Source of the DNA: Oceanirhabdus sp. W0125-5
GTDB lineage: Bacteria > Bacillota > Clostridia > Clostridiales > Clostridiaceae
Length of the DNA stretch: 64,000 nt
Assembly (NCBI RefSeq): GCF_027938815.1
Contig: NZ_CP115913.1
Coordinates: forward strand, 1,274,001-1,338,000
Direction of reading: 5' to 3'
A model generated the notes under the pieces. It saw only the letters and a list, made by a program, of their open reading frames with translations. It ran no database searches and was not told the origin of the DNA. A program made the translations under genes and the position numbers. The number at the start of each line of letters is the position of its first letter. The first letter of the stretch is position 1. Positions 1 to 64,000 of the stretch are shown here, piece after piece.

Positions 1-1
1 T

Positions 2-301
2 ATAGAGCTATCTTTAAATGGTGACATAGCTGAAAATCATCTATATCTTGATATAAGAGAAAATGAAGAAACTATGAAAAAATTTGAGAAAGAGATGAGT
101 GAATATGCAGAGAGACTCTCTTATAATTTTATTGATAAAATGCAAACTTATTATAAAGTGGATTGTCTTGAGTTAGGAAGAGTTGCAGCGGCTAAATATG
201 GGCGTCATAAAGGGATTGATTGGGATAAAGAAGTGTCTAATGCAGATATAAAAGTAAAAGTTAGTGTTAAAGTTGACAAAATGGGAAGAGGAGATTATTA
301 G
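2..301 (+). CDS. Ger(x)C-type spore germination protein, C-terminal part (5' end outside window)
   Basis: The reading frame is open from base 2 to the stop at 299-301, so only about 99 C-terminal residues are visible. The segment has the charged helical pattern and the ending typical of Ger(x)C proteins: a conserved W followed by alternating K/V strands (DIKVKVSVKVDKMGRG). In the family this is a lipoprotein subunit of a nutrient germinant receptor in the inner spore membrane, working with an A subunit and a GerAB-type B subunit. The first GerAB gene begins 34 bp downstream, as expected for a ger operon. The internal ATG at 74 is not the start, because the homologous protein continues upstream. 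Identification rests on C-terminal pattern plus context. Confidence 0.85.
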   Translation: MELSLNGDIAENHLYLDIRENEETMKKFEKEMSEYAERLSYNFIDKMQTYYKVDCLELGRVAAAKYGRHKGIDWDKEVSNADIKVKVSVKVDKMGRGDY

Positions 302-335
302 AGTATTTTAGTGAAGAAAGAGAGGGGGATACGCT

Positions 336-1415
336 GTGAATACTGAAAAAAGTAAGCTTCTCACACCAAATCAATTTACATATATAGTAATTGGATTTAT
401 TGTTGGAGCAGGTGTTCTAACTTTACCAAATGAACTTGTAAAGGTTGCAGGTCAGGATTCATGGATATGTACAATTATAGCTATGTTTTATCCCCTATAT
501 GTTGTTTTTATTAGCGTATACATTATAAATAAACATCCAAAAGAAAATATATTAATATTAAATAAAAAATATCTTGGTAAATTCTTTGGGAGTATATTAA
601 ACTTTATTTTTATGTTGCAATTTATGTTAACTTATATAGTTATTATTGCTAATACTATAATATTTTGTAGAGTTTTTATAGTGAATTACTTAGCTCCTTT
701 AAAAGTTGCTATTATCTTAGTTTCTCTAGCTACATATTCATCCTATAAAGGGTTAAGGGGGTTAGGGAAAATGAGTGAATTAATTTTTTATATGTTTATT
801 ATAGTAATATTATTTTCTATATCTGCACTAAAATATGGAAGTATATTGAATTTACAACCTGTTTTTGGGGCTGGTATTAAAAATATTATAAAGGCAACCC
901 CAAAAACTGCTTATTCTTATTCTGGGTGGGAGGTAATACTGTTATTTTTTCCATATGTAAACGATGTTAAATATGTAAAAAAGTGTTCTCTAAAAGCTGT
1001 GGCAATATCTGTAATTGTATATTTATGGGCTGTTTTTATAACTATTTTTTATTTAGGTATAGATATTGTTCCTAAAAGTTATTGGGCATTAATATTAACT
1101 TTTGAAAGTATAAATATTCCTATAATTAATAACTTTAGATATATATTTATGTTCATATGGTTGTTTCTAGCATTAAGAATTGCTGCTAATTACCATTTTT
1201 CCATAGCATTAATTTTTAATGATTTTAAGAAAATAGAATTAAAAAAAATGTGCTTGTTAATCTATCCATTGATTCTCTATTTAGGATTTAAATTTACAGA
1301 TATATTTCTCAAACAAAAAGTAGTAGCGTTAGGATATCCATTTCTTATGTGTTTTAATTTGTTATCTTTTACGGTATTAGCTTTATTAATACATTTCAAA
1401 GGTAAAAAAACATAA
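336..1415 (+). CDS. GerAB/ArcD/ProY family germinant-receptor permease, paralogue 1
   Basis: This 359-residue protein has about ten hydrophobic membrane segments, near the usual length of GerAB proteins. It opens with the family pattern LLTPNQFTY followed by a glycine-rich first helix, and carries the late motif SINIPIINNFRYIFMF. GerAB proteins belong to the APC transporter superfamily and help recognise germinants such as amino acids in the inner spore membrane. The start is GTG at 336, set by the ribosome site GAGGGGG at about 322-328; no ATG fits. It is the first of three tandem paralogues sharing their N-terminal and fifth-loop motifs, so a local duplication is likely. Function is known only at family level; the germinant cannot be read from sequence. 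Confidence 0.92.
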   Translation: MNTEKSKLLTPNQFTYIVIGFIVGAGVLTLPNELVKVAGQDSWICTIIAMFYPLYVVFISVYIINKHPKENILILNKKYLGKFFGSILNFIFMLQFMLTYIVIIANTIIFCRVFIVNYLAPLKVAIILVSLATYSSYKGLRGLGKMSELIFYMFIIVILFSISALKYGSILNLQPVFGAGIKNIIKATPKTAYSYSGWEVILLFFPYVNDVKYVKKCSLKAVAISVIVYLWAVFITIFYLGIDIVPKSYWALILTFESINIPIINNFRYIFMFIWLFLALRIAANYHFSIALIFNDFKKIELKKMCLLIYPLILYLGFKFTDIFLKQKVVALGYPFLMCFNLLSFTVLALLIHFKGKKT

Positions 1416-1459
1416 AATACTCTTTAAAGGTGAGGGTTTTATGAAAGCGGGGTGAAGAT

Positions 1460-2551
1460 TTGAATACTGAAAAGAATAATCTTTTAACTCCTAATCAATT
1501 AACTTATGTATTACTAGGTTTTGTAGTTGGAACAGGTTTTCTTAAATTACCAAATCAACTGGTGGAAACAGCAGGTCAGGATTCATGGATATGCGTAATT
1601 TTAGCTTTGATTTACCCTCTATATATGATTTTTGTTGGTATTTACATTAGAAATAAACATCCTAATGTAAATATACTTTTTATAAACGAAAGATATTTTG
1701 GTAAGTTATTTGGCAGTTTAATTAATATTGTTTTTATGATGCAATTTATTATTTCAGCTGCAGCAGTTATAGCATATACCATGGTTTTTTGTAGAGTTTA
1801 TATAGCTAGTTTTTTTGCTCCTTTTAAAATTGCTCTTATAATAGTGGTATTAGCAGCCTATGCATCTAGTAAAGGAGTGGTAGTTTTAGCAAAATTAAAT
1901 CAGATAATATTTTACTTTTTTATTCCTACATTTTTATTATCTTTAATCGCACTTAAATATGGAAGTATAATAAATCTTGAACCTGTTTTTGGTGTAGGTA
2001 TGTCAAAGGTTATTAAGGCTATTCCAGATACAGCTACTTCTTACTATGGGTGGGAGTGTTTATTTTTAATTATCCCATATACAAAGGAAATTAAATCAAT
2101 TAAAAAAGCTGCTCTAAAGGCAGTAGCAATTTGTGTTGTTATATATGTATGGGTAGTTTTTATAACTATATATTATTTAAGTATTGATATAACACCGAAA
2201 AGTTACTGGTCTTTTATATTGGTTTTTGAAAGTATAAACATTCCAATAATTAATAACTTCAGATATATTTTTATGTTTATATGGGTTTTATTATCATTTA
2301 AAAGTACTGCAAATTATTATTTTGCATTAACTATTTTTGTTGATTACTTTAAAAAAATAGAATTAAAAAGGGCATGTTTTCTTATCTTTCCTTTTATTCT
2401 TTTGTTAGCATATATTTTTTCTGATGGAATGCTTAGAGATAAAATTGTAGGTTTTACAGATCCAGCATCTATAATTTTTAATGTAGTATTTCTTACTATA
2501 GTTTCTTTAATGATATATTTTAAAGGTAAAAATAGTTACAATTCTAATTAA
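1460..2551 (+). CDS. GerAB/ArcD/ProY family germinant-receptor permease, paralogue 2
   Basis: This 363-residue, ten-helix protein is clearly related along its length to the permeases on either side. It begins with almost the same N-terminal block (MNTEKNNLLTPNQ) and keeps the GQDSWIC and NIPIINNFRYIFMF motifs. The start is TTG at 1460, preceded by GGGGTGAAGA. It lies 44 bp after paralogue 1 and is presumably co-transcribed. Compared with paralogue 1, the ligand-facing middle helices differ most, which is what divergence in germinant specificity would look like (inference). A clean TTG start suggests modest expression, which suits receptor subunits present in low copy. Confidence 0.92.
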   Translation: MNTEKNNLLTPNQLTYVLLGFVVGTGFLKLPNQLVETAGQDSWICVILALIYPLYMIFVGIYIRNKHPNVNILFINERYFGKLFGSLINIVFMMQFIISAAAVIAYTMVFCRVYIASFFAPFKIALIIVVLAAYASSKGVVVLAKLNQIIFYFFIPTFLLSLIALKYGSIINLEPVFGVGMSKVIKAIPDTATSYYGWECLFLIIPYTKEIKSIKKAALKAVAICVVIYVWVVFITIYYLSIDITPKSYWSFILVFESINIPIINNFRYIFMFIWVLLSFKSTANYYFALTIFVDYFKKIELKRACFLIFPFILLLAYIFSDGMLRDKIVGFTDPASIIFNVVFLTIVSLMIYFKGKNSYNSN

Positions 2552-2566
2552 TTATTTTTTCACTAA

Positions 2567-2601
2567 ACTTACACTTAATAGATTGAGATTATTGTGTAAG
2601 T
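2567..2601 (+). other. Intercistronic hairpin between GerAB paralogues 2 and 3
   Basis: An 8-bp perfect stem (ACTTACAC at 2567-2574 pairing with GTGTAAGT at 2594-2601) closes a 19-base loop in the 79-bp gap between the second and third permease genes. There is no T run after it, so it is not a standard terminator. It could affect mRNA stability or relative expression of the third permease; that role is inference. Confidence 0.3.
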
Positions 2602-2630
2602 GGATGAATTACTAAAAAGGTGGGAGGAAA

Positions 2631-3716
2631 TTGGATACTGAAAAAAATAATCTTTTGACTCCAAATCAGTTTACTTATTTATTATTAGGCTTTGTTGTTG
2701 GAACAGGCTTTTTAAAGTTACCTAATCAACTTGTAAAAAGTGCAGGGCAAGACTCGTGGATGTGTGCTATTTTTGCTTTGATCTATCCATTATATGTTGT
2801 TCTTGTTAGTAGTTATATTATAAATGAACACCCAAAAGAAAACATTTTGAAGATAAATAAAAAATATTTTGGTGATTTTTTTGGTAACATAGTAAACTTT
2901 CTTTTTATGTTGCAGTTTATAATAACTACTGTTGTAATTATTGCTCATACGATAATTTTTAGTAGAGTTTATATAGTGAGTTTTTTAGCACCCTTAAAGG
3001 TGGGGCTTATTACAGTTTTATTGGTTGCTTATACATCTAGTAAGGGCATAAGTGTTTTAGGGAAGTTAAATCAATTGATTTTTTATATGTTTATTCCAGT
3101 ATTTTTATTATCTTTAACAGCATTGAAGTATGGGGATATACTGAATATACAACCTGTTTTTGGAGGAGGAGTAGCAAATATTTTAAAGACTACCCCAAAA
3201 ACAGCATATTCTTATTTTGGTTGGGAATGTTTATTGTTACTTTTTCCTTATGTAAAGGAAACCAAGTCTATAAAAAAGGCAGCATTTAAAGCAGTAGGTA
3301 TATGTGGGGTAGTATATGTTTGGGTTATTTTTAGTACTATATATTACTTAAGTATAGATATAACTCCCAAAAGCTACTGGTCGTTTATAATGGTTTTTAC
3401 AAGCATCAATATTCCTATTATTAATAATTTTAGATATATATTTATGTTTATATGGATTGTGCTTTCATTTAGAATTACTGCTAATTATTATTTTGCAGTA
3501 ACTATATGTATTAATAGTTTTAAGAAAATAGATTTAAAAAAAATAGTTCTTTTAATTTTACCCATTATAATTTTTTTAGTATATATGCTTTCGGATAGAA
3601 TGTTAAGACAAAAAATAGAAGGTTTTACATATCCAGCATCTATAATTTTTAATTTATCTTTTATTACATTAGTTGCTTTATTAATAAAGTTTAAAAAGAA
3701 GAAAAATGATAATTAA
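2631..3716 (+). CDS. GerAB/ArcD/ProY family germinant-receptor permease, paralogue 3
   Basis: This 361-residue permease closes the germination operon. It shares GTGFLKLPNQL, GQDSWMC and NIPIINNFRYIFMF with paralogue 2 and is closer to it than to paralogue 1. The start is TTG at 2631, immediately after the strong ribosome site GGTGGGAGG (2619-2627). Its stop codon lies inside the left arm of the operon terminator. It is probably an alternative B subunit for the same A/C receptor pair, or one of three B subunits that diversify germinant response (inference from known receptors with several B paralogues). Confidence 0.92.
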   Translation: MDTEKNNLLTPNQFTYLLLGFVVGTGFLKLPNQLVKSAGQDSWMCAIFALIYPLYVVLVSSYIINEHPKENILKINKKYFGDFFGNIVNFLFMLQFIITTVVIIAHTIIFSRVYIVSFLAPLKVGLITVLLVAYTSSKGISVLGKLNQLIFYMFIPVFLLSLTALKYGDILNIQPVFGGGVANILKTTPKTAYSYFGWECLLLLFPYVKETKSIKKAAFKAVGICGVVYVWVIFSTIYYLSIDITPKSYWSFIMVFTSINIPIINNFRYIFMFIWIVLSFRITANYYFAVTICINSFKKIDLKKIVLLILPIIIFLVYMLSDRMLRQKIEGFTYPASIIFNLSFITLVALLIKFKKKKNDN

Positions 3717-3755
3717 AGTAATCTATCTTGGTACTTTTAATTATCATTTTTTTTT
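3704..3755 (+). terminator. Terminator of the germination operon
   Basis: A long, nearly perfect stem is formed by 3704-3720 and 3732-3747 with a loop of about 11 bases, followed by a run of ten T residues (3746-3755). The left arm overlaps the last codons and the stop of the third GerAB gene. Confidence 0.85.
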
Positions 3756-3785
3756 GAAAAAATACAAAGAACTGTTGGCCAAAAT

Positions 3786-3795
3786 GTGGTAAAAT
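3786..3795 (+). promoter_or_regulatory. Probable extended -10 promoter of the EamA transporter gene
   Basis: TGGTAAAAT (TGnTAAAAT, -10 hexamer at 3790-3795) is an extended -10 element 45 bp before the start codon and just after the upstream terminator. No good -35 is visible, which extended -10 promoters tolerate. Confidence 0.35.
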
Positions 3796-3839
3796 GCTTA
3801 TGAGAAATAAAGTATGAGTAATTTAAGGGAGCAGCTACT

Positions 3840-4742
3840 ATGGAAAAAGTCAAAGGGAGTATATATGCAATACTATCAGCTATATTTTTTGGAATTATGC
3901 CTATATTAGCTAGATTAGCATATGATGGTGGAATCAATGCATTTACATTAGTTTTTTTACGTTCATTTTTTAGTGTACTTATGCTTCTTATTTATTTGAT
4001 AATTAATAAAGTTAAGTTTAAGGTAACTAGAGAACAGATTAAAACTCTAGTTATATTAAGTATTTTTGGATACACATTTACAATGATAACTTTATTTATG
4101 TCTTACAATTATATATCAGTTGGACTAGCAACTACATTACATTTCATATATCCGGTGGTTGTGACGCTTATTTCAATAGTTTTATTTAAAGAAAAAATTT
4201 ATTTTAGTAAAATAATTGCTCTATTACTATCAGGTATTGGAATTTATTTATTAATTGGAAAAGATAGTGGGGATGTTAGTATAATAGGAACCATTCTTGC
4301 TCTTGTATCAGGAATATTTTACTCTTTTTATCTACTTAGTGTAGCTTATAGTAAAATTAAAACTCTTAATTGCTATGTGCTAACATTTTATTTATCTTTT
4401 ATTGCTTCAATATTTCTTTTTATTGTGGGAATATTTACAAAGCAATTATCATTTCAAATTTCAGCTAAAGCTTGGGGTTTATCTGTAATAATAGCTTTTC
4501 TTACATCAATAGTAGCTGTAATATTATTGCAAAAAGGAATTAAATTAATAGGTGCATCTACTGCGTCGATTTTAAGTACATTTGAGCCTATTGTTGGAAT
4601 ATTACTAGGAGTGTTAATACTTAATGAAACAATAACAATGAGAATTATTCTGGGAGGTATTTTAGTTGTATTTTCTGTAATTATTTTGACATTTAAAGAA
4701 AAAAACAATAAAAAAACATTTAAAGGAAAAGTACCTGTTTAA
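3840..4742 (+). CDS. EamA/DMT-family transporter
   Basis: This 300-residue membrane protein has ten predicted helices arranged as two EamA repeats (about residues 5-140 and 150-285), the architecture of drug/metabolite transporters that export amino acids or other small metabolites. The end of the second repeat has the typical LSTFEPIVGILLGVLILNE segment. ATG at 3840 follows AAGGGA at 3826-3831. It stands alone between a terminator and a 219-bp gap. The substrate cannot be deduced. Confidence 0.9.
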   Translation: MEKVKGSIYAILSAIFFGIMPILARLAYDGGINAFTLVFLRSFFSVLMLLIYLIINKVKFKVTREQIKTLVILSIFGYTFTMITLFMSYNYISVGLATTLHFIYPVVVTLISIVLFKEKIYFSKIIALLLSGIGIYLLIGKDSGDVSIIGTILALVSGIFYSFYLLSVAYSKIKTLNCYVLTFYLSFIASIFLFIVGIFTKQLSFQISAKAWGLSVIIAFLTSIVAVILLQKGIKLIGASTASILSTFEPIVGILLGVLILNETITMRIILGGILVVFSVIILTFKEKNNKKTFKGKVPV

Positions 4743-4862
4743 AGGATAACTATTGTACATGCTGGGGAATTGGGAAGATTTCATATAGCAGATCTATAAA
4801 TAATAAAAAAACATGGACTAAAATATCTATAAAGTAAAATTATAGGTAAAACTATAACATTC

Positions 4863-4871
4863 TGTTATAAT
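4863..4871 (+). promoter_or_regulatory. Probable extended -10 promoter for the STM4015-4011-like operon
   Basis: TGTTATAAT (perfect TATAAT at 4866-4871 with an upstream TG) lies 91 bp before the first gene of the operon. The -35 region about 17 bp upstream (TAGGTA) is weak. It is the best promoter candidate in this gap. Confidence 0.45.
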
Positions 4872-4961
4872 AGATTTAATTGAAAAGGTTAAAGGAAAAG
4901 AATTATTAAAAGGTCAGTGTAGAGCATATTGCACTAAATATATTAAGGAGGAGTTTAATCA

Positions 4962-5822
4962 ATGGAGGGTAAAAAATTTTACATAGAATATGAAGAACAA
5001 GAGAATGGGATAAGTGTTGTTAAAAAAATGGAGGAGTATTTTGAGCAGAATCAGGTATACGAGCCTGAGAGTGTTGGTATTGGATACTGGGAAGAAGCAT
5101 GGGAAGAAGATCCAGGAAAGATAATAGAGTATATGGTTGAGAATAAAGATAAATTTCCTAATTTAAAAAGAATTCATTTAGGTGATATGACAAGTGAAGA
5201 GTGTGAAATTTCATGGATTGTACATACAAATACATCACCACTAGTAAACGAATTTAATTTAAATGAATTAAGAATAGATGGTTGTAATGGATTAAGATTA
5301 AGTAATATGGAAAGTAATACATTAAAAAAACTTACTATTGTTTGTGGCGGACTTGAAAATACTGTTATTGAAGATATTCAAAATGCTAAATTACCAAATT
5401 TAGAACATCTACAGTTATACATTGGTGTTGATGATTATGGATTTGAGGGAGATATTGATACTCTTAAACCATTTATGAACAAGAATAATTTTCCAAAGGT
5501 AAAATATCTGGGATTAGTAAATAGCCAAATACAAGATGAAATATGTGAAACAGTTCTAGAATCTGATATTTTAGAACAACTTACTGTTTTAGATTTATCT
5601 TATGGTACATTAAGTGATAAAAGTGGTAAGCTTATTTTAGAAAATATTCATAAGATAAAACATCTTGAAAAGTTAGATTTAACTTATAACTACATGTCAG
5701 ATGAGGTAGTAAATGAATTGGTAAAAGTATTTGAAAAAATTGAGACAGAGTTATTAATAAGTAGAGAAGAGGTCTATCTTGATGAGGACGATGACTGGAG
5801 ATATCCTTATATAACGGAGTAA
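4962..5822 (+). CDS. STM4015-like leucine-rich-repeat protein
   Basis: This 286-residue soluble protein contains irregular leucine-rich repeats from about residue 65 to 260 (for example LKRIHLGDM, LEHLQLYIG, VKYLGLVNS, LTVLDLSYG, LEKLDLTYN). It has an acidic, aromatic N-terminal segment and ends in an acidic DEDDDW then RYPYITE tail. The ribosome site AAGGAGGAG (4945-4953) supports ATG at 4962. It matches the STM4015 family, named for a Salmonella locus and always seen with STM4011-4014 homologues. The next gene begins 5 bp after its stop, so the operon is tight. Its biochemical role is unknown; an LRR could recognise the substrate or scaffold the enzymes (inference). Family assignment comes from LRR content plus the full operon context. 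Confidence 0.8.
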   Translation: MEGKKFYIEYEEQENGISVVKKMEEYFEQNQVYEPESVGIGYWEEAWEEDPGKIIEYMVENKDKFPNLKRIHLGDMTSEECEISWIVHTNTSPLVNEFNLNELRIDGCNGLRLSNMESNTLKKLTIVCGGLENTVIEDIQNAKLPNLEHLQLYIGVDDYGFEGDIDTLKPFMNKNNFPKVKYLGLVNSQIQDEICETVLESDILEQLTVLDLSYGTLSDKSGKLILENIHKIKHLEKLDLTYNYMSDEVVNELVKVFEKIETELLISREEVYLDEDDDWRYPYITE

Positions 5823-5827
5823 GATAT

Positions 5828-6979
5828 ATGAAAAATAAATTTTTATTAATAGGCGATTTAACAGGTAGAAGAATGAGCTGCTTTATAGATTGCTTGAATA
5901 TGTTAGAAATTAATGAATATAAAGTTATTGACTGGATGGATGTATTGAAGGATACATCCATCTTAGAAAAATATATTGAAAGTAATACTATAATCAAACT
6001 TGAACCACCAGAAAAGAATATGGAAATATACAGAGGATTTCTGAAAAGAGGAGTATCAGAAGGAGTAATATGTGATAAGGAAATAAATAAACTTGATTTT
6101 TCAGATTTCCCAATTATAGCTCCTAAACAATGGTATAGAGGGTTCAGTTCAGTTATAGAAGATATAGAGAAATTAAAAAATAGTTATTTTAATAAAGATG
6201 TTTACTTTATGAATGACCTTAAGGAAACGCTAATAATGATGGATAAAGAGCAGTCGTATAAGCTGCTGAAGGAACAGAATAATAACTATGATTTTTCATT
6301 ACCTGAAAGGCTAGAATCACCTAGGGATTATGATACGTTTAAAGAAATCTATGGAGATAGGTATATGAAATGTTTTATTAAGTTAAGATATGGATCAGGA
6401 AGTACGGGAGTTTTGGCATATTCCTATAATCCAAGGACATTACAAGAAAAGGTATATACTTCAATGAATGTTGAAGAACTTAAAGGGAAAAAAAGATTTT
6501 TTAGTAATTATAGGGTACACTGCGTTGAAGATAAAAAAAAGATTAAGGATATGATTGATTGGGTATTATTCAACGGAGCACATATTGAAAAATGGATTCC
6601 AAAATCAACACATGAAGGTCGTTTCTTTGACACAAGATCTTTTGTAATCAATAAAGAATCAAGATATCTTATATCAAGACTAAGTAAGGGGCCTATTACT
6701 AATCTGCATCTTAAAAATAAGCGGCTGGAAAGTAAAGATTTTATCTCTGATGATAACATAGAAAGAATAAAAAAAGCATCAGAAGATGTGATGAAAATAT
6801 TTAATAGGTCTTTATATGCTGGAATTGATGTGGTGACAACACAGAGTTATAAACCGTATATTATTGATGTAAATCCTTTTGGTGATTTGCTACATAACTT
6901 ATTGGGAACAAAGGAGAATGTTCATTATCTAGAAATTGAAAAGGCTATTGAACAATTACAAGGTGGAATGAATAGATGA
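5828..6979 (+). CDS. STM4014-like ATP-grasp family protein
   Basis: This 383-residue protein has the shape of an ATP-grasp enzyme. A glycine/serine-rich nucleotide-loop segment (KLRYGSGSTGVLAY) sits mid-protein, and near the C-terminus a metal-binding stretch, YIIDVNPFGD, resembles the D..N motif of ATP-grasp ligases. In family terms this predicts ATP-dependent carboxylate activation and ligation to an amine or thiol. ATG at 5828 lies 5 bp after the LRR stop, and the stop overlaps the next start by 4 bp (ATGA at 6976-6979), indicating translational coupling. The substrate is unknown. Position and neighbours identify it as the STM4014 member of the conserved set. Confidence 0.78.
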   Translation: MKNKFLLIGDLTGRRMSCFIDCLNMLEINEYKVIDWMDVLKDTSILEKYIESNTIIKLEPPEKNMEIYRGFLKRGVSEGVICDKEINKLDFSDFPIIAPKQWYRGFSSVIEDIEKLKNSYFNKDVYFMNDLKETLIMMDKEQSYKLLKEQNNNYDFSLPERLESPRDYDTFKEIYGDRYMKCFIKLRYGSGSTGVLAYSYNPRTLQEKVYTSMNVEELKGKKRFFSNYRVHCVEDKKKIKDMIDWVLFNGAHIEKWIPKSTHEGRFFDTRSFVINKESRYLISRLSKGPITNLHLKNKRLESKDFISDDNIERIKKASEDVMKIFNRSLYAGIDVVTTQSYKPYIIDVNPFGDLLHNLLGTKENVHYLEIEKAIEQLQGGMNR

Positions 6980-7839
6980 TAGAAAGTTTAAATGTTAATA
7001 TGAATGAAGTGGTAGGAAATAATGATATTCTTTTCCTATCATTAGATACCCTCAGATATGATGTGGCAAAGGAAGAATATGAAGCAGGAAATTTACCAAA
7101 TCTATGTGGAAGTGGCGGTTGGGAGAAAAGACATTCCCCAGGAAATTATACCTACTCTTCTCATCATAGTTTTTTTATTGGTTTTTTACCTACTCCAGTA
7201 GAATATGAACCACTACATAAACGAGATTGGTTATTTTTAACGAAGAAGACTGGATTAAAGTCTATAAAAGGAAGTAATACATTCTTATATGAAGGAAGTA
7301 ATATTATTGAGGGGCTTGAAAAGGAAGGATATAAGACAATATGTATTGGAGGAGTAGTATTTTTCAGTAAGATGGAAGGGGTTTATAACGTTTTCCCAAG
7401 TATGTTTCAAGAAAGTTATTGGAATCCAAAATTTGGAGTTACAAATCCTAAGTCAGCAGAAGAACAAGTAAAGTGGGCAATAAAGTTACTTGATAAAATT
7501 GATAGAGACCAAAGAGTTTTTATGTTCATTAATATATCAGCAATACATGGACCTAATTATTACTATCTTGAAAAATATAAAGGTATGGAAGAAAAAACGA
7601 ATGGCAAGAGAAAAAATTCTATTGCATCTAAGTTAGATTGTGTAGAAAGCCAAAAAGCCGCTTTAAGATATGTAGATAAGTGTTTAGAACCTTTGTTTAA
7701 TAAAATGAGAGAGAGAAACAGAACTTTTTGTATTGCAGTATCAGATCATGGAACATGTTATGGAGAAGATGGGTATGAGGGGCATATTGTATCACATGAT
7801 GTGGTTTGGAATGTACCATATAGGCACTTTTTCTTGTAA
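6976..7839 (+). CDS. STM4013-like alkaline phosphatase/sulfatase superfamily hydrolase
   Basis: This 287-residue protein has the metal-binding hallmarks of the alkaline phosphatase superfamily. LSLDTLRYD lies at residues 21-29 (D24 as ligand), a candidate nucleophile region PGNYTYSS at about 55-62, an N-terminal-half HG near residue 190 (AIHG), SDHG at 256-259 and a late His at 270. It is shorter than most sulfatases and lacks a signal peptide, so it should act in the cytoplasm. It overlaps the ATP-grasp gene by 4 bp. The family is annotated only as STM4013/SEN3800-type hydrolase; phosphatase, phosphonate or sulfate chemistry is all possible. Confidence 0.82.
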   Translation: MIESLNVNMNEVVGNNDILFLSLDTLRYDVAKEEYEAGNLPNLCGSGGWEKRHSPGNYTYSSHHSFFIGFLPTPVEYEPLHKRDWLFLTKKTGLKSIKGSNTFLYEGSNIIEGLEKEGYKTICIGGVVFFSKMEGVYNVFPSMFQESYWNPKFGVTNPKSAEEQVKWAIKLLDKIDRDQRVFMFINISAIHGPNYYYLEKYKGMEEKTNGKRKNSIASKLDCVESQKAALRYVDKCLEPLFNKMRERNRTFCIAVSDHGTCYGEDGYEGHIVSHDVVWNVPYRHFFL

Positions 7840-7885
7840 CATATTTATCTGATTGTGCCTTTAATAGAAAGGAAGTAATTACTTA

Positions 7886-9208
7886 ATGAATGAACAAATA
7901 AAGGATTTATTACAGAATCCATATGATAATTATATATATGCATATCCCCATAAAAAAGCCTATAGGGAGTTTCAGAAACCTATGTCTCTGAAGGAATTAT
8001 GGGGGAAGAGTGAAAAAAACAACCTGACATTATATATTCATATTCCTTTTTGCATGAATAAGTGTGGGTATTGTAATTTATTATCTAGTGTTTCATACGA
8101 TGATGAGAAGCTTAAGAGATATGTAAATAAGCTTATAGAAGAAATTGAAGCATTAGGGCGTATTTTAGAAATAGAAAATAGTAATCAGATTTTCTCAAGT
8201 GTAATATTTGGAGGGGGTACTCCAACACTTTTAAATGAATCGGATTTAAGAAGACTCTTGGAAGCAATTATTAAAAATTTAAAAATCGATTTTAATAAGA
8301 CTTTCTTATCTATGGAATCATCACCAAGGACTTTAACAAAAAGTATGCTTGAACTTTTAAAGGAGTATAAGGTTGATAGAATCAGTATAGGAGTTCAAAG
8401 CTTTCATGAAAATGAATTAAAAGGAATTTTCAGACTTGAACCAGTAGAAGAGATAGATAGAGCACTACAGCTCATGTTCAGTAATAATATACCTATAAGA
8501 AATATTGATTTGATTTATGGGTTGAAAGAACAGACCATGGATACATGGGAAAAATCATTAAGGGAAGCTTTAACATATAATCCAGAAGAGATATTCATAT
8601 ATCCTATGTATATTAGAGAAAAAACTGGATTATTTTCAAGTTTTCAAAGAGATGAAGATCTGATGATTAAAATGTATAAATTTGCTTTAGACCTGTTACG
8701 AGATAAAGGGTATATTCAAACATCTATGAGAAATTTCATTAGAGGGGATAAGAAGAGAGAGCTATTTCCTGAATATAGCTGTCAAGAAAATAATATGGTA
8801 GGTGTAGGCTGTGGTGCTAGGGGATATGTAGATAATATTCATTATTCCAGACCATATGCAGTTATGCAAAAGAATATTAATGCAATTATAAATGATTATA
8901 TTCAAGAAGATAATTTTGAATATGCTAAATATGGCTATATATTAAATGAAGATGAACAAAAGAGAAGATATATATTAAAATCAATATTGAAAATAACAGG
9001 GTTAAATATTAAGGACTATGAAAATAAATATAAAAAATCACCCTTGGATGAATTCAAAGAATTAAACAGTTTAATATCTGAAAAGTTTCTTATTAATGAA
9101 AATGACAGAATATATCCAACCGATAAGGGGCTTATGTATTCAGATATTATTGGTAATCTGTTTATATCAGAGGATGTAAATACTAAGGTAATTGATTTTA
9201 CTGAATAA
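7886..9208 (+). CDS. STM4012-like radical SAM protein (HemN/HemW-related)
   Basis: The 440-residue protein carries the radical SAM cluster motif C56-x3-C60-x2-C63 inside IHIPFCMNKCGYCNL, followed by a GGGTPT SAM-binding motif (about residues 111-116). The overall plan, including the SIGVQSFHENELK segment, is that of HemN/HemW oxygen-independent coproporphyrinogen oxidase relatives. Such homologues are often not true HemN enzymes. Neighbouring genes place it in the STM4012 family instead of haem synthesis. ATG at 7886 follows GAAAGGAAG. It begins 46 bp after the hydrolase gene and leads by 14 bp into the second radical SAM gene. Confidence 0.87.
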   Translation: MNEQIKDLLQNPYDNYIYAYPHKKAYREFQKPMSLKELWGKSEKNNLTLYIHIPFCMNKCGYCNLLSSVSYDDEKLKRYVNKLIEEIEALGRILEIENSNQIFSSVIFGGGTPTLLNESDLRRLLEAIIKNLKIDFNKTFLSMESSPRTLTKSMLELLKEYKVDRISIGVQSFHENELKGIFRLEPVEEIDRALQLMFSNNIPIRNIDLIYGLKEQTMDTWEKSLREALTYNPEEIFIYPMYIREKTGLFSSFQRDEDLMIKMYKFALDLLRDKGYIQTSMRNFIRGDKKRELFPEYSCQENNMVGVGCGARGYVDNIHYSRPYAVMQKNINAIINDYIQEDNFEYAKYGYILNEDEQKRRYILKSILKITGLNIKDYENKYKKSPLDEFKELNSLISEKFLINENDRIYPTDKGLMYSDIIGNLFISEDVNTKVIDFTE

Positions 9209-9222
9209 TTTGAGGAGTGTTT

Positions 9223-10074
9223 ATGGCGTATACACTTTATTATAGAAACTTCATGAGAAATTGTAATTATAAATGTTCATATTGCCCATTTGCAAAAGTA
9301 ATTGCAAATGAAAAATCAATCAAAAGGGATAAAGAGTATTTTAATAAATTTATTCAATTCATAGGAGCTAGTTCTAAGGAATTTAAAATTTTCTTTGCAC
9401 CTAAAGGAGAAATTTTAATACATGAATATTATAAAGAAGGATTAATATATCTAAGTAGTTTGAAAAATGTTAAAGAAATTGTGGTTCAAACCAATCTAAG
9501 TGGTAGTTTAAATTGGTTAAAGAACTGTAATAGGGAAAAATTAATTTTATGGACTACATATCATCCAAAAGAGGTAGATGCATTATCTTTTTTCAGCAGG
9601 GTTAAAGAGTTAGTTAATTATAATATTCCATTTACAGTTGGTACAGTTGGAACTAAAGAAAATTTTATAAAAATAGAAGAAATGGGTAAGTTATTAAGTG
9701 ATTTAGGTAATAAAAAACCATACTACTGGATAAATGCTTTTAAAGATAAAAACAATTATTATAATGATAAAGATATAGAATTTTTAAAGAAATTTGATAG
9801 CTTATTTGAAATTAACTTAGAAAATTATAAATCAAAGAACTTAGAGTGCAGAGCAGGAGAAAATGTTTATTTAGTTGAATGGAATGGTAACCTTAATTCT
9901 TGCTGGCAAGATAAAAGAAAGTTGGGTAATTTATATAAAGATGACTTGGATGATATCAGTACTACAACATATTGTAATAAGCAGATTTGTGGTTGTTTTA
10001 TTGGATATAATCATATTAAGAGTTTAAAATTAGAAGAAGTATATAAAACAAGCCTTATAGGGAGAATACCATAG
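9223..10074 (+). CDS. STM4011-like radical SAM protein
   Basis: This 283-residue enzyme has C14-x3-C18-x2-C21 in NCNYKCSYCPFAK, binding the radical SAM [4Fe-4S] cluster. A C-terminal cysteine set (residue pattern C...C...C..C-x4-C-x-C after residue 205) resembles a reduced SPASM/auxiliary-cluster region. ATG at 9223 was preferred to GTG at 9217, because the ribosome site GAGGAG (9212-9217) would overlap the GTG. It is the last gene of the five-gene operon; no terminator is obvious after it. The pairing of two radical SAM enzymes with an ATP-grasp protein suggests modification of a peptide or small molecule (inference). Confidence 0.83.
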   Translation: MAYTLYYRNFMRNCNYKCSYCPFAKVIANEKSIKRDKEYFNKFIQFIGASSKEFKIFFAPKGEILIHEYYKEGLIYLSSLKNVKEIVVQTNLSGSLNWLKNCNREKLILWTTYHPKEVDALSFFSRVKELVNYNIPFTVGTVGTKENFIKIEEMGKLLSDLGNKKPYYWINAFKDKNNYYNDKDIEFLKKFDSLFEINLENYKSKNLECRAGENVYLVEWNGNLNSCWQDKRKLGNLYKDDLDDISTTTYCNKQICGCFIGYNHIKSLKLEEVYKTSLIGRIP

Positions 10075-10159
10075 AAATGAAAATTAAAATTATAAAACAA
10101 ATATTATATATAGATGAATAACCCAACATGGGTAAAGATATGAATATTCAGAAAATTAA

Positions 10160-10188
10160 TTGACTCTTTTTTAAATATATCTTAATAT
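10160..10188 (+). promoter_or_regulatory. Sigma-A-type promoter of the 110-residue gene
   Basis: TTGACT (10160-10165) and TAATAT (10183-10188) are separated by exactly 17 bp and lie 28 bp before the start codon. This gives the small gene an independent promoter, so it need not belong to the radical SAM operon. Confidence 0.6.
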
Positions 10189-10215
10189 TAGATAAAGAGA
10201 GGAGCTGTTGTCAGA

Positions 10216-10548
10216 ATGAATTCTAAATATGAGGTTATTGCCATAGCACATAAGGACATTGCAGATGAGGTGAAAAATAAATTTTTCAGATATACCATCT
10301 GTGAATTCGATGAGTTGAAGGATATTCAAGAAATAAAAAATATTCAAGGAAGAACCATGGATTTAAATTCAAGAGCTAGTATTTACGTGTCATGGTTTGA
10401 GGATAAGATTGAGAAAAAGATAGAAGAGGGTTATAAAGTTGCAATTCTAGAACTTCCATTTGCATACCAATCTCAGGTAGAGCTTCTAGAAAAGTTAGAT
10501 ATAAAACTTGGTGATGATTTATTGATATTAGAAAAAGTAGATGTATAG
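10216..10548 (+). CDS. Small hypothetical protein
   Basis: A 110-residue soluble alpha/beta protein with no family I recognise. It begins with a strand pattern (YEVIAIAHKDIADEV) and has a second hydrophobic strand (KVAILELPF) followed by charged helices. ATG at 10216 is preceded by GAGAGGAG (about 10197-10204). A consensus-like promoter upstream and a strong terminator downstream make it a single-gene transcription unit, which supports its being real. Confidence 0.7.
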   Translation: MNSKYEVIAIAHKDIADEVKNKFFRYTICEFDELKDIQEIKNIQGRTMDLNSRASIYVSWFEDKIEKKIEEGYKVAILELPFAYQSQVELLEKLDIKLGDDLLILEKVDV

Positions 10549-10576
10549 AAATTTTGAAAACAATATATTGTAACTA

Positions 10577-10621
10577 TAAAACAGACTCAACACTAAATTC
10601 TGAGTATTGAGTCTGTTTTAT
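10577..10621. terminator. Bidirectional terminator between convergent genes
   Basis: AAAACAGACTCAA (10578-10590) pairs perfectly with TTGAGTCTGTTTT (10607-10619), loop 16 bases, with A and T runs on the two sides. It can serve both the 110-residue gene (+) and the M6 protease gene (-), which converge here. Confidence 0.85.
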
Positions 10622-10682
10622 TTGGAATTAATTGGAATTATCGAAATCTTCTTCATTAAAGAGTGGTATGTTACTGAAATTA

Positions 10683-12140
10683 TTATATGATATTAAAGCT
10701 TATATTTGAACCTAGTTTATGAATATCTGAAACAATTAATCCAGAATCACTTTCGTCCCATAGCCTACTCGATGGTGTTGTACTATATGAAAGTGCTATT
10801 CCTGTAACTTCATCGTACAAGTCAGTACTATCTCCTCTATTTCGATTATTTTCTAAATCTAATTTTCCATCTGCCTGTAAAATTGCACACTGGAAATGAC
10901 GATCCTTAGTACCATCTTGATACTCATTAGATCCTTGTGTATCACAGTGATAAATTGCAAGACCGCTGGAAGGTAAGCTGCTGTCCAAATCTAAAGCATT
11001 TCGATTTTCAATGACAAAATATTCTTTAGAGTTATCGGTAGGATATTTCATAATTGTGTTGTAATCGCTATGTTTTGCAACGTAAGAATTTTTATGAAGA
11101 ATAATTTCATTATCGCACCAGTTAATTAGATTCCTTGAGAAAGCACAAATAGGTGAGGGGGTTCGACCTCTATTTAAGTGATTTCCTGATCCCATTAGGC
11201 AGTACACGCCTATTCCTTGACTTTCTATTTCATCACCATCACGATAACCATAGTCATAATTATCAACTAAACGAAGAAGTAGGTGACCTGTTTCGTGGCA
11301 AAAAGTTCCTATACTTAAATCGCTAGTATCACGACCACAACTAGCTAACATATAAAAATGTGTTTTAATTCCATTATATTCTAGATTAATAATGGAATTG
11401 TGTGGCCATAGATTTTCTTCATAAACTGTTCTACCAGCATAAAGAAAGTTTAGTGCATCAATAATACCTCTATTTTGAGAATCGTATTTGGACAAATCAA
11501 TGCCTAAGTCATTTACAACAATATCCATAGCTTCTTTTATTAAGAGATGATTTTTATAATATTCAAGTTTTTGTGAAAGTTTAATAGGTCCTATCACATG
11601 ATTAATATACCTCAACTTTCCGCTGGACATTGTATGGAAATATTCATATACCGAGCAATGATTTCCGTTTTTATTATAATTCAAGTCATTTAACATTTCA
11701 GTTACATCTTTTGCAGTAACAGAAGTAGAAACATCGGCAAATTCTACTAAGACAGTTAATCCAATCACATCACCTTCACTAATTCTTTTCCCGTCCAGTA
11801 AACCATTATTAGGACCAAATGCAAAATTTCCTATAGTATCTGTACTGGGAGGATATATTTCTCTATGTCGATCATTAAATTTTCTTTTTCTCTCTGATTG
11901 ATTTTCCTTAAGATGACGAGTTATTCCATTAGGGATAGGGCCAGTTATATCTTTTCCTGTAGATACTAACTTGCCGTCATGTAAGCTTGCATAACAAAAT
12001 ATATTTAAATCATTATCTCGAACTGCAGTATAACCATCTAGCGACTCATATCTAGCTAAAAACTCATCACCATACACTCGTAGTTCTATTTCTCCATCAC
12101 CATGTGAAAATGTTAGGATTTCTCCAACTATTACACTCAT
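10683..12140 (-). CDS. M6-family metalloprotease domain protein without signal peptide
   Basis: The 485-residue protein contains HETGH at 282-286 followed by LVDNYD (Asp near 293 as likely third zinc ligand) and a Met-turn-like CLMGSGNH at about 314-321, as in immune inhibitor A/M6 peptidases. The N-terminal 100 residues resemble the propeptide-like region of this family (YESLDGYTAV...). Unlike most M6 enzymes it begins directly with MSVIVGEIL, with no signal peptide and no C-terminal cell-wall domains, so export is not evident. The start is supported by AAGGAG on the minus strand just upstream. It may be cytoplasmic or leave by a non-classical route (inference). Confidence 0.85.
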   Translation of the reverse strand: MSVIVGEILTFSHGDGEIELRVYGDEFLARYESLDGYTAVRDNDLNIFCYASLHDGKLVSTGKDITGPIPNGITRHLKENQSERKRKFNDRHREIYPPSTDTIGNFAFGPNNGLLDGKRISEGDVIGLTVLVEFADVSTSVTAKDVTEMLNDLNYNKNGNHCSVYEYFHTMSSGKLRYINHVIGPIKLSQKLEYYKNHLLIKEAMDIVVNDLGIDLSKYDSQNRGIIDALNFLYAGRTVYEENLWPHNSIINLEYNGIKTHFYMLASCGRDTSDLSIGTFCHETGHLLLRLVDNYDYGYRDGDEIESQGIGVYCLMGSGNHLNRGRTPSPICAFSRNLINWCDNEIILHKNSYVAKHSDYNTIMKYPTDNSKEYFVIENRNALDLDSSLPSSGLAIYHCDTQGSNEYQDGTKDRHFQCAILQADGKLDLENNRNRGDSTDLYDEVTGIALSYSTTPSSRLWDESDSGLIVSDIHKLGSNISFNII

Positions 12141-12541
12141 AAAAAAACCTCCTTAGAAAACAAATATTTTTTATTGTAAGATAGTTTGCGCATAATAATA
12201 TTAAAATATTTGCTATATCTCAAAAATAAAATTTACAAAATTCGATGATTGGATTTGAAATAGGTATTTTTATGTAAAGAAAGGAAGAGATAAATTAGAC
12301 CTTCTATTGTTGGAATAGAAATAGTATGTTTAGTACAAAATATTTTATGTGAATATGTTATAGATAAACTTGCTATAGAGTTTGATATATTATAGATATT
12401 AAATGGATAGATATTGGTAATTTCGGTTATGAAAAGCAATGTGTTTTTTAAAGTGGTGATTAAAAAGAAAAATTTACATCCTTAGCAATAGGGTTAAATT
12501 TAAATAAAGAAAAGGCGATTTATAAGGAGATGTTTATTATC
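12141..12541. other. Gap between the divergent M6 protease and EndoU genes
   Basis: About 400 AT-rich bases lie between the two divergently transcribed genes. I find no convincing gene. A 68-codon minus-strand frame at 12233-12439 has no ribosome site and an isoleucine-rich composition expected of noncoding AT-rich DNA. Promoters for both flanking genes must lie here, but no strong -35/-10 pair stands out. Confidence 0.4.
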
Positions 12542-13891
12542 ATGGATAAATTTAAAGAATTTTATGAAGAACTATGGAATCTAGACCAAGCAAATAATGG
12601 ATTAAGTGCTAGTGCTCCAGATAGTAATAGAGGATGGGTAAATAAAAATGCAGATATATTGATAGATGAACAATATGAAGCAGCAGGAAGAAATAAAGAT
12701 AGAGCGCCTAATCCTTTGTTTTATAGTGTAAAGGAAACTAAATTGGAAGGAAAGACGTATAAAAGCTGTATAGAATTATTAAATAATTATCTTGTTTATC
12801 CTAGAGAACAAGAAGATCTAATAGGAAATAATTCAGAAGAAGATATTGAAAGAAAAAACTTTTTAGACAGTATAGTAGAAACAAGAGTAGTAGAAAGGGG
12901 ACTTGAATTTATAAATGAAAATTTAAAAAAAGAAGTTATTGAAAAAGTACTTAAATTTATTGATAGGCCAATAAATTCGAAGTTAGAGAAAGATGATTTT
13001 AAAAAATATATAGAAAAAATATGGTTTGAAATATATACAAATTATTATAAAGGAAAACCGCAACCAAATTGCTCAGGATTTGAACATGTTTTTGTAGGTG
13101 AAGGAAAATCAAAAGATAATAGAGGAATTGGAGGGTATCATAGTTGGATTAAATTTTATTTAGATGAAAAAGGAAAGAGAGTAGATTTTACTGGTTACAA
13201 TTATGATATTTTAGGTAAAGAAGGACGTGAAAATCCTTATGTTGCAACAATTCAAATGACCTGGACTCCGAAGGATATTTATGGAAGAAGAGTGAGGAGG
13301 CTATTCAAAGACAAAGGTGGTTTTTTTGTAGGAATAAGCCCAGAATGTCAAATTGTAATGGGAACACTACTAATATTAGAAAAAATGAATGGATTACTTA
13401 ATGGAACAAATAAAGAAGTAGAAATTAATAACCAAGTTTATGATTTAGTTATTTACCCAGAAACGCCTAAATCTATGGAAAATAATACAGGAATGAGAAT
13501 AAGGTCATTTTTCCCAAAATATAAGGGACCATCAGATTTATCTAATGTAAGAAAGTATTATGAAATTATAAATAATGAAAATGATATAAGGATTATAGCA
13601 GCTTATTTAAACCCTGCAAGATCAAGTAGAGGAATTGGGTGGGTAGAAATTGATAACATATCTTTAACAAGAATATCTATTGTTGGGTGGAAATTAGTTG
13701 ATATGTCTAATAATGAGAAAATACTTGAAGGAGATATTGAGCCAAATAAGACAAGAAGATTGATTATTTATGAAGATGATTTATTATTAAATGAAGATGG
13801 AACAATAGAATTGAGAGATAAGGAAAATAGAAGCGTATTCAAAATAAAATATCATAATGTTCCTGATGGAGAAATACTATATTTTTCTTAA
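12542..13891 (+). CDS. EndoU (XendoU-type) endoribonuclease with C-terminal lamin-tail-like domain
   Basis: A 449-residue protein. Residues 1-275 match eukaryotic-type EndoU: an N-terminal helical part, then SGFEHVFVGE with H182, GGYHSWIKFY with H200, and a lysine near 244, the expected His-His-Lys catalytic set. The domain cleaves single-stranded RNA at uridines in known members. Residues about 345-445 look like a lamin-tail domain (RIIAAYLNPARSSRG, then ISIVGWKLVD and GTIELRD blocks). ATG at 12542 is preferred over ATG at 12530, since AAGGAG (12524-12529) abuts the latter. No signal peptide, toxin leader or immunity gene is adjacent. A repeat copy of the island family starts just after its stop. 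Confidence 0.82.
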   Translation: MDKFKEFYEELWNLDQANNGLSASAPDSNRGWVNKNADILIDEQYEAAGRNKDRAPNPLFYSVKETKLEGKTYKSCIELLNNYLVYPREQEDLIGNNSEEDIERKNFLDSIVETRVVERGLEFINENLKKEVIEKVLKFIDRPINSKLEKDDFKKYIEKIWFEIYTNYYKGKPQPNCSGFEHVFVGEGKSKDNRGIGGYHSWIKFYLDEKGKRVDFTGYNYDILGKEGRENPYVATIQMTWTPKDIYGRRVRRLFKDKGGFFVGISPECQIVMGTLLILEKMNGLLNGTNKEVEINNQVYDLVIYPETPKSMENNTGMRIRSFFPKYKGPSDLSNVRKYYEIINNENDIRIIAAYLNPARSSRGIGWVEIDNISLTRISIVGWKLVDMSNNEKILEGDIEPNKTRRLIIYEDDLLLNEDGTIELRDKENRSVFKIKYHNVPDGEILYFS

Positions 13892-13896
13892 TTAGG

Positions 13897-13990
13897 TAAT
13901 AGGGTGAATGTTGGTTGTGAGAAAGTACATAAATATATATGTCAAAGAAATGAAAGTTATCTGTATAGAGGTAGCTTTTATTTTTTATGA
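13897..13990 (+). repeat. Left-end module, decayed copy A
   Basis: This stretch aligns with the left-end repeats at 15657 and 24656 from about 20 bp inside their att core: the GTACATAAATATAT block, then AAAGTTATC, then GGTAGCTTTTATTTTT. It includes the hairpin-plus-T-run at 13953-13987. The att half-site itself and the downstream promoter are missing or diverged. It begins a few bases after the EndoU stop codon and is followed by a truncated NADAR gene, as copy C is followed by an intact one, so it looks like the scar of an older related island. Confidence 0.7.
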
Positions 13991-14296
13991 AAATAGGAAT
14001 ATAAGAATAGTTGCAGAAAAAGGAAGGTTATATTTGTTACATTAGGAGTTAGTCTTTATTACTTATATCTTATAAAGAAAATATTGTTATTATACTTGAA
14101 GTTTGGTATTTTAAGCACTAATATGGTAATAAGTAATTAGATAATTTAGATAGGTTTATAGAGTAAACCTATACATTTAAGTATCTATATGAGTTGTAAA
14201 TTATAATTCATATTTGAATTTGTATGGTAGCGCTTTTATTTAATAGTATTTTCGGATAATAGTAAAAAATATTTAAAGGTTAAAGATAATAGAAGA
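13991..14296. other. Gap after repeat copy A
   Basis: About 300 AT-rich bases with many stop codons in all frames. No gene, promoter or hairpin is convincing. It probably represents decayed island DNA between repeat copy A and the NADAR remnant. Confidence 0.4.
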
Positions 14297-14809
14297 TTTT
14301 ATGCTTCCACCTTTGAATTAGACGGACACATATGGAAAACTAGTGAGCACTATTTTCAAGCGATGAAATTTGAAGGAACAGAACATTATGATTTAATAAA
14401 CCAAGCGAAAACACCAATGATTGCAGCGAAAATGGGTAGAGATAGAACACGACCATTACGTAAAGATTGGGAAGACGTAAAAGATGATATTATGTATAAA
14501 GCATTAAAAGCAAAGTTTGATAGTGATGAAGAGTTAAGAAACATATTGCTTTCAACAGGTGATGCTCTTTTAATTGAACATACTAGAAATGATTTATATT
14601 GGGCTGATGGAGTAGATGGTACAGGAAAGAATATGCTTGGTATTCTTTTGATGAAACTAAGAGAGTCTTATGATGAATATTTTATAACAGTATCAGTTGA
14701 AATATCAGGATTACAATTTTGGGGAAGACTACCCGTAGAGGATTTTTTCCAATGGGAAAAGAAATTTAATAAGTTAATTGAAGATTTTCCATTTAAATAT
14801 CAGGAATAA
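14297..14809 (+). pseudogene. Truncated and chimeric NADAR (YbiA-like) gene
   Basis: From 14297 the frame reads FYASTFELDGHIWKTSEHYF and continues nearly identical to the intact NADAR protein at 24935-25561 up to RESYDEY (about 14682). The first 18 or so residues of the family are replaced by unrelated sequence. After the junction the frame runs into an unrelated tail of about 40 residues (VSVEISGLQFWGRLP...) instead of the conserved FLPQW..HP segment. No ribosome site precedes any in-frame ATG. It is most likely a dead recombinant of two island genes; the tail may be the end of another small antitoxin-like protein. Confidence 0.75.
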
Positions 14810-14829
14810 AATTGAAAAGGAAGATTTAT

Positions 14830-15312
14830 ATGAAAACGCAATCAAGAAAAATTACTGAAATAATTAAAGGTATTTTTTCAGGAGGAACTAAAGACGTAGA
14901 AAAAAACTTAATAGCTTCAGAAGGAATATTTAAGCAGATTCCAATAGTAGAAAAAAGAGACCTTAATAATGTAAAGAGGATAAATGTTATTGTTTCTGAA
15001 AATAAAGATGGAATCATATATGGAATTACTGTATCTGGAGAATCTAAGTATGATGAAGCTGGAAAAGATATTTTTAATGCAGCTATTTCTATACTATCAC
15101 AAAACATGGTTGGTTCATTAAGAAATTTCACTGATGATAAAGTGGAATTTGAAATGGAAAAGAACTATGTTAGATGCATATTACCTAATATGAAAAAAGG
15201 ACAGGGTAGTAATGAAGCTGCAATATTAATTAAATCAGCTTTGTTTGGAATGATATCTCTTCAAGATTCTTATGGTGATGAAAATATAATTATACAAAAA
15301 GTAATTGAATAA
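14830..15312 (+). CDS. Small hypothetical protein, possibly immunity-type
   Basis: A 160-residue soluble protein starting MKTQSRKITEIIKGIFSGG. ATG at 14830 is chosen over TTG at 14812 because AAGGAAG (14817-14823) sits 6-8 bp upstream. I do not recognise the family. It has a central beta-rich part (INVIVSENKDGIIYGITVSGE) and a helical C-terminal half. It lies just after the NADAR remnant and before manC, in what appears to be leftover island DNA, so an immunity role is suggested only by context. Confidence 0.6.
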   Translation: MKTQSRKITEIIKGIFSGGTKDVEKNLIASEGIFKQIPIVEKRDLNNVKRINVIVSENKDGIIYGITVSGESKYDEAGKDIFNAAISILSQNMVGSLRNFTDDKVEFEMEKNYVRCILPNMKKGQGSNEAAILIKSALFGMISLQDSYGDENIIIQKVIE

Positions 15313-15401
15313 TATTAATTTTAAATTTAACCTATTAAAGTTTTCACTAATCACATAAATAAACATATTATAAATTGAATCAAGAATTCGGAGTGACATA
15401 G

Positions 15402-15659
15402 TTGTTATATGCACTTATATTAGCAGGTGGAAAAGGAACAAGATTATACCCATTATCACGTGAGGATAATCCCAAACAATTTCTAGATATTATAAATAAT
15501 AAAAGTTTTTTGAGAAACACAATCGACAGAATAAAGAAAGTTGTAGCTCTTGAGAATATATACATGGTAACTAATAAGGATTACTACGGTAAAATCTGTG
15601 AAGAGATTCCCGAATTGAATAAAGATAATATTTTTGTTGAGCCTGCGAACAAGGAGACC
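15402..15659 (+). pseudogene. manC: Mannose-1-phosphate guanylyltransferase, 5' part interrupted by island
   Basis: TTG at 15402 (ribosome site GGAG at 15390-15393) begins a nucleotidyltransferase with the signature GGKGTR at residues 9-14 and PLSREDNPKQF following. This is the active-site start of mannose-1-phosphate guanylyltransferases, which make GDP-mannose from mannose-1-phosphate and GTP for surface glycans. The frame is cut after codon 85 at the island junction. It runs only into P, L and a stop at 15666-15668 inside the island. The rest of the gene begins at 32109 in the same frame. The fragment alone lacks the sugar-binding half and should be inactive. Confidence 0.93.
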
Positions 15660-15675
15660 CCGTTGTAGACGATAT
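15640..15675 (+). other. attL: left junction of the serine-recombinase island in manC
   Basis: The manC half-site ACAAGGAGACC meets the island arm CCGTTGTAGACG here. The bases GACC (15656-15659) are shared with the right junction (32108-32111). Joining the island arms from both junctions gives an inverted repeat, CGTCTAAAAC and GTTGTAGACG, around an 8-bp centre whose middle dinucleotide is AC (15657-15658). Serine integrases cut a central 2-bp core, so AC is the proposed crossover. Confidence 0.85.
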
Positions 15676-15732
15676 AGGTCATGAGGTAAATGGTGGTTGT
15701 GTGAGGAGTACATAAATATATGTTAATGAAAT

Positions 15733-15767
15733 GAAAGTTATCTGGTTATAGGTAGCTTTTATTTTTA
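15733..15767 (+). terminator. Terminator in left-end module B
   Basis: AAAGTTATC (15734-15742) pairs with GGTAGCTTT (15751-15759) using two G-U pairs in RNA, followed by TTTTATTTTT. The same hairpin with compensating changes appears in copies A and C. It would stop transcription entering from manC. Confidence 0.65.
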
Positions 15768-15795
15768 TGCATTATCAACAAATCATTGGAAGGTT

Positions 15796-15804
15796 TGGTA
15801 TAAT
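15796..15804 (+). promoter_or_regulatory. Conserved extended -10 promoter reading into the island cargo
   Basis: TGGTATAAT with the following ATTGTTTAAG is identical in copies B and C, embedded in the repeat and pointing at the first cargo gene. The -35 position is weak (CAACAA), as allowed for TGn-extended -10 promoters. Confidence 0.6.
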
Positions 15805-15936
15805 ATTGTTTAAGAGGTGTGTTTCAAAATTTGATTTTTAGTATATTGAAAGCATTTGTATTAGGTGAAGGAAGTGTATTATTTAAGTGGTTCAAAGCAT
15901 CTTCATTGATTATATTTTAAATTGAGGAGGAATTAT

Positions 15937-16344
15937 ATGTGGATACCATATGAAATTAAACATAAACATTCAGAAGACTTTATTGTGAAATATAGGCTTT
16001 ATAAAGTTGAAGAAGGTGGAAGAAAACAAACATTTCAAGGATATAGATGTGATTTTGCATATGACGGTGATGACATATCTAAGACTGGTATTTATATGAT
16101 TCATCCTGAGTTTGAAGATGAGAAGGGTAATGTAATAAAGGATGAAAATGAGCCAGTTAATCTTAGTGGTACAGCAAGAATGTGGATTGCATTTCCAAAA
16201 ATGAGAGAAGAAATTCATAAGCATAGAATTAAAATTGGAACGAAAGGTTACTTTATGGAAGGTTCAAGAAGGATAGGAGAGACAGAGGTTATAAAGGTAG
16301 TAGGGTTAGATACTAATGGTATTATTATGAAGATAGATAAATAG
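15937..16344 (+). CDS. EF-Tu domain III-like small protein
   Basis: A 135-residue protein that resembles the C-terminal beta-barrel of elongation factor Tu standing alone. FIVKYRLYKVEEGGRKQTFQGYR corresponds to the EF-Tu pattern with EEGGR then GYRP, and the end RIKIGTKGYFMEGSRRIGETEVIKV matches the late barrel strands ending in G..V. ATG at 15937 is set by AGGAGG (15925-15930); the TTG at 15922 would leave no ribosome site. There is no G domain. Such free-standing domains occur among predicted immunity proteins. A role in binding toxins that use or attack EF-Tu is inference. First gene after the left-end promoter. Confidence 0.55.
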   Translation: MWIPYEIKHKHSEDFIVKYRLYKVEEGGRKQTFQGYRCDFAYDGDDISKTGIYMIHPEFEDEKGNVIKDENEPVNLSGTARMWIAFPKMREEIHKHRIKIGTKGYFMEGSRRIGETEVIKVVGLDTNGIIMKIDK

Positions 16345-16436
16345 AAATACATATATTATTTAATTTGATTACTTAATAGTTATAGGTATTGACCTGGAGT
16401 TAACGGTAATTAATAGTTGTTTGAGAGAGGGAATTC

Positions 16437-17315
16437 ATGAATATAGATTATAAAAAGTTCAAATCAGAAGTTTTATATATTGATGGAAGTTATAGAGACA
16501 TTATTATTGATAATACTACTATTGAAGTATGGAGAAAGTTTATAGAGTTTGTTGGAAATACATATATTAGCTCTATTGTTATTGATGATGAAGAATTATC
16601 TTTATTTGATAAAAGCATTGATGACATTTTTATTTTAAGTGAAACAACTAATATATGTCTAAAGATATTAATTTTAAATTTTGAAATCCATTGCTTTTTT
16701 TGGGATGAATCTTATATTGAATTAGATTTTGATCCTACAGATATTAATGATGAAAGACATATTAATGAAATAATTACGTTTATAAGTTTATTAAGCTTTG
16801 TACTTAAAAAGGAAGTACATATAATGGGTGAAAATGCCTATATAAATGATTTTAGAAATTATTTATATACAGTTGTACCGAGCTTTGAAAGTAGAGAAGA
16901 GCTTTATTTAAATAGGATTCATAAGACAATGCGTTTAAAGCTTAAGAAAAAGAAAAATTATGGTGTATTGTTTGATGAGTGTATACAAAAAATTGAAGGA
17001 AGAATCTTATTAGAGTTTACAAACAGAAATATTAAGGGGAAATTAGATGATTTACTTTTAGAGAAGTTTAATGAGACTACATATGATAATGCTTTAAGGG
17101 AAATGAGAAATAATGAAATTCAGGAAGTTTTGATTATATGGGATAATGCTGAATTACCTGTAGTAAGAGCTGAAATTAAAAATATTTTACAAAATATTGA
17201 TGATGTATTAGCGGTAAGTTTTGATACATGGATATGTAGCGAAGATTTTAAATGTGTATTTGAATTCAACCATGAAGGAAGTTATTTAATAAGAAAAACG
17301 ATGTTGGAGAGTTGA
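16437..17315 (+). CDS. Hypothetical protein, immunity-array member
   Basis: A 292-residue soluble acidic protein of unknown family. The N-terminal third is beta-rich (YIDGSYRDIIIDNTTIEVWRKF; ILILNFEIHCFFW), typical of two-layer immunity folds, and the C-terminal half is helical and charged. ATG at 16437 follows GAGAGAGGGAA. Its stop overlaps the region of the next gene's ribosome site, only 5 bp before that gene's ATG, implying co-translation. Confidence 0.75.
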   Translation: MNIDYKKFKSEVLYIDGSYRDIIIDNTTIEVWRKFIEFVGNTYISSIVIDDEELSLFDKSIDDIFILSETTNICLKILILNFEIHCFFWDESYIELDFDPTDINDERHINEIITFISLLSFVLKKEVHIMGENAYINDFRNYLYTVVPSFESREELYLNRIHKTMRLKLKKKKNYGVLFDECIQKIEGRILLEFTNRNIKGKLDDLLLEKFNETTYDNALREMRNNEIQEVLIIWDNAELPVVRAEIKNILQNIDDVLAVSFDTWICSEDFKCVFEFNHEGSYLIRKTMLES

Positions 17316-17320
17316 ACGTT

Positions 17321-17692
17321 ATGAAACAAAAAATAAACTTATATGTTGATGATTTACGTAATTGTCCAGAGGGGTTTAAGATAGCAAGAACAGTAGAACA
17401 AGCGAAATTTTATCTTGAAAATTTTGAAATTGAAATTCTTTCACTTGATCATGATTTAGGAATTGATGAACAAGGTAACATTGTACCTTCTGGATATGAT
17501 TTAGTTAAATATATCTGTGAAAAAGGGTTAAGAGCTGAAAGTATATATTTACATACTGATAATTCAGTTGGTAGAGAAAATATGTATCATACTTTATTAG
17601 GTGCACAAAGAAGAGGATTTATTGATAGTGATATTAAGATTTATCATTATCCAGTAACTGAAAATATATACTCTGAAAATAAGAGATATTAG
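17321..17692 (+). CDS. Cyclic-phosphate-processing receiver-domain-like protein
   Basis: A 123-residue protein with a receiver-like fold pattern: LYVDDLRNCPEG at the N-terminus, ILSLDHDLG in the middle, and IYLHTDNSVGRENM late. The DD, DHD and HTDN motifs match the small family annotated as cyclic-phosphate processing receiver domain, predicted to act on cyclic phosphate ends of RNA or nucleotides. ATG at 17321 is used, with GGAGA at 17306-17310. That would make sense as protection against a ribonuclease toxin leaving 2',3'-cyclic phosphates (inference). Confidence 0.7.
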   Translation: MKQKINLYVDDLRNCPEGFKIARTVEQAKFYLENFEIEILSLDHDLGIDEQGNIVPSGYDLVKYICEKGLRAESIYLHTDNSVGRENMYHTLLGAQRRGFIDSDIKIYHYPVTENIYSENKRY

Positions 17693-17704
17693 AGGGGATT
17701 AATT

Positions 17705-18046
17705 ATGGATAAACAAAGATTACTATATGAAAATCTTAAAAACATTAAAGACTATTGGGTTGAGTCTAGTTTAGAAGGATTGAATCCAGATACTGATTTG
17801 ATTTGGTCTGAATTTGAGGAACAATATAAACTACTTCAGAGTAAAATCATCACCGATACTGAAAAAGCTGCATATGAAAAAATTCTAAATGAAGTTATTC
17901 AAGGTGTATTACATTCTGTTTTGGTAATGATTGATGGTGGAGATGAATTAGCAGATAGTTATACATTAGATTTAATTGATAGAGAAACAACAGAATCTCT
18001 AAAGGAAAGTATTGCTTTGCATGAAGAAATTTTGATTATTTATTAG
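17705..18046 (+). CDS. Hypothetical protein, immunity-array member
   Basis: A 113-residue, largely helical acidic protein starting MDKQRLLYENLKNIKDYW. It is unrecognised. Strong ribosome site GAGGGG (about 17692-17697) and 12-bp spacing from the preceding gene support it. Composition and length match neighbouring immunity-type genes. Confidence 0.72.
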   Translation: MDKQRLLYENLKNIKDYWVESSLEGLNPDTDLIWSEFEEQYKLLQSKIITDTEKAAYEKILNEVIQGVLHSVLVMIDGGDELADSYTLDLIDRETTESLKESIALHEEILIIY

Positions 18047-18139
18047 ATGTAGAAGAATAAGGTATTACTAGACAAGCTTTTAAGGTTAAGTGAAATATCT
18101 ATTTATATAGTAGTTTAAAGAAAGAGTTGGAGGGGGAAG

Positions 18140-18463
18140 ATGAAAGAAACACTATCAAATTTTTTACAAGATGAAATATCAGACCAGGAATTTTATGATG
18201 CAATTTATGATTTTATAATTGACCAAAATATTCGTTCAGGCGAATATGAAGGCAATATTTTTATAATAAAGAAGTTAGACAGATTAAATTTCGTTATTTT
18301 TGAAGAGCATTGTTATAGGGAAGACAAACAGAGAGAAATATATAATGCTATCTCACTATTTAGAAAAGATATTCTGATAGCTATAAATGAACATGCTCAT
18401 AAAAATGGTTTTATAGTTAAAGGATATGGTTCTGAAAGTAATGAAGTAATAACATCCTGGTAG
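18140..18463 (+). CDS. Hypothetical protein, immunity-array member
   Basis: A 107-residue acidic alpha/beta protein (MKETLSNFLQDEISDQEFYDAI). It is unrecognised. The ribosome site GGAGGGGGA lies 5-6 bp before ATG 18140. Downstream gene begins 20 bp after its stop. Confidence 0.72.
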   Translation: MKETLSNFLQDEISDQEFYDAIYDFIIDQNIRSGEYEGNIFIIKKLDRLNFVIFEEHCYREDKQREIYNAISLFRKDILIAINEHAHKNGFIVKGYGSESNEVITSW

Positions 18464-18483
18464 ATTTAAAAGGGGTAAATAAA

Positions 18484-18756
18484 ATGGGTAAATATACTTG
18501 TCATGTTTGTGGTTATTCAGATTTAGATGAAGCTCCATGGGAAGGAAATATTCCAACTCATAATATTTGTGATTGTTGTGGAGTTGAATTTGGATATGAA
18601 GATTGCAAAGAAGAAAATGTAGAAAAATTTAGATGCAAATGGATTAATAATGGTTGTATATGGTTTAATAAAGAATTAAAACCTGATGATTGGGACTATG
18701 AGAAACAATTAGAGAATATTAACTACAAAATTAAGAAAAATGGTACTACAAAATAA
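18484..18756 (+). CDS. CPCC-like cysteine-rich zinc-binding protein
   Basis: A 90-residue protein with CHVCGYSD at residues 5-12 and CDCCGVEFGYED at about 29-40, a four-cysteine zinc ribbon-like knuckle of the kind seen in the CPCC family. Such proteins are common as stand-alone or fused domains in bacterial immunity clusters. ATG at 18484 follows AGGGGTAAATAAA. A related cysteine block opens the barstar fusion two genes downstream, so these two may share a partner or ancestor (inference). Confidence 0.68.
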   Translation: MGKYTCHVCGYSDLDEAPWEGNIPTHNICDCCGVEFGYEDCKEENVEKFRCKWINNGCIWFNKELKPDDWDYEKQLENINYKIKKNGTTK

Positions 18757-18895
18757 TAATTCTAAAGTAAGAAAATGAACTTAAAAGTCAAATATAATAA
18801 AATGTAAGTAATGGATGAAAATATTGATATCATCGATTATTAGTTAAAGTTTTTTACTAAGGTGTGACAAATCCTTTGATGATAGGAGTTTTAAT

Positions 18896-20488
18896 ATGAT
18901 TAAGAAATTATTTAATAAGAAAAATAAAGAAATTGATTATAGAAAGTATATACCTAATTATGATTTTGATGCTGAATTATCGACCTATGAAGCGGAAAAA
19001 GATTTGTGTAAAATATCAACAATATATTGGTCTTTACTATTAGAAAATAAGGACTTAAAGAGAAGAGCTATAAACTCATTATCTGATACTATAGATAGCA
19101 TGAATAGAAAAAAATTAATCTTATTAGATAAGATTTTTCGTTCAACAACATCATATAGCTGGTCATATGAATGGGAATCAGAGTCAGTTAATTCATTACT
19201 TGATTCAGAAATATCTCAAGATGAAAAAGTTAATATTATTGGATTATCAACATTTCATCCAAATGGATATTTTCGTGAAAAGGCTTTAGATGAATTATTT
19301 AAAATAGATAGTAAAAAGATATTACCCTTTATTATTATAAGGACTAATGATTGGGTAGACGTGATAAGAGAGAAAGCAACTAAATATTTAATAGAATATA
19401 TAAGTAAAGAAAACTTTGTAAGCATTATGGACCACTTCATACTTTTTAAGCATACAGCTGAATATTCAAGAGGTAATTCTTATAAAATTATGGAAGAACT
19501 TAATCAATTAGTTAATACTGAAGACTTAACAGAAGAGATTTTAACTAGCTTAAAATGTAGAGATAATCATGCAAGGGATTTTTGTTATACTGTATTAATA
19601 AACAGGAGAGTAATTGATAGTGCTAATCTAATTAATATAATACTTAAAGAACCTATTGCTAAAATACGTGGAAAAGCCATTGAAAAAATTATTAAAACTT
19701 TATCATATGAAAAACTTTATAGTTTAAAAGATATATTTTTAAATGATAAAGGGTATAAGGTTAGAGAGATAGCTTTAACTGAATTATTCAATCGTGGTTA
19801 TTTTGATACACCAGTTAAGCTAGAGTTTGCTTTAGTTGATAAATATTATTCTGTTAGAGAGCTTGCTAGATATTATATGCGGAAATTAGGATTTAAGTAT
19901 TTTATAAAATTTTATACTGAAAGATTACAGGATAGTAGTACAAATGAATATGCTTTATTAGGATTAGCTGAAGTAGCTACAATAAATGAGGTAGATATAC
20001 TGAAGAGTAATTTGAATCATAAGAAGATATTAGTGGTTAAGAAAATACTTAAATCTTTATCGATTATTGATTTTAACCTTTGTGAATCTGAAGTAATAGA
20101 TGCACTGAATGATGAAAGAGTTGGTATTTCTAATGAAGCCAAAAGAATACTTATCAACAATAAAGGAATGTTTGACTTTAACTCAGTTTATAAAATATAC
20201 AAAGAAACTAATATAACTATAATTAAAAGAAATGCAGCAGTTGTGTTATGTAATTGTCCTAAATGGGATTCTTTAAGATTTATTATGGAATTTGCTGCGA
20301 GCAGTGATGAATCTATTTCAGCTATTGGTATAAGTGCATTAGATAGATGGGAAATGACTTTTAATAGGTCCTTTATGCAACCGACAGCTACTCAACTAGA
20401 AGAGATAAAAAAATCATATATTAAATATAAGAATAATTTGAGTAAAGAGTTTATTGAGTGGATTGGATTTATATTGAAGAAGCTATAA
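18896..20488 (+). CDS. HEAT-repeat protein, intact copy
   Basis: A 530-residue soluble protein made mostly of HEAT-like helical pairs (for example VNIIGLSTFHPNGYFREKALDELF, then repeated WVDVIREKATKYLIEY, KIRGKAIEKIIKTL, KVREIALTELFNRG). HEAT arrays bind proteins or nucleic acids. ATG at 18896 follows AGGAG (18882-18887). A near-identical gene at 26238-27829 carries a one-base deletion, which shows this copy is the functional form. Its function in the island is unknown; a binding or neutralising role fits the context. Confidence 0.85.
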   Translation: MIKKLFNKKNKEIDYRKYIPNYDFDAELSTYEAEKDLCKISTIYWSLLLENKDLKRRAINSLSDTIDSMNRKKLILLDKIFRSTTSYSWSYEWESESVNSLLDSEISQDEKVNIIGLSTFHPNGYFREKALDELFKIDSKKILPFIIIRTNDWVDVIREKATKYLIEYISKENFVSIMDHFILFKHTAEYSRGNSYKIMEELNQLVNTEDLTEEILTSLKCRDNHARDFCYTVLINRRVIDSANLINIILKEPIAKIRGKAIEKIIKTLSYEKLYSLKDIFLNDKGYKVREIALTELFNRGYFDTPVKLEFALVDKYYSVRELARYYMRKLGFKYFIKFYTERLQDSSTNEYALLGLAEVATINEVDILKSNLNHKKILVVKKILKSLSIIDFNLCESEVIDALNDERVGISNEAKRILINNKGMFDFNSVYKIYKETNITIIKRNAAVVLCNCPKWDSLRFIMEFAASSDESISAIGISALDRWEMTFNRSFMQPTATQLEEIKKSYIKYKNNLSKEFIEWIGFILKKL

Positions 20489-20647
20489 GCTTGAATATGT
20501 AGATTAACAATATATTTCTTGTTGCTGTGTAATTATTTATAGTATTATCATGGTAAATTCACTAAGAAGTATCGAGCTACGTGAGATATCAAATGTGTTA
20601 ATTGTTAATAAAAATTAGTTTATATTAATTTAAGAAAGGAATATGTT

Positions 20648-21196
20648 ATGAAAACATGTTTGTGTTGTGGATATAAAACATTGGCAAGTGAAATGCATGA
20701 TATTTGTCCTATATGTTATTGGCAAGATGACCCTATAAGCTGGGGAAATGCTGACTATGAAGGAGGAGTTAATGGTGATATTTCACTGAGACAGGCTCAA
20801 AAGAATTTTATGAAGTTTGGTACCTGTGATAAAGAAAGTATTGATTCTGTAAGAAAAGCAAATGATTTCGATATAAAAGATTTATCTTGGAGAGCGTATG
20901 AAAATTTAGATGGAACTATAATATCTATTGATATTAGTGTATCAGATATTAAAGAAATTAAAGAATTACACTTTCTATTAAAAGAAAAACTAGATTTTCC
21001 AGATTTTTATGGAATTAATTGGGATGCGTTTTGGGATGGAATTACAGGGTTAGTAGAGATGCCAGAAAAGTTAACATTCTATGGTTGGGATAATATTGAG
21101 AGAAAATTTCCGAAAGATGCAAAAATAATGAAAGAACTTTTAGATGATTTAAATAGCATGTATCCTAACTATTCATGTATTGTAGAATTTAGATAA
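20648..21196 (+). CDS. CPCC-barstar fusion protein
   Basis: A 182-residue two-domain protein. Residues 1-75 form a CPCC-like zinc module (CLCCGYKTL, then CPICYWQDDP and a tryptophan-rich segment). Residues about 95-182 match barstar: LKEKLDFPDFYGINWDAFWD then LTFYGW. Barstar is the inhibitor of barnase-type guanyl ribonucleases, and the DFYG.NWDA.WD motif is its family signature. The ribosome site is AAGAAAGGAA, 6-8 bp before ATG 20648. No barnase-like gene is present in the window. It probably neutralises a ribonuclease toxin delivered by other strains (inference). Confidence 0.85.
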   Translation: MKTCLCCGYKTLASEMHDICPICYWQDDPISWGNADYEGGVNGDISLRQAQKNFMKFGTCDKESIDSVRKANDFDIKDLSWRAYENLDGTIISIDISVSDIKEIKELHFLLKEKLDFPDFYGINWDAFWDGITGLVEMPEKLTFYGWDNIERKFPKDAKIMKELLDDLNSMYPNYSCIVEFR

Positions 21197-21231
21197 GAAA
21201 ATAGTAACTATATATTATTTGGAGGTAAGTT

Positions 21232-21615
21232 ATGAAAGGTAACTTTGAGAGTAAGTTTAAGTATTGGGTTAGACAAGTTATCACAGATAAAGCCATTAGC
21301 AAAGATATATTAGCAATAAATTTTGGGCTATTTGAGAGTGATAATGGATTTAGTATATATGCAATAGGCTCTTCAGAGTATGATGAAGAGGATTTTGATT
21401 GGGCATGTAATGAGGATTATGTTCCCAGTAGTAAATACTTAATAGTAGATGATGAGAGATTAAACCAAATGGATTGGAATATATTTAATGATTATATTAT
21501 AGATAAGTTAAGAGAATTCCTTAAAGAGGAATCATTAAACATTAGAGAAAGTATTAATGTAATAACAACAGGATTTGATGATGGAGATTTAGATGTAGTA
21601 TGGAGGAAGATATAA
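21232..21615 (+). CDS. Hypothetical protein, immunity-array member
   Basis: A 127-residue acidic protein with the motif YDEEDFDWACNEDYVP in the middle, a pattern I associate with small predicted immunity proteins but cannot assign to a numbered family. Ribosome site GGAGGTAAG precedes ATG 21232. The stop TAA shares its last base with the next ATG (TAATG at 21613-21617), so the two proteins are translationally coupled. Confidence 0.75.
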   Translation: MKGNFESKFKYWVRQVITDKAISKDILAINFGLFESDNGFSIYAIGSSEYDEEDFDWACNEDYVPSSKYLIVDDERLNQMDWNIFNDYIIDKLREFLKEESLNIRESINVITTGFDDGDLDVVWRKI

Positions 21616-21959
21616 TGAATAAATCTCTAGTGGATGAATGTATAGAAGTAGCCATAGATTATTGTACTTATTCAATCGACATTGTTGAAAATTATAAAAA
21701 GACTAATAAATTATTTGAGAAATCCCATAAGTTATTTCTCAAATTGAAATCAAGTGCAGGTGGAATAGAGAAATTATATGAATTACTTAATCATGAGCAT
21801 ATTTATGTAAGATATACAGCAAGCATATACTTGCTGAATGTTGATGAGAAAGCAGCACTAGATTGTATTGAAAGATTAAGAGGGATAAATAGACATTTAG
21901 ACTTTGATATCAAGTATTTGTTGAAAGAATGGAAAGCTGGAAACCTTACAATATATTAG
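21615..21959 (+). CDS. DUF2019-like helical protein
   Basis: A 114-residue all-helical protein whose C-terminal half (LYELLNHEHIYVRYTASIYLL, then KAALDCIERL and a final LLKEWKAGNL) fits the DUF2019 pattern, a HEAT-like unit found in immunity-type genes. ATG at 21615 is preferred over 21600 because GGAGGA (21602-21607) lies 7 bp upstream of it and inside the longer frame. Translationally coupled to the preceding gene. Confidence 0.65.
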   Translation: MNKSLVDECIEVAIDYCTYSIDIVENYKKTNKLFEKSHKLFLKLKSSAGGIEKLYELLNHEHIYVRYTASIYLLNVDEKAALDCIERLRGINRHLDFDIKYLLKEWKAGNLTIY

Positions 21960-22168
21960 AGTGAGAGCTGAATTTAGCACAACAATGTGTTTGAATAAGG
22001 GTTACTGGAATTGGCTTAGGGGGATGAAGTATATCTTCTTGATAACAGTTAGTGTTGTATTAAACTTATGCAGCTTCACTTCCATGAGTAGCTCATTGTA
22101 TAGCTGGAAGGTATTATAAGCACAAAACTATTAGAGCAATGCAAAAAAACATAAATAGAGGTGAAACA

Positions 22169-22840
22169 ATGGGTTGGAAACATATTGTAATGGAAGGGTA
22201 TTGTTTTTTTCATAGTGATGAAGAGAAAGATAAAAAAATACCAGAGTTTTGTATAAACGGTTCTGATGATATTGGTTTACATTGTATAGAAGGAGGTGAA
22301 GGTGGTAATACAAGATGTCCGTATTTTGCCTTTGGAAAAGCAAGATCATCTGTAATTGTTACAGATGAAGAAGGTAAGGATTTCGCTTGTGATGGATTTT
22401 ATATTGAAGATGCACATAAATTAAGTGATAGTGAATACCTAAAAAAAGAAAAAGAATGGATTGATAGATGGTCAGAAAAAATTAATCATAGCATAATAGA
22501 ATCAAATGAAGACTTGAGTAATTATGAGTATGAGGTATGGATAGAAGAGGAAGAGTGTAAGGAGCATAAAAATGATATTACAAAAGATAATACCGATGTA
22601 GTTGTGGAATTTGAGGATGGAACACGTTTTTGGGCATCCTTCTTTACATATGATAATATTAATTGGTTGAGAGAAAAAAATGTAAATACAGGTGAATGTC
22701 TTAACGGTAAATATTTTTGGAGTAGCGATTTGATTATAGTTGATAAGATAAGTAGAGTAAGGATAGAAGAAATAATAAAGCATTTAATTAATGTAAATGA
22801 ATTTAGACAAATATTTAGATATTATCCTAAAAAGGATTAA
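22169..22840 (+). CDS. Hypothetical cysteine-containing protein, immunity-array member
   Basis: A 223-residue protein in two parts. The N-terminal half has four spaced cysteines (CFFHSDEEK, then C, HC and C before PYFAFGK). The C-terminal part (VVVEFEDGTRFWASFFTYDNI, then TGECLNGKYFWSSD) looks like a separate small immunity-type domain. ATG at 22169 with GAGGTG (22157-22162) is chosen over ATG 22139, which lacks a ribosome site. The family is not recognised. The preceding 200-bp gap shows no gene. Confidence 0.72.
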   Translation: MGWKHIVMEGYCFFHSDEEKDKKIPEFCINGSDDIGLHCIEGGEGGNTRCPYFAFGKARSSVIVTDEEGKDFACDGFYIEDAHKLSDSEYLKKEKEWIDRWSEKINHSIIESNEDLSNYEYEVWIEEEECKEHKNDITKDNTDVVVEFEDGTRFWASFFTYDNINWLREKNVNTGECLNGKYFWSSDLIIVDKISRVRIEEIIKHLINVNEFRQIFRYYPKKD

Positions 22841-22879
22841 CTAACTTAGTATAATATTAGTTTTATTAGGAGTGGTATT

Positions 22880-23509
22880 ATGCCAGAATATTCGCAAATA
22901 CAAACTTATATTAAATATAATGAACAAACATTTAATGAAGTACTGATTAAAGCTGGGGATTTGTTTTTAGAATTTGGAATTAATAAAAAGCTATTAGATA
23001 ATTGGATTAAAGATATTTCTTGGAAGGTTGAAGATAATGGATTTGTCTATACATGGTGTGATTTTGAAACACAGAAAATTAAGATTCTAAATACAGATAT
23101 TGATTTACAAATACGTCCATTAATATCAGGCTTTTTATCTCAAGAATTTTATGATGTTGTGAAAGTAGAGTTGCTATTTCATACTGATGAAATTGAAGAT
23201 TACAGAACAAATAAGCTTACTAAAGAAATTGGACAAATTATCTGGAAATCATTAAATAAGTTTTGGGATTATTTTAAAGAAGCAGGGGTTTACTTTACTG
23301 ATGAAGCTCAAGATTGTAAGGCTTTAGATGCAATTCATAGTAATAATATTGAAGAGTTATATCAATTTGATCTAGCAATAATTCCAAATAAGTTTGAATA
23401 CTTATATAAAAATATTTCTACAGAATTTACATGTAAGAGAATATCAGATGCTTTAGTTATAGCTCGAACTTGTAGGTGGGAAACTTTGCCTTGGGATGCT
23501 AACTATTAA
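22880..23509 (+). CDS. Hypothetical protein, immunity-array member
   Basis: A 209-residue soluble protein of unknown family. It has an N-terminal helical part, a central beta segment (DLQIRPLISGFLS) and an aromatic-rich C-terminus ending RWETLPWDANY. Ribosome site AGGAG is 8 bp before ATG 22880. It is spaced 39 bp from the previous gene and 21 bp from the next. Confidence 0.73.
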   Translation: MPEYSQIQTYIKYNEQTFNEVLIKAGDLFLEFGINKKLLDNWIKDISWKVEDNGFVYTWCDFETQKIKILNTDIDLQIRPLISGFLSQEFYDVVKVELLFHTDEIEDYRTNKLTKEIGQIIWKSLNKFWDYFKEAGVYFTDEAQDCKALDAIHSNNIEELYQFDLAIIPNKFEYLYKNISTEFTCKRISDALVIARTCRWETLPWDANY

Positions 23510-23530
23510 GATTTATTGGGAGAGAGGAAT

Positions 23531-23947
23531 ATGAAAGAAATATCTGTTGATAATATTACAAGTGAATATTTAGATAATGCTAATTTAAAAATGAAAGTCT
23601 CAGAAAATTTTAATGATATCATTTTAGAGTTTATGGTATATGGAAAGGTTAAAGAAAAGTACTGGAAAGTTATTTTTAGCTGTAAACGTGTTATAAATTT
23701 TGGGATAAGCAAAGAGGTTGATTCAGACGGAGCAGAGGAACATAGTCTTCTTGTACTTGATACCAAGGTTATTAAAAAAAGTATTGATGAGCTAAACAAT
23801 ATAGATCTTAGCGCATGCAAAGATTCAGATTCTGTATGGCAAATTGATATATATGGTGACTGTAATATAAATATTACTTGTATAGATTTTAATTGGAATA
23901 TGAAGAGCTTAGAAGAAGAGGAATACTTAGAAAGTTTGTATAAATAG
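23531..23947 (+). CDS. Hypothetical protein, immunity-array member
   Basis: A 138-residue protein (MKEISVDNITSEYLDNANLKM) rich in beta strands, ending in an acidic helix. ATG at 23531 is set by GGGAGAGAGGA (23518-23528), which would lie inside a frame started at 23516. It resembles small immunity domains in size and acidity, but the family is not recognised. Confidence 0.7.
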   Translation: MKEISVDNITSEYLDNANLKMKVSENFNDIILEFMVYGKVKEKYWKVIFSCKRVINFGISKEVDSDGAEEHSLLVLDTKVIKKSIDELNNIDLSACKDSDSVWQIDIYGDCNINITCIDFNWNMKSLEEEEYLESLYK

Positions 23948-24069
23948 TACAGAAAAAAATCTTTGTTTTAAAATTAAATTTTTTTTGTTTAAGTAGATAA
24001 AAAAGATAACTAAAATAAACAATTCTAAAGATTTAATATATATAATTTTAATAAGTGAGGATATTAAGA

Positions 24070-24573
24070 ATGAATTCATTACAATTACTTAGTGCAGTTT
24101 ATAAGTTTGGGATTGGCTGTGGGATATTTACTATTAAAGAAACAATAGAGTTTTTTGATAAAGTTATTGAGGAGTTAGATAATCCACCATATGAGATAAT
24201 TGAAGTAGCTATGATGTCTAAAGCCAAAATTGATGATATAGAAGATAAGCTTTGGGAATATCATGGTGCTGTCGATAATGAATATGTTCTTAAAGTTGCA
24301 TTATCACTCATTAGTAAAAAATATATACAAAAAGAAATTGATATTAAGCATGCAATTAGATGTACAGAAAGATTACTTATACATACAGGGTTTTCATTTG
24401 AAGATGAATATTATGGATTATATTATTTAGACGATGCTTATCATTTGGCGGAAAATCATATTCATCATGATTTAAGAGATGTAGTAAATTCTTTTGAAGA
24501 TAATATTAGCAAGTATGATAGCTACTATAAAGATTATGAAGAAGCTGTTAATGAGGTTATAAAACAGAGGTAA
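24070..24573 (+). CDS. Hypothetical helical protein, immunity-array member
   Basis: A 167-residue mostly helical protein (MNSLQLLSAVYKFGIGCGIFTIKETIEFFDKV). Its layout recalls the DUF2247 type of immunity protein (helical start, loop, then I.ELA and DDIED-like segments), but the match is too weak to name. ATG at 24070 follows GTGAGG (24055-24060). It is the last gene before left-end repeat copy C. Confidence 0.68.
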   Translation: MNSLQLLSAVYKFGIGCGIFTIKETIEFFDKVIEELDNPPYEIIEVAMMSKAKIDDIEDKLWEYHGAVDNEYVLKVALSLISKKYIQKEIDIKHAIRCTERLLIHTGFSFEDEYYGLYYLDDAYHLAENHIHHDLRDVVNSFEDNISKYDSYYKDYEEAVNEVIKQR

Positions 24574-24655
24574 TCTAAATATATACAAGCACCTAAATAA
24601 TATTTTTGGGAATTAAAAGAGTAATGGAGTAGTACTTATTGACTGACTAATAAGG

Positions 24656-24838
24656 ATACCCCGTTGTAGACGATATAGGTGATGAGGTGAATGGTGGTTG
24701 TGTGAGAAGTACATAAATATATGTTAGTGGAATGAAAGTTATTTGGTTACAGGTAGCTTTTATTTTTATGCAATTATCAACAATAAATTTGGAAGGTTTG
24801 GTATAATATTGTTTAAGAAATGTTTTGGAAATTTAGTT
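24656..24838 (+). repeat. Left-end module, copy C, internal to the island
   Basis: From ACCCCGTTGTAGACG onward this repeats the island's left end, including terminator (24734-24768) and promoter (TGGTATAAT, 24799-24807). Immediately left of the core it reads AATAAGGATACC, matching 10 of 12 bases of the manC half-site AACAAGGAGACC. It therefore looks like a second attL buried inside the island. The rest of the 24574-24934 gap holds nothing else I can identify. Confidence 0.8.
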
Positions 24839-24934
24839 TAAGTCACCTTTGTTAGAGGGTATGAATTAGTATAAAAGTAATTTATCATAATTCGAGATAA
24901 GTAATTCATGAGAGTTAAAGGGGGAGTTTAAGAG

Positions 24935-25561
24935 ATGAAGAAGATAATTGAATTTTATAATACAGATAAACCATATGGGTGCTTTTCTAATTTTTATGCT
25001 TCACCATTTGAATTAGACGGATATATGTGGAAAACAAGTGAGCATTATTTTCAAGCAATGAAGTTCCAAGGAACAGAACATTATGATTTAATAAATCAAG
25101 CTAAAACACCAATGGTTGCAGCAAAAATGGGGAGAGATAGAACACGACCATTACGTAAAGATTGGGAAGAAGTTAAAGATGATATTATGTATAAAGTATT
25201 AAAAGCAAAGTTTGATAGTAATGAAGAATTAAGAAATATATTACTTTCAACAGGTGATGTGATTTTAATTGAACATACTAGAAATGATTCATATTGGGCT
25301 GATGGAGGAGATGGTACAGGAAAGAATATGCTTGGTATCCTTTTGATGAAGCTAAGAGAGTCTTATGATGAATATGATGGTGAATATTTTTTACCACAGT
25401 GGTTAGCTTATCCAAATATTCATCCAATTGATATGTTTTGGAGAATGGGAGAAGGCGAAACTTACGTATATAAAATACATCTATGGCATCAAAAGTGGGG
25501 AGATAGAGCATTAAAAGAATATGAGAAATATTATGTAGCTCCTGAAGGATGGGAGTTATAA
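24935..25561 (+). CDS. NADAR-domain (YbiA-like) N-glycosidase
   Basis: A 208-residue protein covering a complete NADAR domain: IIEFYNTDKPYGCFSNFYAS, WKTSEHYFQAMKF, the basic GRDRTRPLRKDW, and YWADGGDGTGKNMLGILLM. Known members remove bases from riboflavin intermediates or reverse guanine ADP-ribosylation of DNA and so act as antitoxins to DarT-like toxins. No DarT-like gene is visible here, so an orphan antitoxin role is possible but unproven. Ribosome site AAAGGGGGAG precedes ATG 24935. A truncated, nearly identical copy lies at 14297. Confidence 0.88.
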   Translation: MKKIIEFYNTDKPYGCFSNFYASPFELDGYMWKTSEHYFQAMKFQGTEHYDLINQAKTPMVAAKMGRDRTRPLRKDWEEVKDDIMYKVLKAKFDSNEELRNILLSTGDVILIEHTRNDSYWADGGDGTGKNMLGILLMKLRESYDEYDGEYFLPQWLAYPNIHPIDMFWRMGEGETYVYKIHLWHQKWGDRALKEYEKYYVAPEGWEL

Positions 25562-25598
25562 AAAATTTAGCTCATTAATTATGAAAGAAGGAGACTTT

Positions 25599-26192
25599 AT
25601 GGACTGGTATAAAAAGAGAAATAAGACTAAAGAAAAAGAAATATTAACAGAGTTTGAGTTAAATCTTCTTAATAAGGCAAAGGCTATGATACCAGGATTA
25701 CCACCAATACCATGGGGTGAGAGAATATTTATATGTGGTGCAGGAATTATTGCTGGGGGATGGGATAAGAATGATAATTTTGTGCTTATATCAGATTCAG
25801 CTTATAGTATTAATAATTCATCTAATGGTGAAACAAAAGAGATTATTTATGATTATGAAATAGTTGATAAAAATCTATCTGATGATTATCTGAAATTTAC
25901 TATTCCATCAACCAATGAAATAATTAATATTTTTGGATTAAATGCTGGTGATGGTTTATATGTAAATGATGATGGGTGGAATATTGAAGTTATTTATCCA
26001 TGGTGGCCTCGTGCATCAGTAATAATTAACAATGTTTTCGAGCCAGGTGCAGCTTCAAGAGAATACTTAGATAAAACTTATATGATTAATATTCAAGAAT
26101 TAGATGGATGGATAAAATGTGGTTTTTCATGTTTAGGAGATAAGTTTGCAATACTAGGTTCAGGTGGAGCAATAATTTTTTCAATGATATAG
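25599..26192 (+). CDS. Hypothetical protein, immunity-array member
   Basis: A 197-residue soluble protein of unknown family, with a glycine-rich middle (GAGIIAGGWDKNDNF) and aromatic segments (VIYPWWPRASV). ATG at 25599 is fixed by AAGGAG (25588-25593), which rules out the upstream ATG 25581. It lies 37 bp after the NADAR gene and 45 bp before the second HEAT gene. Confidence 0.72.
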   Translation: MDWYKKRNKTKEKEILTEFELNLLNKAKAMIPGLPPIPWGERIFICGAGIIAGGWDKNDNFVLISDSAYSINNSSNGETKEIIYDYEIVDKNLSDDYLKFTIPSTNEIINIFGLNAGDGLYVNDDGWNIEVIYPWWPRASVIINNVFEPGAASREYLDKTYMINIQELDGWIKCGFSCLGDKFAILGSGGAIIFSMI

Positions 26193-26237
26193 ATTGGGAT
26201 TAAAGAATCTTTTGTAAGGGGGATGGGGGCTATGAAT

Positions 26238-27829
26238 ATGATTAAGAAATTATTTAATAAGAAAAATAAAGAAATTGATTATAGAAAGTATATACCAAAT
26301 CATGATTTTGATTCTGAAATATCGGCCTATGAAGCTGAAAAAGATTTGGGTAAAATATCAACAATATATTGGGCGTTGCTATTAGAAGATAAGGATTTAA
26401 AGAGAAGAGCTATAAACTCATTATCGGATACTATAGATAGCTTGAATAGAAAAAAATTAATCTTATTAGATAAGATTTTTCGTTCAACAACATCATATAG
26501 CTGGTCATATGAGTGGGAATCAGAGTCGGTTAATTCATTACTTGATTTAGACATGTCTCAAGAAGAAAAAATTAATATCATTGGATTATCAACATTTCAT
26601 CCAAATGGATATTTCCGTGAAAAGGCTTTAGATGAATTGTTTAAAATAGATAGTAATAAGATATTACCCTTTATTATTATAAGGACTAATGATTGGGTAG
26701 ATGTTATAAGAGAGAAATCAATTAAATATTTAATTGAATATATAAGTAAAGAAAACTTTGTAAGTATTATGGAACACTTCACACTTTTTAAGCATACAGC
26801 TGAATATTCAAGAGGTAATTCTTATAAGATTATGGAAGAAATTAATCAGTTAGGTGATACTGAAAACTTAACAGAAGAAATTTTAACTTGCTTAAAATGT
26901 AGAGACAATCATGCACGGGATTTTTGTTATAAGATATTAATAAACAGAAGATTAATTGATAGTGCTAATCTAATTAATATAATACTTAAAGAACCTATTG
27001 CTAAAATACGTGGAAAAGCCATTGAAAAAATTATTAAAACTTTATCAGATGAAAAACTTTATAGTTTAAAAGATATATTTTTAAATGATAAAGGGTATAA
27101 GGTTAGAGAGATAGCTTTAACTGAATTATTCAATCGTGGTTATTTTGATACACCAGTTAAACTAGAGTTTGCTTTAGTTGATAAATATTATTCTGTTAGA
27201 GAACTTGCTAGATATTATATGCGAAAATTAGGATTTAAGGATTTTATAAAATTTTATACTGAAAGATTACAGGATAGTAGTACAAATGAACATGCTTTAT
27301 TAGGATTAGCTGAAGTAGCTACAATAAATGAGATAGATATACTGAAGAGTAATCTAAATTATGAGAAAATTCCAGTGGTTAAGAAATTACTTAAATCTTT
27401 ATCGATTATTGATTTTAACCTTTGTGAATCTGAAGTAATAGATGCACTGAATGATGAAAGAGTTGGTATATCTAATGAAGCAAAAGAATACTTATCAACA
27501 ATAAAGGGATGTTTGACTTTAACTTAGTTTATAAAATATACAATGAAACTAATATAACTATAATTAAAAGAAATGCAGTAGTTGTGTTATGCAGTTGTCC
27601 TAAATGGGATTCTTTAAGATTTATTATGGAATTTGCTGCGAGCAGTGATGAATCTATTTCAGCTATTGGTAATAGTGCATTATACAGATGGGAAAGTACT
27701 TTTAATAGATCATTTACACAGCCTACAGCTACTCAACTAGAAGAAATAAAGAAATCTTATATTAATTATAAGGAGAAATTGAGTAAAGAGTTTATTGATT
27801 GGATTGGTTTTATCTTGAAGAAGCTATAA
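26238..27829 (+). pseudogene. HEAT-repeat protein, second copy with one-base deletion
   Basis: This gene is a near-identical duplicate of 18896-20488. Alignment shows GAAGCCAAAAG in the intact copy and GAAGCAAAAG here (27477-27486), a one-base loss that shifts frame and gives a stop at 27525-27527. The remaining 106 codons stay open in the other frame to 27829. The protein would lose its last four or so helices. Start is taken at ATG 26238 by homology; ATG 26232 is equally placed behind AAGGGGG. It is probably a recently inactivated copy, since substitutions elsewhere are few and conservative. Confidence 0.85.
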
Positions 27830-27857
27830 GCATGAAGATATACTTGGAGGTTACATT

Positions 27858-28361
27858 ATGAATGATTATAATTATTTTTCAGAGAATACTATTGAATTGA
27901 TGAGCGTACATGATTGTTATATTGAATCTATTGAACTTGATGATAATAAGATGACATGGAAGATGAGTCATCTTGATATATTACCTGAGCATGCTCTTAA
28001 TCCTTTTAACACACCTAAACAAACAGATAGTGGATTAATTTATTTTGAAAAATATAGAATTGTTAGCATGAAAAAAGATTATGGAGTTACAATTGATTCA
28101 AAGACTAAAAAACCAATAGGTAAACCTAAAATAATAGTGATTGATAAAATATTAAGAGAGCATTTAGATTTATTAAATGATACTCAAGTTTTAAGTTGTA
28201 ATCTGTTAAATAGAACAAATAATCGATACAAATATTATTTTTTAATTGATACCTTTGAATATATGATTGAAATAGAGGTAGAATTTCAGAATGCAAAGAT
28301 ATATTGGAATGAATATAAAAATGATGCATGGTTTGCAAGCAGATATAAAGGGTTGAAGTAA
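27858..28361 (+). CDS. Hypothetical protein, immunity-array member
   Basis: A 167-residue beta-rich soluble protein. It begins with a helix, then HDCYIESIELDDNKMTW, an opening shared by many small predicted immunity proteins (HD..I..I). The family is not assigned. Ribosome site TTGGAGG lies 7-8 bp before ATG 27858. Confidence 0.73.
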   Translation: MNDYNYFSENTIELMSVHDCYIESIELDDNKMTWKMSHLDILPEHALNPFNTPKQTDSGLIYFEKYRIVSMKKDYGVTIDSKTKKPIGKPKIIVIDKILREHLDLLNDTQVLSCNLLNRTNNRYKYYFLIDTFEYMIEIEVEFQNAKIYWNEYKNDAWFASRYKGLK

Positions 28362-28525
28362 TAAACTTCACAAAATGAGAAGCTTATCAAAAAAATAGGA
28401 TATTAATAACTTGGAGTCAAAGTCATGAATAATTAGTAGAAAGGTTTTTCATTTTCTGTAATAGTTGTATTTAAAATAGGTTTTTAACTCTACTGTGAAT
28501 AAAATTGTAATTAGGTGGTGTTAGT

Positions 28526-28888
28526 ATTAATAAAGAATATTTCGCAAATAAAATTGTACTTAAATTTCCAGAGGACGAGAAAATATTTAAAGAGCATTTA
28601 GAAATATATGGTGAATTGTTAGGGCATGTTTTCTTTTCAGAGGGTATTAATGAACCATTATTTGAGTTGCTTAAAATTAATACAGATAAAAATTTAATTA
28701 AAAAATATATATCTTTTATTGAAGAAATGTATAGCGATGGAGATGATGATGTTAAGAATATTGTAATTGTAACTATATTAGAAAGATTAGGTGATGATGG
28801 TAAAGTACTAAGTAATGCTTACTCCTACTTTTCAAAGGAGCTAATTTGTATGTCAAAAGAAGTAGAAAGTTTTTGGGGGCGTAGATAA
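28526..28888 (+). CDS. DUF7674-like protein with probable ATT start
   Basis: The frame is open from 28511 to the stop at 28886-28888 with no ATG, GTG or TTG before 28616. Homology-like sequence begins far upstream (NKEYFANKIVLKFPEDEKIFKEHLEIYGELLGHVFF), matching the DUF7674 pattern of PE.......H....GELLPHVFF and a late GDDDVKNIVIVTILERL. The ribosome site AGGTGGTG (28513-28520) points to ATT at 28526 as start, giving 120 residues. Starting at TTG 28616 would delete a conserved third of the protein. Alternatively the start codon has been lost by mutation. Confidence 0.6.
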   Translation: MNKEYFANKIVLKFPEDEKIFKEHLEIYGELLGHVFFSEGINEPLFELLKINTDKNLIKKYISFIEEMYSDGDDDVKNIVIVTILERLGDDGKVLSNAYSYFSKELICMSKEVESFWGRR

Positions 28889-29082
28889 TTTATATACTAT
28901 TAATTAATAAAAAAAGTGTCCATTTGATTTTACATCATTCCTGTACTCAAGGTGTATTTTAGTGTTATAGAAGCTTTTTAATCTTAGGTACCTTATTTCA
29001 GCAGGCATGCCATGACTCCTTTAGATAAGGTATGTTCTTTGATTATATCAAATATATCACACCAGTTTTAATCAAGATAGCT
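28889..29082. other. Gap between convergent island genes
   Basis: An 8-bp stem (TACCTTAT at 28989-28996 with ATAAGGTA at 29025-29032) encloses a small palindrome GGCATGCC (29003-29010). No T run follows, so termination is uncertain. Nothing else is recognised. Confidence 0.35.
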
Positions 29083-29529
29083 TTAATAATGAACCCATAC
29101 TTCTTTGATTTTACAACATAATTTTTGTTCTATAGTATCTATCAATTCTTCATTTAACTTTAACTTAGGATTTGAAATTTCAATCATGAATTTTGCGAAA
29201 CCAGCTGATAAAATATATTTTAAATCATTAAGAGTAGAAGAATTTTTACAACATGGAGTAATAACATTTAAATCTTCAAAAAGATTTTCATATGCAGCAC
29301 TCATTTTTTCATGCCACCAATCAATAGATATATCGAATCCACAATAAGGACATACTATACTTTCAAAATTACTCCCTTGGTCAACAAATTCTACATTTTT
29401 GAATACTTTAATTTTAACCTCATGAGCTAATAAATTTATTCTAAGAAATTCTTCTATTTCATGTCTATCATCTAGAGTAGGAATAAATTTATAGTCTTTT
29501 GGTATTACTTTTAAAATATTATTAGACAT
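29083..29529 (-). CDS. Hypothetical cysteine-motif protein, immunity-type
   Basis: A 148-residue protein with CPYCGFDISIDWW in the middle and a CC pair 30 residues later, likely a zinc site, followed by a helical C-terminus ending KEVWVHY. The family is unrecognised but the size and position fit the immunity array. The minus-strand ribosome site GGAGAG precedes the ATG. It is one of two island genes on the minus strand, forming a short operon with the next gene. Confidence 0.72.
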   Translation of the reverse strand: MSNNILKVIPKDYKFIPTLDDRHEIEEFLRINLLAHEVKIKVFKNVEFVDQGSNFESIVCPYCGFDISIDWWHEKMSAAYENLFEDLNVITPCCKNSSTLNDLKYILSAGFAKFMIEISNPKLKLNEELIDTIEQKLCCKIKEVWVHY

Positions 29530-29562
29530 ATTAGCTCTCCAATCTTTATTTATTATTAAATA

Positions 29563-30012
29563 TTAATCTAATATAATTCCATTTTCAGTTTCTTTACGCT
29601 CAAGTCCGAAAAAACTCATTTCCCAAATACAATGAGCTATAATATTAGGAGTACTCATCTTAGATAATGTTTCTGTATCAATTTTTAAACCTAGCCAAGT
29701 ACTAAATTTACATCCTTCAATACCATATACTTGACCAGCTTTATCTATACCACCTACATCAAAGTATAATTCTTTGTCATTTTCATAATATTCTTCTTGA
29801 TATACTGCTTCACCATCTTTATCATCTTTGAAAGCACTTATATAAATAGCTAGATTGTCTTTATTTTCTACTGGGACGATGTCTCTTAGCTTTTTATAAA
29901 AATTTTTGTATTCTAAATATGATTTTTCAGTTTCAGTTTTATAGTGTCTAATAAAACAATCCCAAACATCACTAAAATTAGTTTCATTAATTAAATCTTT
30001 AAATATAGTCAT
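29563..30012 (-). CDS. DUF6557-like protein
   Basis: A 149-residue protein matching the DUF6557 layout: FKDLINETNFSDVWDCFIRHY at the start, a central FDVGGIDKAGQVYGIEGCKFSTWLGLKI, and the closing IIAHCIWEMSFFGLERKE. The function of the family is unknown; it is frequent in immunity-type neighbourhoods. Ribosome site AAGGTG precedes the ATG on the minus strand. It is first of the two-gene minus-strand unit. Confidence 0.65.
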   Translation of the reverse strand: MTIFKDLINETNFSDVWDCFIRHYKTETEKSYLEYKNFYKKLRDIVPVENKDNLAIYISAFKDDKDGEAVYQEEYYENDKELYFDVGGIDKAGQVYGIEGCKFSTWLGLKIDTETLSKMSTPNIIAHCIWEMSFFGLERKETENGIILD

Positions 30013-30283
30013 AATTTCACCTTTTTCACTTTCATAGTATGTAATATAGCAAGTTGAAAACCCACTATTTATTTCATTGAACTTACTATTATAACAATCT
30101 CTATAGCTGCTTAGCTACTTGTGATGCAAAATAAATATTTGGACTATAATTCTTTTGTATCTATTCTAAATTATACAGAATTATCAACTTACTTTCAAAT
30201 ATTTAACATTTGTTCGGACGTACAATTCCAATATTATTCTTAAATCTAGCCAAACATAACAAAAAGTATAAATAAATTATATT
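30013..30283. other. Gap upstream of the recombinase unit
   Basis: About 270 AT-rich bases between the divergent DUF6557-like gene and the recombinase leader. A short dyad TTGT-N8-ACAA lies near 30212-30227, but I cannot link it to a known operator. No gene is seen. Promoters for both directions must lie here or nearby. Confidence 0.35.
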
Positions 30284-30327
30284 CCTCAGCATATAATTAT
30301 AAAAAAATAATATGTTGAGGTCTTTTT
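30284..30327 (+). promoter_or_regulatory. Hairpin that covers the ribosome site of the recombinase leader gene
   Basis: CCTCAGCATAT (30284-30294) pairs with ATATGTTGAGG (30310-30320, one mismatch), followed by TCTTTTT right up to the ATG at 30328. The right arm contains GAGG (30317-30320), the only ribosome site for that start, 7 bp away. The structure could both terminate read-through transcripts and hide the ribosome site, keeping recombinase low except from a promoter or condition that opens it. Confidence 0.55.
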
Positions 30328-30495
30328 ATGGCAAAAAATAAGTTCATTGTAGAAAGACATTATAGTAATCAGTCAATTGATAAGCTAATGAAGTCTTTGG
30401 TTATTGTTAAACTAAATCAAAGTATGAAAGAACAGAGAGATGAGAAGACTAATGACAACATAAATACCGCTCTCATAAAAGATGAGAGTAGGTGA
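30328..30495 (+). CDS. Small leader ORF preceding the serine recombinase
   Basis: A 55-residue basic protein beginning MAKNKFIVERHYSNQSIDKL, too short for routine gene tracks. Its stop TGA (30493-30495) lies within the ribosome site region of the recombinase, whose ATG is 5 bp further on, so the two are translationally coupled. Similar small basic ORFs commonly precede large serine recombinases in Firmicutes. It may regulate recombinase translation or act as an accessory factor (inference). Confidence 0.7.
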   Translation: MAKNKFIVERHYSNQSIDKLMKSLVIVKLNQSMKEQRDEKTNDNINTALIKDESR

Positions 30496-30500
30496 TAGCT

Positions 30501-32054
30501 ATGCTTAAGGAATGGAAAGTAGCAATCTATGCTAGGGTTTCGACTGACAAACGAGAGCAGCAAGAGTCAATTCCAGCACAGATTCAATGTCTTGAAGAGT
30601 GGTTAGCCAAAAATGGTAAAGAGGATAGAAATTATAATTATAAATTAATTAAAATATATGAAGACCAAGGGGTAAGTGGTTCGACTTTCGAACGTGATAG
30701 TTTTAAACAAATGGAAGAAGATATTGAGAGTGGTAAGATTGATATGGTTCTCACCAGGGATTTATCTAGATTCGGAAGAAACTATATCACATCTGGATAT
30801 TATTTAGAAGATTACTTTAAAGTCAAAGGTGTTAGATTTATATCTGTATTGGATAACGTCGATACCATAGACGATGTGAATGATATTGTACCATTCAAAA
30901 ATATTTTAAATGAGATGTACATTAAGGATTGTTCTCGAAGAACTAGAGATGGTTTAAAACAAAGAATGAAAAGAGGTTCCTGTATCTTGAGTAAGCCTCC
31001 ATATGGATACAATATAATTGATGTATTTGAAAATGGGGTCAAGAATAAGAAGTTAGTGTCAGCTAATGATGAAACAACAGAAGTGGTAAAAAAGATTTAT
31101 GATTTATATCTACAAGGATGGGGAGTTGGCAGAATAGCAACTCATTTAAATAATAAGAGTATAGCACCTCCATCTATGAGATTTAATACTTTTCCTAAAT
31201 CAAAATTTGGGCTGTGGACCAACAATACCATTCAATCAATACTGTCTAATCCTAAATATAAAGGTGTATTGATACAGGGGCAATATAGGAAAGTAACTTA
31301 TAAATCTAAAAAAGTTGTCAAGGTACCTGAAGATGAGTGGATTAATGGTGGAGAATTTGAAGGAATAATTGATAAAGATACCTTTGAGAAAGTAGAAGAA
31401 GAAATGAAAAGAAGGTCTAAAGGATATAGATATAAGGGAGCTCCAAAGCATATCTTCTCAACAGTATTAAGCTGTAATGAGTGTAAAGGTTCTATGTCTT
31501 ATAGAAAGAAATATCAAGGATACAAATGTACAAATAGCCAAATGGGTGGAGGTAGGTGTACAGCTCATTCCATTAAAGAAGAGTATCTTAAAGAAATAAT
31601 TATTCAAGATTTAAAAGCATTCGTGAAAGAGTATGTTGATGAGAATGAACTTTACGATGAAATTGAAGGAATGTTAAATAAGAAAAGTAATTTTGGAGAT
31701 AGGATAATTGAGATTGATAAAGAACTAAAGAAGCTTGATAGCCAATTTGAAAGAGTATACCTTGATAAGATAAATAATGTTTTGAGCGAAAGAAATTTTG
31801 AGAATATCGCCTGTACAATAGAGAAGAAACAGAATAATTTAATCCAATTTAAGGATGAGCTATTAGAAACTAAGGAAAAATATGATGATAAAAATGCTGT
31901 ATATGAGGCATACAAAGATAAAGTTGATAAGATATTAAGCTTTCAAGAGTTTGATAGAATGACCGTAGAGAGCTTGATTAATAAGATTATAATAACAGAA
32001 GACAAAGAAACAAAAGAAAAGAAGATAGACATTTATTATAAGTTCCATTCATAA
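30501..32054 (+). CDS. Large serine recombinase (site-specific integrase) of the island
   Basis: A 517-residue recombinase. The resolvase catalytic domain (residues 5-150) has Y10-ARVS with nucleophile S14, then QG-VSGS, and DLSRFGRN. The recombinase domain spans about 160-260, a zinc ribbon uses C325, C328, C343 and C353, and a coiled-coil region is near 395-465. This order is standard for large serine integrases. ATG at 30501 with AGGTGA (30490-30495) is preferred to GTG 30492. The gene ends 55 bp from attR and points out of the island. It should integrate and, with a directionality factor, excise the island at the AC core. No separate excision factor is recognised. Confidence 0.95.
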   Translation: MLKEWKVAIYARVSTDKREQQESIPAQIQCLEEWLAKNGKEDRNYNYKLIKIYEDQGVSGSTFERDSFKQMEEDIESGKIDMVLTRDLSRFGRNYITSGYYLEDYFKVKGVRFISVLDNVDTIDDVNDIVPFKNILNEMYIKDCSRRTRDGLKQRMKRGSCILSKPPYGYNIIDVFENGVKNKKLVSANDETTEVVKKIYDLYLQGWGVGRIATHLNNKSIAPPSMRFNTFPKSKFGLWTNNTIQSILSNPKYKGVLIQGQYRKVTYKSKKVVKVPEDEWINGGEFEGIIDKDTFEKVEEEMKRRSKGYRYKGAPKHIFSTVLSCNECKGSMSYRKKYQGYKCTNSQMGGGRCTAHSIKEEYLKEIIIQDLKAFVKEYVDENELYDEIEGMLNKKSNFGDRIIEIDKELKKLDSQFERVYLDKINNVLSERNFENIACTIEKKQNNLIQFKDELLETKEKYDDKNAVYEAYKDKVDKILSFQEFDRMTVESLINKIIITEDKETKEKKIDIYYKFHS

Positions 32055-32089
32055 AAAACAATTCTTAAATATTAATAATCTAAAATGAC

Positions 32090-32125
32090 CCATAACGTCT
32101 AAAACCCGACCGCTACATGCATTGG
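32090..32125 (+). other. attR: right junction of the island in manC
   Basis: The island arm CGTCTAAAAC (32096-32105) is followed by CCGACC, where manC resumes with GCTACATGC. The shared GACC is at 32108-32111 and the proposed AC crossover at 32109-32110. The arm is the imperfect inverted complement of the left arm. Confidence 0.85.
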
Positions 32126-32921
32126 TCTTTCAGCAGTAAAACTTTTAAAAAAAGATAAGGATGCAACCATGATTGTACTTCCTTCAGATCACCACATTGA
32201 TGGTGAACAACAATTTAGGGACACTATTGAAAACGCAGTTGAAACAGCACAGAGAAGACGAGGATTAGTAACCATAGGTATAAAACCAACAAGACCTGAA
32301 ACTGGGTATGGATATATAGAAATGGGTAACCGTGTTAGTGGTGAAATACCGACCTATAAGATTTCAAGATTCCTAGAAAAACCTAACCTGGAGGTAGCGA
32401 AAGATCTACTGATGAAGGGAAATTACCTTTGGAATAGCGGAATGTTTGTATGGAGAGCAGATGTATTCCTAAGAGAAATGGAAAAATATTTAGGAAAGAC
32501 ATATAAAAGGCTAATGGATATATATGTTAATCTAGATACAGAAAACGAGGATAGGGTAGTTGAGGAACAGTATAATCTCATAGATGGCATATCCGTAGAC
32601 TTTGGAATAATGCAGAAGACGCGTAAAGGATATGTGGTTAAATGTGAGTTTACTTGGGATGACGTAGGTAACTATGGTGCCTTAAGTAGATTTTTAAGAA
32701 GTCATAATGGAAATGGTGTAAGAGGGAATGTATTTATAGAGCAATCTGAAAATTGTTCTGTATTTGCAAAAGATAAATTTATTATTGGATTTGGAGTCAA
32801 AGATTTAGTTGTTGTTGAGGATGGAGATGTAATCCTCATAATGGATAAAAATAGAGATCAAGAAGTTAAACACCTTGTGAGTAAGTTAAAAGAGAAAGGA
32901 AATTACGAAGGGTACTTATAG
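32109..32921 (+). pseudogene. manC: Mannose-1-phosphate guanylyltransferase, 3' part interrupted by island
   Basis: From ACC at 32109 the frame reads T-ATCIGLSAVKLLKKDKDATMIVLPSDHHI and continues 270 codons to the stop at 32919-32921. It contains the family motifs LPSDHHI, RPETGYGYIE, FLEKPN and the WNSGMFVW segment, with CEFTWDDVGN near the end. Joined to codons 1-85 of the left part it makes a 355-residue protein of normal length for the short form. Internal ATG 32169 could give a 250-residue fragment, but without the GGKGTR nucleotide site it should be inactive. Confidence 0.93.
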
Positions 32922-32973
32922 ATAAAGTTATCCAAAGAGTTTATGGAAATTATTAAAAATTGATACAGTATGT

Positions 32974-33006
32974 TAATCCTCACAGATTTATTCTGTGGGG
33001 ATTTTA
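32974..33006 (+). terminator. Terminator after manC
   Basis: AATCCTCACAGA (32976-32987) pairs with TCTGTGGGGATT (32993-33004) around a short loop, followed by TTATAT. One mismatch is present. Confidence 0.65.
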
Positions 33007-33057
33007 TATGCTATGATATAATACAATGAAAAGTATTGTTGTCTAAGGAGAAGAAGA

Positions 33058-33741
33058 ATGAATAATAAGGGGATACCTAGAATTTATAAACGTCAGGAAA
33101 AGAGCATATTAAAAGAATCTAAAAGACAAGGGCTAGAAGTAATTGATGTAATGTACGTTGATTTTAAGGAAGAGGATAGAAATAACAACGTATTAAATAC
33201 TGCTGTGAAATCAATCTTGGGTGGAAACTTGAAGGTTACTTATGCTCAAGTATTTTTATTTAATAAAAATGGAGAGAAACAGATATATATACAGCCATAT
33301 GCTGGACAAATTGCTTTGCCTGGGGAACATCATATAATATTATCTGGAGGATTTTCGTCTCCCATTGTACTTAAAGATCAAGAGATGTATGGTGGACCCT
33401 GTTGGAAATGTAAAAATAGCAAATTAGAAAATTGGGTAAATAAAGAGGAAACACCACTTGAGAAAGCTTCAAAAGAAGTTGAGTTCCAATGGACTGTAGG
33501 AACTGGAAAGATAGACTTAGAGTGGGGGGGACAGTTTTATTATATAGGAGAGGGAAAATCACATTTAATAATGCAATCTGGACGTTATGGTGGATTTATA
33601 ACATATAAAGTTGGGTTTAAAGAGTTTGGTCAATTGGTTGAAGCACTGAAAAATATCCTTGAGGATAAGGTCTATGATGAGCAGCAGCCTATTTACAAGT
33701 CGCATTATATTAATATAGTAAAAAAATATATAAACAGTTAA
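33058..33741 (+). CDS. Hypothetical protein
   Basis: A 227-residue soluble protein I do not recognise. It begins with a charged helix (RIYKRQEKSILKESKRQ), has a central beta-rich region (VFLFNKNGEKQIYIQPY; GQIALPGEHHIILSGGF) and a CWKCKN pair that might bind metal. Ribosome site AAGGAGAAG precedes ATG 33058. It lies just outside the island and is probably ordinary host chromosome. Confidence 0.75.
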   Translation: MNNKGIPRIYKRQEKSILKESKRQGLEVIDVMYVDFKEEDRNNNVLNTAVKSILGGNLKVTYAQVFLFNKNGEKQIYIQPYAGQIALPGEHHIILSGGFSSPIVLKDQEMYGGPCWKCKNSKLENWVNKEETPLEKASKEVEFQWTVGTGKIDLEWGGQFYYIGEGKSHLIMQSGRYGGFITYKVGFKEFGQLVEALKNILEDKVYDEQQPIYKSHYINIVKKYINS

Positions 33742-33864
33742 ATATCATCCGCTATATTCTTAATTTACAATTATTTTACAAAAACTATATAGGGTGTATA
33801 CTTATAATTGATATTATATTTATGGGTGAAATAATATTAATAAATTAATGTTGGAGGAGAATTT

Positions 33865-34593
33865 ATGAAAAAAATAATATCAATAATGCTTATATTATTA
33901 ATATCCTTAACTGGATGTACTGTAAATGGAGTAGGGTTAGAATCTAAAAAGGGGTCTGGAATAAAAGAGACAAAGACATTTGATTTAAAGGGCTTTAAAA
34001 AGATTTCTGCATCTCATGTGTTTCAGGTAACAATTGAGAAATCAGATGAGTTTTATGTAGAGGTCACATATGACGATAATTTAGCTGAAGATATTAAGGT
34101 TGAAGTTAAGGGAGATACACTTAAGTTGTATATGGATAAAAAATTCAATTATAATAATGTAGAGGTAAAGGCTACTATTAAAATGCCAGACATATATGGT
34201 ATTAAAGGATCCGGAGTATGTGATTTTGAATTAGAAGAAGGGTTTGACTTTGATCATGATCTTAATTTAGATTTTTCAGGTGTTAGTAAGCTTAGAGGAA
34301 AGATAAGTACTGGAAATATAGAAATAGATATTAGTGGTTGTAGTAGTGTTTCACTTAAGGGTTCTGGAAAAGAGTTATCATGCGATGTTTCAGGGGTTAG
34401 TGATCTTGATTTAGAGAACTTTATAGTAGATAATGCTGATGTAGAGGTAAGTGGAAGTAGTACAGCTGAAATTAATACTAATGGAAAGATTAAAGTTGAT
34501 GCAAGTGGAACTTCAACCTTAAAATATAAGGGAGATGCAACTATTGACTCTTTAGACGTATCAGGTGTTGCTAAGGTAAAGAAAATAAAATAG
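33865..34593 (+). CDS. GIN-domain (DUF2807) lipoprotein
   Basis: The N-terminus is a lipoprotein signal with lipobox LTGC (Cys at residue 18). The rest forms a right-handed beta-helix-like GIN domain of repeated short strands rich in SG.S, D.SG and G.S (FSGVSKLRG, ISGCSSVSL, VSGVSDLDL, VSGSSTAEI, ASGTSTLKY). Known relatives are surface proteins of unclear function; the fold is a common bacterial autotransporter-head-like domain. Ribosome site TTGGAGGAG precedes ATG 33865. It is anchored to the outer face of the cell membrane. Confidence 0.85.
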   Translation: MKKIISIMLILLISLTGCTVNGVGLESKKGSGIKETKTFDLKGFKKISASHVFQVTIEKSDEFYVEVTYDDNLAEDIKVEVKGDTLKLYMDKKFNYNNVEVKATIKMPDIYGIKGSGVCDFELEEGFDFDHDLNLDFSGVSKLRGKISTGNIEIDISGCSSVSLKGSGKELSCDVSGVSDLDLENFIVDNADVEVSGSSTAEINTNGKIKVDASGTSTLKYKGDATIDSLDVSGVAKVKKIK

Positions 34594-34596
34594 TTT

Positions 34597-34636
34597 AAAA
34601 TATCTACAGAAATTTTCTGTAGATATTTTTATTTTT
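34597..34636 (+). terminator. Terminator of the GIN-domain gene
   Basis: AAATATCTACAGAAA and its complement TTTCTGTAGATATTT form a tight stem beginning just after the stop, followed by TTATTTTT. Confidence 0.8.
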
Positions 34637-34741
34637 AAGATTACTTGAATTTATTTATCAAGCACTTATTATACTAATAATAAAGGTATTGGAGATATTA
34701 ATATGTATTGCATAATATTATTTGAAACAGGAGAAGTATAG

Positions 34742-35539
34742 ATGAGGAAGAATATTAGGAGGATAAGGATTTATAGCAATAAACTAACTAAATCTATTCA
34801 GGTATGTGAAGAGGTAACGGAAAAGCTTAAGAATAATGGTTTTGAGATAGTTAAAGAGTTACCTGATCTTGTGGTGTGTGTTGGAGGAGATGGCACATTT
34901 ATTCATGCTCTAAAGACACTTGATTTTGATACAGAAGCTATATATGTTGGAATACATACTGGTCATCTTGGTTTTTTACAAGAAATCAACACTCAAGATA
35001 TAGATTACTTCATTGAATGTTTAAAGAATTCTAATTATAAAATAGAGCAGCATAGGATACAGGAGACTAGGGTTACATGTGGTGGAATTAGTGAGAAGTT
35101 TCATTCTTTTAATGAGGTTGTAATAAGGGACGAGAATCTTAAGGTGCTGCACATTGAGATAAAAATTGATGAGAACAGTTTTGAAAGATTTTCAGGAGAT
35201 GGAATAATCATATCAACCCCAATTGGTTCCACGGCATATAATATGTCAGCAGGTGGAGGATTGGTATTTCCATCACTCGATGTTCTTCAATTAATGCCGT
35301 TGGCACCTTTGAACTCTGGAGCGTATAGGTGTATAACTAACAGCATATTGGTACCACCAGATAAAATTATTAATATCCTCCCATTGAATAGGAAGAATAT
35401 ATCCATATGTATCGATGGAGAAGTGAGAAATTTTAAATGTGTTGAGTCAATTCAATCAATGATGTCACCAAAATATATAAAAATGTTGAGACTTGAGAAT
35501 TATAGTTTCTGGACTAGAATACAGGAGAAATTCTTATAG
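34742..35539 (+). CDS. nadK: NAD kinase
   Basis: A 265-residue NAD kinase, which phosphorylates NAD to NADP with ATP or polyphosphate. The catalytic motif GGDGT is at residues 48-52 and the family block STPIGSTAYNMSAGGGLV follows in the middle. Length is typical of Gram-positive enzymes. Ribosome site AGGAGAAG precedes ATG 34742. It stands as a single gene between two terminators, not beside recN as in many Clostridia, so it may be a second nadK copy (inference). Confidence 0.92.
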   Translation: MRKNIRRIRIYSNKLTKSIQVCEEVTEKLKNNGFEIVKELPDLVVCVGGDGTFIHALKTLDFDTEAIYVGIHTGHLGFLQEINTQDIDYFIECLKNSNYKIEQHRIQETRVTCGGISEKFHSFNEVVIRDENLKVLHIEIKIDENSFERFSGDGIIISTPIGSTAYNMSAGGGLVFPSLDVLQLMPLAPLNSGAYRCITNSILVPPDKIINILPLNRKNISICIDGEVRNFKCVESIQSMMSPKYIKMLRLENYSFWTRIQEKFL

Positions 35540-35545
35540 ATATGT

Positions 35546-35580
35546 AAAAGTCCCCACAGATTGAAATGTGGGGACTTTTG
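35546..35580. terminator. Bidirectional terminator between nadK and the hydrolase gene
   Basis: AAAAGTCCCCACA (35546-35558) pairs perfectly with TGTGGGGACTTTT (35567-35579), loop eight bases. A and T runs on either side allow use from both strands. Confidence 0.88.
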
Positions 35581-35581
35581 G

Positions 35582-37342
35582 TTATTTACTATTATAATCT
35601 AATACTACTTTTCCAATCTCTTTAAGGAAAGGAATGCTTTTAGAATTATATTCATATCTGCCATCCAGATATCCATTTTCGTTTGCATAAATAACAGCTG
35701 TTAATAGAAATTCTTTTTTTGATATTTCATCATAGAAATATCCATTATCAATCATGAAGCCATAGGCCATGCCATACTTATTTAGCATATGAATATTTTC
35801 TTTATTAGATGGAGGATCACCTCCATACAATAAATATTTATGATTTGTTTTCTCAAGATATTTTCTTAAAAAAGTTAAATCGTGATTTGATAGATTAAAT
35901 TTGTACTCGTTTTTAAAATAGTCATTGAAAATTACTGCAGCCATCATTCCTTGAAGGTCTTTTATTGAACTATAATTTTTTCTTGAAAAATTTTTGTTCT
36001 CCATTGAACCCACAGTTAACCCTTTAGGGTGGATGTTAAATAAATTATTAGTATTATATTTACTAGGTTCAACATATAATGTATCGCCTTTTTTATCTAA
36101 GAAGACTATTTTGCTTGAGTACTTATTATCTTTATTACTAAATTTTCCACTTAACCTATGAATTATATTAGTATTGTTATAACCGTGTTCTTTTAAAGCT
36201 TCGTTATAATAATTTTGACCTAAAAGTTCATATAGCGTATTATAAGATGAATTATCACTATATAATAAAATTTTCTTAATATTATCATAGACCGAATTTC
36301 CTTTTTGATTAACTGAGCTTTCTGATAAATCATCAAAATGCATAGTACTATACATATCTAACCCTTCAATGTTCAAGTTATTGAGTTTTTCTAGTGATAA
36401 AAGACAAGAAGATAATTTTATTGAACTTGCAGGATAAAAGTAACTTTCATCATCAACTTTATAAGAATAGCTATCGAAATATGGAAGACCATTTTTATCT
36501 CTAGTTACTTCAGTATAAAGAATTTGAACCTTATAATCTTCTGTGTAATCTAAAATTATATCTGTTACACCTGAAACATTATTTTTTAAGTATTCTTCAA
36601 ACCAGTTATTATCTTTTTTATTAACATATCTAAAAGATTGAAAATAGGCTTTTTTAGAAAATTTCATATCAATTTTCATGGTGTAATTCTCATTGAGTTT
36701 GTAATCACCTTTAGGTGGATGGATTATTAAAATATTTTCATTATCCTTATCTATTTCAAAACTTAAATCTTGAATAATGTTGGAATCACTTAATGTGATT
36801 TTAATATCTTCTGTATCTTTGATTAAGTAATCAAGAGTAATGTTCCATATATAGTTACTATCAAATATTCTTTTATAATTAAATATAGTAGCATTAGTGT
36901 CTTTCACTGGAGAGTTAAGCTGAGGACTATAGAAAAAATATTCATCAGATTTATTGATGTTACTACTATAAACATCTTTATTTTTATTAACTGAAACCAT
37001 AATATTATAATCTTCAATATTTATTGAAGGAGCACCTATAAATAGCATGGTTTCATCACCTAGTCCAATTCCATATAAATTTTCACAAGGATTTTCACTG
37101 GATTGTAGGAGATTCCAATGGGAATCAGTTAAATGTTTTTTATAATATATTGAATAAGTAGTTCCTCTATCAGAGTCAGTTGGCAAAGTTAATACATAGT
37201 AATTGGATATATATTTTTCTAAAACTACATCATCATAATCAATTATATGATCAAGATCTTTACCAAAAACTTCAAATGAAATGGAGGACATTAAAAATAT
37301 TAAAGTAAAAATAAAAAAAATAATTTTGTTATAAATTTTCAT
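35582..37342 (-). CDS. Exported serine hydrolase of the class A beta-lactamase/penicillin-binding type
   Basis: A 586-residue protein with an N-terminal signal segment (residues 1-27) and a C-terminal half with beta-lactamase motifs: S-x-x-K in YPASSIKLSS at about 303-312 (S306, K309), SDN at 362-364, and a KYG in NKYGMAYGF near residue 525 in place of KTG. The N-terminal 230 residues form an unrecognised extracellular beta-rich region. Active-site serine and SDN are intact; the third motif is altered, which argues against classical beta-lactam hydrolysis. A peptidoglycan-related or orphan hydrolase role is more likely (inference). Confidence 0.78.
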   Translation of the reverse strand: MKIYNKIIFFIFTLIFLMSSISFEVFGKDLDHIIDYDDVVLEKYISNYYVLTLPTDSDRGTTYSIYYKKHLTDSHWNLLQSSENPCENLYGIGLGDETMLFIGAPSINIEDYNIMVSVNKNKDVYSSNINKSDEYFFYSPQLNSPVKDTNATIFNYKRIFDSNYIWNITLDYLIKDTEDIKITLSDSNIIQDLSFEIDKDNENILIIHPPKGDYKLNENYTMKIDMKFSKKAYFQSFRYVNKKDNNWFEEYLKNNVSGVTDIILDYTEDYKVQILYTEVTRDKNGLPYFDSYSYKVDDESYFYPASSIKLSSCLLSLEKLNNLNIEGLDMYSTMHFDDLSESSVNQKGNSVYDNIKKILLYSDNSSYNTLYELLGQNYYNEALKEHGYNNTNIIHRLSGKFSNKDNKYSSKIVFLDKKGDTLYVEPSKYNTNNLFNIHPKGLTVGSMENKNFSRKNYSSIKDLQGMMAAVIFNDYFKNEYKFNLSNHDLTFLRKYLEKTNHKYLLYGGDPPSNKENIHMLNKYGMAYGFMIDNGYFYDEISKKEFLLTAVIYANENGYLDGRYEYNSKSIPFLKEIGKVVLDYNSK

Positions 37343-37536
37343 AAATGACTCCTATAATAGTATTTCTAAACATAAAAATAGATGTATTTAAAAAATAAAA
37401 TATTCTTTATAACATTTGCTTTCAAAGCTTTTATGTTTATTTTTTAAATGTACATTATATATAGTATGTTTTAATAAAAGATTACATTCTATATTTTTAA
37501 AAAAGAAAAGTTATTCTATTTAATTATGTGAATAGA
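37343..37536. other. Gap upstream of the large repeat protein gene, left part
   Basis: Very AT-rich noncoding DNA between divergent genes, with a weak imperfect dyad built on TTTAAAAAATAAA and its complement at about 37390-37453. No gene. It should hold the promoter of the minus-strand hydrolase, but I cannot pick it with confidence. Confidence 0.35.
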
Positions 37537-37584
37537 TAAGACTAAATATTATTTTTAAGGGGGTAAAAATAATATTTAGTCTTA
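37537..37584. promoter_or_regulatory. Perfect 21-bp inverted repeat with G-rich loop
   Basis: Bases 37537-37557 are the exact inverted complement of 37564-37584, separated by AGGGGG. There is no T run on either strand, so it is not a normal terminator. It lies about 150 bp before the start codon of the large secreted protein. It could be an operator, an RNA stability or sensing element, or a relic of a miniature transposable element. Confidence 0.6.
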
Positions 37585-37736
37585 TTTACAAAAAATTAAC
37601 AAAATAACCCCTTATTTTTTATAGTTTCTATCGTATATATTTGTGTAAGCAAAATGGTAAGTTTTAACATGTGTATTTTTAAGTAGTATAAAATAATTAT
37701 TTTTTAATATATATAATTTTGAAAAGAGGTGTAGAT

Positions 37737-40700
37737 ATGTTTAAAAAGAAAATTTTAGCATTAGTTACTTGTTTTTTTGTAGCTACAAGTGCAATAGCAG
37801 TTAATGCAGAAACATTAAAATCTAAAGAATCATCTATTACAAAGAAAACTGTAGCTAGTAACCAGATTGAAGAAATGTCCTCAACTGATGGATATGTAGC
37901 AGAAAAGAGTGGAGATTATATTATTGTTGTTGGAGAAGCAGAAGAAGGGTCACATAATCAGTTAATATTAAGTATTATTGATGAAACTGAAATAGTGGAT
38001 ACTAGGGGAAATAAAATCAGTAAGGATAAAGTAAAAAACAGTTCAGTTGTTGAAGTGTTTTATGAAGGACAAGACACGAATAGCGCATTACCATTTGCAA
38101 TTGCTGAAAAAATTATTGTGAAAGATGGAGCAGGAATTGAAGGAACCGTTTCAAAAATTAGAAAGAGTAATAATAACAATAATTATTATGTAACAATTGA
38201 AGCAAATATTGAAGAGAATAAACAAGATTATAAGAGGGAGTATACTTTAATAATTGAAGAAAATACAGAATTAATTGATAAAGATGGAGACAAAATATCT
38301 ATTTATGATATTGAAAAGGGAATGAATATTGTTGGTATACACGATAAAAATGCAACAAACAGTATACCACCACAATCACGTGCTTTTAAGATAATTGTCA
38401 TGGATGAGATTACGGAAAATAAAAATATAGTTGAAGGAATGGTAGATGTTTTTGTTCCTATGGAGAATGAAACAGAGTCAGAGCTCAATAAAGAAGCTTA
38501 TTTATCAATAATTGGAAAAGCTAAGACTGAGGATACTAGAAGTAAGGTAAATGTGTTTATAACAAAAAATACTAAGATTATCAATGAAGATGGAGAGGAA
38601 GTAGTTTTAGAAAAGATAAAGAAAGGTAGTGTTGTAGAGGTTATATTTAGCACTGAATCAGATAATGATGATGATGAGAGTGCTATTGATGCTGAAAAAA
38701 TTATTATTAAAAATTTAAAAGGGATTAAAGGAAATATCCTTTCAATAAATCAATTTGGTGATAATTCATTTATTTTAGTTGGAGGATATCAACAAACAAA
38801 TAATTATGCTCAAATGACATTGATTTTTGGAGATAATACTGAAATAGTAGATATAAAAGGAAATAAGATAGGTCTTCATGATCTTAAGCAAGGTATGGAA
38901 ATAGTAGGTATTCATAGTGTAATATCAACCATAAATTCAACTCCTCAAGCTGAAGCTTACTCAATAATAGTAACTAGTGAGGTTAATGACACTAAATTAG
39001 CTGTTGAAGGTATGGTTTATAAAGTTGTAAATTCTACTAAAAAGAGGATATCAATTGTAGGGGAAGCCTTAAGCGAAAACTCACCAAACTATGTTGACTT
39101 ATATATTGATACTAATACGGAGATTGTAGATGAACAAGGGCAGAAGTTAGATATAGATGATATAAAAGAAGGATCAGCTGTTCAAGCGATTTTTGGACAA
39201 AAGTTAACAAAGAGTGAGATACCAATCGGTACAGCAGATAAAATAATTATTAGAAATGCTTTGGCTGTAAAAGGGGAAGTTACTAATACTAATAATCAGA
39301 TAAGTTTTATTGAGGTAAAAAAATCAGACAATTATTATGATAATATTATATTAAAAATTAATAATAATACAGAGATTGTAGACTTAAAAGGAAAAAAATT
39401 AAGTAAATATGATCTAGGTAAAGGTGCAAAGGTAATAGGAATACACAGTTTAACTGCAACAAGAGAGTTACCACCTAAAACAGTAGCATATAAGATTATT
39501 GTTTTAGAGAAAGGTGAAGTAGCAAGTAAGCATATAGTTGAAGGTATGATTTATAAAGTATCTTTATACTATAAAAACAGAATATCAATTGTAGGAGAAG
39601 CATTAACTGAAAATGCACCAAACTACGTTGATTTAAATATTGAGAATGATACTGAAATTGTAAATGAACAAGGCCAGAAGTTGGATTTAGATGATTTAAA
39701 AGAAGGATTAGCAATTCAAGCTGTATTTGAGAGAAAACTAACAAATAATTCTATTCCTATTGGTACAGCAGAGAAGATAATTGTAAAAAATGCTTTAGCT
39801 GTAAAAGGTGAAATAATTGATACTAATAGTACTAGGAGTTATATAAAGGTAAAAGATTCAGATGATTTTTATGATAGTATAATATTAAAAATAAATGAAA
39901 ATACACAAATTGTAGATTTAGATGGAAATGATTTAAGTATAGAAGAGTTAAATAAAGGTGTAAAGGTTATAGGAATACACAGTTTAGCTACAACAAGAAG
40001 TTTACCACCTCAAACAGTGGCATATAAAATTATTGTTTTAAAGAAAGGTGAAGTGGTAGGTAACCATATAGTTGAAGGTATGGTTTATAAAGTTTCAACC
40101 TATTATCTAAACAGAATATCAATTGTAGGAGAAGCATTAACTGAAAATGCACCAAACTATGTTAATTTATATATTGATAGTAATACTGAAATTGTAAATG
40201 AACAAGGAGAGCAGCTGGATTTAGATGATATTAAAGAGGGCTCTGTGGTTAAAGCTATCTTTGATCAAAAAGCTGAATATAAATATAGTTTTGCATTAGG
40301 AGCAAAGTCTATTATTCAATCTATCTTTGGAAATAGTTTAACAAAAAACTATATACCAAACGCTACAGCTGAAAAGATTATTGTTAAAAATGCTTTAGCT
40401 GTAAAGGGGAAAATTAGTGATACAAAGAATAATAGAACAATAATCGAAATTCAAGAAGAAGATCAATACTATGATAATATTGTTTTAAAGGTTGATAATA
40501 ATACCGAGATAATAGATATTGAGGGGTATGAATTAAGCAAATCAGATTTAAATGAAGGTTCAGAGGTTATAGCTATTTACAGTATACCAAGAACAAATAG
40601 ATGGGAAGAGGAACCATTAGCTTATAAGATAATAGTTTTAGAACAAAATGATGAAGACGATGACGATGATGACGACGATGACGATGACGATGATGACGAC

Positions 40701-41090
40701 GATGAAGACGACGATGAAGACGATGATGATGATTATAAATCAGAAATGTATATAATGGGATATGCATCTGCTTATGAAAGACACGGAGAGTTGATGATTT
40801 TAGTAAAAAATCAAAGTAATGGAAAAGGTAAAATGAGTCAAGTTGTTTTAGAAATCGATAGAAGAACTGAAATAGTAGATGTTCAAGGAAATAAAGTGAC
40901 AGTTTCGCAATTATTAAGTAACAGAAAAAAAATTAAAGTTCATTTTACAGTTAGTAAATCAAGAGACGGAGTTATGGAAGGTATAGCGAGAAGAATAGTA
41001 ATGCAAGGCAAACCAGTAAGTCCTGGTAGAGGTAATGGTCCAGGCAGAGGTAATGGAAAAGGTAATGGTAACGGTAACAAGAATAAATAA
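37737..41090 (+). CDS. Large secreted repeat protein with aspartate tract
   Basis: A 1117-residue exported protein: signal peptide at residues 1-25 ending VNAE, then five imperfect modules of about 178 residues. Modules start near 37890, 38430, 39003, 39537 and 40071; the last three are spaced exactly 534 bp. Each module has two beta-barrel-like halves with T.IVD..G and G..V..I motifs resembling DUF5666/OB-like domains. A tract of 25 Asp with three Glu follows (40650-40733), then a half module and a basic glycine-asparagine tail (GRGNGPGRGNGKGNGN). ATG at 37737 has AGAGGTG upstream. No anchoring motif is seen. A calcium- or cation-binding extracellular role is inference. Confidence 0.82.
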   Translation: MFKKKILALVTCFFVATSAIAVNAETLKSKESSITKKTVASNQIEEMSSTDGYVAEKSGDYIIVVGEAEEGSHNQLILSIIDETEIVDTRGNKISKDKVKNSSVVEVFYEGQDTNSALPFAIAEKIIVKDGAGIEGTVSKIRKSNNNNNYYVTIEANIEENKQDYKREYTLIIEENTELIDKDGDKISIYDIEKGMNIVGIHDKNATNSIPPQSRAFKIIVMDEITENKNIVEGMVDVFVPMENETESELNKEAYLSIIGKAKTEDTRSKVNVFITKNTKIINEDGEEVVLEKIKKGSVVEVIFSTESDNDDDESAIDAEKIIIKNLKGIKGNILSINQFGDNSFILVGGYQQTNNYAQMTLIFGDNTEIVDIKGNKIGLHDLKQGMEIVGIHSVISTINSTPQAEAYSIIVTSEVNDTKLAVEGMVYKVVNSTKKRISIVGEALSENSPNYVDLYIDTNTEIVDEQGQKLDIDDIKEGSAVQAIFGQKLTKSEIPIGTADKIIIRNALAVKGEVTNTNNQISFIEVKKSDNYYDNIILKINNNTEIVDLKGKKLSKYDLGKGAKVIGIHSLTATRELPPKTVAYKIIVLEKGEVASKHIVEGMIYKVSLYYKNRISIVGEALTENAPNYVDLNIENDTEIVNEQGQKLDLDDLKEGLAIQAVFERKLTNNSIPIGTAEKIIVKNALAVKGEIIDTNSTRSYIKVKDSDDFYDSIILKINENTQIVDLDGNDLSIEELNKGVKVIGIHSLATTRSLPPQTVAYKIIVLKKGEVVGNHIVEGMVYKVSTYYLNRISIVGEALTENAPNYVNLYIDSNTEIVNEQGEQLDLDDIKEGSVVKAIFDQKAEYKYSFALGAKSIIQSIFGNSLTKNYIPNATAEKIIVKNALAVKGKISDTKNNRTIIEIQEEDQYYDNIVLKVDNNTEIIDIEGYELSKSDLNEGSEVIAIYSIPRTNRWEEEPLAYKIIVLEQNDEDDDDDDDDDDDDDDDDEDDDEDDDDDYKSEMYIMGYASAYERHGELMILVKNQSNGKGKMSQVVLEIDRRTEIVDVQGNKVTVSQLLSNRKKIKVHFTVSKSRDGVMEGIARRIVMQGKPVSPGRGNGPGRGNGKGNGNGNKNK

Positions 41091-41099
41091 AATAAGTTT

Positions 41100-41133
41100 A
41101 AAAATCCCTGCAGATAATGTTGGGATTTTTTTT
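41100..41133 (+). terminator. Terminator of the large repeat protein gene
   Basis: AAAATCCC (41101-41108) pairs with GGGATTTT around a 13-base loop, followed by a T run of eight. Confidence 0.7.
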
Positions 41134-41351
41134 AACTAAATGAATATACATAGTGTAATGGTAGGGTGCATTGTATTTCACTTAGGATTATCAGAATGAC
41201 ATAAAAAAAGACCTAGATATGATATTATAATAGTTTAAAATGACAGTTAAGAATAAAAAATGAATAATTTAAATAAAAGAGGTGATAAAAAACTCATTAT
41301 ATGATATAATGAACTAAATTAACGGATAAGAAATACGAGGAGGATGTTCTT

Positions 41352-43043
41352 ATGAAAAGCAAAACCAAGAGTAAGGGGAGTAATAAACATGTTACAGCTA
41401 TAATACTGTTATTAACTGCGGTGTTAATGGTATTAGTCGCTAATTATATAGTTCTTCCAGTATACTCAATTAGCTATTTTGGAAGTGTAATTTGTTTGAT
41501 AATACTCTCAATACCTATAGGGGCAATAATCTGGTTATATACAAAGAAGATACTTTTAGCAGGTATATTACCAGTAGTATTGATCCTATTAATGATATTT
41601 AACATATTTACTTCAACAGGAATAGTTAGTGGAGGAAAGAAGAGAGCAATTATCGGTGAAATTAAAAATAAAGAATTCTCTACTGAAATATCTCCAATAG
41701 ATTTATCTCAACTACCAACAATTGATCAAGCTTTAGCTAAAAATCTTGGAGATAAAAAATTGGGTGAGCAAGTGGCTTTAGGAAGTCAGGTGACTTTAGG
41801 TGAGTTCACACAGCAAAATGTAAATGATAAACTATACTGGGTAGCACCACTGCTTCATTCTGGTTTCTTTAAATGGAACAGCAATAAAGAAGGTACACCG
41901 GGATATATTATGATAAGTGCAACAAATCAAATGGACGTTAAATTGGTACAAGAAGTTAATGGTGAGAAAACTAAAATTAAATATCAGCCAAATGGATATT
42001 TTTCAGATGATCTAGCAAGACATATATATTCAGCTGGATTTAAAAATATTGGACGTACAGATTATTCTTTTGAATTAGATGATACAGGAAGACCGTACTG
42101 GATAGTTACTAAGTATGAGAATACTATCGGGTTCACAGGTGCTAAGGTTACAGGAGTTATCAGTGTAGATGCTCAAACAGGAGAGATTAATGATTATAAT
42201 TTAGATAATATACCTTCATGGGTTGATAGGGTTATTCCTGTGGATTTTGTTATGAATCAGCTTGATGATTGGGGACGTTATATTCATGGATGGTGGAACC
42301 CCTCAGACAAGGATGTTGTTCAGACTACAAAGGGATACAATATTGTATATAATGATGGAGAATGCTTCTATTATACAGGTATGACATCTGCAGGAGCAGA
42401 TGAGTCAACAATAGGTTTTATGCTTACCAATACAAGAACTAAGGAAACAACTTTCTATAAGGTTTCTGGTTCTCACGAGTACGCTGCAATGGAGTCTGCT
42501 GAAGGGCAAGTTCAGGAGAAGGAGTATTCAGCAACATTCCCTATATTAATAAATATAGATGGTCAAGCAACTTACTTTATGACATTGAAGGATAAGAAAG
42601 GACTTGTGAAACTTTACGCTATGGTTAACGTTAGAGATTATAGTGTGGTTGGTGTAGGTGAATCACTTAATAAAACTAAATCAAATTATATTAAAAAACT
42701 TAAAAATCGTGGTGATTGGCAAACCCTTCAAAACAGCAGTGATGAGGTAACCGAAACAGGTACAGTTCATAGAATTGGAACATCCATAATTGAAGGAACA
42801 ACTTACTATTACATTGTAACAGTTGAAAACCAAGATAAGATATTCATAACATCTCTTAATATGAGTAGTGAGCTACCACTTACTAGAGAGGGAGATAAAA
42901 TAACATTCAAATACTATAAGAATGAGAATTCAAGTATAGATCTTGTGGATTTTGATAATCTTGAATTATCACAGATTAAATCTCAAGAAGAAGAAAAGGT
43001 TATTGAAGAAAATGAGAAGCTAGAGAAAGAAAATAATAATTAA
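41352..43043 (+). CDS. Hypothetical membrane protein with large extracytoplasmic domain
   Basis: A 563-residue protein with a basic N-terminus and three closely packed membrane helices in the first 100 residues, then about 440 soluble residues. The soluble part repeats PepSY-like features (ISVDAQTGEINDYNLDNIPSWVD) and contains an aromatic GWWNPSD segment. It ends in an acidic coiled tail (EEEKVIEENEKLEKENNN). I recognise it only as a conserved Firmicutes type of unknown function. Ribosome site GAGGAGG precedes ATG 41352. It forms a single-gene unit. Confidence 0.75.
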   Translation: MKSKTKSKGSNKHVTAIILLLTAVLMVLVANYIVLPVYSISYFGSVICLIILSIPIGAIIWLYTKKILLAGILPVVLILLMIFNIFTSTGIVSGGKKRAIIGEIKNKEFSTEISPIDLSQLPTIDQALAKNLGDKKLGEQVALGSQVTLGEFTQQNVNDKLYWVAPLLHSGFFKWNSNKEGTPGYIMISATNQMDVKLVQEVNGEKTKIKYQPNGYFSDDLARHIYSAGFKNIGRTDYSFELDDTGRPYWIVTKYENTIGFTGAKVTGVISVDAQTGEINDYNLDNIPSWVDRVIPVDFVMNQLDDWGRYIHGWWNPSDKDVVQTTKGYNIVYNDGECFYYTGMTSAGADESTIGFMLTNTRTKETTFYKVSGSHEYAAMESAEGQVQEKEYSATFPILINIDGQATYFMTLKDKKGLVKLYAMVNVRDYSVVGVGESLNKTKSNYIKKLKNRGDWQTLQNSSDEVTETGTVHRIGTSIIEGTTYYYIVTVENQDKIFITSLNMSSELPLTREGDKITFKYYKNENSSIDLVDFDNLELSQIKSQEEEKVIEENEKLEKENNN

Positions 43044-43046
43044 AAG

Positions 43047-43081
43047 AATCACCCCAGGGGTTAAATTCACCTGGGGTGATT
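43047..43081. terminator. Bidirectional terminator between convergent genes
   Basis: AATCACCCCAGG (43047-43058) pairs perfectly with CCTGGGGTGATT (43070-43081). T richness is better on the minus-strand side (CTTTTAATTATT), where it serves the acetyltransferase gene. Confidence 0.75.
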
Positions 43082-43087
43082 ACATAT

Positions 43088-43909
43088 CTAAATAAACTTT
43101 CCTATTGAAGACTCAGTTTCTTTGTAAAATTCATATCCTAACTTTTTATATAGAGATGGAGCTCGATCATTTGCACTCCATACCTCTAATCTAGATTCAT
43201 CAACTTTAATTTTATTAAAATATTCTAAGGCTTTACCAATGAGCAGTTTACCAATACCTTTTTTTCTCCATGATTTACATACTAGCAGATCCTCAACCCA
43301 ACCTATTTTCTTATTATCATCTTCTATTACATATACCATAATATCACCAATTATTTCACCATTACATGTTGCAGCAATATTATGCCAACCAGTTTTCTTT
43401 TGGAAATCAAGGACTTCCTCAATGCTATATCCTGGAGTGAATACTGTTTTATGTACATGGATGAATTTTAATATTTCTTCTTCAGTAGCTAATGGCCATT
43501 CTGTAATCTCAATATTATCAATTGGATCAATTTTATAATTAAGATTAGTCATAGTATTTCTAAGAATATGCATTCCTTCATCATGGACAAAACCTTCTTT
43601 AGAAGAATAATAATCAATATTTTCTTTATCATTTGAAAAGCAGCAATGATATACTTTTGTTTCTAAATCTTTATTTTCCTCTTTAATACTGTAGGCTCTC
43701 TCCAATAATTTATCAAAGATATGGTCTTTAATTTCATCTTTATTTTTTGATTCTTCTACATCAATATTGATATAGATATTATGTCTTTTATTCTCATATA
43801 AATCAGAAGCTATGAATGGGTACGCACCACCCTTGCCTAGAAAGTTGTTTTCTGAATCATATGCTAGAAATTCGTTTTCATTTTTTCCTTTTTTAATTAT
43901 AATCCCCAT
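43088..43909 (-). CDS. GNAT-family N-acetyltransferase
   Basis: A 273-residue protein. The C-terminal domain (about 130-273) has the GNAT acetyl-CoA motif in WVEDLLVCKSWRKKGIGKLLIGKAL, where R-K-K-G-I-G fits R/QxxGxG/A, followed by SANDRAPSLYKKLGYEF. The N-terminal half resembles a degenerate second GNAT-like or unknown domain. ATG at 43909 is chosen over GTG 43918, because AAGGGTG on the minus strand lies just upstream. The substrate is unknown. Confidence 0.87.
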   Translation of the reverse strand: MGIIIKKGKNENEFLAYDSENNFLGKGGAYPFIASDLYENKRHNIYINIDVEESKNKDEIKDHIFDKLLERAYSIKEENKDLETKVYHCCFSNDKENIDYYSSKEGFVHDEGMHILRNTMTNLNYKIDPIDNIEITEWPLATEEEILKFIHVHKTVFTPGYSIEEVLDFQKKTGWHNIAATCNGEIIGDIMVYVIEDDNKKIGWVEDLLVCKSWRKKGIGKLLIGKALEYFNKIKVDESRLEVWSANDRAPSLYKKLGYEFYKETESSIGKFI

Positions 43910-43918
43910 AGTGTTCAC

Positions 43919-44111
43919 CCTTCTTTATGTTTTTATAAATATTTATTATTGTCTTCGGTATTAAAATTTTAGCATAAAAGTTAAAGAGAATATATGCAGA
44001 GAATTATTCTTACTGTTTTTTACCTAATAGAAGAGGACAATCATAAATAAAAACTCTTTAGAATATATTTTTATAGATGTAGGAGGGATGAAAAGTGAGA
44101 AAAATAGTAAT
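43919..44111. other. Gap between the acetyltransferase and MerR genes, left part
   Basis: AT-rich noncoding DNA. It holds promoters for the minus-strand acetyltransferase, not clearly identifiable. No gene is seen. The right part of the gap holds a repeat fragment and the MerR promoter. Confidence 0.35.
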
Positions 44112-44175
44112 ATAGTTTCTCGCGTATGTGAGAAACATCCATCGTTTTCCATTTTCCATTATCAATTTTCCATTT
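44112..44175 (+). repeat. Fragment of the multi-hairpin intergenic repeat
   Basis: This matches the right end of the elements at 51161 and 63171: a GTTTCT...AGAAAC hairpin, CATCCATC, then the CCATT-rich terminal arm and CATTTG. The left three quarters of the element are absent. Confidence 0.7.
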
Positions 44176-44182
44176 GTTTTTA

Positions 44183-44213
44183 TTGACCATTACGTAACGT
44201 AACCCTTTACAAT
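44183..44213 (+). promoter_or_regulatory. MerR-type promoter with 19-bp spacer and internal operator
   Basis: TTGACC (44183-44188) and TACAAT (44208-44213) are 19 bp apart, the stretched spacing that MerR-family activators correct by DNA distortion. Between them lies the perfect palindrome TTACGT-A-ACGTAA (44190-44202). It drives the MerR-methyltransferase gene, so autoregulation is expected. Confidence 0.85.
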
Positions 44214-44272
44214 GATTTTGGTAGGGATTTTACATCTAGTGTAGAATTAATAATTATTGGAAGGTGAATGTA

Positions 44273-45490
44273 ATGGGGAAAAACAATATGTATAAAGAAA
44301 CTCAATTATACACTGCGGGGCAATTCGCACAAATGGCTGGAGTATCATTAAGGACAGTAAGATATTATGATGAAAAGGGATTACTTAAACCAACTAGCTA
44401 TAATGAAGCAGGGTACAGGTTATACAATGGAGAAAAGTTTGAAAGGATACAAAGAATACTTACATTAAAATATTTAGGGTTCTCTTTAGATGAAATAAAA
44501 GGGCTTGTTAATCAGAAGATGAAAGTAGATAGAGCAATAAATATTCAGAAGGAAGCGGTTAGGCAAAAGATATCTCAGATGGATAATATTTTAAAGGCAC
44601 TAGATGCGGCAGAGGATATGTTTAAGAGGGAAGAAGGGGAACATGATGAGATACAGTGGGAAAAGTTTACTGATGTAATTAAGGCAATCAATCTTCAAGA
44701 ACAGATATTGGAACAGTTTAAGAGTTCATCTAGCCTTGAATGCAGGATAGACTTTCATGATAGATTTGGTACTGATAAGCGAGGTTTTCACAAATGGATA
44801 TTTGATAGAATAGAGTTTAAAGATAAGAATATAAGAGTTCTAGATAGTGGTTGTGGTGACGGAACTTTCTGGTTGAAAAATAAGGATAGGATTCCTAATA
44901 AATGGACAATAGTATTAAGTGATATGTCTCAGGGAATGATTCAAAAGGCAAAAGAAAACCTAAAAGGGATTGATGGGAACTTTCAATATAGAATAGCTAA
45001 TGTGGAAAATTTACCTTTCAAGGATGAGGAATTTGATATAGTAATGGTAAATTATATGCTTCAGTTCGTTGAGGATAGAAATAGGGCATTTAAGGAGATT
45101 AAAAGAGTACTAAAAAAAGAGGGAACATTCTATACAAGTACATTTTCAAGAAAGCACATGAAAGAATTGCGAGAAACACTTAAAGAAGTTAATGAGAATG
45201 TGAAGCTCACATTAGGTAATACAATAACTGGGTTCGTAATTGAGAACGCAGAAGAACAGATTAAAGAAGTATTCTCTAAAGTAGATATGGAGAAATATGA
45301 AGGTTCTCTTAGAGTTGATGATACTCAAAGTATATTAAATTATATGTTCTCTACATCGGCTAAAATTAATGAAGTACTGAGTAAAAAGGAAATTAAAACT
45401 TTAAGAAAGAAGTTTCAATCAGTGATTGAAGAAGAGGGATATTTCAATATAACTAAGGAATCTGGTTTATTTAAGTGTAGAAATATTTAG
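44273..45490 (+). CDS. MerR transcription factor fused to a SAM-dependent methyltransferase
   Basis: A 405-residue fusion. Residues about 13-80 are a MerR helix-turn-helix (YTAGQFAQMAGVSLRTVRYYDEKGLL...GYRLY), followed by a dimerising coiled coil to about 130. The C-terminal 220 residues form a class I methyltransferase with RVLDSGCGDG as SAM motif I and FDIVMVNYMLQFV later. In MerR proteins the C-terminal domain senses the inducer; here the sensor is replaced by an enzyme-like domain. ATG at 44273 follows AAGGTG (44261-44266). It is a single gene with its own operator-bearing promoter. The inducer or substrate is unknown. Confidence 0.9.
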   Translation: MGKNNMYKETQLYTAGQFAQMAGVSLRTVRYYDEKGLLKPTSYNEAGYRLYNGEKFERIQRILTLKYLGFSLDEIKGLVNQKMKVDRAINIQKEAVRQKISQMDNILKALDAAEDMFKREEGEHDEIQWEKFTDVIKAINLQEQILEQFKSSSSLECRIDFHDRFGTDKRGFHKWIFDRIEFKDKNIRVLDSGCGDGTFWLKNKDRIPNKWTIVLSDMSQGMIQKAKENLKGIDGNFQYRIANVENLPFKDEEFDIVMVNYMLQFVEDRNRAFKEIKRVLKKEGTFYTSTFSRKHMKELRETLKEVNENVKLTLGNTITGFVIENAEEQIKEVFSKVDMEKYEGSLRVDDTQSILNYMFSTSAKINEVLSKKEIKTLRKKFQSVIEEEGYFNITKESGLFKCRNI

Positions 45491-45498
45491 TCCAAACA

Positions 45499-45545
45499 GG
45501 GGACGGTTCATTAATTTTATAGATTAATGAACCGTCCCCAATTTT
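45499..45545 (+). terminator. Terminator-like GGGGACGGTTC palindrome
   Basis: A perfect 17-bp stem, GGGGACGGTTCATTAAT (45499-45515) with its complement at 45523-45539, loop seven bases, followed by AATTTT. The GC-rich outer half matches a palindrome often seen dispersed in Clostridia, so it may be a repeat serving as terminator. Confidence 0.7.
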
Positions 45546-45573
45546 ACCCCAGTGGAATTACTCCTGGGGTAAA
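45543..45573. other. Second hairpin before the two-component operon
   Basis: TTTACCCCAG (45543-45552) pairs with CTGGGGTAAA (45564-45573). It abuts the previous palindrome, and its core resembles the CCCCAGG/CCTGGGG stem at 43047. Confidence 0.45.
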
Positions 45574-45620
45574 TTCTGTGTTAAAATTATATTGGAACAA
45601 TATTGAAAAGAGGTGTAAAA

Positions 45621-46319
45621 ATGGAAAGTATTAAGGTGTTGATTATAGAGGATAACAAGTCATTAAATAGGGGAATAACTTTCAAGCTTAAAAGAGAAGG
45701 ATATGATGTTAGGTCGGCAGAGAATATTAGTGAGGCAAGAAAAATATTTGAAGGAGAAGAGCTGCAGTTAATAATAAGTGATGTAGATCTTCCAGATGGG
45801 TGTGGATTTGATTTCTGTGAAGAGGTAAGAAAGAAGAGCGATGTGCTTATTATATTCCTTACTGCAAGTGATAGTGAGGTGGATATTGTAACTGGTCTTG
45901 ATATGGGAGCTGATGATTATATAACTAAACCTTTCAGTTTAACTGTATTAACTTCAAGGATAAATGCTCTGTTTAGAAGAAATATGGTTAAAAAACAGAG
46001 TGATGGAATAGTCTCTGGAGAATTAAGATTCAATCAGAAAGAATTAAAGCTAATGAAGGGTAATTGTGAAATACCTCTAAGTAAAACTGAGATTAAGATA
46101 ATAGGATATTTTCTTGATAATCCAATGCAGATACTTACCAAAGAACAGATACTTCATGAGATGTGGGATATTAATGGAGAGTTTGTTAATGAGAATGCTC
46201 TTGCTGTTAATATAAAGAGAATAAGAGAGAAGATAGAAGATACTCCTCGTGATCCACAGTACATAAAAACTGTTAGAGGTATTGGGTATATATGGAATAG
46301 GAAGTGTAGATATAATTAG
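45621..46319 (+). CDS. OmpR-family response regulator
   Basis: A 232-residue regulator: receiver domain at 1-120 with phosphoacceptor D54 (ISDVDLPDG) and K103 (TKPF), and a winged-helix DNA-binding domain at about 135-230 ending in the typical KTVRGIGYIW. ATG at 45621 with AGAGGTG (45609-45615) is chosen over 45603. The sensor kinase starts 12 bp after its stop and an ABC exporter follows, the usual layout of peptide-antibiotic sensing and resistance modules. Confidence 0.93.
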   Translation: MESIKVLIIEDNKSLNRGITFKLKREGYDVRSAENISEARKIFEGEELQLIISDVDLPDGCGFDFCEEVRKKSDVLIIFLTASDSEVDIVTGLDMGADDYITKPFSLTVLTSRINALFRRNMVKKQSDGIVSGELRFNQKELKLMKGNCEIPLSKTEIKIIGYFLDNPMQILTKEQILHEMWDINGEFVNENALAVNIKRIREKIEDTPRDPQYIKTVRGIGYIWNRKCRYN

Positions 46320-46330
46320 GAGGGATGGTA

Positions 46331-47596
46331 ATGAATATTTTAAGGGAACCTATTTTAAAAAGGGGAACTATACTGATTGGAGTAGCTATGACTATACTCC
46401 TAGCTGCACTTATGATAAATAATTTAATTCTTGTTGAGAGGGTAAGGAAGAATAGTGTACAAGCCATGGAGCGGGTTATAGGTGCTGTTGTTAGAGATAA
46501 TCAGGAATTAGAAAAGGATGTTATTAAGGCGTTTTTTGGTGATTATAGTGAAGAGAAGAGCAATGATTACAGAGAAATTGGACAGGTTACCTTGAATAAA
46601 TATGGATATATTCCGAATCCAAGTCTACTTGAGGATAGTATATACAAGAGTGTATTTATAAATGGAATTTGGGTAAATTTAGGTTCTTTTTTTATTGTAG
46701 TTATATTTATAGGAATAATATGGTGTGTAAGTATTGGTGGTATTAGCAAGAAGCTTAAACATCTTAAATATGTTGTTGAGGAGATAATTGAAGGGAATTA
46801 CAATATTGATATTTTATCCTATGATGAGGGGATATTTAATATTATTGAGAATAAAATACATGGGATGAGAGGGGTTATAACTGGAACGATTGAGGGGATA
46901 GAAACAGAGCGGAATAAGTTGAAAGAATTATTAACAGAACTTTCACATCAGTTAAAAACACCAATAGCTTCAATGAAGATGTATAACGAATTAATCAGTG
47001 AAGAAGAACTATCATTTGAGGAGAAAATTGAATTTCATGAGAAGAATTGCGAGGATATAAATCAGATGGAGTGGTTAGTTGATTCTCTAATAAAACTATC
47101 TAGGTTAGAGATTGGAATGATGGATCTTAACATGAAAAAGAAGAACATAAAAAATACCATAGTAAATGCGGTTAATGGTGTTTATATGAAAGCAGTTGAT
47201 AAGGATATTGATATTCAAATTGATATTTCAAAGGACTATGAGTTAGAGCATGATGAGAGATGGACTAAAGAGGGGCTTATGAATGTATTGGAAAATGCTA
47301 TAAAGTATTCAGAAAGAGGAAGCAGTATATGTGTTCAGGTGAATGAAATGGGATCACTTATAAAGATAGATATAAAGGATGAGGGGATAGGTATTCCAGA
47401 AGAAGAATACAACAACATATTTAAAAGGTTCTACAGAGTTGACCAAAGTAGAATTTTGAAAGAAGAAGGTTCAGGTGTTGGGTTATACCTCACTAGGAAG
47501 ATTATGGAAAAACAAGGTGGCAACGTCATTGTAAAATCGGAAGAAGGAGTAGGAACAGTATTTTCCCTTTTATTACAGAACTGTAATAAAAACTGA
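46331..47596 (+). CDS. Sensor histidine kinase
   Basis: A 421-residue membrane kinase with helices at about 12-35 and 113-138 flanking an 80-residue external region. The H-box ELSHQLKTP has H206. The ATPase domain has N (NVLENAIKYS), G1 (DEGIGIP) and G2 (GSGVGLYLT) boxes. ATG 46331 is preferred over 46325, because AGGAGGG abuts the latter. It pairs with the response regulator immediately upstream. The external loop differs from the loopless BceS type, so ligand sensing may be direct. Confidence 0.92.
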   Translation: MNILREPILKRGTILIGVAMTILLAALMINNLILVERVRKNSVQAMERVIGAVVRDNQELEKDVIKAFFGDYSEEKSNDYREIGQVTLNKYGYIPNPSLLEDSIYKSVFINGIWVNLGSFFIVVIFIGIIWCVSIGGISKKLKHLKYVVEEIIEGNYNIDILSYDEGIFNIIENKIHGMRGVITGTIEGIETERNKLKELLTELSHQLKTPIASMKMYNELISEEELSFEEKIEFHEKNCEDINQMEWLVDSLIKLSRLEIGMMDLNMKKKNIKNTIVNAVNGVYMKAVDKDIDIQIDISKDYELEHDERWTKEGLMNVLENAIKYSERGSSICVQVNEMGSLIKIDIKDEGIGIPEEEYNNIFKRFYRVDQSRILKEEGSGVGLYLTRKIMEKQGGNVIVKSEEGVGTVFSLLLQNCNKN

Positions 47597-47698
47597 AATA
47601 AAACTGAAATAGAACCTTGCTAGAATATTAAGTGTAGAGAGAAACATTGATTAGTAAAAATATCAATTATATAAAATACACATTAATAGGGGGAATTT

Positions 47699-48391
47699 AT
47701 GATGACAATTCTAGAAACTAAAATATTAAAGAAGTATTATGGAAAAGGAGAAAATTTAGTTAAAGCTGTTGATGAAATAGATCTTCAAGTAAATAAAGGG
47801 GAGTTTGTATCAATAATTGGAAAATCAGGTTCAGGAAAAAGTACCATGCTCCATCTTTTAGGAGGACTTGATAGACCTTCAAATGGAAAGGTCTTGATAG
47901 ATGGAAAGGATATATTTTCAATGGATGATGATGAACTTGCAATATTTAGAAGACGAGAGATTGGATTTATATTTCAATCATTCAATCTTATACCAGTACT
48001 TAATGTTTGGGAGAATATTGTACTTCCTATAGGACTTGATAATCAAGTGGTTGATGAAGAGTATGTAAATGAGATTATAAAGATGCTTGGACTTGAACAT
48101 AAAAAAGATACTTTGGTATCAAATTTATCTGGAGGGCAACAACAGAGAGTGGCAATTGCAAGAGCGTTAGCAAGCAAGCCTTCAATAATATTGGCAGATG
48201 AGCCTACTGGTAATCTTGATTCTCAAACAGGAAATGAAGTACTTACACTTTTAAAGAATTCAATAAAGAAATATAATCAGACACTTGTGATGATAACTCA
48301 TGATAATAGTGTTGCTCAGATGGCAGATAGAACTGTAAGGATTGAAGATGGAAAGATAACTCAGAATAGTATTAAGAAGGCGGTGATTTAA
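47699..48391 (+). CDS. ABC transporter ATP-binding protein (MacB/LolD-like)
   Basis: A 230-residue ATPase with Walker A GKSGSGKST (41-49), Q-loop FIFQSFNL, signature LSGGQQQRVAIARAL and Walker B ILADEPTGNLD. This subclass powers MacB-type mechanotransmission exporters. Two adjacent ATGs (47699, 47702) are possible starts after AGGGGGAA. The permease gene begins immediately after its stop. A 102-bp gap after the kinase may hold a separate promoter controlled by the regulator. Confidence 0.95.
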   Translation: MMTILETKILKKYYGKGENLVKAVDEIDLQVNKGEFVSIIGKSGSGKSTMLHLLGGLDRPSNGKVLIDGKDIFSMDDDELAIFRRREIGFIFQSFNLIPVLNVWENIVLPIGLDNQVVDEEYVNEIIKMLGLEHKKDTLVSNLSGGQQQRVAIARALASKPSIILADEPTGNLDSQTGNEVLTLLKNSIKKYNQTLVMITHDNSVAQMADRTVRIEDGKITQNSIKKAVI

Positions 48392-50767
48392 GTGAAGGAT
48401 GCTGTTAAAAATATTTCTAGTAAGTATTATAAAGAGAATAAAGGAAGAAATAGATTAGTGGTATTAGCAATTATATTAAGTACTTGTTTATTTACAAGTA
48501 TATGTATATTTGTTTCTTCTATAAATCACTCAATGAAGATGGAGAGATATAGAACTCTTGGTGGACAACATATGATACTATTTAATCTTAATGATGAGCA
48601 AATTGAGAAAGTAGATTTATTTCAGAGAACTGATGAATTTGGCAAATTAAATGAAATTGGTGAAGTTTTAAGTGAGAAACTACAGGAGAATAAGCAGAGT
48701 GTTAAGTTAGTTTATAAGGATCAATCAGTTTTAAAATTTAATGGCATGAGCTTGAATAAAGGTAAGTATCCAGTTGAAAGTGATGAGATTGTAGCTGAGA
48801 GTAGAGTGATAGAGAATTTAGGTGGACAAGGGGAAATAGGAGAAAATATAAAGATTACTTATTCTTTAGGGAATAGTACAGAAACTAAAGAGTTTAAGGT
48901 AGTAGGTATATTAAGAGAGAAAAGTTATAAGAAGAGAGCAAGGGTTGGAGAAATTGTATTAAGTGAAAATTTTGTATCTAACATGGGAATAAACGAGTTT
49001 GATGTTTATGTGAAGATGAAGGGTATTGGTTCATCAAACATAACAGAGAGCTGCTTTAAGTTACAGAGATTATTAGAACTAAATGAAGAGCAAGTGAAAG
49101 TAAATTTAATGTTAATAAATGATATATCTATTGATCCAACAGCAGTAATTGGGGGAGGGATGGTTGGATTACTTGTAATACTTGTTGTAACAGTTGTAAT
49201 ATATAATATTTTTTATATATCTGTTAGAGAACGAGTAAATATTTTAGGACTTTTAAGTGCTGTAGGAACAACAAGAAAACAAATAAGCAAGATTATTAAG
49301 AATGAGGGAAGAAGAGCTGCATTAATAGGTATCCCATTTGGAATAGTGACAGGATACGTTTTAAGTTATATTATAATACCTTTAACTATGAGTAATATTA
49401 ATATAGAAATACATTCAACTCCATTTATAATTCCATTAGTTGCTCTTATTGCATATTTAACAGTAGCATTAGGAATGAGAAAGCCAATAAAGATAGCTTC
49501 AAAAGTATCTCCAATAGAAGCGGTAAAATATACTGGAGCAGAGAATTTAGGAAAGAAGAAAGGTCGAAAATCATACAAAAAGGTTGATGTTAGGACTCTA
49601 GCTAAAGAAAATTTCTTAAGAAATAAGAAAAGAACAGTTATGACAATATTATCTCTTTCTCTAAGTGGGATTCTTTTTATCACAGCATCAACAATACTTA
49701 GCAGTATGAGTATTGACAGTCTTTTATATGGTAGATTTATTGGAGAACATAGGATAGTACTTAATAGACAAGATATATTTGATGTTGAAGTTAATCCTAT
49801 CAAAGATGAATTTATTGAAAAGATAAAGAAGATAGATGGTGTTAAGGATGTAATGTTATTTAAGTATAGAACTGGTAAAAAAATTGATATGGATATTACA
49901 AAGAGAGAAAGTGAATTTGAACTTTATGGATATAGTGATTCCACATTAGATAAGCTTCAAAAGTATGTAATTGAAGGAAAGATAGATAAAGAAAAGATGA
50001 AGAAGGGGAATGGGATAGTATTATTTAATAGAAATAATAGTTACTCTTTAGGACATAAGATACAAAGAAGTGAAATTGAAATTAATAGTGGAAAAGAATA
50101 TATAAATGAATATGAGGTTATAGCAATAGTTGATGAACTTCCAACTCGTGTATTTGGATATAGTAAAGGAATTACAGGAATTACTCATGCGGATAACATG
50201 CCTAGAAATTATAATGACAAATATATTGGTATGGAGATTGATGCAAAAAATGGATATACAGAGAGTGTGGGTAATGAACTAGAGATAATATGTAATGGAA
50301 ATCCTTCATTAGAATTTGGTGGTATGGTAACAGCGAAAAAAGACATAAATAAAGAACTTATGGGATTAAAATCCATTATATATGCACTTGTAATTGTAAT
50401 TGGAGTTATAGGAATACTTAATATGGTTAATACAATGGTAACAAGTATATTATCAAGAAAGAAAGAGTTTGGTCTTCTACAGGCAATAGGGTTAAGTAAT
50501 AAAGGATTAAGCAGAATGATCCAGTTAGAAGGGATATACTATGCAGCTATAAGTAGTATAATATCTGTTGGTGGAGGAACAATTGTAGGAAAGTATGCAT
50601 TTAAATTATTTAAAACTGAAGCAGAATATGCTATATATAAGTATCCATTAGTAGCTGTAATTTCAACAGTAGGAATACTGTTCTTATTACAACTATCTAT
50701 AATATACTTTGTGAAAGGTTCTATAGGTAAAGATTCTATTGTTGAGAGAATTAGGCATAATGTATAG
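48392..50767 (+). CDS. FtsX-like ABC transporter permease
   Basis: A 791-residue permease with an N-terminal helix at about 22-45, a long extracytoplasmic domain, an FtsX-like membrane block near 255-370, a second long external domain (460-670) and a final FtsX block at 680-785. The start is GTG at 48392, directly behind the stop of the ATPase and preceded by AAGGCGGTG. With the ATPase it forms a MacB-like exporter likely handling antimicrobial peptides or lipoproteins (family-level inference). Confidence 0.92.
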   Translation: MKDAVKNISSKYYKENKGRNRLVVLAIILSTCLFTSICIFVSSINHSMKMERYRTLGGQHMILFNLNDEQIEKVDLFQRTDEFGKLNEIGEVLSEKLQENKQSVKLVYKDQSVLKFNGMSLNKGKYPVESDEIVAESRVIENLGGQGEIGENIKITYSLGNSTETKEFKVVGILREKSYKKRARVGEIVLSENFVSNMGINEFDVYVKMKGIGSSNITESCFKLQRLLELNEEQVKVNLMLINDISIDPTAVIGGGMVGLLVILVVTVVIYNIFYISVRERVNILGLLSAVGTTRKQISKIIKNEGRRAALIGIPFGIVTGYVLSYIIIPLTMSNINIEIHSTPFIIPLVALIAYLTVALGMRKPIKIASKVSPIEAVKYTGAENLGKKKGRKSYKKVDVRTLAKENFLRNKKRTVMTILSLSLSGILFITASTILSSMSIDSLLYGRFIGEHRIVLNRQDIFDVEVNPIKDEFIEKIKKIDGVKDVMLFKYRTGKKIDMDITKRESEFELYGYSDSTLDKLQKYVIEGKIDKEKMKKGNGIVLFNRNNSYSLGHKIQRSEIEINSGKEYINEYEVIAIVDELPTRVFGYSKGITGITHADNMPRNYNDKYIGMEIDAKNGYTESVGNELEIICNGNPSLEFGGMVTAKKDINKELMGLKSIIYALVIVIGVIGILNMVNTMVTSILSRKKEFGLLQAIGLSNKGLSRMIQLEGIYYAAISSIISVGGGTIVGKYAFKLFKTEAEYAIYKYPLVAVISTVGILFLLQLSIIYFVKGSIGKDSIVERIRHNV

Positions 50768-50789
50768 AATTATATAAATAATTTTTTAA

Positions 50790-50865
50790 ATAGCTCTCTT
50801 TTTTAAAATAATGTTGAAAAAATATAGGCAATAGATTTCAACATTTTCTTAAAAAAGAGAGCTAT
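50790..50865. repeat. Long imperfect inverted repeat after the permease gene
   Basis: ATAGCTCTCTTTTTTAA plus downstream AATGTTGAAA (50790-50819) pair with 50836-50865, 30 bp with about two or three mismatches and a 16-base loop. It follows the exporter operon by 22 bp and may terminate it, or be a small insertion. A TTTT run follows on the plus strand. Confidence 0.55.
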
Positions 50866-50877
50866 GTTTTAAAAGCA

Positions 50878-51156
50878 ATGGAAGATGAAGTTTTAAAAGA
50901 ATGGTTTTCAGAACCTAAATATATCAGGAGCATAGGAGCAGTTTTTGATGAAAATTTTAAATCTTTTTATAAAGAAGAAATTATACCTATAGTTAACTAT
51001 GATGCTATTATTTTTAGTTGTAAAGAAGAACAAGAAAAAAATATAATAAAAATAATACATTTATTGTATTTAAAAGTAGAAAATTGTATAATGGGAAGAG
51101 TATTGTGCTGTGAAAACGGTTGCAATGCTCTTTTTTTACGAAGGGGCGAAATATAA
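50878..51156 (+). CDS. Small hypothetical protein, doubtful
   Basis: A 92-residue frame starting MEDEVLKEWFSEPKYI with a CCENGCNALFLRRG ending. Codon pattern and charged composition look protein-like. No clear ribosome site precedes ATG 50878, and the start lies next to a long inverted repeat. It may be a gene remnant. The rest of the 50768-51455 gap holds the multi-hairpin repeat. Confidence 0.35.
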   Translation: MEDEVLKEWFSEPKYIRSIGAVFDENFKSFYKEEIIPIVNYDAIIFSCKEEQEKNIIKIIHLLYLKVENCIMGRVLCCENGCNALFLRRGEI

Positions 51157-51160
51157 AAGA

Positions 51161-51405
51161 TAATTGAGAATGTAGAATTGAGAATGGAGAATGATTGACA
51201 TTTCACTCTGTGAAATTTTAATCTAATTATTTTTCTACTATAGGGTTCACTTGTTTCATTTTACAATGAAACATTGTACTTGAAATACAATATTTTATCT
51301 AAAGATAAAATGAGTAAAAACATATTGGTCTAAAGGACAACAGAATGTAGTTTCTGCGTAAGCAAGAAACATCTATCATTCTCCATTCTCCATTCTCAAT
51401 TATAC
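51161..51405. repeat. Multi-hairpin intergenic repeat, complete copy
   Basis: A 245-bp element bounded by inverted terminal arms made of GAGAATG/CATTCTC units (51161-51194 and 51376-51405). Inside are successive short hairpins: ATTTCAC/GTGAAAT, TGTTTCATT/AATGAAACA, ATTGTA/TACAAT, ATTTTATC/GATAAAAT, and GTTTCT/AGAAAC. A second copy is at 63171 and a fragment at 44112. Confidence 0.75.
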
Positions 51406-51455
51406 ATTTGTTTTTAAGCGAGCTTTACGAGCTTTATTTAGAGGGGGGAGGAAAT

Positions 51456-52283
51456 GTGAAGTATTTTAAAAGAAAACTAAAGATATATACTCCATTTATA
51501 AAGAGTACCATTCAAAGAGTAATGACCTATAAGTTTAACTTTTTTATGGGATTGCTAGGGAGTGGACTGACTGTTATTATAACCTTCTATTTATGGAAGG
51601 CTATATTTGAAAGTTCAGGACAAGAAACTATTAAAGGATTTACATTTAATGAGATGATAATTTACATATTTATTAGTTTAATAACTATGAGATTAACTAA
51701 TAATTATGTAGAGTATATGGTGTCTGAAGATGTGAGAACAGGGGCTTTAGCTATGAATCTAATAAAGCCAATAAACTATTTCATAAGATTGTTATTCACA
51801 TCAATTGGAAATATCCTTGGTGAATCAATCTTAATAAATGGACCTATGATTGTTGGAATAGTGATATATCAAACTTTCTATTCAAGAGGAACAATACCAT
51901 CTTTCTCAACATTGGTATTATATATAATTAGCATAATACTATCATTCATGATAATGATTTTCTTCAATTTCTGTTTTGGAATGTTATCCTTCTATGTGGT
52001 TTATCTATGGGGACTTAACTTTACTAAAACTGCCTTAATGAAATTTCTATCTGGAGAATTGATACCTTTAGCTTTCTTTCCATTAGGGTTTAGAAAAATT
52101 ATGCATCTAACTCCATTTGCATCCATAAATTATACTCCTGTTATGATATATTTGAACAAATATAAAGGGAATCAAATACTTATTGAGATGGGTGTTCAGG
52201 TGATTTGGGTAATATTGCTTATGTTATTAAGTTACTATATATGGAAAAGAGCAATAAAGAGAGTTACCATAATGGGAGGATAA
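51456..52283 (+). CDS. ABC-2 family transporter permease, first subunit
   Basis: A 275-residue membrane protein with six helices and a basic cytoplasmic N-terminus (MKYFKRKLKIYTPFIKSTIQRVMTYKFNFF). It resembles the ABC-2 permeases that occur as a pair with one ATPase. GTG 51456 after GGGGGGAGG (51442-51451) is chosen. The longer frame from 51408 begins in repeat DNA and has no ribosome site. The next permease begins 4 bp after its stop. The substrate is unknown; related exporters move drugs or lipid-linked molecules. Confidence 0.87.
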   Translation: MKYFKRKLKIYTPFIKSTIQRVMTYKFNFFMGLLGSGLTVIITFYLWKAIFESSGQETIKGFTFNEMIIYIFISLITMRLTNNYVEYMVSEDVRTGALAMNLIKPINYFIRLLFTSIGNILGESILINGPMIVGIVIYQTFYSRGTIPSFSTLVLYIISIILSFMIMIFFNFCFGMLSFYVVYLWGLNFTKTALMKFLSGELIPLAFFPLGFRKIMHLTPFASINYTPVMIYLNKYKGNQILIEMGVQVIWVILLMLLSYYIWKRAIKRVTIMGG

Positions 52284-52287
52284 AGAT

Positions 52288-53079
52288 ATGAGGAGATATT
52301 GGAAGTTATATAAAAGGTTTATTTCACAGTATTTAAAGATTCTAATGCAATCAAAGACTAATTTTTTTATGGGCTTTTTAGGCTTCTTTTCAGTACAGAT
52401 GTCAGGTATTGCTTTTTTATATCTTGTTTTTGAGAATATTCCTAACCTTAATGGTTGGAGTTTTTATGAGATATTATTTATTTATGGATTTGCCCAACTA
52501 CCAAGAGGGGTTGATCACCTTTTAACTGATTATCTATGGGTATTTAGTAGAAATACCATAGTTACAGGTGATTTTGACAGGTATATATTAAGACCAATAA
52601 ACCCATTATTTCAAGTTATAGCAGAGAGACTTCAATTGGATGCAGTTGGAGAATTAGTTACAGGTGTCCTAATTATGGGAATTGCCTATAATAAATTAAA
52701 TATGAGTTTAACACTCATTGAAATAGTACTACTTATTATTGTGATAATTGCAGGGGCTATAATTTATACATCTATCAAGTTGTTCATTGCTTCATTAGCT
52801 TTTTGGATGAAGCAAACAATGCATCTTTTATTCATGGTATATAGTTTTTCTGATTTTGCAAAATACCCTAACAATATATATTCAAAGGCAATTCAGGGAG
52901 TCATAACATTCATAATTCCTTTTGCATTCACAGCATTTATACCTGCATCATATTTTCTCAACAAAAGTAGTATATATTTAGGGATTTTTGGAACTGTGGG
53001 AGTTGCTATAGCTACATTTGTAATAGCCTATAGTACTTGGTGTATTGGAGTAAAAAACTATGAGAGCGCAGGAAATTAA
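52288..53079 (+). CDS. ABC-2 family transporter permease, second subunit
   Basis: A 263-residue six-helix permease similar in plan to the preceding one (MRRYWKLYKRFISQYLKILMQSKTNFFMGFLGFF). It contains the typical GDFDRYILRPINPLFQ amphipathic segment after helix two, shared with its partner as AMNLIKPINYF. ATG 52288 is preceded by GGAGGATAAAG. The ATPase gene starts 18 bp downstream. Together they form a heterodimeric exporter. Confidence 0.88.
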   Translation: MRRYWKLYKRFISQYLKILMQSKTNFFMGFLGFFSVQMSGIAFLYLVFENIPNLNGWSFYEILFIYGFAQLPRGVDHLLTDYLWVFSRNTIVTGDFDRYILRPINPLFQVIAERLQLDAVGELVTGVLIMGIAYNKLNMSLTLIEIVLLIIVIIAGAIIYTSIKLFIASLAFWMKQTMHLLFMVYSFSDFAKYPNNIYSKAIQGVITFIIPFAFTAFIPASYFLNKSSIYLGIFGTVGVAIATFVIAYSTWCIGVKNYESAGN

Positions 53080-53097
53080 CATAATGGAGGGGGCAAA

Positions 53098-54099
53098 ATG
53101 ATAGAAGTTAAGAATCTTACAAGAGATTTTAAAATATATAATAAAGGTACAGGGCTTAAAGGAACATTCAAGAGTTTGTTTAAGAACGATTTTGAAATAA
53201 AAAGAGCAGTAGATAATATGAATTTTAAGATAAATAAAGGGGAAATAGTTGGGTACATAGGAGCTAATGGTGCGGGGAAGTCAACAACGATAAAGATGAT
53301 GAGCGGTATACTTGTACCAACTAGCGGAGAATGTATTGTTAATGGAATGATTCCATATGAGAATAGAACTAAAAATGCTAAGAATATTGGAGTGGTTTTT
53401 GGTCAGAAGACTCAATTGTGGTGGGATTTGCCTTTAGGAGAGACTTTTAATATTTTGAAGGATATATATGAAGTTGAAGATAAAGCATTCAAAGAAAGAT
53501 TATATTTTTTAGATGATGTTCTAGAAATATCAAAGTTTAAGAATAATGCAGTTAGAACATTATCTCTTGGGCAGAGAATGAGAGCAGACCTTGCTGCATC
53601 ACTGATACATAATCCGCAAATATTATATCTTGATGAGCCAACTATTGGGCTTGATGTTATGGTAAAAGAAAGAATTAGACAAGCTATAAAGGAGATTAAT
53701 AGAGAATATAAAACTACTATCATATTAACAACACATGATATGAGTGATATTGAAGAATTAAGCCATAGAATAATAATGATTGATGAAGGTAAGAAAATCT
53801 ATGATGGTGAGCTAAATGAACTCAAGAAGGAGTTTGGAGTTGAAAAAACACTGAAGATTGAACTTAAAAACTCAAATAAGGTTAAGAATATGAATATTCC
53901 AAAGTTACTTAACCTTGGAGAAGAAGATATTAAGAGTGATATAGATGGAAACTACCTTAATATTACATTTGATAGAAGAAAAACAGAAATGTCACATATT
54001 ATAAGTTCAATTGTAAAAGGAATAGAGATAAAGGATCTTATTATTGAAGATATGAACGTTGAGGATATAGTTAAGGGTATATATAGAAAAAATAATTAA
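53098..54099 (+). CDS. ABC transporter ATP-binding protein of the ABC-2 exporter
   Basis: A 333-residue ATPase with Walker A GANGAGKSTT, signature LSLGQRMRADLAA and Walker B ILYLDEPTIGLD, plus a C-terminal regulatory extension of about 90 residues typical of drug-exporter ATPases. Ribosome site GGAGGGGG precedes ATG 53098. It is last gene of the operon, followed by a strong terminator. Confidence 0.94.
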   Translation: MIEVKNLTRDFKIYNKGTGLKGTFKSLFKNDFEIKRAVDNMNFKINKGEIVGYIGANGAGKSTTIKMMSGILVPTSGECIVNGMIPYENRTKNAKNIGVVFGQKTQLWWDLPLGETFNILKDIYEVEDKAFKERLYFLDDVLEISKFKNNAVRTLSLGQRMRADLAASLIHNPQILYLDEPTIGLDVMVKERIRQAIKEINREYKTTIILTTHDMSDIEELSHRIIMIDEGKKIYDGELNELKKEFGVEKTLKIELKNSNKVKNMNIPKLLNLGEEDIKSDIDGNYLNITFDRRKTEMSHIISSIVKGIEIKDLIIEDMNVEDIVKGIYRKNN

Positions 54100-54106
54100 T
54101 TTTAAT

Positions 54107-54140
54107 AAAAAAGGACTATATTCTGGATAGTCCTTTTTTA
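54107..54140. terminator. Terminator between the ABC-2 operon and the convergent lipoprotein gene
   Basis: AAAAAGGACTAT pairs with ATAGTCCTTTTT around a seven-base loop, with A and T runs for both directions. Confidence 0.85.
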
Positions 54141-54154
54141 ATATGATTTATGTG

Positions 54155-54718
54155 TTAATCCATATTAAAGGCATCCCCAAACTGTGATAGTGCTTCTCCA
54201 AATAATGCTTTTATTAGGGTTTCATCTGCAACAACTTTCCATTCACCATCAATTTTTTTGCAGTTAATTTTAACGGTTCTTTTAGTAGTACTGAACTTAT
54301 TATCTTTAATAGCTTTTTCTATTTTTTCTATAAGTTTCTTTTGCATTGTTTCCTCATCTATACCTGAGAAACTAAGAGTAAGAGCTTCTTGCATCATAAA
54401 GCCTATAAACTCAGTGAAATCAATGGATTCAATTTCAGTAGTGACTACAGCTTTATTATCATTTACTTTAGTTTCTATAACTTTAAACTCCATATTAGAG
54501 AATATGGGGGAGAATAATTCATCTCCTTCAGATTCATTAAATATATCGGCAGATCCAGTCGTTGATTCTTGTAATTTTTTAGTATCAAATTTTTTTAATG
54601 ATGTTAGTGTGTTTTTTACTGCAGAGGTTACTTCGTCATTTGGGCTTTTGTCACCACAACTAACTAGTAGAGTTAATGACATTAATAATACAATAGATAA
54701 ACATAAAATTTTTTTCAT
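54155..54718 (-). CDS. Small lipoprotein (DUF4878-like)
   Basis: A 187-residue lipoprotein with signal and lipobox LVSC (Cys near residue 21) and a single NTF2-like alpha/beta domain: EVTSAVKNTLTSLKKFD, then repeated strand pairs ending KKIDGEWKVVADETL. This ending is typical of DUF4878/DUF5105-type lipoproteins of unknown function. ATG 54718 is used, with GGTGGT upstream on the minus strand. It is divergent from the VWA lipoprotein gene. Confidence 0.78.
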   Translation of the reverse strand: MKKILCLSIVLLMSLTLLVSCGDKSPNDEVTSAVKNTLTSLKKFDTKKLQESTTGSADIFNESEGDELFSPIFSNMEFKVIETKVNDNKAVVTTEIESIDFTEFIGFMMQEALTLSFSGIDEETMQKKLIEKIEKAIKDNKFSTTKRTVKINCKKIDGEWKVVADETLIKALFGEALSQFGDAFNMD

Positions 54719-54903
54719 TTCCAATACCACCTTTATAATATATCAATATATTGTATAACTTAATTTATTAAAAAATTCCATATAATAGGTAAACTTTTAA
54801 GTGATTTAAATAACTTTTGATTTTATAGTACGTATAAAATATATATGGATATATTTGGGTATTGAATTTAAGTTATATGAATAAATTAAGTTGGAGGTTT
54901 GAA

Positions 54904-56574
54904 ATGAAAAAGAAAATTTTTTTAGCTATTACGGTGGCAATTGCCCTTAGTGTTACTTCGTGTGGAAGTATCTCTAAAAATGATAATGCATTAAATAGTA
55001 GGAAAGATAATACTAGTACAGCTGATAATGCTAAGTATGATAAAAGTACTGAAGTAGCAACTGAAAGTAAAGAAGAGAAAAAGAGTAATAGGAAAAATAG
55101 TTACAAAGATGAAGCTAAAAATGAGTGTGTAACTAATGATAGTAAAGTGGTTGATAGTTCTTCGTATCAGTATGGAAGTAATGAGGAGTACGGTATATTT
55201 GAGGAAAATGGTATTAAGGGAGTATCTTCAGACCCGTTATCTACTTTTTCAATTGACGTTGATACGGCATCGTATAGCAATATGAGAAGATTTCTTATGG
55301 ATGGAATGCTACCTCCGAAAGATTCTATTAGAATAGAAGAGATGGTAAATTATTTCACATATGATTATAATGAGCCTTATGGGAATAAACCTGTAGAAAT
55401 ATATGGAGAGATTGGGAAATGTCCTTGGAATTCTAAGCGATATCTTGCAATGATAGGGCTTCAGGCAAAAGAAATTCAGTTTGATGAGACAAAAGGAAAC
55501 AATTTAGTGTTTTTAATAGATGTTTCAGGGTCTATGGGACAGGAAGATAAATTACCGTTGCTAAAGAGTGCTTTTAAAATGCTTGTAAAGAATTTAAGAG
55601 AAGAAGACAGAGTATCTATCGTAGTATATGCAGGAGCATCAGGAGTAGTTCTTAATTCTATTTCAGGAGAATATAAGGAAGAGATTATAGCAGTTCTTGA
55701 TAATTTATCTGCTGGTGGTTCAACAGCTGGAGGAGAAGGTATAGAACTTGCATATAGGATAGCTAAAAAGAATTTTATTGAGAATGGTAATAATAGAGTT
55801 ATATTAGCAACAGATGGAGATTTTAATGTAGGAATAAGCAGTGAAAGAGAGCTTGAAAAGTTTATTGAAGAGAAAAGAAATCAAGGAATATTCCTTAGTG
55901 TGTTAGGCTTTGGAACAGGAAATATTAAAGATTCAAAAATGGAAATTTTAGCAGACAAGGGAAATGGAAACTATGCATATATTGATTCAATAATGGAAGC
56001 AAAGAAGGTTCTTGTTAATGAGATGGGGTCTACATTATACACTGTTGCTAAAGATGTTAAGCTTCAAGTTGAGTTTAATCCTGCTAAAGTAAAGGGGTAT
56101 AGATTAATAGGTTATGATAATAGAAGATTAAATAATGAAGATTTTAATGATGATACTAAAGATGCAGGAGATATGGGGGCAGGGCACACAGTTACTGCAT
56201 TCTATGAAATAATACCTTATGATTCTGAAGAAGTAGTTCCAGGTGTAGATCCATTAAAGTACCAAAATAATGTTAATAATGAGAGTGATGAATGGTTAAA
56301 TGTTAAGATTAGATATAAACATCCAGATAAGAATACCAGTGAACTTGTTAGTAGAGCTATAGGAAATCAAAATATTAAAAGGATAAACAGCATTGATTTT
56401 GATTTTGCAAGTGCTGTAGTTGAGTTAGGGCTAATACTCAAGGATTCAGAATATAAAGGAAATGTGTCAATAGATAAGGTTATAAATCGAGCTAGACAGG
56501 GTAAGGGCATTGATATGAATGGATATAGAGCTGAGTTTATAAAATTAGCGGAACTTGTTAAAGAGCTTAGATAA
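54904..56574 (+). CDS. VWA-domain lipoprotein (YfbK-like)
   Basis: A 556-residue lipoprotein (signal with TSC, Cys at residue 20), then a low-complexity Lys/Ser/Asn linker, a YfbK-type N-terminal segment (DPLSTFSIDVDTASYSNMRRF), a von Willebrand factor A domain with MIDAS DVSGSMG at about 206-212, and a C-terminal region ending in the FDFASAVVELGLILKDSEYKG block of the same family. VWA domains bind ligands through a divalent metal. ATG 54904 is fixed by GGAGG (54892-54896); an upstream in-frame ATG at 54862 lacks one. Its partner is unknown. Confidence 0.9.
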   Translation: MKKKIFLAITVAIALSVTSCGSISKNDNALNSRKDNTSTADNAKYDKSTEVATESKEEKKSNRKNSYKDEAKNECVTNDSKVVDSSSYQYGSNEEYGIFEENGIKGVSSDPLSTFSIDVDTASYSNMRRFLMDGMLPPKDSIRIEEMVNYFTYDYNEPYGNKPVEIYGEIGKCPWNSKRYLAMIGLQAKEIQFDETKGNNLVFLIDVSGSMGQEDKLPLLKSAFKMLVKNLREEDRVSIVVYAGASGVVLNSISGEYKEEIIAVLDNLSAGGSTAGGEGIELAYRIAKKNFIENGNNRVILATDGDFNVGISSERELEKFIEEKRNQGIFLSVLGFGTGNIKDSKMEILADKGNGNYAYIDSIMEAKKVLVNEMGSTLYTVAKDVKLQVEFNPAKVKGYRLIGYDNRRLNNEDFNDDTKDAGDMGAGHTVTAFYEIIPYDSEEVVPGVDPLKYQNNVNNESDEWLNVKIRYKHPDKNTSELVSRAIGNQNIKRINSIDFDFASAVVELGLILKDSEYKGNVSIDKVINRARQGKGIDMNGYRAEFIKLAELVKELR

Positions 56575-56684
56575 AATATTACTTTCCAGTGTACAAAATA
56601 ATTCTCATAAGGTACAATAATATGGTTAACCCACAACAAGTAATATGGTTGAATAATATAATGTACAATAGAGGAGATGAAATA

Positions 56685-56900
56685 ATGGATTACAGTAAAA
56701 TGGACTTTAAGAAAGTAATTGAAAGAATAAATGCTTTATATAATAAAAGTAAAAGTGAAGGGCTAACAGAGGAAGAAAAGAAAGAGCAGGCTGAGATAAG
56801 ACAATATTACATTAGCGTTATTAAAGGTAACTTTAAATGTAATTTAGACAAAGTTGAAAAAACTAATAAAAATTCTAAAAAGAAAAAATTTAAAATGTAA
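56685..56900 (+). CDS. DUF896 (YnzC-like) small protein
   Basis: A 71-residue protein: VIERINALYNKSKSEGLTEEEKKEQAEIRQYYI is the DUF896 signature, a two-helix hairpin. Members in Bacillus are induced with SOS-linked operons; function is unclear. ATG 56685 with GAGGAG (56671-56676) removes 32 spurious codons present in the longest frame. It ends in a lysine-rich tail. Confidence 0.88.
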   Translation: MDYSKMDFKKVIERINALYNKSKSEGLTEEEKKEQAEIRQYYISVIKGNFKCNLDKVEKTNKNSKKKKFKM

Positions 56901-56910
56901 AATATTTAGG

Positions 56911-56950
56911 TCAAACCTCATTTCATGTGATAATGAGGTTTGATTTTTTT
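56911..56950 (+). terminator. Terminator of the DUF896 gene
   Basis: TCAAACCTCATT pairs perfectly with AATGAGGTTTGA, loop nine bases, followed by seven T. Confidence 0.88.
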
Positions 56951-57165
56951 AATTCTAATTTTTTTAAACAAAAGCATATTTTTAATAATACAAGAGTTTA
57001 ATGAAAAAGTTTAATGCAAAAGTTAAAAAAACGCATTTTGTGCAATTTTACTTAAAAATATTTAAATATATATGCTATTGATTAAAATAATTGTTTATAT
57101 ATGGGTATGTTTGGAGTATAATGTACTTTATGTAAGAGAATTTTTTTGTTTGTTTTGGGGGAATT

Positions 57166-59100
57166 ATGAGTATAGGTAAAAATATAAATATAAACATAAA
57201 TATAAATAAAAGTTTGCAATTAGCTATAGGTGGTTTTTTTATTGCAATAATAACATTTAGCGTAGCATATGGATTTATGCATATAAAATTAAAAGAGAGT
57301 GAAAAGGAACAATTTAAATTTGTTGCATCTTCTTTTAAAATACCAATTGAAGAGTATTATAAGGTTGCTTCTCAAAAGGAAAAGGAAATAGAACATGAAT
57401 TGTATTATGTATTAAAAGACATGAATGAAGAATTAAAGGATATTCCTTTTCATGAAATAAGTAATGAATTAATAGTAACATTGAAAGATAAATATGGATT
57501 ATCAGAGGTGGCTTTTCTCCAGCGTAGGAATGATGGCGAGATAATTATCGGTAAATCATCAATAAAAGAGGAAGAGGGTACTAAAACTTCAAAATGGGGA
57601 TACTGGTATGATGCATTTACTCAATTATTTGATAAAAAAGAAGTTGTAATAGGAAGAGGATATAGTAAAGATCAATATTGGATAGGGCCTAAATCATATG
57701 CGTATACAAATTATAAGCAAAATAAGATGAAAAAGTATTATAAGTTTGCTTATTATTTAAATGAGGAACAAGGATATTTAATAAACGGGATAATAAAAGA
57801 GGAAGAGTATAATCAATATGGTACAACTGCATTAAATAATCTATTAGAGGAATTTACAGATAGAGTGGATGGTATTAATGAAATTTCTATTCTCAATGCT
57901 AAGGCTTGGAAAGAATTTTATGATGGAGAATCAAATGATCCTTTTATAATCTATGGAAATATGATTCATGGGGATTTTATATCTATGAATATTTCACCAT
58001 ATAATATTAGCAGTGAAAAAGAGATTGAATTTATAAAAACATCATTAAATGGTAAAAAGGTATGTTCAGTGTTTATTCCAATAAATAATGAATTATATAT
58101 AAGTCTAATCTTAAAAAAGAATTTTTTAGAATCTTATGATATAAAGCTTATAATAATCCTTTTATTTGTTAGTATAATTATAAGTTTAATTATTAGTGTA
58201 ATTGTGAAAAATAAGCTGGAGCAATATGAGAACCTTCTTGAAGTAGAGAAAAAGAGGCTTCAGGTAATTGAGGAGTTTAAAGACGCTGTAGCTAACGTTC
58301 CAGATTGTATATTTAGATATAAAGTTATAAATAATAAAATGTATCTTACTTATAAAGATGGAAGAACTATATCAGAAGATAATTATGTGGCATTAAAAGG
58401 TGAACTTATTCCTATGGAAGAAAAGATGGATTTTAACTTTATAAATAAGAACAAGACAAAGTTAATGAAAGCGTATATTCTTGGTGAGAAACAAAATTTT
58501 GAATACATTATGAATGAAAAATTTCTAGATGTAATATTAATTCCATTAAAAAATAAAACTAATGAAGGGCATATTGTTAGTGAAGTAGTGGGTTTTGTAA
58601 ATGATATAACCAAGTATATGAAAGATAACAAAGATTCTGTGTATAAAGCATATCATGATGAACTTACAGGTGCTTATAATAGATATATGTTCAATAAGGA
58701 TTTTGAAGCTCTTAAAAGTGAACTTGAAGAGTTTGAAGTATTATATTTAGATTTGGATGGATTTAAATCTGTAAATGACAAGCTAGGTCATAAAACTGGT
58801 GATAAAATCTTAAAGAATATAGTTGATAGAATGAAGAACGTGCTCATTGAGGACAGAATATACAGAGTTGGTGGAGATGAATTTGTAATACTAGCAAAAT
58901 ATATTGGTGAAGATGAAAATTTAAAATTAGTTAAAAAGATTATTGAATCAGTTAATATGAATATAGAACTTGAAGGAGAGCTCATTGAAGTGGGAGTAAG
59001 TGTTGGAAGAGCTAAATATCCAGAAGATGGAACAAGTAAAGAGGAATTGTTAAGAATTTCTGATGAGAAAATGTATTCAGTTAAAAGTATGAAAAGATGA
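57166..59100 (+). CDS. Membrane-bound diguanylate cyclase (GGDEF)
   Basis: A 644-residue protein with helices at about 16-38 and 325-348 flanking a 285-residue extracytoplasmic sensor, then a short coiled coil, a PAS-like region (360-475) and a GGDEF domain at about 490-644. The active site RVGGDEFVIL has GGDEF at 569-573, so it should make cyclic di-GMP. I see no RxxD inhibitory site five residues upstream, suggesting weak product inhibition. The N-terminus has an odd NININININ repeat before helix one. A 265-bp leader precedes it. Confidence 0.92.
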   Translation: MSIGKNININININKSLQLAIGGFFIAIITFSVAYGFMHIKLKESEKEQFKFVASSFKIPIEEYYKVASQKEKEIEHELYYVLKDMNEELKDIPFHEISNELIVTLKDKYGLSEVAFLQRRNDGEIIIGKSSIKEEEGTKTSKWGYWYDAFTQLFDKKEVVIGRGYSKDQYWIGPKSYAYTNYKQNKMKKYYKFAYYLNEEQGYLINGIIKEEEYNQYGTTALNNLLEEFTDRVDGINEISILNAKAWKEFYDGESNDPFIIYGNMIHGDFISMNISPYNISSEKEIEFIKTSLNGKKVCSVFIPINNELYISLILKKNFLESYDIKLIIILLFVSIIISLIISVIVKNKLEQYENLLEVEKKRLQVIEEFKDAVANVPDCIFRYKVINNKMYLTYKDGRTISEDNYVALKGELIPMEEKMDFNFINKNKTKLMKAYILGEKQNFEYIMNEKFLDVILIPLKNKTNEGHIVSEVVGFVNDITKYMKDNKDSVYKAYHDELTGAYNRYMFNKDFEALKSELEEFEVLYLDLDGFKSVNDKLGHKTGDKILKNIVDRMKNVLIEDRIYRVGGDEFVILAKYIGEDENLKLVKKIIESVNMNIELEGELIEVGVSVGRAKYPEDGTSKEELLRISDEKMYSVKSMKR

Positions 59101-59101
59101 T

Positions 59102-59143
59102 AAAGCAACAACACCCTACAATATTGTAGGGTGTTGTTGCTTT
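59102..59143. terminator. Perfect 42-bp palindromic terminator
   Basis: The span 59102-59143 is a perfect palindrome (21-bp arms, core CCTACAATATTGTAGG) ending in TTTAAA. It starts right after the diguanylate cyclase stop codon. Confidence 0.8.
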
Positions 59144-59219
59144 AAAGGGAAAGTATTGCATATGTTAAAAATAATAAGTTATAATTAATATAAGGAAAAA
59201 ATAGGAAGAAGGTGTTGTT

Positions 59220-61478
59220 GTGGGGGATAATCTTGATAAAAGAGATATTGAGGGAAAAGATAAAGAGATTAAAGATGAATCAATAAATGATGAAGAGAAT
59301 AAAGAAGAAAATAAAGATGAGTCATTTATTGATCAAGAAAATGGGGATGGAGCTTTACCAGAAGAGACAAGAAGAGATATTGTAAAGGTTGAAAATGAAC
59401 TTATTGTTATTGAGTCTGCAGAAAAAAATACTTTTTTAAGAAATATTGCTTTATTGGTAAATAGAGATGTGATTAAAAAGAGTATTATTAGTTCTATTAT
59501 CGCAATAATGATTTCTCTGATTCTTAGCTTTTGTATATCAAACTTTTTTATGGTAGGTGTGAATGATTTCTTAGAAGGAAAAGAAGATGCGTTTCAGGAG
59601 ATGAATATAAAGAGCGATATTAGAATAAATTCTTTAGATGTTTATAATATGAGTTACATGAATAGAGGAAGGCTTGAATTTTTCATTAGAAATTTAGATG
59701 CTAGTGGATCTATTTCAGGGGGACAGGTAGATATTAAAATATCTATTATGTTGCTGCTGCTGATCCCTGTTATTGCTTTTGGTATTTGCAATATTCCTCT
59801 TTATAGAAATAAAAAATCAACAAGAGAGAATGTAAAATATTACGTTGCTACGTCATTTTTTACCAGTATATTTTCTAGTATATTTATTATTCTTTCAATT
59901 AAGAATGCTTCTTTTAGTGACAAGGTATATTTAAATATAGATTTCACATCTAAATTTGCATATAATTTCTTGGGAAATATCTTCAATGTATTTCTCGTAT
60001 CAATATTAATACAGTTGATATTTAGTAAGATTATAAAGAAAGAAACAGGAAATTTATTTAAACGAGAGTTAGTAAAAGAAACTGGTGATGCTATTAAAGG
60101 GGTATTAAAGGATGCTTTATTATTAGCAACTGTACTGGGATTTATAATATTCTTTTTTGCTACATTAAACATGAAAGGAAATATGTTTAGCAACCTAAAT
60201 ATTATGGAGTTAATAGTTCTTATTCCAAATATAATAGCTTATGTATTTTTGTTCTTATTTGGAGGGGCATTTAGAGGGGAGGCCTTTGGAAATCAGTTTA
60301 ATATTAACCACTTAGAGGTTTCTAAGAAGGTGCTAAACGAATCTCCTATAAAAAGTGAATACATTATAATAATAACAATACTAGTCATAGGCTATATAGG
60401 CTCAAGCGTTATAAAGAATTTAAGTAAGTTATCTAAGAAGAATATGTTTTTGAAGTATGGTATTTTTTTAATAAGTATTTCAGGGATAAATGTATTCATC
60501 GCATATATATCAAGTAGTTATGGAAAGTTTACAGGAGATATTAATAAGCTTATAGAGATATTTAAAGAGGTATCTGTTATAAAAGATACAAGACTAATAA
60601 GTAGAGGAGTTTATTTAGGTAGTAATATATTGAATGCACTTATTAGTACTGTGATTTTATCAGGAATTGCAATTATTGGACACATATTTATTACAAAGTT
60701 TCTTAAGAAGAATGAAGAAATAGTAAAACATAAAAAGAAGTTTACTATGATTAAATGGATAAGTGTTATGGTGATTGCTTTAGTGGCTATTGGAGTTTTA
60801 TTTTTAATGAGAGGAGAGAGGGTATTTAGCAGCAATGCTTTAATACAGCAAGAAGAAATTAAGCTAGAATTTAAAGAGTTAGATAAAATTAGAGCACTAA
60901 CTAACAAAGAATTTATTATATTAACTAATAATACTGTATACTCAATTAATGGGAAAAAGGTGAAAAAAATATACTCTACTTATAGCGATATTATAGATAT
61001 ATCTGTGGGTATAGAAGGGCATGTTTTGATTCTAAAAGCTCCCAAAGATATGGTTTTAATAAATAAAAAGGGAAAAGAAATTTATTCTGATAAGGTAAAA
61101 ATGGAATATGAGTTTATTAAGAATAATAAACTAGATGATAGAGTGTGCTGGGATTATGATCAAGATATAGTAATATTTAAAGGTGAAACATATAGAAAGA
61201 TTAATCTTAAAAATGGAACCATAAGTGAATTAAAGAATAGTGAGATGTTTAATTCAGAAGCTCAAAAACACCTTAATGAGATTAAAAGTTTTATAGAGAA
61301 TAATGGGGAAATGAAGAACTTTAGAATAGTTCAAATAGATAACAAGAAGGAGATTATGCTGGTGGAGAATATTAATGGTGGAGGATATTTTATATTTAAT
61401 ACTAAGACCATGGATGGAATAAATGTTAGCCAGGATATTAAATTCTTACTTGCTGAGCATGAGGAGGAAAAAAAGTGA
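59220..61478 (+). CDS. Hypothetical polytopic membrane protein
   Basis: A 752-residue protein. Residues 1-80 are strongly acidic and cytoplasmic, followed by about nine membrane helices to residue 530, a final helix near 515-533 and a 210-residue C-terminal extracytoplasmic domain rich in alternating strands (EFIILTNNTVYSING, ISVGIEGHVLILKAP), like a beta-propeller fragment. The start is GTG 59220 after AAGGTG (59208-59213). Its stop overlaps the GTG of the next gene by 4 bp, implying a complex with that lipoprotein. The family is not recognised. Confidence 0.75.
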   Translation: MGDNLDKRDIEGKDKEIKDESINDEENKEENKDESFIDQENGDGALPEETRRDIVKVENELIVIESAEKNTFLRNIALLVNRDVIKKSIISSIIAIMISLILSFCISNFFMVGVNDFLEGKEDAFQEMNIKSDIRINSLDVYNMSYMNRGRLEFFIRNLDASGSISGGQVDIKISIMLLLLIPVIAFGICNIPLYRNKKSTRENVKYYVATSFFTSIFSSIFIILSIKNASFSDKVYLNIDFTSKFAYNFLGNIFNVFLVSILIQLIFSKIIKKETGNLFKRELVKETGDAIKGVLKDALLLATVLGFIIFFFATLNMKGNMFSNLNIMELIVLIPNIIAYVFLFLFGGAFRGEAFGNQFNINHLEVSKKVLNESPIKSEYIIIITILVIGYIGSSVIKNLSKLSKKNMFLKYGIFLISISGINVFIAYISSSYGKFTGDINKLIEIFKEVSVIKDTRLISRGVYLGSNILNALISTVILSGIAIIGHIFITKFLKKNEEIVKHKKKFTMIKWISVMVIALVAIGVLFLMRGERVFSSNALIQQEEIKLEFKELDKIRALTNKEFIILTNNTVYSINGKKVKKIYSTYSDIIDISVGIEGHVLILKAPKDMVLINKKGKEIYSDKVKMEYEFIKNNKLDDRVCWDYDQDIVIFKGETYRKINLKNGTISELKNSEMFNSEAQKHLNEIKSFIENNGEMKNFRIVQIDNKKEIMLVENINGGGYFIFNTKTMDGINVSQDIKFLLAEHEEEKK

Positions 61479-63193
61479 TTAGGAAGTTAAAGTTTTTTAT
61501 TAGTTTTATGTTTATAGTACTTTTATTTTCTTCCTGTGGTGCTAAAGTAAGTACAAACCTCATAATAAAGGAAGATGGTGGAGGAAAAAGAGTAATTTAT
61601 GCTCAAATATCACATGAGGATATGAAGAAAGTGAGGGGAGGAGAGGAATCACTTATAAAGGTACTAAATGACAATAAACCCCAGAATGTAAAGCTTTCTA
61701 AAATATCTAATGAGACAGGTGTTACATTGAAGTTTGAAGTAGAGTTTAGTGATAAAATAGAATATGGGGAAAAAATTCACAGTATAATAGGAAAAGATCA
61801 TCAGTACGAGTATAACTACTACAAAGATGCTTTTAGGAAAAGTTTTGAGATGTATGAAGAGGATATAAATTATGACCTTATTAAGTGGGCTGTTAATGCA
61901 GTTGAAAATGCTGGAATAATAAAAGGGAATTCTTCTGATTTTTATGAAATAGGGGATACAACAGTAGAAACTCCACTTGGAAAATTCACCTTTAATGGAG
62001 ATATTAATATAGCAGAAAAATCCGAGCATTATATTGAAAATATAAATATAATAACTAAGTATAATGACTTAGGAGATATAACTAGAAGGATAGAGATAGT
62101 CTTTACCAAAACTGTGCACGATAATATGAATGGTGGAGAGCTGCTAAAATATTTTAATAACATTCTTCCAGGATTTGAGGTTCGTGAATCAGAAGAGGAA
62201 GTAATATACATGAATACTATAGATATGGTAAAAAGAAATGAAACCTATGAACACATGAACTCTCTTACAAATGATACTCATGATTTTATAGTAAAGAGAT
62301 CTGAAGGTGGAAACGTTTTTGTTGAAAAAAATAATTTAAAGGAAAGATTTTCATTAAGTAATATTTCAAATAATCCTGGAACAAAGGTTAGAATTAATTA
62401 TCTTTTAATTTATCCTAAAGAATATGAGCTTAGTAGTAATAGTGAAGAGGAGATATCTATAAAAGAGTACGATGATAAGTATAATATGATTGATGTTAAG
62501 TTCTTTAATGAGGTATCTGTTGATTTAAATATTGATAAAGGGATAAAACTTAAAAGTATTGATTATAAGATAGAGCTTAATGGGAAGAGTGATGTGACTA
62601 AAACAGTTAATTACCTTTTCAATAAAGGGGATATTAAATTAGTAGAAGAGGAAATTGAGCAGTTCTTTAAAAAAATTAATAAGGATAGTATGAAGTATGA
62701 AAGCAGAGATATAATTGGATTTAGAGTAATTGAAGAAAAGAAGTTAAACAATAAGATTGACATGGAGTATGTAGAGGATAATAAAGAATTACTTCAAGTT
62801 TGGGAGGGAAGAGCATCAAATATAAATAAGGAATTTATAAATGTATATGATTGTACATTCATTGAAGATTTTATAGGATCGATTATGCCAACAGACAGGA
62901 TAGAATATACAATAAGCATTCCAGAAGATTTATATGTGGAGTTTGGAGAGTTTAACGGAACAGAATTCAAAGATGGAGAATTTTTTTCATTTGAAAAAGA
63001 TAAAAAAGAAATTAGATTTGAAATTGATACTAAAGATGAGGGGTATAATACCTTGAGTAATATTACTATGAGTCTAATTGTTTCAAAAGAGAAAAACATA
63101 ATAACATTTATTTTGTTTACAGTACTGACAGTTATTTTTGTTGGGACGGGAGCAGTGCTCTTAAAAAAGAAATGGAGAATGGATAATGTATAA
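61475..63193 (+). CDS. Hypothetical lipoprotein with C-terminal membrane helix
   Basis: A 572-residue protein with lipoprotein signal and lipobox SSC (Cys near residue 21), a long external region with repeated charged beta segments, and a C-terminal helix (about 545-565) followed by KKKWRM. GTG 61475 overlaps the previous stop and has GAGGAGG (61461-61467). The last six codons (WRMDNV) and the stop fall inside the terminal arm of the 63171 repeat, so insertion of that element may have set the present C-terminus. Confidence 0.78.
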   Translation: MIRKLKFFISFMFIVLLFSSCGAKVSTNLIIKEDGGGKRVIYAQISHEDMKKVRGGEESLIKVLNDNKPQNVKLSKISNETGVTLKFEVEFSDKIEYGEKIHSIIGKDHQYEYNYYKDAFRKSFEMYEEDINYDLIKWAVNAVENAGIIKGNSSDFYEIGDTTVETPLGKFTFNGDINIAEKSEHYIENINIITKYNDLGDITRRIEIVFTKTVHDNMNGGELLKYFNNILPGFEVRESEEEVIYMNTIDMVKRNETYEHMNSLTNDTHDFIVKRSEGGNVFVEKNNLKERFSLSNISNNPGTKVRINYLLIYPKEYELSSNSEEEISIKEYDDKYNMIDVKFFNEVSVDLNIDKGIKLKSIDYKIELNGKSDVTKTVNYLFNKGDIKLVEEEIEQFFKKINKDSMKYESRDIIGFRVIEEKKLNNKIDMEYVEDNKELLQVWEGRASNINKEFINVYDCTFIEDFIGSIMPTDRIEYTISIPEDLYVEFGEFNGTEFKDGEFFSFEKDKKEIRFEIDTKDEGYNTLSNITMSLIVSKEKNIITFILFTVLTVIFVGTGAVLLKKKWRMDNV

Positions 63194-63422
63194 TGGAGAA
63201 TGAAGGATGGTTCTGACCAAAGGTCAGAACCTACTTTATATTGTTCTTTAGGACAATAGGTTTTAACTTATTTTATCTTGAGATAAAATACTATACTTGA
63301 AATACAATGTTTCATTTATTAATTAAACGAGTAAACACATATTGTTTCATAACCAATAAAATGTAGTTTCTGTGTAAGCAGAAACATCCATCATTATACA
63401 TTCTACATTATCAATTATACAT
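63171..63422. repeat. Multi-hairpin intergenic repeat, second complete copy
   Basis: A 252-bp relative of 51161-51405: terminal arms of TGGAGAATG and CATTATAC types, and internal hairpins GTTCTGACC/GGTCAGAAC, TTGTTC/GGACAA, ATTTTATC/GATAAAAT and GTTTCTG/CAGAAAC. It begins inside the end of the upstream gene. Internal hairpin sequences differ from the other copy, but their order and spacing are similar. Confidence 0.75.
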
Positions 63423-63430
63423 TTGTTTTA

Positions 63431-63455
63431 AAAGCACGGCGCGCGCCGTGCTTTC
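63431..63455 (-). terminator. GC-rich palindromic terminator of the oligoendopeptidase gene
   Basis: AAAGCACGGCGC and GCGCCGTGCTTT form a perfect 24-bp palindrome at 63431-63454, followed on the minus strand by TTTTAAAAC. Its GC content is striking in this AT-rich DNA. Confidence 0.75.
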
Positions 63456-63457
63456 TT

Positions 63458-64000
63458 CTATAGGTTTACAAACTTTTCAATATCTTCAGCGATAAGATCT
63501 AATGAGTTTTTCCAGAAATCTTTTGATGTAATATCAATATTCATCATTTTTGCAACATCAATAAGATTATTTTTACCAGTAGCAGCTAATAGAGTATCAT
63601 ATTCTCTAACAAACTCATCTCCACGTTTTAAATACTCTGCATATAGTCCTTTAGAGAATAGAAGACCAAATGCATATGGGAAGTTGTAGAAATTATTTCC
63701 TGCTGAATAATAGTGCGGCTTACATACCCACATGTATGGATGTAAGTATTCAGGATCAAGTCCATCGCCGTATGTTTCTTTTTGTGCTTCTATCATGATT
63801 TCTTTTAATCTTTCAACTGATACAGAACCATCTTTTCTCTCATCAAAAACTTTTGATTCAAATAAGAATCTACTCATGATATCAACAATTACTTGAGCAT
63901 TACCTTGGATATCACTTTCTAATATAGCAAATGACTCTTCTTTTGAAGCTGTTTTTAATGCAGCATTTGTAACAATAGTTTCACAGAAAATTGAAGCTGT
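63458..64000 (-). CDS. pepF: M3-family oligoendopeptidase F, C-terminal part (5' end outside window)
   Basis: On the minus strand the frame is open from the window edge (ASIFCETIVTNAALKTASKEESF...) through MSRFLFESKVF to the stop at 63458. The segment shows the C-terminal helices of PepF-type zinc metallopeptidases: SVSVERLKEIMIEAQKETYGDG, then YMWVCKPHYYSAGNNFYNFPYAFGLLFS, with the conserved H-x-Y and NFYNFPYAFG. The HExxH site would lie upstream, outside the window. ATG 63877 is internal. The enzyme cleaves peptides in the cytoplasm. Confidence 0.93.
   Translation of the reverse strand, partial: TASIFCETIVTNAALKTASKEESFAILESDIQGNAQVIVDIMSRFLFESKVFDERKDGSVSVERLKEIMIEAQKETYGDGLDPEYLHPYMWVCKPHYYSAGNNFYNFPYAFGLLFSKGLYAEYLKRGDEFVREYDTLLAATGKNNLIDVAKMMNIDITSKDFWKNSLDLIAEDIEKFVNL

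Follow-up and report, generated by a model that had tools for sequence, protein, structure and literature searches.

A complete five-gene operon

Five consecutive open reading frames lie together on the forward strand, at positions 4962-10074, of the 64-kb stretch of DNA whose ORFs were read in this analysis (hereafter, the window), in the order STM4015-STM4014-STM4013-STM4012-STM4011. All five products exceed the curated cut-offs of the NCBI families of these names, which confirms the complete operon recognized in an earlier note on this DNA. The family models themselves carry no functional assignment. First, the gene at 4962..5822 encodes an LRR protein of 286 aa that belongs to the STM4015 family (NF038076, 296.6 bits against a cut-off of 275; model pLDDT 94) and that we propose as carrier or substrate. 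Its C-terminus is DEDDDWRYPYITE, with codons, as read from the sequence, at 5781..5819, and its last residue, Glu286, is the proposed attachment point. Second, the gene at 5828..6979 encodes a RimK/LysX-like ATP-grasp ligase of the STM4014 family (383 aa; NF038074, 305 bits, cut-off 175; model pLDDT 93). Third, a hydrolase or transferase of alkaline-phosphatase/sulfatase fold, from the STM4013/SEN3800 family, is encoded at 6976..7839 (287 aa; NF038075, 381 bits, cut-off 250; PF00884, 44 bits). Fourth, positions 7886..9208 hold a HemN-like radical SAM enzyme of the STM4012 family (440 aa; NF006067, 526 bits, cut-off 380), with its cysteines arranged as C56-x3-C60-x2-C63. Fifth, a second radical SAM enzyme, of the STM4011 family and with SPASM/twitch-like C-terminal cysteines, is encoded at 9217..10074 (285 aa; NF038073, 326 bits, cut-off 200); its start may be the GTG at 9217 or the ATG at 9223, which stands behind a GAGGAG ribosome site.

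The spacings along the operon are +5, -4, +46 and +8 bases. The coordinates and tight packing previously described are therefore right, except that there is only one 4-bp overlap and not several. The window has a GC content of 28.6%, and the host has a low-GC genome of 5.78 Mb in which spore genes are present. The host had been taken for a spore former, a reading that its gene content supports through an endospore germination permease encoded at 2631-3716.

A search of the window against Rfam gave no match. A 110-aa ORF at 10216-10548 was considered as a sixth operon gene and rejected, as it has no relative in any locus. Behind this ORF, at 10580-10619, an inverted repeat (AAACAGACTCAA...TTGAGTCTGTTT) followed by T was spotted by eye and may be a terminator; its loop is too long for the pattern scan, which overlooked it. 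Further 3' of the operon, the window encodes an M6-type metalloprotease-like protein (10683-12140), an XendoU-like endoribonuclease protein of 453 aa (12530-13891) and a large serine recombinase-like ORF of 520 aa (30492-32054).

The five genes are inherited together

A scan of genome contigs yielded 80 loci, whose hosts are Paenibacillaceae, other Bacillota, Cyanobacteria, Bacteroidota, Planctomycetota, Chloroflexota, Myxococcota, Desulfobacterota, Actinomycetota and one gammaproteobacterium. Using profiles built for this analysis, we found all five genes co-located in 82 of 88 loci from nine phyla, a set that includes a few duplicates. The six incomplete loci are either short contigs, where the operon meets the contig end (L093, L094, L105, L107), or split loci (L036, L104). 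Gene order is almost constant among the 88 loci, with one swap (L101) and one case of convergent halves (L114), and a Salmonella plasmid record shows the same order together with a Cof-type HAD phosphatase. Thus, the expectation that the same set would be conserved elsewhere, including Salmonella, holds across phyla. At the level of whole genomes, STM4015 was present in 20 of 20 searched, and STM4014 and STM4011 were both present in 19 of 19, on separate contigs in some; in one of the genomes, G232, operon parts are spread over three contigs, yet STM4014 and STM4011 are retained. Given the full loci and these 19 genomes, homologous operons do not consistently miss any gene, a pattern that the earlier note had named as evidence against its view.

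The occurrence of the set is nevertheless patchy, since the full STM4015 family was found in one of 349 sampled Pseudomonadota genomes, which is the seed itself, and in six of 296 genomes of an Actinomycetota sample. STM4013 scored above its cut-off in eight of 398 genomes in a sample taken across the phylum. A literature search yielded no assigned function and only incidental mentions of these loci, so the description of the operon as unexplained stands. The gene set, which ranges from Salmonella and Bacteroides to Paenibacillus, cyanobacteria and Streptomyces, is catalogued by NCBI as families of hypothetical proteins.

Additional parts of the system were sought around the operon. A conserved short peptide gene, which had been suggested as something to look for, was not encountered in the three closest relatives, where all short conserved ORFs fall within the operon or the following gene or run antisense to one of them. 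Across phyla, no flanking family of at least 80 aa is shared as widely as the operon, and no widely conserved transporter, exporter, protease, release enzyme or regulator was found adjoining it. A DUF6745 (LRR) protein and a protein of about 98 aa adjoin the operon in Methylobacterium, Deinococcus, Streptomyces, a planctomycete and a chloroflexus (L212, L213, L215, L216, L217, L106, L109), and homology of the smaller protein was shown in four of those genomes. An anti-phage defence system was rejected as an explanation: PADLOC returned only weak superfamily-level matches, for the two radical SAM proteins, and no viral contig with STM4013 was found.

STM4015 ends in a fixed glutamate

Comparison of the loci showed that the N-terminus of STM4015 is variable, with no extra domain, a WGR domain or a HEAT domain, and that the members have the LRR body and a C-terminal tail in common. 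The tail usually consists of an acidic stretch followed by R-[Y/F]-x-x-x-x-E, and of 124 distinct sequences, 121 have Glu as their final residue, a count inflated by shared ancestry and not equal to 121 independent events. Outside Paenibacillaceae the terminal Glu is found in 61 of 64 tails, with R at -7 in 50, Y or F at -6 in 53 and a preceding acidic stretch in most. As a control, 55 of 730 flanking proteins (7.5%) end in Glu, and the other four operon proteins have no fixed last residue. The residue is kept in organisms as diverse as Salmonella (...NAMYTE), Deinococcus (...RYVALGE), Bacteroides (...YSPMITE) and cyanobacteria (...RYCSVAE). The three tails that end otherwise (L097, ...SSYG; L174, ...QPAP; L172, ...MLCY) come from genomes that all have other copies.

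Several genomes encode more than one LRR protein per enzyme set, namely, two to six in several cyanobacteria and two in Deinococcus, Streptomyces and Myxococcus. Nearly all these paralogues retain R-[Y/F]-x4-E, although their bodies are only 38-68% identical; such an excess of targets over enzyme sets suggests substrates more than enzymes. In the cyanobacterial paralogues (L090, L093, L095, L097), an N-terminal HEAT-like segment (DFDAVLGG...VLGGIEG) is shared with WD40 proteins of the same operon. Other proteins with an STM4015-type tail were also searched for, as a DNA pattern, in the genome that contains the window, and rejected: the 37 matches, against 46 for the reversed pattern, are at chance level, and neither of two candidates inspected is a real gene end.

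The best fold match of the STM4015 model is the solved protein 2ra8 from Bacteroides fragilis (38% identity, TM 0.86). The tail is predicted with high confidence, which may reflect memorization of the 2ra8 entry by the model.

The enzymes encoded with STM4015

ArgX with LysW (3vpb) and LysX with LysW-gamma-AAA (5k2m) make up the four top-ranked solved folds for STM4014. Fold alone is not decisive, because other types of ATP-grasp enzyme score closely behind, among them D-Ala ligases, PPIP5K kinases, RimK and the graspetide ligase PsnB, and the TM score normalized to the query is only 0.58. Profile searches of solved relatives placed RimK proteins best, with LysX also among the matches. When the next-matching families were determined for 43 STM4014 members at E <= 0.01, RimK was obtained for 28, MptN for 26, LysX (LysX_arch) for 19 and CofF for 18; the matches to the RimK and LysX models are weak, and the members form a family of their own. 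They share the RimK-like pattern DxR...R...NLH...GiDvl...EVN and conserve R15, K185, E254, K259, D268, R270, R284, TNLHL 291-295, D334, N349, G352 and D353. The acceptor of MptN and CofF is a coenzyme carboxylate. These nearest families and folds mostly join amino compounds to a terminal carboxylate of glutamate type: LysX attaches AAA to the gamma-carboxyl of the C-terminal Glu of LysW (PMC10433800), and RimK extends the C-terminus of RpsF (PMC10092738).

STM4013 has the site of the alkaline-phosphatase superfamily, with D24, T59, H191, D257, H258, H270 and H274 conserved, and the invariant T59 is a candidate nucleophile. A formylglycine sulfatase was rejected, as the C/S-x-P/A-x-R maturation motif is absent and the nucleophile region reads FTYxxHH with T59 in it. 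Separately, on a Streptomyces albidoflavus plasmid (L214:6878-10919), an STM4013-family protein occurs without STM4014 or STM4015, alongside a MoaA-like radical SAM protein, a dTMP-kinase-like protein, NUDIX and lasso B2 genes.

STM4012 keeps CxxxCxxC and HemN-like motifs, and its nearest solved relatives are HemN (1olt, E 5e-60) and the methyltransferase NocN (9p2u, E 6.5e-33). It falls below the curated cut-offs for HemN coproporphyrinogen oxidase (140 bits versus 325) and HemW (169 versus 205). STM4011 combines CxxxCxxC with the conserved cysteines C211-x12-G-x4-C229, C253, C258 and C260, a SPASM/twitch-like pattern, and scores slightly below the cut-off for SPASM (PF13186); its nearest solved relatives, SkfB and BtrN, are weak matches.

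Extra phosphatases recur with the operon. In Bacteroides and several clostridia, STM4011 carries a fused HAD-IIB phosphatase, which in Salmonella is a separate protein and in Deinococcus is encoded near the operon; L106 and L113 have a HAD_2 protein between STM4014 and STM4013, and in L037 and L038 STM4011 is followed by a PHP protein. The HAD phosphatases, whether fused, separate or nearby, were recorded in L100, L103, L108, L110, L102, L098, L101, L112, L211:10910-11644, L213:12407-13234, L106:4792-5460 and L113:9321-10007. The operon of the window has no HAD or PHP phosphatase beside it. The recurrence of these enzymes elsewhere points to a phosphorylated intermediate.

A possible protein-tethered pathway

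The gene set with its joint inheritance, the fixed tail, the affinities of the families and the conserved catalytic residues can be brought together in a proposal to which we give an even chance: STM4015 would be a substrate or carrier that receives its load from STM4014 at the C-terminal Glu and then undergoes radical and phosphoryl chemistry. The operon would be a self-contained, protein-tethered modification pathway, in which STM4014, using ATP, would form an amide between the terminal Glu of STM4015 and an amine or amino acid. Afterwards, HemN-like STM4012 and SPASM-like STM4011 might alter the tail or the group attached to it, and STM4013 might put on or take off a phosphoryl or related ester group, with HAD, and perhaps PHP, phosphatases assisting in some lineages. 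The enzymes would probably recognize the LRR body. We infer the terminal Glu as the acceptor and the order of the steps, and likewise any choice between release of the product and its retention on the protein.

The earlier note had seen the LRR protein as a substrate binder or even a substrate; the second of these roles, as substrate or carrier, is the one favoured by the fixed C-terminal Glu and the affinity of STM4014 for RimK and LysX. Since the adjoining ligase is most like enzymes that attach groups to terminal glutamates, the repeat protein probably serves this chemistry as its workbench or target and is not just a bystander. Also in favour of a carrier are the joint occurrence of STM4015, STM4014 and STM4011 in every genome checked, even where they lie on different contigs, the failure to find a separate conserved peptide gene among the closest relatives, and the SPASM-like second radical SAM enzyme. 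Against it stand the likeness of ATP-grasp folds across the superfamily, the separate family status of STM4014 with its weak matches to RimK and LysX, the absence of the LysW fold and EDWGE motif from STM4015, the lack of an encoded releasing peptidase and the three tails without Glu.

How the product would end up divides the carrier proposal. We find it rather unlikely that STM4015 is permanently modified, as a protein-bound cofactor or by regulation akin to polyglutamylation, and that no free product is made. The lack of a conserved release enzyme among the neighbours and the way in which RimK relatives treat RpsF are consistent with this sub-case, but two radical SAM enzymes and extra phosphatases exceed the needs of simple glutamylation.

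Alternatively, the tail could serve for docking. The LRR protein would then be an adaptor or sensor, its tail gathering four enzymes that act on a free small metabolite, which we consider unlikely. Partner binding is usual for LRR proteins, the WGR or HEAT domains are variable, and the tail, being predicted with high confidence, may pack on the LRR body; the Foldseek entry for 2ra8 includes 351 of 362 residues. However, that confidence may be memorized from 2ra8, docking motifs seldom need an exact terminal residue, and the ligase's nearest relatives work on terminal carboxylates.

Equally improbable, in our judgement, is a tail that serves as a RiPP-like core, with side chains of Tyr, Trp or Arg crosslinked or altered by the radical SAM enzymes, an amide or ester closed by the ATP-grasp enzyme and the LRR body as an oversized leader: RiPP pathways often contain SPASM-type radical SAM and ATP-grasp enzymes (PMC8939145) and R and Y/F are frequent at -7 and -6, but no tail residue other than the terminal Glu is nearly universal, the R-Y pair is missing from the Salmonella tail (IYMNAMYTE), neither protease nor exporter is conserved beside the operon, and in the STM4014 fold search the carrier-protein ligases come ahead of PsnB.

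Returning to the carrier proposal, its boldest form, which we hold only tentatively, is a new class of carrier, present in at least nine phyla. LRR proteins, sometimes several per genome, would hold a small amine by the terminal Glu while a new metabolite or a protein-bound cofactor is assembled by radical SAM and phosphoryl-transfer enzymes. With a C-terminal Glu that is fixed and a ligase of RimK/LysX type next to it, the proposal can be tested on a single residue and a single enzyme. If the proposal is true, the few protein-tethered pathways would gain a folded LRR carrier, which would also offer a way towards the product.

Comparison with known systems

The closest parallel is the LysW/LysX amino-group carrier pathway, which has, as proposed for the operon, a carrier with a functional C-terminal Glu and an acidic tail, chemistry performed on the carrier and an ATP-grasp ligase, the latter being the closest fold match to STM4014. 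However, STM4015 is an LRR protein and not a small Zn-binding LysW, its typical tail is RYxxxxE, and radical SAM and phosphatase-fold enzymes take the place of kinase, reductase and aminotransferase, with no peptidase in the operon set. The operon would resemble this system in its working but is not a member of it, because the LysW fold and the EDWGE motif are lacking.

RimK, MptN and CofF, as ligases of glutamate-type terminal carboxylates, are the next-best families for most STM4014 members and have the DxR-R-NLH-EVN pattern in common with them. They act on ribosomal protein S6, in the case of RimK, and on coenzymes, in the case of MptN and CofF, whereas STM4014 has invariant residues of its own, such as R15, E254 and K259, and its proposed partner is encoded within the operon.

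Finally, in the pearlin scaffold-peptide pathways (TglA, PEARL ligases), a small molecule is built on the C-terminus of a ribosomal carrier, in some cases with radical SAM steps (PMC9303977), as proposed here. The difference is that PEARLs use aminoacyl-tRNA, that the carriers are short peptides and that a protease frees the product.
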